The translations under genes were made by a program, and so were the position numbers. A stretch of DNA of 23,487 bases from Oscillospiraceae bacterium (lineage in GTDB: Bacteria > Bacillota > Clostridia > Oscillospirales > Acutalibacteraceae): contig WQRM01000005.1 in the NCBI GenBank assembly GCA_009786735.1, positions 1 to 23,487 of the forward strand. The letters are read 5' to 3'. The notes beneath the pieces were generated by a model. That model did no database searches, was not told where the DNA came from, and saw only the letters and a program-made list of their open reading frames with translations. Shown piece after piece: positions 1 to 23,487 of this stretch. Positions within the stretch are counted from its first letter, which is position 1. Each line of letters opens with the position of its first letter.

Positions 1-264
1 ATCCCCGCCACATCGCAGAACCAACGCGGTGCGGAAATGTTCATCAACTTCTTGCTTGAGCCTGCCGTCGCACGCCTGAACGCCGAGTCCGTGTTCTACG
101 CCTTCCCGCACACCGAAGTGGTGGACTACGAAGGCTTCAGCCGCCGCGGCGACCCCATCCTGTTCCCCGAGAACCTGCCGCCCTACCAGCGCTTTGTTGA
201 CCAACCGCGCGAGTTCATCTCCCTGCGCTACAGCCTGTGGGATGAAATCCGCAACATTAGATAA
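1..264 (+). CDS. potD: Spermidine/putrescine ABC transporter substrate-binding protein, C-terminal fragment
   Basis: This is the last 87 codons of a gene that begins before the window; the reading frame is open from base 1 to the TAA at 262-264. The visible residues (an IPATSQNQ stretch, then AEMFINFLLEP and a late YSLWDEIRN) match the closing part of PotD-type periplasmic-binding proteins, where a helix with a FINFLL core precedes the final lobe. In that family the protein is a lipid-anchored receptor that hands polyamines to the PotABC importer. The internal ATG at 37 is not the start. The assignment rests on a short segment, so another family 1 solute-binding protein is possible. Confidence 0.72.
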   Translation: MPATSQNQRGAEMFINFLLEPAVARLNAESVFYAFPHTEVVDYEGFSRRGDPILFPENLPPYQRFVDQPREFISLRYSLWDEIRNIR

Positions 265-276
265 ACGCGGAGTTTT

Positions 277-340
277 GCAACTTTTTTGAAAAAAAGTTGC
301 GCAAAAAACTTTAGCCGCTTCGCGCTGGACGATTATGATA
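277..340 (+). repeat. Intergenic palindrome-plus-tail repeat, copy A
   Basis: A perfect palindrome (GCAACTTTTTT, loop GA, its complement; 277-300) is followed by CAAAAAACTTTAG (302-314), CCGCTTCGCG (315-324) and GATTAT (331-336). The same order of parts recurs at 1885-1940, and an inverted, shorter version lies at 388-428. The palindrome arms differ between copies but the tail is conserved. It lies just after the potD-like stop codon and may work as a transcript-end hairpin, but it has no clean T-run. Confidence 0.6.
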
Positions 341-347
341 AAACAAA

Positions 348-378
348 CCCCAACTTCCTGCCGCGCAGAGAGTTGGGG
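348..378 (+). terminator. Hairpin downstream of potD, possible terminator
   Basis: CCCCAACT at 348-355 pairs perfectly with AGTTGGGG at 371-378 around a 15-nt loop. The 3' flank is only AT-rich (ATTATTAAT), not a T-run, so termination is uncertain. It sits between two oppositely oriented copies of the intergenic repeat. Confidence 0.35.
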
Positions 379-387
379 ATTATTAAT

Positions 388-428
388 CTAAAGTTCTTTT
401 TGCTTCTTTTTCTTTCAAGAAAAAGAAG
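388..428 (-). repeat. Intergenic palindrome-plus-tail repeat, copy B (inverted)
   Basis: Read on the minus strand, a perfect 12-bp-arm palindrome (403-428, arm CTTCTTTTTCTT) is followed by CAAAAAGAACTTTAG (402 down to 388), the same tail as in copies A and C. It lies downstream of the minus-strand aminopeptidase and could help end its transcript. The GC-rich block 429-463 between it and the stop codon can also fold (CTGC with GCAG, GGCG with CGCC). Confidence 0.55.
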
Positions 429-463
429 GCCTGCGCGGCGAGCGCACTTCGCGCCGCAGCGCT

Positions 464-1867
464 TCACTCAGCTTTGAAGAAGGCATCGCAGGCCCAGAAC
501 ATCATGGCGATGTCGGTTTTGGCGGCGAGCTCGAAGGGCGCGTGCATGCTCAGCAGGGGCACACCGAGGTCAACGACTTCGAGGTTGAGCTTGGCGAGGA
601 ACATCGCGAGAGTGCCGCCGCCGCCTTCGTCCACTTTGCCCAGCAGACCAGCCTGCCAGAGGATGCCTGCGTCGTCAAGCACGCGGCGCAGCCAACCGAT
701 GAACTCGGCGTTGGCGTCGCTTGCGCCGCTTTTGCCGCGGCTGCCGGTGTATTTGGTGAGCACGAGACCTTGGCTCATATAGGCGCTGTTGAGCGGATCC
801 ATGACGTTGGGCCAAGTGGGGTCGAAGCCCGCGTCCACGTCGGCGGAAAGGCATTTGCTGTTGCGCAGCATGGTGCGCGGGTTTGCGCCTTGGGCGAGGG
901 CGAGGTCGTGCAGGAAGTCATTGAGGAAGTTCGAGTCGAGCCCCGTGTTACCCACCGAGCCAATCTCTTCTTTGTCGGCGAGCACGGTCACGGCGGTGTA
1001 GTCGGGGTTTTCGAGGGCGAAAATGGCCTCGGTGCAGGGGTAGCTACACACACGGTCATCGTGACCATATGCACCGATGAGCGCGCGGTCAAAGCCGATG
1101 TCGCAGGCGTTGATGGCGGGCACGGCTTCAAATTCGGCGCTGATGAAGTCCTCCTCCACCATGCCGTAGGTGTCGTGCAGGTGCTTGAGAATCGCAAGTT
1201 TGAAGCCCTCGGCCTTGCCGTCAAGCATCAGCGGACGGCTGCCAACGATGATGTTGAGCTCCTCGCCTTTGATGCCCTCTTTGAGCTTGCGTTCGCTTTG
1301 CTCGCTGGCCAGATGCGGCAGCAAGTCGGTGATGCAAAAGCGTGGGTCGCCGTCTTCTTCACCAATGCAGATGTCCACAACCGAGCCGTCTTTTTTCACC
1401 ACCACGCCGTGCAGCGCAAGGGGGATGGTCACCCATTGATACTTGCGCACACCGCCATAGTAGTGCGTTTTCGCAAGGGCGAGACCTTTGTCTTCATACA
1501 GCGGGTTTTGCTTGAGATCCAGCCGCGGGCTGTCGATATGCGCGGCGGCCATGCGCAGGCCGTCCTCCAAGCCGCGCTTGCCCAGCACGGTCAATATCAC
1601 AGACTTGTTGCGCTGGTTGAGGTAAATTTTTGCGCCCGGCTCATAATTCTTGCCGGGCTCGAACTCCACAAAGCCCAGCTTTTCTGCGCGGGCGATGGTC
1701 CAGTTCGCGCAGGCGCGCTCGGTTTTGCACAGGTCAAGGTAGTGCTTGTAGCCCTCGCAAAACGCATCGGCTTCGGCAATTTCCTCGGCGGTGAGCACCT
1801 CGCAGGCATGCTTCTGGCGGCGGCAAAGCTGCTCGCGCAGCAGGTCGGCTTGTGTTTTGTCTGTCAT
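464..1867 (-). CDS. M18 family aspartyl aminopeptidase
   Basis: Cytoplasmic di-zinc metallopeptidase that removes N-terminal, usually acidic, residues from peptides; M18 enzymes form large tetrahedral dodecamers. The 467-aa length is normal for the family. The expected motifs are all present: AAHIDSPR (H110, D112), YGHDDRV (H269, D270), DKEEIGS (E300, E301), SADVDAG (D343/D345) and MHAPFE (H442). The ATG at 1867 is preceded on its strand by AAAGGA at normal spacing. It lies 66 bp behind the Sua5-CoaE gene with no convincing promoter of its own between them, so it is probably read from the upstream transcript. A perfect 16-bp palindrome, GCTACTTTAAAGTAGC, sits in its leader (1885-1900). Copies of one intergenic repeat lie on both sides of it. 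Confidence 0.93.
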   Translation of the reverse strand: MTDKTQADLLREQLCRRQKHACEVLTAEEIAEADAFCEGYKHYLDLCKTERACANWTIARAEKLGFVEFEPGKNYEPGAKIYLNQRNKSVILTVLGKRGLEDGLRMAAAHIDSPRLDLKQNPLYEDKGLALAKTHYYGGVRKYQWVTIPLALHGVVVKKDGSVVDICIGEEDGDPRFCITDLLPHLASEQSERKLKEGIKGEELNIIVGSRPLMLDGKAEGFKLAILKHLHDTYGMVEEDFISAEFEAVPAINACDIGFDRALIGAYGHDDRVCSYPCTEAIFALENPDYTAVTVLADKEEIGSVGNTGLDSNFLNDFLHDLALAQGANPRTMLRNSKCLSADVDAGFDPTWPNVMDPLNSAYMSQGLVLTKYTGSRGKSGASDANAEFIGWLRRVLDDAGILWQAGLLGKVDEGGGGTLAMFLAKLNLEVVDLGVPLLSMHAPFELAAKTDIAMMFWACDAFFKAE

Positions 1868-1884
1868 GGGTGGCTTCCTTTCTC

Positions 1885-1940
1885 GCTACTTTAAAGTAGC
1901 ACAAAAACTTTAGTCCGCTTCGCGGGGAATGGATTATAAT
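1885..1940 (+). repeat. Intergenic palindrome-plus-tail repeat, copy C
   Basis: The perfect palindrome GCTACTTTAAAGTAGC (1885-1900) is followed by CAAAAACTTTAG (1902-1913), CCGCTTCGCG (1915-1924) and GATTATAAT (1932-1940). This is the same order and orientation as copy A at 277-340. The last bases overlap the end of the Sua5-CoaE coding region (stop at 1934-1936). Because it lies in the aminopeptidase leader, the palindrome could also act as an operator or RNA hairpin. Confidence 0.55.
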
Positions 1941-3559
1941 TGAGATAAAGTATAGTCCATCGGCAAAATGCTGGTGAGCAGCTCGCGCAACTTGGCGGCA
2001 AGCTCCTCTTCGCCTTGCGCGTTGTCTATGGTAGTATGCCCCGAAAAATCCATGTTTGCTTGCGCGGCCATGCGTTGGTCGGCAGCATCGGCGGTCATGC
2101 CATCGCGGGCGAGGATGCGTGCGCGGCGCACGTCATCCGGTGCGGTGATGACCGCAATGTGATCGCAGTGGTGAGCAATTTCGCTCTCCAACAGCACCGC
2201 GGCGTCAACCACCACCACACGACCCTGTGCGGCACGCATGCGCTCAAACGCAAGCGCTGTGATTGCCTTGTGGGTGATGGCGTTGAGCACACGGCGCGTG
2301 TCTGCGTTAACAAACGCGCGGGCAGCCAATTCGCCGCGGTTGAGCGTGCCGTCATCACGCACGATTTCTGCGCCGAAATCGGCAGCGAGTTCCCGCAGCA
2401 CAGGCGAGCCAGGGTGCACAATCTCGCGGGCGAGGTCGTCGCAGTCAATCACCAAGCAGCCCATGTTGGCAAGCAGCGTTGCGGCAGTGCTTTTGCCCGC
2501 ACCCGTGGGGCCGCATAACCCCAACACGAAGTTCGGCGATTGCGTGCGAAAATCCGCGGCGCGCAACAGGCGGTTATATGCCGCAAGCCCGATGCCGTCT
2601 TGGGCAGGCGGGCGCACAAACACAGTATGCAGGCGACGTTTGTCTAATTCACGCAGCGCGCCAAACAGCTGTTGCGCTTGCTCGCTTGCGTCGTTGCCAT
2701 AGGGCACGATTGCACACACGGGCAAGTCGATCTTCAGCAGAATTTCCACATCGCTGTCGAACACCAGCAAACCCTCCGGCTGTTCGCGCTTGGCATAGGC
2801 CGCAAAGGCGCGCAGCGTGCCATGCACGAGAGTCAGTTGCGCTTTTGGGGCATAGTGCCGATGTTTGAGCCCGGGGCTGGCGGGCTGCTCATGTTCGCCA
2901 AGCGGTTGCGTCACGGCGAGTGAAACGGCAATCTCGCGCCCCAGCACCTGCTCAATTTGCGCCTGCGTCACGCCGCCCGGGCGCAGCAGAACCGGTGTGC
3001 TGCCTGTTAGGTCAAGCACGGTGGATTCCACGCCCAAGGTGCATGCGCCGCCGTCTACAATCGCGGCAATGCGGCCGTTGAGGTCATCACGCACGTGCTG
3101 TGCGGTGGTTGGGCTGGGCGAGCCCGAGCGATTCGCGCTGGGCGCGGCAAGCGGGAGCTCACACACCTGCAGCAACGCAAGCGCCGCCGGGTGATTCGGC
3201 ACACGCAGCGCGATGGTGTCCAGTCCTGCAGTGGTGGCAACAGGCACGCTGGGGTGCTTGGGCAGAATCATCGTCAGCGGGCCGGGCCAAAAGGCGGCGG
3301 CGAGCTGTTTGGCTGGCAGGGGGAACTCACGCACCAGCGGCAGCGCCTGCTTTGCGTCGGCGATGTGCACAATGAGCGGGTTGTCTTGCGGACGCCCCTT
3401 TGCGGTGAAGATCTTCGCCACGGCGGCGGGGCTCAACGCATTTGCAGCAAGACCATACACCGTCTCCGTGGGCATGGCGAGCACTTCGCCTGCCCGCAGC
3501 ATGTGCGCGGCAACGAGGATATCATTTGGGCTGTGCGCTTGTAGGTTGAGCGTTGTCAT
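1934..3559 (-). CDS. Fusion of Sua5/YrdC threonylcarbamoyl-AMP synthase and dephospho-CoA kinase
   Basis: One 541-aa frame carries two enzymes. Residues about 12-200 are a YrdC/Sua5 domain (PTETVYGL at 30-37, KGRP at 54-57, SANRSG at 141-146), which makes threonylcarbamoyl-AMP for tRNA t6A37 modification. The linker motif SPGLKHRHYAP (about 228-238) and residues to about 335 are the Sua5 C-terminal domain. Residues about 344-541 are a CoaE kinase, with P-loop GPTGAGKST (350-358), DCDDLAREI and VVDAAVLLE, which phosphorylates dephospho-CoA. I chose the ATG at 3559 because AAGGA lies about 9 nt upstream; an in-frame extension to 3628 would run through the promoter and terminator. No stop, frameshift or internal ribosome site is visible at the junction, so the fusion looks genuine. 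The two pathways have no obvious metabolic link. Confidence 0.92.
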   Translation of the reverse strand: MTTLNLQAHSPNDILVAAHMLRAGEVLAMPTETVYGLAANALSPAAVAKIFTAKGRPQDNPLIVHIADAKQALPLVREFPLPAKQLAAAFWPGPLTMILPKHPSVPVATTAGLDTIALRVPNHPAALALLQVCELPLAAPSANRSGSPSPTTAQHVRDDLNGRIAAIVDGGACTLGVESTVLDLTGSTPVLLRPGGVTQAQIEQVLGREIAVSLAVTQPLGEHEQPASPGLKHRHYAPKAQLTLVHGTLRAFAAYAKREQPEGLLVFDSDVEILLKIDLPVCAIVPYGNDASEQAQQLFGALRELDKRRLHTVFVRPPAQDGIGLAAYNRLLRAADFRTQSPNFVLGLCGPTGAGKSTAATLLANMGCLVIDCDDLAREIVHPGSPVLRELAADFGAEIVRDDGTLNRGELAARAFVNADTRRVLNAITHKAITALAFERMRAAQGRVVVVDAAVLLESEIAHHCDHIAVITAPDDVRRARILARDGMTADAADQRMAAQANMDFSGHTTIDNAQGEEELAAKLRELLTSILPMDYTLSQL

Positions 3560-3593
3560 GTTCGTTGTCCTTGGTACATCTTTCCTAACAGTA

Positions 3594-3622
3594 AGTATAC
3601 CACAAAAATCGCCGACATGCAA
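3594..3622 (-). promoter_or_regulatory. Sigma-A promoter for the sua5-coaE fusion, inside the spoVT terminator
   Basis: On the minus strand, TTGCAT (3617-3622) and TATACT (3594-3599) are 17 bp apart, 35 bp upstream of the ATG at 3559. The -35 box lies in the loop and inner stem of the spoVT terminator hairpin, so a terminator and a promoter share the same bases. Confidence 0.6.
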
Positions 3623-3641
3623 GCCCATGTCAGCGATTTTT
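3604..3641 (-). terminator. Rho-independent terminator of spoVT
   Basis: A 16-bp stem (3604-3619 with 3626-3641, one mismatch) ends on the minus strand in a T-run, 18 bp after the spoVT stop codon. Confidence 0.75.
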
Positions 3642-3658
3642 TGTTATTTCGATTAAAC

Positions 3659-4198
3659 TTAGCCGTCTTCCATCTGCTTGCCCAAGAACGATGCCGCCAC
3701 TTGAATGAGCTTGACATCGGTGGGGGAAGGCGGTGTGCCGTTTTCGTCTTGCAGCATGACCACGCAGCCAGACACATCGCCGCCGCCAATGATCGGATAT
3801 GCCACAGCGGCATCGCGGTCAAGGCCCTCAATGGGGCGCAATTTTTCGCCGCCGGTGGAGTTAAAGCCGGTGCGGTTTTCGATGAGTGTCTCAAGGGCGC
3901 TGGTTAGGCGACGTTCGAGCACTTCTTTCTTGCTCAGCCCTGCGCAGGCAATCACGCGGTCACGGTCGGTGATGAGCACAGGCAAACCCGAGCTGCGGCA
4001 CAGCACCTCGGCATAGGGCTTGGTGGCAGAGCTAAGCTCACCCACAGGCGAATATTTCTTGAAAATGACCTCACCGTTTGCGTCGGTGAAAATCTCCAGC
4101 GGGTCGCCTTCACGTATGCGCATGGTGCGCCGAATTTCTTTTGGTATGACCACGCGGCCCAAGTCGTCGATGCGCCGCACAATTCCGGTTGCTTTCAT
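3659..4198 (-). CDS. spoVT: Stage V sporulation protein T
   Basis: Forespore transcription factor of the AbrB/SpoVT family, which in Bacillus tunes the sigma-G regulon. The N-terminus (MKATGIVRRIDDLGRVVIPK, residues 1-20) is the classic swapped-hairpin AbrB DNA-binding domain, spanning about residues 1-50. Residues about 60-179 form the GAF-like domain that distinguishes SpoVT from short AbrB proteins; the length of 179 aa is normal. The ATG at 4198 gives the canonical MKATG start and has GTGAGGA about 9 nt upstream; a TTG two codons earlier is less likely. A sigma-G-like promoter lies at 4237-4265 and a terminator follows, so the gene appears monocistronic. Its presence marks an endospore former. 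Confidence 0.95.
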   Translation of the reverse strand: MKATGIVRRIDDLGRVVIPKEIRRTMRIREGDPLEIFTDANGEVIFKKYSPVGELSSATKPYAEVLCRSSGLPVLITDRDRVIACAGLSKKEVLERRLTSALETLIENRTGFNSTGGEKLRPIEGLDRDAAVAYPIIGGGDVSGCVVMLQDENGTPPSPTDVKLIQVAASFLGKQMEDG

Positions 4199-4236
4199 CT
4201 GCAATCATCCTCACTTCAATTTGTGGTAACAAGATG

Positions 4237-4265
4237 TATTGTGCGCGAAAGCCGGGAAGTTATGC
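4237..4265 (-). promoter_or_regulatory. Sigma-G-like promoter for spoVT
   Basis: On the minus strand, GCATA (4261-4265) and CACAATA (4237-4243) are separated by exactly 17 bp. This is close to the Bacillus sigma-G pattern (GHATR, 17-18 bp, CATWHTA) with one mismatch in the -10. It lies about 39 bp upstream of the ATG, and spoVT is a known sigma-G target in Bacillus. Confidence 0.55.
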
Positions 4266-4359
4266 AAGCGCACGCATGGCGATTTTTGGGAATAACTGCG
4301 CCAATATTGCCCATTCCATTTTACCGCACACGAGGGCTTTAGTCAATAGCAATGTTTTC

Positions 4360-4398
4360 CAGAGAAAAGCAAAAGCAGCCAACATATGTTGACTGCTT
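4360..4398 (-). terminator. Rho-independent terminator of the SRP RNA gene
   Basis: AAGCAG (4373-4378) and CTGCTT (4393-4398) close a hairpin whose inner part, CAACATATGTTG, is itself a perfect palindrome. On the minus strand it is followed by TTTTGCTTTT. It begins right after the closing stem of the SRP RNA. Confidence 0.8.
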
Positions 4399-4546
4399 GG
4401 TTTGTTTGGCAAGTTGATGTAGCGCACAGGCGGGCTGTGGCGCGCGCAACGGTCTGCGGAATGCTGCTCGGTTCCCCGCCTGACATGGTTGGCAGTGCTG
4501 TGCCGCACAGAACCTGCACACTACAGCAACCCGCCAAACAAAAAAT
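4399..4546 (-). ncRNA. ffs: Signal recognition particle RNA, small bacterial type (4.5S-like)
   Basis: RNA scaffold of the signal recognition particle, which binds Ffh and targets membrane and secreted proteins. On the minus strand the conserved domain IV is clear: ATGTCAGG, then a GGAA tetraloop closed by CGG/CCG, then AGCAGCATT (about 4456-4484). The ends pair as one long hairpin: GTTTGGC (from about 4541) with GCCAAAC (about 4404-4410), and GTTG..GTAG with CTAC..CAAC just inside. The length of about 145 nt and the lack of an Alu domain indicate the small type. It starts directly behind the rpsR stop codon with no clear promoter of its own, so it may be processed from the ribosomal-protein transcript. 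A strong terminator follows. The exact ends are estimated. Confidence 0.85.
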
Positions 4547-4559
4547 CAAAAAACTTGTG

Positions 4560-4829
4560 TTACTCTGCGGTGTAGGGCAGCAACGCCACCATGCGCGCAC
4601 GCTTGATTGCGGTGGTGAGGGTGCGTTGGTGCTTGGCACAAGTGCCGGTCATGCGACGGGGCAGAATTTTCGCCCGCTCGCTGATGTATTTGTTCAGGCG
4701 GGGCACGTCTTTGTAGTCGATGTGCTCCACTTTGTCCACACAGAACGAGCACACTTTGCGGCGACGGCGGCGTTGTGGGCGGCGGTCGTCACGATCTTCG
4801 CGGTCACGCGAGTTAGGGTTATATGCCAT
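4560..4829 (-). CDS. rpsR: 30S ribosomal protein S18
   Basis: Small-subunit protein that binds 16S rRNA as a heterodimer with S6. The 89-aa product has the basic N-terminal tail (arginine-rich residues 8-25) and the conserved core [20 protein letters not shown] and [19 protein letters not shown]. Four potential zinc ligands are present (C27, C30, C64, H67), the so-called C+ form. The ATG at 4829 is preceded by AGGAG. It is the last protein gene of the rpsF-ssb-rpsR operon and lies 45 bp after ssb; the gap holds a 7-bp tandem array. Confidence 0.97.
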
Positions 4830-4843
4830 AATAAAATTCTCCT

Positions 4844-4878
4844 AATCTAATGTCTAATATCTAGTGTCTAGCCTCTAG
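4844..4878 (-). repeat. Five tandem degenerate heptamers between ssb and rpsR
   Basis: Read on the minus strand, five consecutive 7-mers follow the pattern YTAGANN: CTAGAGG, CTAGACA, CTAGATA, TTAGACA, TTAGATT. The first unit includes the ssb stop codon TAG, and the last runs directly into the AGGAG ribosome site of rpsR. Confidence 0.75.
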
Positions 4879-5342
4879 AACGGCAGGTCATCATCGCCGG
4901 CGATTTCGTCAAAGTCTGCCGCGCTTGCGGTGGAGTATGACGACTGTTGCTGGGCGTTGCCGCGTTCGGGCGGGGGTTCGGGCAGGGGCGGCTGCTCGCG
5001 GAAGTTACCACCGCCGCCACCTTGGCTGCGTTCACCGGTGAAGTGGATGTTCTCGGCTACCAACTCAACGGCTTCACGCTTGTTGCCGTTTTTGTCTTCA
5101 TAGCTGCGCACTTGAATGTTGCCCATCACGGCAACCATGCTGCCTTTTTTGAAGTAACGGCTGAGAAATTCTGCGCTTTGACGCCATGCCACGCAGCGGA
5201 TGAAGTCGGTTTCGCGCTCTTGGTTTTGCCCTTTGAAGCGGCGGTCAACCGCCACGGTGAACGAACAAACCGAAACGCCGCTGCCTGTGCTTTTGAGTTC
5301 CGGGTCTGCGGTGAGGCGACCCATGATCATCGCATAGTTCAT
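4875..5342 (-). CDS. ssb: Single-stranded DNA-binding protein
   Basis: Tetrameric protein that coats single-stranded DNA in replication, repair and recombination. The 155-aa product has an OB-fold at about residues 1-105 (MNYAMIMGRLTADPEL, the DFIRCVAWRQSAEF core, MVAVMGNIQVRSYEDKNGNKR). A Gly/Pro/Gln-rich disordered linker follows, and the acidic tail ends in DDDLPF, the docking peptide for partner proteins. The ATG at 5342 is almost contiguous with the rpsF stop (5345-5347), which indicates translational coupling. Gene order rpsF-ssb-rpsR is conserved across Firmicutes. This is the replicative paralogue, not a phage-type SSB. Confidence 0.97.
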   Translation of the reverse strand: MNYAMIMGRLTADPELKSTGSGVSVCSFTVAVDRRFKGQNQERETDFIRCVAWRQSAEFLSRYFKKGSMVAVMGNIQVRSYEDKNGNKREAVELVAENIHFTGERSQGGGGGNFREQPPLPEPPPERGNAQQQSSYSTASAADFDEIAGDDDLPF

Positions 5343-5344
5343 TC

Positions 5345-5644
5345 CTAGTCCTCCCGACGAATCACCATGCAGCGCAACACGCCGTCGGTGATGCCAGCCA
5401 CGCGCTCAAGCTCGGCGGGGAATTCCGGTGCCGCGGTGAACACGAACAGCATGTAGTAGCCTTCGGTTTCTCTTTTGTTGATGAGATAGGCCAAGCGACG
5501 TTTGCCCATGTCTTTGGTCTGCTCTGCATCGAGGGTTGCGTTTTGCTCAATGAGGGTTTGAAACCGCTCTTTGAGCGCGTTGATGGCTTCCTCGCCGGGC
5601 AGCATGGAAAACACCATCATCGCTTCGTAGTTGTGTTGTGCCAT
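5345..5644 (-). CDS. rpsF: 30S ribosomal protein S6
   Basis: Small-subunit protein that pairs with S18 on the 16S rRNA platform. The 99-aa product begins MAQHNYEAMMVFS and contains DMGKRRLAYLINKRETEGYYMLFVFTA split around the S6 beta sheet. The ATG at 5644 was chosen over longer in-frame starts because AAGGAGG lies 5 nt upstream and the transcription start is near 5734. The leader carries a structure resembling the S6:S18 autoregulatory element. The gene is driven by a consensus promoter that starts only 16 bp beyond the preceding lipoprotein stop codon. With no terminator between them, some read-through from the lipoprotein promoter is possible. Confidence 0.97.
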   Translation of the reverse strand: MAQHNYEAMMVFSMLPGEEAINALKERFQTLIEQNATLDAEQTKDMGKRRLAYLINKRETEGYYMLFVFTAAPEFPAELERVAGITDGVLRCMVIRRED

Positions 5645-5650
5645 AGTTTC

Positions 5651-5689
5651 CTCCTTATGGACGGTGGACCGCATTGTGCGGCCAAGAAG
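5651..5689 (-). promoter_or_regulatory. Probable S6:S18 ribosomal-protein leader (autoregulation)
   Basis: In the rpsF mRNA leader, a hairpin TGGCCGCA/TGCGGTCCA (5684 down to 5665) is followed at once by CCG (5664-5662). An outer stem can form between CTTCT (5689-5685) and AGGAG (5655-5651), which is the Shine-Dalgarno site. The known S6:S18 leader has a conserved CCG beside an apical hairpin that mimics the 16S site. The fold was read by eye. Confidence 0.55.
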
Positions 5690-5740
5690 ATTCCCTGTGC
5701 TGTGAAGCATGCAGGGCGCGGATAGTTCCCGCGACTTTAT

Positions 5741-5769
5741 AGTATAGCACAGGTGGGTTGGCTTGTCAA
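5741..5769 (-). promoter_or_regulatory. Consensus sigma-A promoter of rpsF-ssb-rpsR
   Basis: On the minus strand, TTGACA (5764-5769) and TATACT (5741-5746) are separated by 17 bp, giving a leader of about 90 nt. Confidence 0.85.
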
Positions 5770-5784
5770 GCGTTTTCTGCGAGA

Positions 5785-6834
5785 TTATGGCAGGGTGATG
5801 CGTAATCCCTGCGCTTGCACCGTGCGGGTGTCGTCTTGATTCCAACTCGCGTGATAAACAATGATGGTGTTGTCGTCCGTGAAGCTGAACTGATGTTGCC
5901 AACTCCACGGTTCTCCAGGCCAAGGAACAGCCGCCACAAATGTTTGCGCTTGCACATTGAAAATCAGCAGTTCATGGTTGGATGAGAGCGCCGCAAAAAA
6001 CATCGCGCTGGGCGACAGTTGTGTTTCGCCATGCCAACCGCCTTGGATGTACGCTTGTGGTATGTTGCCCAACAAATTATCGCTTGCTTGAACGCGCACA
6101 TTGTTGCTGCCCAAGCCCGCTATCGTAGCCCTATATAAATGAAGCTGTGGACCTGTGCCACTATATTCATTGGCAGTAGAAATAAAGTAGTGCGCGCCAT
6201 CGCTTTCGCCCCAATAGAGCCGCCAGCCTACATGTTCGGGTAGATATGCGGTCATTTCCAAGCGGTCAAGGTCAAAGATGCCCGTCACCGCTGTGACGGT
6301 GTGATGCTGCCAGCCAAGCAAAAAATAACGCTCATCCATTACACGAATCACCAACGGCTGTGACCACAGATGTTGCTCATACGGGCTGTACGAACCTTCA
6401 AACAAAATTTGCTCTGTGCGCGTGGCATTGTCACGCACCCAAAGGCTTGACGGTTGAAATTCGCCCGGCGCACGCCAAAACAGCGTGCGGTTGCCCATCG
6501 CAACTTCTGGCCAGCCGCGCGCAACCCATTGGCGATTTTCTATGCTTGCACGAAATTCATCAAACTCTTGCGTGTGCAAGTTAATCTCCTGCCACGAAAC
6601 GCCATTCATGCGTCCCTGCGGAAATGGTCGCGTGGTCGTTTCTGCCACGCTCGTGGTAACCTCTTCCTCGTCGGCACAATACGCACAGTAAAGCGCATCT
6701 ACATCGAGCCAAGGGGTACGGCACACGCGGCATTCGTAACCATACACTACCGTTGGCAGGGGAATGTCCACCACCGCCGCCGAGCCGCAGCCCGCCAGCA
6801 CCAGCAGAACAAGCAATAGAGCAAGCAATTTCAT
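5785..6834 (-). CDS. Lipoprotein 1 of a three-member family, with an N-terminal four-cysteine motif
   Basis: Predicted surface lipoprotein of 349 aa and unknown function. The signal peptide ends in lipobox LAGC with lipidated C16. Residues 31-53 contain C-x2-C-x11-C-x2-C (C35, C38, C50, C53), which resembles a small zinc ribbon and is odd on an exported protein. A Thr/Glu linker (about 56-70) leads to a Trp-rich beta-type ectodomain ending in RITLP. From residue 78 onward it is clearly related to the lipoprotein at 8578 (VSWQEINL versus FSWEEVDL; LWVRDNATRTEQILFEG versus LYLRNDATGEETLIAEG; matching C-termini). The ATG at 6834 has GGAGG 8 nt upstream and a consensus promoter with an adjoining palindrome. 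It is transcribed divergently from the permease gene. The ectodomain may be a propeller-like fold, but that is a guess. Confidence 0.85.
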   Translation of the reverse strand: MKLLALLLVLLVLAGCGSAAVVDIPLPTVVYGYECRVCRTPWLDVDALYCAYCADEEEVTTSVAETTTRPFPQGRMNGVSWQEINLHTQEFDEFRASIENRQWVARGWPEVAMGNRTLFWRAPGEFQPSSLWVRDNATRTEQILFEGSYSPYEQHLWSQPLVIRVMDERYFLLGWQHHTVTAVTGIFDLDRLEMTAYLPEHVGWRLYWGESDGAHYFISTANEYSGTGPQLHLYRATIAGLGSNNVRVQASDNLLGNIPQAYIQGGWHGETQLSPSAMFFAALSSNHELLIFNVQAQTFVAAVPWPGEPWSWQHQFSFTDDNTIIVYHASWNQDDTRTVQAQGLRITLP

Positions 6835-6855
6835 GGCAAACCCTCCTTTTTGATG

Positions 6856-6884
6856 ATTATACCACGCCTGCCCGCAAATGTCCA
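6856..6884 (-). promoter_or_regulatory. Promoter of lipoprotein 1
   Basis: On the minus strand, TGGACA (6879-6884) and TATAAT (6856-6861) are 17 bp apart. Apart from a few spacer bases it is the same promoter as at 8529-8557. Confidence 0.8.
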
Positions 6885-6900
6885 GTTACAATGTTGTAAC
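6885..6900. promoter_or_regulatory. Palindromic operator between lipoprotein 1 and the permease
   Basis: GTTACAATGTTGTAAC has 7-bp inverted arms around a 2-bp centre. It abuts the -35 box of lipoprotein 1 and ends 17 bp before the -35 box of the divergent permease. It lies in a 32-bp block (6876-6907) that recurs identically at 8506-8537. A regulator-binding site is likely; the regulator is not identifiable here. Confidence 0.6.
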
Positions 6901-6917
6901 CTTTTGCAAAATTGTGC

Positions 6918-6946
6918 TGGACAAGTCCCGAACAATGTGCTATAAT
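6918..6946 (+). promoter_or_regulatory. Promoter of the APC permease gene
   Basis: TGGACA (6918-6923) and TATAAT (6941-6946) are 17 bp apart, about 38 bp before the chosen start codon. Confidence 0.8.
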
Positions 6947-6983
6947 ATGGAGAAACTATAGACATGAAAGGTATTTTTCTCTG

Positions 6984-8450
6984 ATGGAAAACAAGCTCAA
7001 ACGCAAATTCGGGCTGCTGATGGCCATGTGCATGGTGGTGGGCACAATCATCGGCAGCGGCATCTTCTTCCGCAACGAAGAAATCGTTGCCTACGCAGGC
7101 GGCCGCATGTGGATCGGCATCGCGGCATGGGCAATCGGCGGGTTCATCACCCTGGCTTTCGCATACGTGCTGGGCGTGCTGTCCACTCGCCACGAAAAAG
7201 TGGGCGGTCTGCTGGACTACTCCGACGTGCTCGTGGGCGAAAAATTCGGCTACATGTTCGGCTGGTTCATGGCCACGTTCTTCTATCCGTCCATGACGGG
7301 CATCCTTGCCTGGATATCAGCACGCTTCACCGTGGAGCTGTTCGGCTGGCACACCACACGTGGTGTTAACCAATTCTTCAGCGGCGAGACCTTCGCCATC
7401 GCGCTGGTTTATCTGGTCGCGATTTACGTCATCAACACCCTTAGCCCAAAAATCAGCGAAAAAATTCAGATTTCCGGCACGTTCATCAAGATTATCCCGC
7501 TCATCGGCATGGGCATCGTCGGCTTAATTGCCGGGCTGGCCAACGGCGTGACCCTCGAAAACCTCAGCTATGTGGTGGCAGAAACACCGGTGCGTGGCGT
7601 GATGAACATTCAAATTGGCTATTATCCCGCAGGCAGTGCATTTTTGTCTGCGCTCATCGCCACGGTGTTCGCCTATGTTGGCTTTGACTGCGTGATGAAC
7701 CTCAACAGCGAAATCAAGAATGCCAAACGCAACTTGCCCATTGCACTCACCGGCGGACTGTTGATTATCACTGCGATTTATGTGCTGTACTTCGTTGGCA
7801 TTTTCGGCGCGGCCTACACCGAAACCCTCGCAAGCGGCGGCACGCGCACGGCCTTCACCAACATCTTCACCGAAACCGGCGGCACCATCCTGTTTGTGTT
7901 CATCGTGATTTCCTGCTTGGGCACGCTCAATGGCTTAACCGTGGCCGGGCAGCGCGCGTTCTACGCCATTGCAGCGCGCAGACGCGGACCGAAACCCGAA
8001 ATTTTCGGTCAAGTGGATGCCGCAACGAACATGCCGAACAACTCCGCAGCACTCAACCTGCTGCTGATTGCCGTGTGGATGTTCATCAACGGCGCACAAC
8101 AAGCTGGTTGGTTTAGCTACTTGAGCTTCCTGTTGCCCGAGAGCGGTAACATTGAAGTATTCCGCTTCAATATTGCGGCACTGATTCCTATCACGTTCAA
8201 TGCGTTTTTCATCCCCATGTTTATCATGGTAATGGTGAAGCAAAAAGACTTGGGTATCTTCAACCGCTTCATCGCACCGGGCATCGCCACCGCAGGTGCA
8301 ATCTTCCTTATCTACGCTGTTATTCAGCGCGAAGAATGGGTTGTTGCGTACTATCTCGCGCTGTTCGCCGTTGTGATGTGCGGTGGCTGGCTGCTGCACA
8401 AGCGCAAAGAAGCGAAACAAGTGGCAGATGTCGCAGAATCGCCAGAATAA
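6984..8450 (+). CDS. APC superfamily amino acid permease
   Basis: Predicted inner-membrane amino acid transporter or exchanger of 488 aa with about 12 hydrophobic segments. The first helix carries the APC signature VVGTIIGSGIF, the unwound substrate-binding helix. A loop reading FDCVMNLNSEIKNAKRNLP, after the sixth helix, matches the conserved cytoplasmic 'E-x-K-N-x-x-R-x-x-P' region of APC carriers. The ATG at 6984 starts the conserved MENKLKRKFGLL N-terminus; the longer in-frame extension overlaps the promoter. AAAGG lies about 12 nt upstream, a slightly long spacing. It diverges from lipoprotein 1 across the shared palindrome, and its terminator is followed by the second copy of that regulatory block. 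The substrate cannot be read from sequence; a LAT/SteT-like exchanger is one option. Confidence 0.88.
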   Translation: MENKLKRKFGLLMAMCMVVGTIIGSGIFFRNEEIVAYAGGRMWIGIAAWAIGGFITLAFAYVLGVLSTRHEKVGGLLDYSDVLVGEKFGYMFGWFMATFFYPSMTGILAWISARFTVELFGWHTTRGVNQFFSGETFAIALVYLVAIYVINTLSPKISEKIQISGTFIKIIPLIGMGIVGLIAGLANGVTLENLSYVVAETPVRGVMNIQIGYYPAGSAFLSALIATVFAYVGFDCVMNLNSEIKNAKRNLPIALTGGLLIITAIYVLYFVGIFGAAYTETLASGGTRTAFTNIFTETGGTILFVFIVISCLGTLNGLTVAGQRAFYAIAARRRGPKPEIFGQVDAATNMPNNSAALNLLLIAVWMFINGAQQAGWFSYLSFLLPESGNIEVFRFNIAALIPITFNAFFIPMFIMVMVKQKDLGIFNRFIAPGIATAGAIFLIYAVIQREEWVVAYYLALFAVVMCGGWLLHKRKEAKQVADVAESPE

Positions 8451-8468
8451 CATCAACACAATACTTTC

Positions 8469-8502
8469 GCGGCGGGGCTTCGGTCTCGTCGCTTGTTTAT
8501 TT
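8469..8502 (+). terminator. Rho-independent terminator of the permease gene
   Basis: A 10-bp stem with three G-U pairs (8469-8478 with 8483-8492) is capped by a TTCG tetraloop and followed by TTGTTTATTT, 18 bp after the stop codon. Confidence 0.7.
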
Positions 8503-8512
8503 GGCGCAAAAG

Positions 8513-8528
8513 GTTACAACATTGTAAC
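8513..8528. promoter_or_regulatory. Palindromic operator upstream of lipoproteins 2 and 3
   Basis: GTTACAACATTGTAAC, in the same position relative to the promoter as the site at 6885-6900: its last base directly precedes the -35 box. The surrounding 32 bp (8506-8537) match that site base for base. Confidence 0.62.
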
Positions 8529-8557
8529 TGGACATTTACGCACACGCGTGGTATAAT
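8529..8557 (+). promoter_or_regulatory. Promoter of the lipoprotein 2-3-rnc transcription unit
   Basis: TGGACA (8529-8534) and TATAAT (8552-8557) are 17 bp apart, 20 bp before the start codon. No terminator is visible downstream until after 14734, so this may be the main promoter for seven genes. Confidence 0.8.
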
Positions 8558-8577
8558 AGGGAAAAGGGGGATTTGCT

Positions 8578-9564
8578 ATGAAATTGCTTGCTGTACTACT
8601 TATTCTGCTGGTGCTGGCGGGCTGCGGCTCGGCGGTGGTGGTGGATGATGACTACACCACCGAAACCACCACGGAGGTATACACGACGGCTGAAGAGGAA
8701 ACGACGACTTTACCTGAAGTTGTCGTGCGGGAGTTTTCTTGGGAGGAAGTTGATCTCACCAGTGCACAAGGTGCGCAATTGCACGCTTGGTTGCTGGACA
8801 ACACAACGTGGGATCCAGAGCCAACACCCTTACCAGAGTTTGACTTGCCGGGCATGTCAGTGCTTACCCGCTTTGATTTATATTTACGCAACGATGCAAC
8901 GGGCGAGGAAACGCTGATTGCCGAGGGCATGCACTGGGAAGGCTTTGAAATTGGTCGATTAGTACGGCAAGTGTTTGAACAACGCTTTGTTTGGCATACA
9001 TATGACACTGGACATCGGCCTGCCGGTGCAATTTTCGATACGCAACGCATGGTGAACATGCCCTTGCGCTTTCCCGAGGGGACAACCAGCGTAACCTACG
9101 CGGGCGAAATTAACGGAGTGCATTACTTTATCAATACGCATTGTCGCATGGATGGTTTTATCGGAAAAATGCATGTATTTGCACTGGATTTGCGCGAGCA
9201 TGATTTGCATACAGCGACAGAAATTTATGTCAGCAATAATTTGCTGGCGAGCGTTCCGCAGCGTTATGAAACCGAGCATATACTCGCATCGCTTTCGCCA
9301 TGTGGCAGGTTTTACGCAATGTATGGCTTTGAACTTGACCCGTATTGGCAGAGCAGTCGTGCGCTATTTGTTTTCGATTTAGCAAATGGCCAACTGCTTG
9401 GCGAAATCCCTGTGGAAAATTTGCCACAAGATACGTTTCGCATGATTTTTCAAGATGAACACACATTGGTGCTTTACTGTATGCAGTGGTGGAGTGAAGA
9501 TAACTTTCTGACACCACCTGCCTACGAATTGCACCCTATCGCGTTGCAGATTAACTTGCCATAA
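8578..9564 (+). CDS. Lipoprotein 2, paralogue of lipoprotein 1
   Basis: Predicted surface lipoprotein of 328 aa. Signal peptide with lipobox LAGC and C16, then an acidic Asp/Thr/Glu linker (about residues 22-46, with YTTETTTE), then an ectodomain that aligns by eye along its length with lipoprotein 1, including the C-terminal INLP. Unlike lipoprotein 1 it lacks the four-cysteine insertion between lipobox and linker. The ATG at 8578 follows a GGGGG ribosome site by 7 nt. Function is unknown; the FDL/FDT blade-like strands suggest a repeated beta structure. It is followed after 12 bp by lipoprotein 3. Confidence 0.85.
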   Translation: MKLLAVLLILLVLAGCGSAVVVDDDYTTETTTEVYTTAEEETTTLPEVVVREFSWEEVDLTSAQGAQLHAWLLDNTTWDPEPTPLPEFDLPGMSVLTRFDLYLRNDATGEETLIAEGMHWEGFEIGRLVRQVFEQRFVWHTYDTGHRPAGAIFDTQRMVNMPLRFPEGTTSVTYAGEINGVHYFINTHCRMDGFIGKMHVFALDLREHDLHTATEIYVSNNLLASVPQRYETEHILASLSPCGRFYAMYGFELDPYWQSSRALFVFDLANGQLLGEIPVENLPQDTFRMIFQDEHTLVLYCMQWWSEDNFLTPPAYELHPIALQINLP

Positions 9565-9576
9565 GGAGGATTTGCT

Positions 9577-11124
9577 ATGAAATTGCTTGCTTTGTTACTT
9601 ATTCTGCTGGTGCTGGCGGGCTGCGGCTCGGCGGCAGTGGTGGATGATGATGACTACACCACCGAAACCACCACGGAGGTTGCCACTACGACTGAAGAGG
9701 CCACAGAAGCACCCATTGTGCTCACGCGCGTTGGTGCTGTGATGCCGCCATTGCAGGGCGGGCCAATGTTGTATACATTTCCATCGTCGCGGTCATGGGG
9801 GCACACATACTGCGAAAAATATGGCAACCCAATTCCGCTGTTTCATATCGGATTGGTCAATGAAATAGGGCGCGTGGTCACCCAACCGCGCTACACCGCA
9901 ACGCAATACCTGCACAATGCACAAGGACGTGTGATTGGCTTGCTGGCTTATCGCGATGCAACAGTTACGCATTACACACTGCAGGGCGCTGCCACGCAGT
10001 TGCCGTTTCAAGCTCAGGCGATACGTCCCATGCAGGACGGTCGCCATTGGATTGTGCAGCGCTATGGTCGCTTAGATGGTTTTGACTGGAACGACGGCGC
10101 ATATCAGGGCTTGTTTGATTGGCAAACGCGACAATTTATTATTCCGCCAACCGAAGGATTGACCTTAAATGCGCACGGCACTATGCTGCTTGGTACGCAA
10201 CGCACAGCCCGGTCGTTCGACAGCCCGCTGGTTCGCGCGTTTGTGCGCGACGCTGATGGCAATGAACGCGAACTCCCTGAAGGTTGGCGTGCGCAGCGTT
10301 ATTTCCCCGAAACGAGCTGGTTTGAAATTGTGACGGGCGAGCGTTTTTCAACCGAAATGTTTATCGTTGACCGCGAATTTAACCGCGTACCCGAATTGCT
10401 CACACGATGGCACATTGACAGACCCTTTGAAGGGCGAAACCACATGATTATACGTAGCCGCAGCGATCACAGCACTTCAACTTGGGCTGACCGCGAGGGC
10501 AATATTTCGCCGCTTCGCTATGGCAATATTCGCCGCACGGGGCAGATGTATTTTGTGCGCGACGACTGGAACGCCCAAACGGTATCGATTTACGACGACC
10601 AGCTCAACCGCCTGCACAACGGCCAAGCGGCCATGCTGTGGGATGTGTTTGACCCCGGCAGTAATTACCCACACTTTTTGGCCGCACTTAACGAACAAGG
10701 CCAAGTGCAACGCATGTGGGGCACAAGCACCAGTCAACCCATAAACCTCAACGGCTTTGTCGGGTATTTTAGAACATCGCAGCACAGCGGTGCATTAGCG
10801 CGCAGAAACAACCGCTGGTATGAAATTATTCCGCATGATTTTATCAATTCGGTCGCAGGTGAATTGATAGCCAGTTCAGGCAACGTGACCCGCAATAGCG
10901 TGAGGCTTTGGTTTGGGTATTCGATGGAACTTGGTTATCGAACCCTGCGCACGATTACTGTAGACTGGAGCGGCAATGTGATTGACTGTCCGCCAGCTCT
11001 ATCGCGAACGACGGGCATCCGCAGTGCTGGCGAGCAAGGCCCGCACTACTGGTGGGTGGAGCGCGACGGACAACGCGGCTTCGTGAATGAGCGAGGACAA
11101 TGGCTATTTATATATGGGCAATGA
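9577..11124 (+). CDS. Lipoprotein 3, same signal cassette with a WG-repeat-like ectodomain
   Basis: Predicted surface lipoprotein of 515 aa. Its first 35 or so codons are almost identical at DNA level to those of lipoprotein 2 (shared lipobox region and a 29-bp identical stretch in the Thr/Glu linker). The ectodomain is different and longer. It contains spaced units such as GLVNEIGRVVTQPRY, GLFDWQTRQFIIPP and, at the C-terminus, RGFVNERGQWLF, which resemble degenerate WG (KWG) beta-propeller repeats. The ATG at 9577 has AAGGAGG at good spacing and no separate promoter. The stop codon overlaps the ribosome site of rnc. Function unknown; WG-repeat proteins are often cell-surface binding modules. 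Confidence 0.83.
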   Translation: MKLLALLLILLVLAGCGSAAVVDDDDYTTETTTEVATTTEEATEAPIVLTRVGAVMPPLQGGPMLYTFPSSRSWGHTYCEKYGNPIPLFHIGLVNEIGRVVTQPRYTATQYLHNAQGRVIGLLAYRDATVTHYTLQGAATQLPFQAQAIRPMQDGRHWIVQRYGRLDGFDWNDGAYQGLFDWQTRQFIIPPTEGLTLNAHGTMLLGTQRTARSFDSPLVRAFVRDADGNERELPEGWRAQRYFPETSWFEIVTGERFSTEMFIVDREFNRVPELLTRWHIDRPFEGRNHMIIRSRSDHSTSTWADREGNISPLRYGNIRRTGQMYFVRDDWNAQTVSIYDDQLNRLHNGQAAMLWDVFDPGSNYPHFLAALNEQGQVQRMWGTSTSQPINLNGFVGYFRTSQHSGALARRNNRWYEIIPHDFINSVAGELIASSGNVTRNSVRLWFGYSMELGYRTLRTITVDWSGNVIDCPPALSRTTGIRSAGEQGPHYWWVERDGQRGFVNERGQWLFIYGQ

Positions 11125-11134
11125 GGAGCATGCT

Positions 11135-11803
11135 ATGACACTTGACCAACTGCAACACAACATCGGCCACACCTTCCGCCAGCCCGAGCTGCTTGAGCGC
11201 GCGCTGACGCACTCGAGCTATGCCAACGAGCGCAAGCTGGCGCACGGCAGCAACGAACGCCTGGAGTTTTTGGGCGACTCGGTGCTGGGTTTCATCACGG
11301 CGGAGTGGCTGCATGCCAGCCATCCCGACAAAACCGAAGGTGAGCTCACCAAGATGCGCGCCGCCGCCGTGTGCGAGCCCGCGCTGTTCGGCTATGCGCA
11401 AGAAATCGGGCTGGGCGGCGCGCTGCGGCTTGGTCGCGGCGAGGCTGCAACCGGCGGCGCGAATCGTCCCAGCATGGTTGCCGACGCCTTCGAGGCCGTG
11501 CTGGCGGCGATGTTCCTCGACGGCGGCATCGAGCCCTGCAAGGTGTTCGTGCATCGCTTTTTGCAGCAGGGCAAGTTTGCGATGGCCGACAGCAAAACCG
11601 AGCTGCAGCAAATCGTGCAGCAAAACCCGGCGGAGTCCGTGGAGTATGTGCTCGTTGGCGAGCAAGGCCCCGACCACGAGAAAATCTTCGTGGTGGAGGT
11701 GCGGTTGCACTCCAACGTGCTGGGGGTGGGGCGTGGGCGCAGCAAAAAGCTCGCCGAGCAAGCCGCCGCCGCGCAGGCGCTGAAGCTGATGGGGATGGGA
11801 TAA
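11135..11803 (+). CDS. rnc: Ribonuclease III
   Basis: Double-strand-specific endoribonuclease that processes rRNA precursors and SRP RNA and degrades duplex RNA in the cytoplasm. The 222-aa product has the catalytic domain (NERLEFLGDSVL at 40-51 and ADAFEAVLAAMFLDGG at 116-131, giving acidic residues E44, D48, D117, E120). A dsRNA-binding domain starts with SKTELQQ (153) and ends with the basic GRGRSKKLAEQAAAAQAL. The ATG at 11135 was chosen because GAGGAG sits 7 nt upstream; a longer frame would overlap lipoprotein 3. It is embedded in an accessory operon rather than next to smc/ftsY, its frequent clostridial neighbours, so its expression may depend on the lipoprotein promoter. Confidence 0.96.
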   Translation: MTLDQLQHNIGHTFRQPELLERALTHSSYANERKLAHGSNERLEFLGDSVLGFITAEWLHASHPDKTEGELTKMRAAAVCEPALFGYAQEIGLGGALRLGRGEAATGGANRPSMVADAFEAVLAAMFLDGGIEPCKVFVHRFLQQGKFAMADSKTELQQIVQQNPAESVEYVLVGEQGPDHEKIFVVEVRLHSNVLGVGRGRSKKLAEQAAAAQALKLMGMG

Positions 11804-11804
11804 G

Positions 11805-12632
11805 ATGAAGAAATTTTTCAAAGAACACAAGCGAATGGTGATAGCGGTTTCGGTTGTTATCATAATTTTGATGGTGGCAGTGATTGTGCCGCTGAATGTC
11901 GCATATCCTCACGAACAAAGCCGTGACCGCTATTGGACGGTGTTGGCTTCGTTGATTGGCTCAGCGGCAGTCGTGATTATTTTCATGCTTGAAAACAAGC
12001 GACATAAAGATGAAGTAGTTAAACAAGATGAGAAACACCGAAAAGAAAAGGAAGCGCAAGAAGAACGCCACCATGCAGAAAAGAAGGAAAAAGTAAGACC
12101 TGTATTTGATATGGGGTATTTGTCTGGGGAGAAATTGGGGGAATTCAAAGGACACGTACCGAAAAACTGGAAAAAAAACGTTGATTATCTGAAGGAGACT
12201 GTGCCGAATGGATGGAGCGGTGCAGAGCCTTTGAAAAAGCAGCGCTTTAAGTCCCTTAACTGTTTTGTTCTGAAACTTTTATCCGCGTCATTTGTATCGG
12301 AATGCACAGTAAAAGTATTTGTTGGCGTTGATGGCACGCCGTGTTTTGAGTATTCGCTGGGAGTGCTGGTGCAGGGCAGCACTTGGGCGCTACCCTTAGC
12401 AAAGCAGATTGACTTGCCGAATGAAATAATGGAGCCATTTCGCATCGGAATCACTTGCAAGACGTCAGAGGCCGAAAAAATCACGCATGTGATATATTTT
12501 GATAAGTGGCTTGAAGATAGCCAAGACATTGGCTATCGTATTGTGACAGAGTCAACCAGAGAATCAATATTTGCAGATAACAAACCTACTGCCCCCTCAT
12601 ATGAGGGACAGATTAACGAATGGTTATTATAG
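11805..12632 (+). CDS. Two-TM coiled-coil protein of unknown function
   Basis: Not recognised. The 275-aa product has two N-terminal membrane helices (about residues 11-32 and 44-62), a highly charged Lys/Glu/His segment likely to be a coiled coil (about 63-97), and a soluble domain of about 170 residues expected on the cytoplasmic side. The ATG at 11805 is one base after the rnc stop and has only a weak GGGATGGGA ribosome site, so translation is probably coupled. Base composition is clearly more AT-rich than rnc before it or the DUF1361 gene after it, and codon use shifts with it, which suggests a later insertion. The layout resembles some membrane-anchored defence or signalling proteins, but no defining motif is visible. 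Confidence 0.75.
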   Translation: MKKFFKEHKRMVIAVSVVIIILMVAVIVPLNVAYPHEQSRDRYWTVLASLIGSAAVVIIFMLENKRHKDEVVKQDEKHRKEKEAQEERHHAEKKEKVRPVFDMGYLSGEKLGEFKGHVPKNWKKNVDYLKETVPNGWSGAEPLKKQRFKSLNCFVLKLLSASFVSECTVKVFVGVDGTPCFEYSLGVLVQGSTWALPLAKQIDLPNEIMEPFRIGITCKTSEAEKITHVIYFDKWLEDSQDIGYRIVTESTRESIFADNKPTAPSYEGQINEWLL

Positions 12633-12647
12633 AATAGGACATCACCC

Positions 12648-13376
12648 ATGAAAAACCGCCTCATCACCCTGCGCCCCGCGTGGCTGCCCTGCGAGTTCAT
12701 CCGCGTGCTCGTTGTGCTGGGCGTGGGCACGCTGCTGCTGCAACTTGTGCTGTTCGCCACCGGCTTTCGCTATGGCTGGGGGTGGATGCCATGGAACATG
12801 TTCCTCGCATGGCTGCCGTTGGTGTTTGCCTGCGGCGTGCTGCGCGGTGCGGCTGCTTCTAATCTTGGACCGCGCGTGCTTTCGTGGATATGCTGGCCGC
12901 TGTGGTTGCTGTTCTACCCCAACGCGCCATATCTCTTCACCAGCCTGCTGCACCTGAACAACGTCAACTTCATCGAAAGCGAAAGCCCGCAGTGGGTCTT
13001 CCTCTTCACCACTGAACCCTCGGCGTGGTTCTCACTGCTGCTGATGGTCGCGGGCGTGGGCATGGGCTTGCTGTTCGGCTTTGTGTCGCTTGCGATGCTC
13101 CACCGCTTGGTGGCGCGCAGGCTCGGCGTGTTATGGGGCTGGCTGCTGGTGATGGTCACATCGTTGCTGTCGGGCTGGGCAATTTGGATGGGGCGCGGTG
13201 CGCTGCGCCTGAACAGCTGGTACGTCTTCACCCGTCCGCTGCACACCATTGAGCAAATCTTCAGCGCGATGGACGCCAACGCCCTGCGGTTGAGCCTCAT
13301 CTTCGCCGCGATGAGCTTGGGCGGCTATCTGCTGGTGTGGGCGCTGCTGCCGAAAGAAACGGAGGACTGTGCATGA
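12648..13376 (+). CDS. DUF1361 integral membrane protein
   Basis: Polytopic membrane protein of 242 aa with about six or seven hydrophobic helices. It matches my memory of the DUF1361 family: WNMFLAWLPLVFA (helix 2), a PLWLLFYPNAPYL motif, an adjacent LLHL loop, and a late RLNSW sequence before the last helices. No biochemical role is established that I know of. The ATG at 12648 lies 15 bp after the previous gene. Its stop codon overlaps the start of the DHFR-fusion gene (ATGA at 13373-13376), indicating coupled translation. Confidence 0.8.
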   Translation: MKNRLITLRPAWLPCEFIRVLVVLGVGTLLLQLVLFATGFRYGWGWMPWNMFLAWLPLVFACGVLRGAAASNLGPRVLSWICWPLWLLFYPNAPYLFTSLLHLNNVNFIESESPQWVFLFTTEPSAWFSLLLMVAGVGMGLLFGFVSLAMLHRLVARRLGVLWGWLLVMVTSLLSGWAIWMGRGALRLNSWYVFTRPLHTIEQIFSAMDANALRLSLIFAAMSLGGYLLVWALLPKETEDCA

Positions 13377-14734
13377 AGAAACTCGCGATGTTGTTCGTTG
13401 CGCTCATCATGTTGATGAGCTTGGCGTTGCCTGTGTTTGCGCAGGAGGACGAGCCGCTCACCTGGCAGGAGCAGTATTGGGCGTTGTTTTGGCAAGTGGT
13501 TAGCACTCGCCGCGAAAACGAAGTCTACCACCTTGTTCTAGCCGACCTCAACCAAGACGGCGTGCAAGAGTTGGTGGTAGTGTTCGGCTTTGGCGCAACC
13601 TTTCGCTCCACGTTGGTGTTGCTGGCCGCGATGGATGGCGACACCGCGCGTGCATTTGAGCTGCAGAGCGAGTGGGGAGCGACGCTCATTGCGTTCGATA
13701 GCATTTGGGTTGACACCCAGCACGATGAAATTCGCTTGTTTGGGTTTGATACAGGGCGAAACTTTCGCTTTTATGATGAAATTTTGCTTTGCTGGGAAAC
13801 ATACACGGCAACCTCACGACAGCTCGAGGGTGTGCGATTGGTGCACACTTGGCATAGTGAGCTAATCGAACGCAATCATCGCAGAATGTATACTACTCAT
13901 CATTTGCGCTCAGGCTGGCGGAGACTCCATCACTTAGAGATGAACTGGATTGGTCGAGCTCGCGAAGACCGCGTGCCCGTGGTTGCCATGTCTTACGACA
14001 TCACGCGCGCGGCGTTTTTCGGGGCTTTAGATATCCTCGCTCCCGATGGCACGCTTTATGCCGAGCCGTTCACCAGCGCTGTGCCAGCAACAGACTTTAT
14101 GCAAACTTCAAGGTTTTGGGCGTGGTGGCATCGCTCCTCGACACGCGATTGGTGGAATTTATTCTATAGTGTTCCGTTCTTGTTAATCGGTTATTTTTGT
14201 GGGCGCAGCAGCAAGCAAAAACAGCAGGAAAAACGCCAACAAGCGCCCATGACCGCCATCGCCTGCGTGGATCGCCACTGGGCCATCGGCAACGAAAACC
14301 AGCTGCTGTTCCACATCCCCGATGACTTGACGCACTTTAAGTGCACCACCGTGAACTGCGTGCTGCTCATGGGTCGCAAGACCTACCTCAGCCTGCCCAA
14401 GATGCTGCCCGGGCGCAAGATCGTGGTGCTGTCACGCGACCCGAAGGCGAGGCTTTGGCAGGGCGCATACGCGTGCCGCACCCTCGAAGAAGCCGTGGTC
14501 AAGGCGAAATCGCTGGGCAAGGTGTTCGTTGCGGGCGGCGGGGAGATTTACAATGCGTTGTTGCCGCAGTGCAGCACCGCCATCATCACCCAAGTGGATG
14601 CCGTTGCCGAACAGGCCGACACCTTTTTCCTCGACTTGGACATTCACCCCGACTGGACATTGACGAAAACCGGCGAATGGCGCACCCATGAAGGCTTGAA
14701 ATGGAGAATTTGTGAGTACACTCGCCGCGTTTAG
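13373..14734 (+). CDS. Secreted-domain/TM/dihydrofolate reductase fusion protein
   Basis: A 453-aa protein with an unusual arrangement. Residues 1-23 are a signal peptide (PVFA then QED). Residues about 30-255 form an exported domain with a calcium-loop-like DLNQDGVQEL motif (58-67). Residues about 260-277 (WWNLFYSVPFLLIGYFCG) are a membrane helix followed by a basic RSSKQKQQEKRQQ stop-transfer segment. Residues 293-453 are a complete DHFR: TAIACVDRHWAIG, FHIPDDLTHFK with the catalytic acid, LMGRKTYLSLP, PGRKIVVLSR, VAGGGEIYNALLP. By the positive-inside rule the DHFR is cytoplasmic, where it would reduce dihydrofolate. The ATG at 13373 has GGAGG upstream and overlaps the previous stop codon. 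The internal ATG at 14249 lacks a well-spaced ribosome site, so a separate DHFR is less likely. No thymidylate synthase gene is nearby. Confidence 0.85.
   Translation: MKKLAMLFVALIMLMSLALPVFAQEDEPLTWQEQYWALFWQVVSTRRENEVYHLVLADLNQDGVQELVVVFGFGATFRSTLVLLAAMDGDTARAFELQSEWGATLIAFDSIWVDTQHDEIRLFGFDTGRNFRFYDEILLCWETYTATSRQLEGVRLVHTWHSELIERNHRRMYTTHHLRSGWRRLHHLEMNWIGRAREDRVPVVAMSYDITRAAFFGALDILAPDGTLYAEPFTSAVPATDFMQTSRFWAWWHRSSTRDWWNLFYSVPFLLIGYFCGRSSKQKQQEKRQQAPMTAIACVDRHWAIGNENQLLFHIPDDLTHFKCTTVNCVLLMGRKTYLSLPKMLPGRKIVVLSRDPKARLWQGAYACRTLEEAVVKAKSLGKVFVAGGGEIYNALLPQCSTAIITQVDAVAEQADTFFLDLDIHPDWTLTKTGEWRTHEGLKWRICEYTRRV
14702..14727 (+). repeat. 26-bp direct repeat, copy 1 (end of the DHFR-fusion gene)
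   Basis: The bases coding for the protein's final residues (WRICEYTRR region) recur with one mismatch at 14779-14804, outside the gene. The last 20 bases (14708-14727) are identical in both copies. Confidence 0.85.
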
Positions 14735-14747
14735 TCGCTATAATCAA

Positions 14748-14762
14748 GCACAGCGAAGCGAC
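14748..14762 (-). repeat. 15-bp dispersed intergenic repeat, copy 1
   Basis: GTCGCTTCGCTGTGC on the minus strand, identical to plus-strand 17051-17065. It lies between the two copies of the 26-bp repeat. Confidence 0.5.
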
Positions 14763-14778
14763 TTGCGCCCCGCAGGGG

Positions 14779-14804
14779 TGGAGGATTTGTGAGTACACTC
14801 GCCG
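14779..14804 (+). repeat. 26-bp direct repeat, copy 2
   Basis: Intergenic copy of 14702-14727, offset by 77 bp, with one substitution. It contains no start or reading frame of its own. Confidence 0.85.
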
Positions 14805-14832
14805 AAACATGTGAGATTCAACAAAATAACTC

Positions 14833-14861
14833 TTGCAATTGTCCGGCAAATGCTGTATAAT
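14833..14861 (+). promoter_or_regulatory. Promoter of the PHP gene cluster
   Basis: TTGCAA (14833-14838) and a perfect TATAAT (14856-14861) are 17 bp apart, 42 bp before the start codon. Confidence 0.75.
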
Positions 14862-14903
14862 GTAAAATAGGCATCCCATCTTATTCCAGCAAGGGGGCGC
14901 ACT

Positions 14904-15755
14904 ATGGCTGGTGACCTGCACTGCCACACACGGCTTTCCATCGGCTCCATGGGCATTGACGATCTGCTTGCGCTGGCTAAAGCGCAGGGGGTCACTCACC
15001 TTGCCATTGTTGACCAAGACTGCATGGCCGGCACCGTGCGCGCACGTGTGCTGGGCGAGCGCCATGGCATCCAAGTGTTGCACGGCGTGGAGATTTCATG
15101 CTCTGCCGCGAATGGTTGCGAGCTGCATCTGCTGTGTTATCTTGCGGACAACCCCAGCCGCCTCGAAGGTCTCTGCCACCAGAACATCCAGGCACGAAAA
15201 CAATCCATGCAACTGATGGTGGCGAAGTTTTTGCGTCGCTTCCCCGTGAGCTTGGAGCTGGTGAAGGAATGCGCCAAGGGCAGCACTTGTGTGTATCCCC
15301 AGCATTTGATGCGCGCGCTGGTTGAAAGCGGCTTGGCCGACCAATTCTGCGGTGAGCTTTATCACGCGTTGTTCGACCCCGCCAGCCGCACGAGCATCGC
15401 TTCGCCTGCAACATTCTCCACCCCGCAAGAGGTGCTGCAGGCCATCCACCAAGCGGGCGGCATCGCGGTGCTGGCGCATCCCGGCGAAAGCACCTGCGCC
15501 CTCGATATGCTCGATGAACTCATCGCCGCAGGTCTTGATGGCATTGAGGTGCTGCACCCCGCCAATAGCCGCGACATGCAAAAGCAGCTGCTTAGCATCG
15601 CCAAAGCACAGGGCATGCTCGTCACCGGCGGCAGCGACTTCCGCGGCATGTATGGCACGGCGACGGTGGGACAAGCGCAAATGAATGACGCGCAGCTGGC
15701 GTTGCTGCTGAGCTATAAATCGCGCATGAAACGAAAACTGGCAGCGAAAGGTTAA
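14904..15755 (+). CDS. PHP-domain protein (YciV/RNase AM-like) with a degenerate metal site
   Basis: A 283-aa protein of the PHP superfamily, related to the YciV group, whose members are 3',5'-nucleoside bisphosphate phosphatases or 5'-3' exoribonucleases. The framework is clear: DLHCHT (H6, H8), GVEIS (E63), ELHLLCYL (H75), LAHPGE (H192), and VTGGSDF (D245). Three positions that are normally metal ligands differ: S-D-G is S-I-G (I13), the TDHD motif reads VDQD (Q38), and SDFHG reads SDFRG (R247). This may mean altered or lost catalysis. The ATG at 14904 has AAGGGGG at good spacing and its own promoter. The next gene starts 3 bp after the stop. Confidence 0.85.
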   Translation: MAGDLHCHTRLSIGSMGIDDLLALAKAQGVTHLAIVDQDCMAGTVRARVLGERHGIQVLHGVEISCSAANGCELHLLCYLADNPSRLEGLCHQNIQARKQSMQLMVAKFLRRFPVSLELVKECAKGSTCVYPQHLMRALVESGLADQFCGELYHALFDPASRTSIASPATFSTPQEVLQAIHQAGGIAVLAHPGESTCALDMLDELIAAGLDGIEVLHPANSRDMQKQLLSIAKAQGMLVTGGSDFRGMYGTATVGQAQMNDAQLALLLSYKSRMKRKLAAKG

Positions 15756-15758
15756 CGT

Positions 15759-16298
15759 ATGGACACTGACATCAAAATTTTTGGCCAACAGGAGCACAAC
15801 GAAAACCTAGACGAAATGGCGGCGCAAACCGAACAGTTGCGTCAAGCCGGGCTGCTTGGTGCGGCCAAACGGCTGGGACGCGAGCTTGCAGGTATCTCCG
15901 CAAAAACGCCGGAGGTCATTGCCATCGCCGAGAGCTTCGGCTTTGGTCTCACGCCCGCGCGTGAGCAGCACCTGCAAGTGTTGATGGTATATTCCGCGCA
16001 ATATGCCCTGCGCAAGTTGCTGCAGCCCGCGCTGCTGGCCGAGGCCGCCGTCACCACCATGAACAACACGCTCATCAACCACTCCCGCGAGTTTTGGGAC
16101 ACCATTTCCGACGGCAGCGCCTTCACGCAATATCTGCTCGCCAAGCGCGAAACGCCCGACACCACCAAAGCGCAGGTCATGGGTAAAGTCTTCGCCCGCG
16201 TGTGTGCGCAGGAGGACAACACCGACCTGCACTGCCTCGGCGAGACCGTCTTCAACGCTGCCCACGAGCTTGTTGCGGCGAAATGGGGGAATGCATGA
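15759..16298 (+). CDS. Conserved-looking helical protein of unknown function
   Basis: Not recognised. The 179-aa product is predicted mainly alpha-helical and soluble, with no signal peptide or membrane segment. Features are a charged N-terminus, an LLGAAKRLGRELAGIS helix, a central QYALRKLLQPALLAEAAVTTMNNTLI helix pair, and a single conserved-looking CLGETVF near the end. AAAGG precedes the ATG at 15759. It is tightly packed after the PHP gene and overlaps the next start by 4 bp (ATGA at 16295-16298), so the three genes form an operon and may act together. Confidence 0.7.
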   Translation: MDTDIKIFGQQEHNENLDEMAAQTEQLRQAGLLGAAKRLGRELAGISAKTPEVIAIAESFGFGLTPAREQHLQVLMVYSAQYALRKLLQPALLAEAAVTTMNNTLINHSREFWDTISDGSAFTQYLLAKRETPDTTKAQVMGKVFARVCAQEDNTDLHCLGETVFNAAHELVAAKWGNA

Positions 16299-16897
16299 GC
16301 ACTCGGGTGCGCGAGCGTGAAATCCCAGACCCAAAATGGCTATTAAAGGTTTTGTTGCTTTGGTCGGCGTGGATACTGGCGGATCGCATTGCAACTTGGG
16401 TTGATAGGCTTGGTTGGATGTGGGGAGAAATCCCGTTTCTCTTCTTTTGGATGGGCTTGATTGTGGCAGTGGTTGTTCTGAAAAAGTGGAAAGTATTATG
16501 GCCAGGCGTGATGTTCCCCTTTTTCTGGTTCGTTGCGTGGCTCTCGGTGGATTTATTTCATCTTCTTCGCCTGTATGGTGTTGGCAGCTTTATCGTGAGG
16601 CATCATTTTAACATCGTATTGCAAGTGGCACTTTACGGTCTCATGCTTGCGTTGATTGCTCGCCACCAAGGCGAAAAACGGTGGTGGCGTTGGTCTTATC
16701 CAGCGGTGCTATTTCTCATTCGTTTCCCGGGATGGCGAGATGTTGTGCATGACTGGCCATCGCTCTGGATTAGAGTGTTTGCGGATTTTCGTTTTATCTC
16801 GTTGTACGTTTTAGCTGTGCTGCTGCCTGTTTTCCTGCTTTGGTGCAAGCACCGCAAACTTACACCACCCACACGCCCCCGTACCTCACCAGGATAG
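16295..16897 (+). CDS. Integral membrane protein of unknown function, 3' end inside tRNA-Arg
   Basis: The 200-aa product is rich in Trp and Phe, with about five or six hydrophobic helices from residue 17 to 190 and charged loops (KKWK, RHQGEKRWWR). I do not recognise a family. The start ATG at 16295 overlaps the stop of the preceding gene. The frame runs past the last helix into a Pro/Thr/Arg tail (TPPTRPRTSPG), and its TAG stop (16895-16897) lies within the D-arm of the tRNA-Arg gene, a 23-bp overlap. This tail looks like translated tRNA flank rather than conserved protein, so the original 3' end may have been lost. Base composition is somewhat more AT-rich than the preceding gene. Confidence 0.72.
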   Translation: MSTRVREREIPDPKWLLKVLLLWSAWILADRIATWVDRLGWMWGEIPFLFFWMGLIVAVVVLKKWKVLWPGVMFPFFWFVAWLSVDLFHLLRLYGVGSFIVRHHFNIVLQVALYGLMLALIARHQGEKRWWRWSYPAVLFLIRFPGWRDVVHDWPSLWIRVFADFRFISLYVLAVLLPVFLLWCKHRKLTPPTRPRTSPG

Positions 16898-16951
16898 AGG
16901 GTCCGCCTCCTAAGCGGAATGTAGTGCGTTCGAGTCGCGCCGGGGGTGCCA
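16875..16951 (+). tRNA. tRNA-Arg, anticodon CCU
   Basis: A 77-nt cloverleaf with encoded CCA. Acceptor GCCCCCG pairs with CGGGGGT; D stem CCTC/GAGG; anticodon stem TCCGC/GCGGA with loop CTCCTAA (anticodon CCT, reading AGG); T stem GTGCG/CGCGC with loop TTCGAGT. No separate promoter is evident, so it may be transcribed with the gene it overlaps. Confidence 0.93.
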
Positions 16952-16984
16952 GCTTTTGCGCGATGCTGCGTTTCGGCTGCAGTC

Positions 16985-17006
16985 GTGTGCCTTCGCACAC
17001 TTCCCT
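16985..17006 (+). terminator. Weak hairpin after tRNA-Arg
   Basis: GTGTGC (16985-16990) pairs perfectly with GCACAC (16995-17000) around CTTC, followed by TTCCCTT. A second hairpin, CCACC-TGC-GGTGG, lies at 17032-17044. Neither has a full T-run. The rest of 16952-17140 holds no gene that I can support. Confidence 0.35.
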
Positions 17007-17050
17007 TGCCTCAACATTGCCTCACACAAAACCACCTGCGGTGGGGCTTG

Positions 17051-17065
17051 GTCGCTTCGCTGTGC
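17051..17065 (+). repeat. 15-bp dispersed intergenic repeat, copy 2
   Basis: GTCGCTTCGCTGTGC, identical to the minus strand of 14748-14762. Related CCGCTTCGCG cores occur in the repeats at 315-324 and 1915-1924. Confidence 0.5.
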
Positions 17066-17140
17066 ATTACGCCAGCCTGTGCGAGCCGCACCGCTGTGTC
17101 CTGCGCTTTTTAGTGTGGGACATCTTTTTTACGATTCCCC

Positions 17141-17169
17141 TTGACATTCGCCGCAAAATGCCGTATAAT
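17141..17169 (+). promoter_or_regulatory. Perfect consensus promoter of tRNA-Ser
   Basis: TTGACA (17141-17146), a 17-bp spacer, and TATAAT (17164-17169). The predicted start is only a few bases before the mature tRNA end. Confidence 0.9.
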
Positions 17170-17179
17170 ATGAGAACAT

Positions 17180-17268
17180 GGAAGCGTATCGAAGTGGTCA
17201 TAACGAGCCGCACTCGAAATGCGGTTGGGGGCAACCCCACGAGAGTTCGAATCTCTCCGCTTCCGCCA
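17180..17268 (+). tRNA. tRNA-Ser, anticodon CGA
   Basis: An 89-nt class II tRNA with encoded CCA. Acceptor GGAAGCG/CGCTTCC; anticodon stem CCGCA/TGCGG with loop CTCGAAA (anticodon CGA, reading UCG); a long variable arm with stem GGGG/CCCC typical of serine tRNAs; T loop TTCGAAT; discriminator G. It has its own promoter and a terminator directly downstream. Confidence 0.95.
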
Positions 17269-17276
17269 GCAAAAAC

Positions 17277-17304
17277 ACACGCACCCAACAACATGGGTGC
17301 GTGT
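17277..17304. terminator. Bidirectional terminator between tRNA-Ser and the zinc-ribbon gene
   Basis: ACACGCACCCA (17277-17287) pairs with TGGGTGCGTGT (17294-17304). The plus side is followed by TTCTGTTATTT. The minus side ends in GTTTTTG, 5 bp after the minus-strand stop codon, so it serves both directions. Confidence 0.82.
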
Positions 17305-17309
17305 TTCTG

Positions 17310-17567
17310 TTATTTCGCCCAACGTTTGAGCGTGGCAAACACGTTGCGCATGTTTTCGCGTGCTTCGTCGTCATCTTTGCAGCCGTCGCGCCAAAATTCT
17401 AGGTTTGACTCAACAAACTCATCGAATGTGGGTTTCCACGCGAAGTCACCCGCTTGATAGCAATAGCAGCAGTAGTCTGCGCTGGGTTTGCCGTCGGCTT
17501 CGCGACCGAAGTCCTTCTTCTTTTTCATGGGCATGTAACAGCTTTGGCAGTGTCGTGGAGTTTTCAT
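17310..17567 (-). CDS. Small zinc-ribbon protein
   Basis: An 85-aa protein resembling the 'putative zinc ribbon' family (zinc_ribbon_2 type). It has CQSCYMPM (C7, C10) and a second pair in ADYCCYCYQ about 25 residues later, enough to bind one zinc, followed by a helical acidic tail. The start at 17567 is chosen because AGGAGG lies 9 nt upstream; it overlaps the stop of the HTH-VOC gene by 4 bp (ATGA), so translation is coupled. No enzymatic role is known to me. The pairing suggests that it acts in whatever response the regulator controls. Confidence 0.85.
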   Translation of the reverse strand: MKTPRHCQSCYMPMKKKKDFGREADGKPSADYCCYCYQAGDFAWKPTFDEFVESNLEFWRDGCKDDDEARENMRNVFATLKRWAK

Positions 17568-18166
17568 GGCTCGTATCCTCCTGTGATTTCGATTTCGTTG
17601 CCATCGGGGTCGTACACATTGAAATACCAGTAGTCTGCGCAATTTTGCGAGCGGCGGATATCGCTCATTTTGCCGATACAAAGACTTTGCACGCGTTGGT
17701 GCTCACAGCGTAGGCATTCGATCCAAAAGTTCAGCACGAACTTGGAGTCGCCGCTGCCGGCGGTGTCGTGCCCCGGCAAGTTGCTTTCGTTCATGATGGA
17801 GATGTTTTTATTGTCGAAGTGAAACTCCGCAAACACGCCCGGAGCGATTGCCGAAACGCGCATGGACAAAAACTTCTCATAAAAATCAACAGATTGCCGA
17901 AATTTTTTCGCCACCAGATAAATGCTGCCAAGGTGCAGCACATTTTTGTTTGGTCGGCAAAGCGCCTTTTCTTTTTCAAGCAGTAGCTCGTCGGTCGTCA
18001 TGCCAAATAGGCGGCTGATTGCCACGATTTTGTCCAGTTCCGGCAGCGCCTGCCCAAGCTCCCAGCGCGAAACCGACTGCCGCGTCACGCCCAGCTTGTC
18101 CGCCAGTGCAACTTGCGACAAGCCGTTTTTCATCCGAACCGCTTGAATGTTTTCGCCAACCTGCAT
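17564..18166 (-). CDS. HTH (XRE) and VOC/glyoxalase-fold fusion regulator
   Basis: A 200-aa protein. Residues about 5-62 are an XRE-type helix-turn-helix (MKNGLSQVALADKLGVTRQS, then SVSRWELGQALPELDKIVAIS). Residues about 78-197 are a VOC (glyoxalase/bleomycin-resistance) domain: LHLGSIYLVAKKFRQSVDFYEKFL at the start and YFNVYDPDGNEIEI at the end. In such fusions the VOC domain is likely a ligand or drug sensor; the glutamates in the EFHF and EIEI strands could hold metal or ligand. The ATG at 18166 has AGGGGGT 7 nt upstream; the longer frame runs into the promoter. A perfect 14-bp palindrome adjoins the -35 box and may be its own binding site. Confidence 0.87.
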   Translation of the reverse strand: MQVGENIQAVRMKNGLSQVALADKLGVTRQSVSRWELGQALPELDKIVAISRLFGMTTDELLLEKEKALCRPNKNVLHLGSIYLVAKKFRQSVDFYEKFLSMRVSAIAPGVFAEFHFDNKNISIMNESNLPGHDTAGSGDSKFVLNFWIECLRCEHQRVQSLCIGKMSDIRRSQNCADYWYFNVYDPDGNEIEITGGYEP

Positions 18167-18188
18167 AAACGCACCCCCTGTGTGTACA

Positions 18189-18217
18189 AGTATAGCAGAA
18201 AAGCGCGCGCGTGTCAA
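18189..18217 (-). promoter_or_regulatory. Consensus promoter of the HTH-VOC/zinc-ribbon operon
   Basis: On the minus strand, TTGACA (18212-18217) and TATACT (18189-18194) are 17 bp apart, 23 bp before the start codon. Confidence 0.85.
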
Positions 18218-18231
18218 CCAAGCTTGCTTGG
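18218..18231. promoter_or_regulatory. Palindrome abutting the HTH-VOC promoter, candidate operator
   Basis: CCAAGCTTGCTTGG reads CCAAGC, TT, GCTTGG: a perfect 6-bp inverted repeat that begins at the base next to the -35 box. XRE regulators commonly bind such dyads at their own promoters, so autoregulation is a reasonable inference. Confidence 0.5.
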
Positions 18232-18309
18232 AAATTCGTCACGCAGTGATTGCACCCGCTTCCCCATTCTCTGTCGTTTGCATATGCTATAAGGACAAGG
18301 AGGAACAAC

Positions 18310-18504
18310 ATGGATCTGCTCATCAAAAACCTAGCCGGCCTGCTGAAAGTCAAAACCATCATCACCTTGCTGATTATCGTTGTGTTTTGCTACAAAACGC
18401 TCACGGGCATCGAAATCACCAGCGAATTCGTCATGATCGCCTCGGCCGTTGTGACTTACTATTTTGCCAAAGACAAACTATCTACCGACACCGAAAGGCT
18501 GTAA
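18310..18504 (+). CDS. Small holin-like membrane protein
   Basis: A 64-aa protein with two hydrophobic helices (about residues 16-28 and 39-53) and a charged C-terminus (KDKLSTDTERL). The MDLLIKNLAGLLKVKTIIT start resembles small phage-type holins encoded next to amidases in Clostridia. The ATG at 18310 follows AAGGAGG at ideal spacing, and the amidase starts 2 bp after the stop codon. As a holin it would open the membrane so that the endolysin reaches the wall. No other phage genes are near, so this is a stand-alone lysis or wall-remodelling pair. Confidence 0.75.
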   Translation: MDLLIKNLAGLLKVKTIITLLIIVVFCYKTLTGIEITSEFVMIASAVVTYYFAKDKLSTDTERL

Positions 18505-18506
18505 AC

Positions 18507-19265
18507 ATGAACCTGAAAAAACTTATCTTCACCGAAAACGCCTGCTACAAAACAGGTCAAACCATCACCCCAAAGGGCATCATGGTGCACTCCACCGGTG
18601 CCAACAACCCCAAGCTCAGCCGCTATGTCGGTCCCGACGACAGTCTGCTGGGCAAAAATCCCAACAACAACCACTGGAACACCGCCAAGCCCGACGGCCG
18701 CGACATCTGCCCGCACGGCTTCATCGGTCAGCTTGCCGACGGCAGCGTGGCGACCTACCAAGTGCTGCCGTGGAATCATCGCGGCTGGCATGCGGGCAAC
18801 GGCACCAAGGGCAGCGCCAACAGCACGCACATCGGCTTTGAGATTTGCGAAGACGGGTTGACCGACGCGAAATACTTGGGCGCGGTGTATCAAGAAGCCG
18901 CGGAATTGTGTGCCATGCTGTGCAGGATGTATAAGCTTGATCCCATGGCCAGTGGCGTGCTCATCGGCCACAGCGAGGGCTACAAGCTGGGCATCGCCAG
19001 CAACCACGCCGACCCCGCGCACTGGTTCACCAAGCACGGCAAAACCATGGATGACTTCCGCAAGCTGGTGAAGCAGCTGATGGACGGCAGCACAACCACC
19101 GATCCCAAACCCGAACCGCCCGCGCCAACGCCACAGCCACCCACGCCCGGGCAGGTGCTCTATCGCGTGCAGGTGGGGGCTTATGCCACCAAGGCTAACG
19201 CCGATGCCGCACTGACACACGCGAAGGCAATGGGCTTCAAGGACGCATTCATTTTTGTGCTATAG
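18507..19265 (+). CDS. N-acetylmuramoyl-L-alanine amidase with C-terminal SPOR domain
   Basis: Endolysin-type zinc amidase that cuts the bond between MurNAc and the peptide stem. The Amidase_2 domain spans about residues 20-175: MVHST (H28), HIGFEICED (108-116), GHSEG (H155) and SNHADPAHW (D169), fitting the three-ligand zinc site. A Pro/Thr linker (about 196-214) leads to a SPOR-type module (VLYRVQVGAYATKANADAAL), which binds denuded glycan strands. The last motif ends at the stop codon, so the SPOR unit is short. The ATG at 18507 has AAAGG 9 nt upstream; the longer frame starting near 18147 is an artefact. No signal peptide is present, consistent with holin-dependent release or mother-cell lysis. 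Confidence 0.92.
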   Translation: MNLKKLIFTENACYKTGQTITPKGIMVHSTGANNPKLSRYVGPDDSLLGKNPNNNHWNTAKPDGRDICPHGFIGQLADGSVATYQVLPWNHRGWHAGNGTKGSANSTHIGFEICEDGLTDAKYLGAVYQEAAELCAMLCRMYKLDPMASGVLIGHSEGYKLGIASNHADPAHWFTKHGKTMDDFRKLVKQLMDGSTTTDPKPEPPAPTPQPPTPGQVLYRVQVGAYATKANADAALTHAKAMGFKDAFIFVL

Positions 19266-19273
19266 CAAAAGAG

Positions 19274-19303
19274 CAAGCACCCACAAAAGCGGGTGCTTGT
19301 TTT
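19274..19303. terminator. Bidirectional terminator between amidase and GNAT genes
   Basis: CAAGCACCC (19274-19282) pairs with GGGTGCTTG (19291-19299), followed by TTTT on the plus strand. The minus strand also reads into a T-rich tract (CTCTTTT), so both convergent genes can end here. Confidence 0.82.
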
Positions 19304-19306
19304 CGC

Positions 19307-20131
19307 TTATTTTGCCGCGTTGAACTCCTCTGCCAACAGACCATACAGCACTTCGTCCCAAAACCGCCCTTGATGGAACACCTGCTCGCGCCGCGTGCCC
19401 TCCTTGGTGAAGCCCAGCTGCTCGAACAGCTTGATGTTCACTGCGTCCTGCGCGATGAAGCCCGTGTGGCAACGGTGCAAGCGCAGCTCGTTGAAGGCGT
19501 AGTCCAGCATCAACTTCGCGCCAGCCAAGCCGCGATGTTCTTCAGTCGCGCCGAAGAACAAGCCAAACGTGCCGTTGCGTCGGTCGATGCCGTGCAGGTT
19601 GCCGCCGCCGATGTACTCACCTTCGGGCGTTTCAAATGCTAGACAAATGCGTGTTTCGCTGCCCCAATTTTCGTTGATATAATTTTCCCAGCTTTCTTGG
19701 CGCAGTGTTTCGTCCATGGGCAGCTCTTGTTCATAGTCCGTGAAGAAACGCCACGGGCTGTCGTACATATCAAAACGTTGCAGCTTCCAGTCTTCGGGGC
19801 GCGAACGGCGCACACGCACGAGGTCATTTTGCCAATAATACTTGCCGTAGTCGGTGTCGTTCATGTGATCATCTCCTTTTGAGTAGAGTATTTTGCGCAG
19901 CGCATCGTCTGACAAAAAATAGCTTTCGCTCAACTCGCTCATGCCCGCGCCGAGCTTGTGCTCCCTGCGGATTTCTGCGTTGCGCCGGGCATACATCGCC
20001 TTGGCGCCGGTGCCCTCGCCCCACGCTTTGCGCCGCGCCGCCGGGACATACAATAACTCACCGGCTGCGTGCTTTTGCAATTCCTGCAGCAGATGCACGG
20101 GCAGCAACTCGGCGGCTTTTCGGTATTTCAT
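19307..20131 (-). CDS. CD3324-like HTH domain fused to a GNAT acetyltransferase
   Basis: A 274-aa frame made of two parts. Residues 1-88 resemble the CD3324 family (MKYRKAAELLPVHLLQELQK, GELLYVPAARRKAWGEGTG, then a helix-turn-helix ending in LRKILYSKG), usually a stand-alone small protein. Residues about 90-274 are a RimJ/RimL-type GNAT N-acetyltransferase (GEYIGGGNLHGID, EEHRGLAGAKLMLDYAF, LFEQLGFTKEGTRRE). The GNAT part has its own ATG at 19864, preceded on the minus strand by AAAGGAGATG at ideal spacing, so both a fused and a free acetyltransferase (185 aa) may be made. No stop codon separates them. AAAGGAG precedes the first ATG. Confidence 0.83.
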   Translation of the reverse strand: MKYRKAAELLPVHLLQELQKHAAGELLYVPAARRKAWGEGTGAKAMYARRNAEIRREHKLGAGMSELSESYFLSDDALRKILYSKGDDHMNDTDYGKYYWQNDLVRVRRSRPEDWKLQRFDMYDSPWRFFTDYEQELPMDETLRQESWENYINENWGSETRICLAFETPEGEYIGGGNLHGIDRRNGTFGLFFGATEEHRGLAGAKLMLDYAFNELRLHRCHTGFIAQDAVNIKLFEQLGFTKEGTRREQVFHQGRFWDEVLYGLLAEEFNAAK

Positions 20132-20160
20132 GGCGCTGCTCCTTTCATTGGGCTGCTCTT

Positions 20161-20189
20161 AGTATACACCAAAACCCGCCTTCGCGCAA
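20161..20189 (-). promoter_or_regulatory. Promoter of the CD3324-GNAT gene
   Basis: On the minus strand, TTGCGC (20184-20189, weak -35) and TATACT (20161-20166) are 17 bp apart, 29 bp before the start codon. Confidence 0.6.
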
Positions 20190-20270
20190 GGGAGAGAATT
20201 TTTTAACACACCCCTTTGCCGCCCACTGAATAAGATGAAATAGCACGATTTTGCGGAAAGGAGACAGACC

Positions 20271-20432
20271 ATGCGCGGGTATTCGCGGCTGCCGTGTGGC
20301 AGAAACTTTTTGGCGGCTGCGTTTTTCACGGGGCTGGCGTTAGCGTTGCTGCTGCCTTGGCTTGCGGTAGTGTTGCTGTGCATGGCGGTTGCCACCGCGG
20401 TGGTGTGTGTTTTTCGTATGAACCGTTATTAG
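20271..20432 (+). CDS. 53-aa hydrophobic protein upstream of spoVM
   Basis: A short frame that a length cut-off would miss. It begins MRGYSRLPCGRNFLAAAFF and contains one long hydrophobic span (about residues 14-48, rich in Ala, Leu and Val; possibly a two-helix hairpin), then FRMNRY. AAAGGAG lies 8 nt before the ATG. Its stop codon is 15 bp before the spoVM start, so the two are co-transcribed. It is probably a small sporulation membrane peptide by association; I know no family for it. Confidence 0.65.
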   Translation: MRGYSRLPCGRNFLAAAFFTGLALALLLPWLAVVLLCMAVATAVVCVFRMNRY

Positions 20433-20447
20433 ACAAAGGAGGTCACC

Positions 20448-20531
20448 ATGAAGGTTGTTGTGATGCGCAGCCCCAAAGCCTTGAGCGGGATTTTACGGCT
20501 GTTGTTCAAAATCAAAAAGGACGATGAATAA
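20448..20531 (+). CDS. spoVM: Stage V sporulation protein M
   Basis: A 27-residue peptide that forms an amphipathic helix on the outer forespore membrane, senses its curvature, and anchors the SpoIVA coat platform in Bacillus. The visible sequence (MKVVVMRSPKALSG, then a leucine-rich turn and KIKKDDE) matches SpoVM in length, in Pro at position 9, in the small S/G pair at 13-14 and in its basic C-terminus. AAAGGAGGT precedes the ATG at ideal spacing and a strong terminator follows 13 bp after the stop. I saw no convincing sigma-E promoter upstream of the pair. SpoIVA is not in the window. Confidence 0.85.
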   Translation: MKVVVMRSPKALSGILRLLFKIKKDDE

Positions 20532-20543
20532 GTACATAAAAAG

Positions 20544-20576
20544 CCCCCTGCCAAGCGGCAGGGGGTTCGTTATTTT
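20544..20576 (+). terminator. Rho-independent terminator after spoVM
   Basis: CCCCCTGCC (20544-20552) pairs perfectly with GGCAGGGGG (20557-20565) around AAGC, followed by TTCGTTATTTT. Confidence 0.88.
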
Positions 20577-20607
20577 GCATAAACTTGAACTTTTTCCCCA
20601 AAAGGGC

Positions 20608-20636
20608 TTGACAATATATATATATATTGGATGTAC
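20608..20636 (+). promoter_or_regulatory. Promoter region with an (AT)7 tract next to the -35 box
   Basis: A perfect -35 TTGACA (20608-20613) is followed immediately by seven AT dinucleotides (20614-20627) and TGG. At 17 bp from the -35 the -10 position reads ATGTAC (20631-20636), a poor match. Tract length would set the -35/-10 distance, so expression could vary if the repeat slips. Confidence 0.5.
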
Positions 20637-20665
20637 CCCATTTTTCGAAGGAGGTATTCAGCCCA

Positions 20666-21433
20666 ATGAAGTATTGTTCCAAGTGTGATGTAGAGCATCG
20701 CGTACCAGCCGACCACAAATTTTGCCCAGTATGCGGCAGCGAATTTGCCGTCAAGCCCAGCGAGTTCTCTTTTTCTCCCACGTGCGGACATAAACTTGGC
20801 GCGACCTGCGCGTTTTGCCCAGAGTGTGGCGGAAGTCTCGCCGTTCAGCACAACGCACCACCCGTTAATCCACCCAAACTCGGTCAGCTTCAGGGCGTTG
20901 TGCCCGTTTTGCTGACATGGTCTAAGGAGCGCTGGATGTTTCTACTAAGCGGCGTGGGAACGATTTTATTTTCGCTGTTTGGCTGGGCAAGTGTGCGTGG
21001 TGCCGAAATACTGCAAATGATAGCCGGTGAATTGGGGATTCCCTTGAGTTCAATCGGCACGAGTTTCAACCTCTTTAGCTTGCACAACTTGATTGGAACA
21101 GCCGCGCGCATCGCTTCAAGTTTTGACTTTGACGAACTCTCCTCCGTTCGGTCGTTTTTGAGTGTGCTAATTGCCATCTTGCTTGCGGGGTTTGGATGCT
21201 TGATATTTGCCGCCGTTTGGCACTTCAAAGGCAAACAGTGGAAAGTGTTTGCGGCTTTCGGCTTTATTCTGGTTTTGATTTTGATTATCCTCTGGATATT
21301 AGCCGTACTTCTGATAAACTTCGCCGCACGCGAGGAGTTCGGCTTTGCGTTGCTGCGGCTATCGAAACCTTCTTTCATCGTACTCGCCTCCTGCGTGGTG
21401 GGGCTGATTTCGCTGAAAAAAGCAAAGGCATAA
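20666..21433 (+). CDS. Zinc-ribbon multi-pass membrane protein
   Basis: A 255-aa protein. The N-terminal 58 residues hold two to three zinc-ribbon knuckles: CSKC (4, 7) with CPVC (20, 23), then SPTCG (C40), and CAFCPECG (48, 51, 54). In the middle knuckle the first expected cysteine is a serine. After a Pro-rich linker come about four membrane helices (about residues 90-108, 168-190, 195-220, 232-250). AAGGAGG precedes the ATG at 20666, although the spacing is long. Such zinc-ribbon membrane proteins are common in Clostridia and have no assigned function that I know of. It is more AT-rich than its neighbours and stands alone between two terminators. Confidence 0.82.
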   Translation: MKYCSKCDVEHRVPADHKFCPVCGSEFAVKPSEFSFSPTCGHKLGATCAFCPECGGSLAVQHNAPPVNPPKLGQLQGVVPVLLTWSKERWMFLLSGVGTILFSLFGWASVRGAEILQMIAGELGIPLSSIGTSFNLFSLHNLIGTAARIASSFDFDELSSVRSFLSVLIAILLAGFGCLIFAAVWHFKGKQWKVFAAFGFILVLILIILWILAVLLINFAAREEFGFALLRLSKPSFIVLASCVVGLISLKKAKA

Positions 21434-21446
21434 GCCAACAAAAACC

Positions 21447-21479
21447 AAGCAGTCGGAGTTTCATCCGACTGCTTTTTTT
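21447..21479. terminator. Strong bidirectional terminator
   Basis: AAGCAGTCGGA (21447-21457) pairs perfectly with TCCGACTGCTT (21464-21474), followed by a T-run to 21479. On the minus strand the same hairpin is followed by GGTTTTTG and lies 4 bp after the clpC stop codon. Confidence 0.9.
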
Positions 21480-21482
21480 CAC

Positions 21483-23487
21483 TCACATGCCCACCACGAG
21501 CACCTCACCGGCCTCTTCGCTTAGCGCAACTTGGCTCAGCCCGCCGCCCACCGCCTGCACAATCTGCGCAGTGATGGGATCTTCCACGCGGCGGCGCAGG
21601 GCGTTGCGCAGGTCACGTGCGCCGCGGCTGCCTTGCGCGGCTTGCTCGGCGAGAGCCCGCACGGCTTCGCTCGTCCACGTGAACACGATGCCTTTTTCCA
21701 GCAGAGACTCGCGCAGTTCCTCCAAGTGCAGCAGCGCGATTTTCACGAAATCTTCGGCATCCAAGTCGCGGAAGAAGATAATCTCATCCACCCGACCGAG
21801 GAACTCCGGCCGCAGGAAATCTTTGAGCGCTTTGTTGGCGCGGTCTTGCGTGAAGGCGGCTTTGGTTTGCCCAAAGCCCAGCGCGGCATCGCGGCGTTCG
21901 CTGCCGGCGTTGCTGGTCATGATAATCACGGTGCTGGCGAAGTCCACGTCGCGGCCTTGGGCATCGTGAATGCGACCTTCGTCCAAAATTTGCAGCAGGA
22001 TATTCATCACATCCGGGTGCGCTTTTTCGATTTCGTCAAACAGCACCACGCTGTAGGGTCGGCGGCGCACTTTCTCGGTCAGCTGCCCTGCGTCGTCATA
22101 GCCCACATAGCCCGGCGGCGAGCCGATAATGCGCGACACAGAGAGCTTCTCCATGAACTCACTCATGTCCAGACGGATGAGCGCGTCGGGTTTGTCGAAC
22201 AGTTCGTCAACCAAGCGTTTCACCAGTTCTGTCTTACCCACGCCCGTCGGTCCCACAAAAATGAACGATGCCGGGCGGCGCTGCGGGCTAATCTGCACGC
22301 GGCTGCGGCGGATGGCACAGGACACGGCAGCCACCGCTTCGTCCTGCCCGATGATGTGCCGCTGCAGCGACTCTTCCATGCCACACAGGCGGCGCATGTC
22401 GCTTTCTATCACCTTTTGCGCGGGCACGCCTGTCCACAGCTGGATGACCCGCGCGAGGTCATCTTCGGTCACCAGATTATCCTCGGCTTGCTCTTTCATG
22501 GCAGCCACGCGCGCTTCTTCGCGGATGGCCTCACTGCGAATCTCGCTGATTTTTTCGTAGTCTGGCTCGGCTTGTTCCATGAGCTTTTGCTGTTGCTCCA
22601 GCAGCTTTTGAATGTGCCGCCGCGTGCGCTCGCAGTCGTCGATGGCCTTGTTGCGCAGGTTGGCGCAAGTGCAGGCTTCGTCGAGCAAATCAATGGCTTT
22701 GTCGGGCAAAAAGCGGTCGCTAATGTAGCGCTCGCTGAGCACCACCGCCTTGCGGATGATGCTGTCACCGACCTTCACACGGTGAAATTCTTCATAGTAG
22801 CCCTTCACGCCAGCCAGCATTTTCACGGTGTCTTCGATGGACGGTTCTTCCACCTTCACCGGCTGCAAGCGACGCTCCAGCGCGCTGTCTTTTTCGATGT
22901 ATTTGCGATATTCCGTGAACGTGGTCGCGCCGATAATCTGCACCTCGCCGCGCGACAATGCAGGCTTGAGGATGTTCGCAGCGTTCATCGCGCCCTCGGC
23001 ATCGCCTGCGCCCACCAGCGTGTGCACTTCGTCGATGAACAGGATGATGTTGCCTGCGGTTTTCACCTCTTCAATCAGCCCTTTGATGCGCGCCTCGAAC
23101 TGCCCACGATATTGCGTGCCGGCGACCATGGAGGTCATGTCCAGCAGCTGGATTTCTTTGTCGATCAAGCGCATGGGCACGTCCCCTGCGGCAATGCGCT
23201 GCGCCAGCCCTTCGGCGATGGCGGTTTTGCCCACGCCGGGTTCGCCAATCAAGCAGGGATTATTCTTGCTGCGGCGGCACAGAATCTGCATGCTGCGCGC
23301 GATTTCGTCGTCGCGTCCAATGATGCGGTCAAGCTTGCCATCACGCGCACGGGCGGTTAAGTCCGTGCAAAACTGCGACAGATATCGACGAGACTTATCC
23401 ACATGTTTTTTACCCTTGCGCTGCTTGCCTGCGCCCACGCTCACCGGCTCGCGCCCGCCTGCTTTGGCGGGGGGCTCGTCCGCGTCG
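21483..23487 (-). CDS. clpC: ATP-dependent Clp protease ATP-binding subunit, ClpC type (5' end outside window)
   Basis: Hexameric AAA+ unfoldase that feeds substrates to ClpP. The frame is open to the window edge: codons upstream of the GTG at 23444 remain in frame (a Pro/Ala/Gly linker), so the N-terminal Clp_N domain is probably beyond 23487. Visible are D1 (RIIGRDDEIARSMQIL, Walker A GEPGVGKTA, Walker B ILFIDEVHTLVGAG), a short coiled middle domain (about EQQQKLMEQAEPDYEKISEI) as in ClpC rather than the long ClpB one, and D2 (GPTGVGKTEL, VVLFDEIEKAHPDV, GSPPGYVGYD, the arginine-finger region FLGRVDEIIFF). It ends in a weakly conserved tail (EEAGEVLVVGM). ClpE is an alternative until the N-terminus is seen. 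No mcsAB/ctsR genes are in view. Confidence 0.93.
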   Translation of the reverse strand, partial: DADEPPAKAGGREPVSVGAGKQRKGKKHVDKSRRYLSQFCTDLTARARDGKLDRIIGRDDEIARSMQILCRRSKNNPCLIGEPGVGKTAIAEGLAQRIAAGDVPMRLIDKEIQLLDMTSMVAGTQYRGQFEARIKGLIEEVKTAGNIILFIDEVHTLVGAGDAEGAMNAANILKPALSRGEVQIIGATTFTEYRKYIEKDSALERRLQPVKVEEPSIEDTVKMLAGVKGYYEEFHRVKVGDSIIRKAVVLSERYISDRFLPDKAIDLLDEACTCANLRNKAIDDCERTRRHIQKLLEQQQKLMEQAEPDYEKISEIRSEAIREEARVAAMKEQAEDNLVTEDDLARVIQLWTGVPAQKVIESDMRRLCGMEESLQRHIIGQDEAVAAVSCAIRRSRVQISPQRRPASFIFVGPTGVGKTELVKRLVDELFDKPDALIRLDMSEFMEKLSVSRIIGSPPGYVGYDDAGQLTEKVRRRPYSVVLFDEIEKAHPDVMNILLQILDEGRIHDAQGRDVDFASTVIIMTSNAGSERRDAALGFGQTKAAFTQDRANKALKDFLRPEFLGRVDEIIFFRDLDAEDFVKIALLHLEELRESLLEKGIVFTWTSEAVRALAEQAAQGSRGARDLRNALRRRVEDPITAQIVQAVGGGLSQVALSEEAGEVLVVGM

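Follow-up and report, generated by a model that had tools for sequence, protein, structure and literature searches.

The window, i.e. the whole stretch of DNA analysed here (23,487 nucleotides of contig WQRM01000005.1, Oscillospiraceae assembly GCA_009786735.1), carries genes for an amino acid permease, three lipoproteins and an RNase III (Table 1). The assembly, which we designate G000, measures 1.59 Mb and is 70.6% complete. Two of the lipoprotein genes are preceded by identical 32-bp blocks, as the original prediction had stated: positions 6876-6907 (minus strand) and 8506-8537 (plus strand) agree letter for letter in 32 of 32 bases. At both sites the dyad GTTACAACATTGTAAC ends directly at a -35 hexamer TGGACA, which is followed by 17 bases and TATAAT, again as predicted; dyad 1 indeed lies between divergent promoters of lipoprotein 1 and the permease, both of which are present, and the block contains no regulator gene. 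With up to three mismatches allowed, GTTACAACATTGTAAC occurs in the window at these two sites only (four matches, two per palindrome), and none of 100 shuffles of the window reached four matches (maximum two).

Table 1. Positions of genes and promoter elements around the two putative operators in the window.
Feature	Position	Strand	Remarks
Lipoprotein 1, 349 aa	5785..6834	-	Pfam: 0 matches at E 0.01
-10 TATAAT of lipoprotein 1, 17-bp spacer	6856..6861	-	
-35 TGGACA of lipoprotein 1, abuts dyad 1	6879..6884	-	
Dyad 1, GTTACAACATTGTAAC, putative operator of the lipoprotein 1 promoter	6885..6900	-	One mismatch in G010
Permease promoter TGGACA-17-TATAAT, starts 17 bp after dyad 1	6918..6946	+	
Amino acid permease (AA_permease_2)	6984..8450	+	
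Terminator-like hairpin 3' of the permease	8469..8492	+	-17.5 kcal/mol, z -2.76
Dyad 2, GTTACAACATTGTAAC, putative operator of the lipoprotein 2 promoter	8513..8528	+	Orthologous dyads in G001, G010
-35 TGGACA of lipoprotein 2, abuts dyad 2	8529..8534	+	
-10 TATAAT of lipoprotein 2, 17-bp spacer	8552..8557	+	
Lipoprotein 2, 328 aa; distant paralogue of lipoprotein 1	8578..9564	+	No Pfam match
Lipoprotein 3, 515 aa; no Pfam match	9577..11124	+	12 bases after lipoprotein 2
RNase III	11135..11803	+	10 bases after lipoprotein 3

Taken alone, the identity of the two blocks is weak evidence. Over their initial 66 coding bases, the three lipoprotein genes are 92% identical pairwise, and a gapless comparison of the flanks gives 73% identity for the 22 bases following the block and 15% for the 60 bases preceding it; as far as the sequence can tell, a cassette of promoter and signal peptide was probably duplicated within the window. 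Since such copying could account for the identity seen here, evidence from beyond the window was needed for a decision.

The dyads are kept at orthologous loci, where their absence had been named as an argument against the prediction. In the congener G010 both sites around the permease are found with one mismatch each, and in the congener G001 a dyad is located at the orthologue of site 2. The hairpin behind the permease gene is also conserved beside dyad 2 in both genomes, and the order dyad, lipoprotein gene(s), RNase III gene is shared by G000, G001 (by eye) and G010. Dyad 2 may control a single operon that comprises lipoproteins 2 and 3 and perhaps RNase III, which would then be the last gene driven from it. 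A structure of lipoprotein 2 computed from a three-row alignment had a mean pLDDT of 49 and was unusable.

The original prediction suggested that one regulator could control the permease and all three lipoproteins. Its core, a regulator-sized dyad coupled to a promoter, is real; control of the permease by the dyad is not supported by the sequence comparison. Dyad 1 and the -35 hexamer of the permease are separated by 17 bp, compared with 0 or 21 bp at the other sites, and the permease of G001 retains TGGACA-17-TATAAT without a dyad. In G010 a dyad is present in front of the permease, also 17 bp away, which leaves some room for such control. The permease promoter is probably independent of dyad 1. 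As to the lipoproteins, dyads precede the genes of lipoproteins 1 and 2, while for lipoprotein 3 the window scan revealed no dyad of its own; it could share the transcript of lipoprotein 2.

Outside the window, the dyad recurs upstream of genes throughout the genome and in relatives, as the scan suggested along with the prediction made clear. The exact dyad GTTACAANNTTGTAAC was found six times in G000, 13 times in G001 and six times in G010, compared with 0.003-0.004 occurrences per genome (0.003 for G000) expected by chance at the base composition of the window. It is absent from the other 11 genomes of the genus and occurs once each in four family-level genomes, i.e. in 7 of 60 genomes altogether; none of the 60 contains an exact copy of the reversed control pattern. 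The frequency of the dyad is far beyond chance. At up to two mismatches, G000 contains the dyad at eight places and the control at five, so that, judged by number, the two additional degenerate places carry little weight.

In a scan covering 84,980 species, the exact composite promoter was found in 19 stretches, nine of them in Emb289P1bin98 (G001), four in Lab288P1bin84 (G010) and six in five other metagenome-assembled genomes of Clostridia/Oscillospiraceae: RGIG2202 (G060), SIG588 (G061), RGIG7216 (G062), RGIG3183 (G063) and RGIG7067 (G064). By their titles, four of these five stem from the gut of goat, sheep or buffalo; for SIG588 the host is not given. We infer a termite origin for G001 and G010 from the way they are named and from a publication on termite-gut metagenome-assembled genomes (PMC7024585), and refer to G000, G001 and G010 as the termite clade, and to G060-G063, which come from other records, as the gut relatives. 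The gut relatives appear to have regulons of their own, with 12-19 dyad matches per strand at up to one mismatch compared with 1-4 for the controls. For G064 (four matches compared with four and zero controls) a regulon is doubtful on the same sequence counts. A phage origin was rejected, as the viral contig collection contained no exact match of either the tandem or the composite pattern. Among the papers listed in our search of an open-access library, none concerned this motif or regulon.

The dyad is part of a promoter of rigid architecture. At least four of the six bases of TATAAT are found 23 bp after 24 of the 25 exact dyads, compared with 0-9 at the other 79 offsets, and at least five of six after 21 of 25, compared with at most three. 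Two murA sites entered this count through a chance TATTTT, and a genuine -10 hexamer at 23 bp is present in 22 of 25 cases. In these murA promoters (G001 and G010) TATAAT lies 44 bp from a single dyad, which is thus located 21 bp, or two helical turns, further upstream; at one further exact dyad (L026) the -10 hexamer is not in place. The murA gene of G000 has no dyad. The spacer between -35 and -10 is 17 bp, and the -35 hexamer immediately downstream of the dyad deviates from the consensus, reading mostly TTTACA, TTTACT, TGGACA or TGGACT. The consensus TTGACA is found in none of the 25 dyad promoters, compared with 25 of 56 other promoters (p 1.4e-5), which were drawn from loci of the same genomes with at least a 4/6 match to TTGACA required, a selection that favours TTGACA among them. 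Furthermore, the -10 hexamer is TGn-extended in 21/22 compared with 37/56 promoters (p 0.008), in 17 of 25 dyads the central two bases are CA when read along the direction of transcription, and an A-rich stretch is found upstream of the dyad. The whole composite, with up to three mismatches, occurs at 28 places in the termite clade (7 in G000, 11 in G001, 10 in G010), the control at none; the other 11 genomes of the genus hold three places, once each in G002, G004 and G008. The same register is seen in 32 loci fetched from the gut relatives, where the -10 hexamer peaks at 23 bp (15 hits, compared with 0-4 at any other offset between 10 and 39) and 11 of 12 close dyad pairs have a spacing of exactly 21 bp.

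The genes behind the dyad point to the cell envelope. Among 30 termite-clade rows with up to one mismatch, 14 encode lipoproteins by the lipobox rule, 11 encode exported or membrane-anchored proteins by a crude N-terminal rule (murA wrongly among them) and five neither. Lipoproteins thus account for 14/30 rows compared with 6/118 background genes (p 1.9e-7), which were taken from the regulator loci of dyad genomes; with several of the targets paralogous, neither these 30 rows nor the 25 exact sites are independent. Stop-to-stop frames of at least 100 codons run across 17 of 25 dyads; since such frames include 5' extensions of the controlled gene as well as antisense frames, position was judged by the start codon, which lies 41-164 bp downstream of the dyad in 30/30 rows (two murA starts being miscalled). 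Further targets are VanW, a nucleotidyltransferase, MurA and zinc-ribbon proteins, the last two assigned by eye. In the gut relatives, the targets comprise lipoproteins, VanW, a PASTA Ser/Thr kinase, a 3D/G5-linked protein and a sugar transferase, and 5 of 32 rows on this ruminant side lack a gene start within 200 bp. With M23/G5, 3D, PASTA kinase and VanW, the targets include wall hydrolases as well as genes of wall control. G002, which has no exact dyad, carries one composite site in front of a PASTA kinase (Pfam), as does G060. Two near-matches are located inside a coding region, that of rsmB (G062 by Pfam, G063 by eye), and are probably due to chance.

All four dyad genomes having a VanW match (G001, G010, G060 and G061) carry the dyad promoter before it, while G000, G062 and G063 have no such match; in the six other genomes read (G003, G006, G009, G011, G012 and G016) VanW has no dyad promoter. 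These genomes were chosen by their dyads, so no p-value is claimed, and G021 and five weaker matches were kept outside the count. In G009 and G012 VanW directly follows its upstream gene, and in G001 the dyad promoter is found in between.

These targets bear on one alternative, namely that there is no regulator and that the block is merely a strong promoter that has been copied. Such copying fits the 92% identity of the three lipoprotein genes at the start of their coding sequences (66 bases). Yet the same composite precedes unrelated genes (VanW, nucleotidyltransferase, zinc-ribbon proteins) and is embedded in unrelated flanks in other genomes, with the symmetry of the dyad kept, which makes this explanation extremely improbable.

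We instead consider it fairly likely, judging from the sequence, that a single dimeric transcription factor binds the dyad and that two members of a cell-envelope regulon, as yet undescribed, lie in the window, where the factor would activate them. All functional steps of this proposal are inferred from the anatomy of the sites. Class II activation is known at the sites of CRP, LuxR and lambda cI, CRP occupying position -41.5. The composite resembles these sites in that the dyad stands beside a weak -35 in a fixed register with its centre near -43; it differs from the CRP arrangement in that the dyad lies about 2 bp further upstream. In the manner of a class II activator, a dimer bound with its centre near -43.5 would contact RNA polymerase and compensate for the poor -35 hexamer. 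In the window, the factor would drive lipoprotein 1 and, from dyad 2, lipoproteins 2 and 3 and perhaps RNase III.

The sign of control could also be the opposite. In that case the same regulon would exist, and the protein would repress the window sites by blocking RNA polymerase at the -35 hexamer until released by an envelope signal. A repressor would likewise be compatible with a weak -35 adjoining its operator, the dyad borders directly on the -35 hexamer, and sites in the gut relatives suggest that the protein is able to repress. There, in three genes for M23/G5 peptidases and one SH3_3/dockerin gene (with a C39 match below the cut-off), the dyad is located 1-15 bp after TATAMT, a position we read as one of repression; in two of the three M23 genes, TATAMT is also preceded by another, imperfect dyad. 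Against repression in the window speak the rigid register, with the -10 hexamer at 23 bp in 22/25 cases, the exact shifts by 21 bp in murA and in tandem dyads, and a -35 hexamer that is never TTGACA, whereas the SH3-domain gene with its dyad after the -10 hexamer does have the consensus TTGACA. We regard repression at the window sites as a rather doubtful possibility. The factor that we propose as an activator in the window would act as a repressor at the four hydrolase-type genes, where the dyad overlaps the core promoter or follows it closely.

Which protein might bind the dyad can be approached through its half-sites. In 178 kb of sequence surrounding the sites of the termite clade, the half-site TGTAAC is organized in inverted pairs 10 bp apart (26 occurrences), and no other arrangement of half-sites occurs more than once in these loci, which were chosen for dyads with no selection against direct repeats. 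According to excerpts of PMC4168254 and PMC12323332, WalR recognizes the half-site TGTWAH and MtrA GTAACC, the sites described being direct repeats with N5. The regulons of WalR/VicR (YycF) and MtrA comprise wall hydrolases and exported proteins, with both activation and repression, and the wal operon of C. difficile encodes a lipoprotein for which a beta-propeller-type domain is predicted (PMC4168254, PMC12323332, PMC9210968, as far as the excerpts go). The exact dyads share TGTAAC with these systems in both arms; they differ in that the pair is inverted with N4 and often tandem at 21 bp, whereas the WalR/MtrA sites are direct with N5. The direct repeat TGTAAC-N5-TGTAAC is not enriched in 14 genomes (seven places compared with five controls) and does not recur near the sites, and WalR-type direct repeats were rejected as the operating unit.

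A second family of sites is that of GraR, BceR and VirR, which are OmpR-family response regulators belonging to antimicrobial-peptide modules; it is described in the excerpt of PMC3128592 as an inverted repeat nnACA-N4-TGTnn upstream of the -35 hexamer of envelope genes. The dyad GTTACA-N4-TGTAAC shares with GraR the N4 between ACA and TGT and the position next to the -35 hexamer. It is unlike GraR in its arms, which are TTACA/TGTAA (in exact dyads by definition of the search) and not TGACA/TGTCA, a single GTGACA-like composite being found, in G004; and it is unlike GraR/BceR in its targets, which are mostly lipoproteins and not dlt, mprF or a transporter.

Among candidate proteins, regulator A, a WalR/MtrA-like response regulator of the OmpR family, could bind the TGTAAC half-sites as an inverted pair, which we put forward tentatively. 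The half-site equals that given for WalR (TGTWAH) and MtrA (GTAACC) in the portions of PMC4168254 and PMC12323332 available, the targets are related to the wall (PASTA kinase, M23/G5, 3D, VanW, MurA), and in G060 the gene adjoins a kinase and an HtrA-like protease. Its closest solved chains are RegX3 and MtrA, which are also the closest to the second shared regulator, B, with the better scores for A. Regulator A is found in six of the seven dyad genomes (G000, G001, G010, G060, G061 and G063), but not in G062, whose completeness is not given, and it has to be reconciled with the direct repeats of known WalR/MtrA sites, which are not enriched here. Beside it lie an MFS transporter gene in G010 and a BrnT toxin gene in G001, and reading of the neighbouring genes revealed no kinase beside it in the clade of the window; our regular expression for kinases is insensitive and missed L172 and L180, where a long open reading frame adjoins regulator A.

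Regulator B, or else a BceR/GraR-like regulator since lost, might use the dyad as a GraR-like inverted operator. This would agree with the GraR box AAGTGACA-N4-TGTCATTT upstream of -35 and the inverted repeats of BceR and VirR (excerpt of PMC3128592), with the Aps/Psd box AnnTTACnAnnnnGTnAG (excerpt of PMC10858260) and with the presence of regulator B, likewise of the OmpR family, in G001, G010 and G060-G063. However, it was not found in G000 (70.6% complete), and no BceR-like regulator is among the OmpR-type proteins of G001, G010 and G060, so that we deem this assignment quite unlikely. The recognition helices of both A and B are the same in relatives lacking the dyad, which counts against each of them, and hence co-occurrence cannot decide. 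Reading of the OmpR-type regulators and their neighbours in G001 (three), G010 (two) and G060 (two) revealed no BceR-like regulator with a BceAB-type transporter, and the idea that the regulon belongs to a BceRSAB module was set aside for these genomes. In G061 one FtsX-type transporter module lies beside a regulator.

Alternatively, a protein of the XRE type (HTH_3) could bind single and tandem dyads, as lambda-type repressors do beside a promoter that they activate. HTH_3 matches number 14, 30, 29, 29, 27, 18 and 44 in the seven dyad genomes compared with 5, 16, 9 and 11 in four genomes without dyads, and the 21-bp spacing of tandem dyads would suit such a protein. Yet among the part of the HTH_3 matches that was read, no protein is recognizably common to the dyad genomes, and the tandem and composite patterns have no match in viral contigs; we consider an XRE-type regulator unlikely. 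Other families were discarded: LuxR/NarL-type (GerE) regulators number zero in G000, G001, G010 and G062, TetR zero in G060, and no Crp-type HTH (CRP/FNR) scored above the cut-off in G000, G001 and G062, so that none of the three is common to all seven dyad genomes. The sites of PrfA, NrdR, ArgR, BlaI and GlnR/TnrA were set aside on spacing or half-site.

Altogether, the composite provides a sharply defined DNA handle on surface control in uncultured gut Oscillospiraceae and related Clostridia, one that would indicate which lipoproteins, VanW proteins, PASTA kinase and hydrolases switch together and that, owing to its rigidity, is easily scanned for in other genomes. More speculatively, and with little confidence, a wall regulator of the WalR/MtrA type may have been rewired in these gut Clostridia to bind TGTAAC as an inverted pair in place of a direct repeat and, through promoters of fixed register, to activate a large family of diverging surface lipoproteins and VanW and to repress wall hydrolases, in the clade of the window without an adjacent kinase gene. 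If the regulator turns out to be the counterpart of WalR/MtrA, it would be a case of a wall regulator exchanging direct for inverted operators and would bear on the evolution of such regulons.

No kinase gene lies downstream of regulator A, the WalR/MtrA-like OmpR-family response regulator, at the three loci inspected in the window's clade (L164, L167 and L169; neighbours in the table); in the gut Clostridia genome RGIG2202 (G060), regulator A is followed by kinase and HtrA-like protease genes. Beside regulator B, the other OmpR-family regulator common to most dyad genomes, the adjoining kinase carries HAMP, HisKA and HATPase domains in the congeners G001 and G010 as well as in RGIG2202 and SIG588 (G061), and is longer in the latter two (486 and 490 aa, respectively).

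Upstream of murA, the single dyad is directly followed by CAATTAATTG in G001 (L034), which forms a second palindrome there, and by CAGTTAATTG in G010 (L040). In genome G007 (L091), approximately the same place upstream of murA is taken by a perfect WalR-type box, with TGTAAC-N5-TGTAAC as its direct repeat.

Features of the window and of the related loci
Feature	Location	Strand	Genome	Remark
Small SRP RNA	window 4421-4519	-		Rfam
tRNA gene	window 16875-16948	+		Rfam
tRNA gene	window 17180-17265	+		Rfam
HTH_3, then weak glyoxalase-type domain, one protein	window 17564-18217	-		
Small nucleotidyltransferase, dyad promoter	L005:780-1076		G000 (the window's genome)	one dyad mismatch
Small nucleotidyltransferase, dyad promoter	L028:2652-2957		G001	
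Kinase adjoining regulator B	L165:3940-5070		G001	376 aa
Kinase adjoining regulator B	L168:3904-4956		G010	350 aa
Regulator A neighbour	L164		G001	BrnT toxin
Regulator A neighbour	L167		G010	MFS transporter
Regulator A neighbour	L169		G000	another gene, opposite strand

Within the window, the HTH_3 and glyoxalase-type domains represent an unusual pairing in one protein. Elsewhere, the VanW promoter of SIG588 contains the extended palindrome GGTGTAAAGTTACAACATTGTAACTTTACACC (L082, around 6394). Judged by eye, the nucleotidyltransferase with a dyad promoter in G000 and G001 appears to be the first half of an MntA/HepT-like pair.
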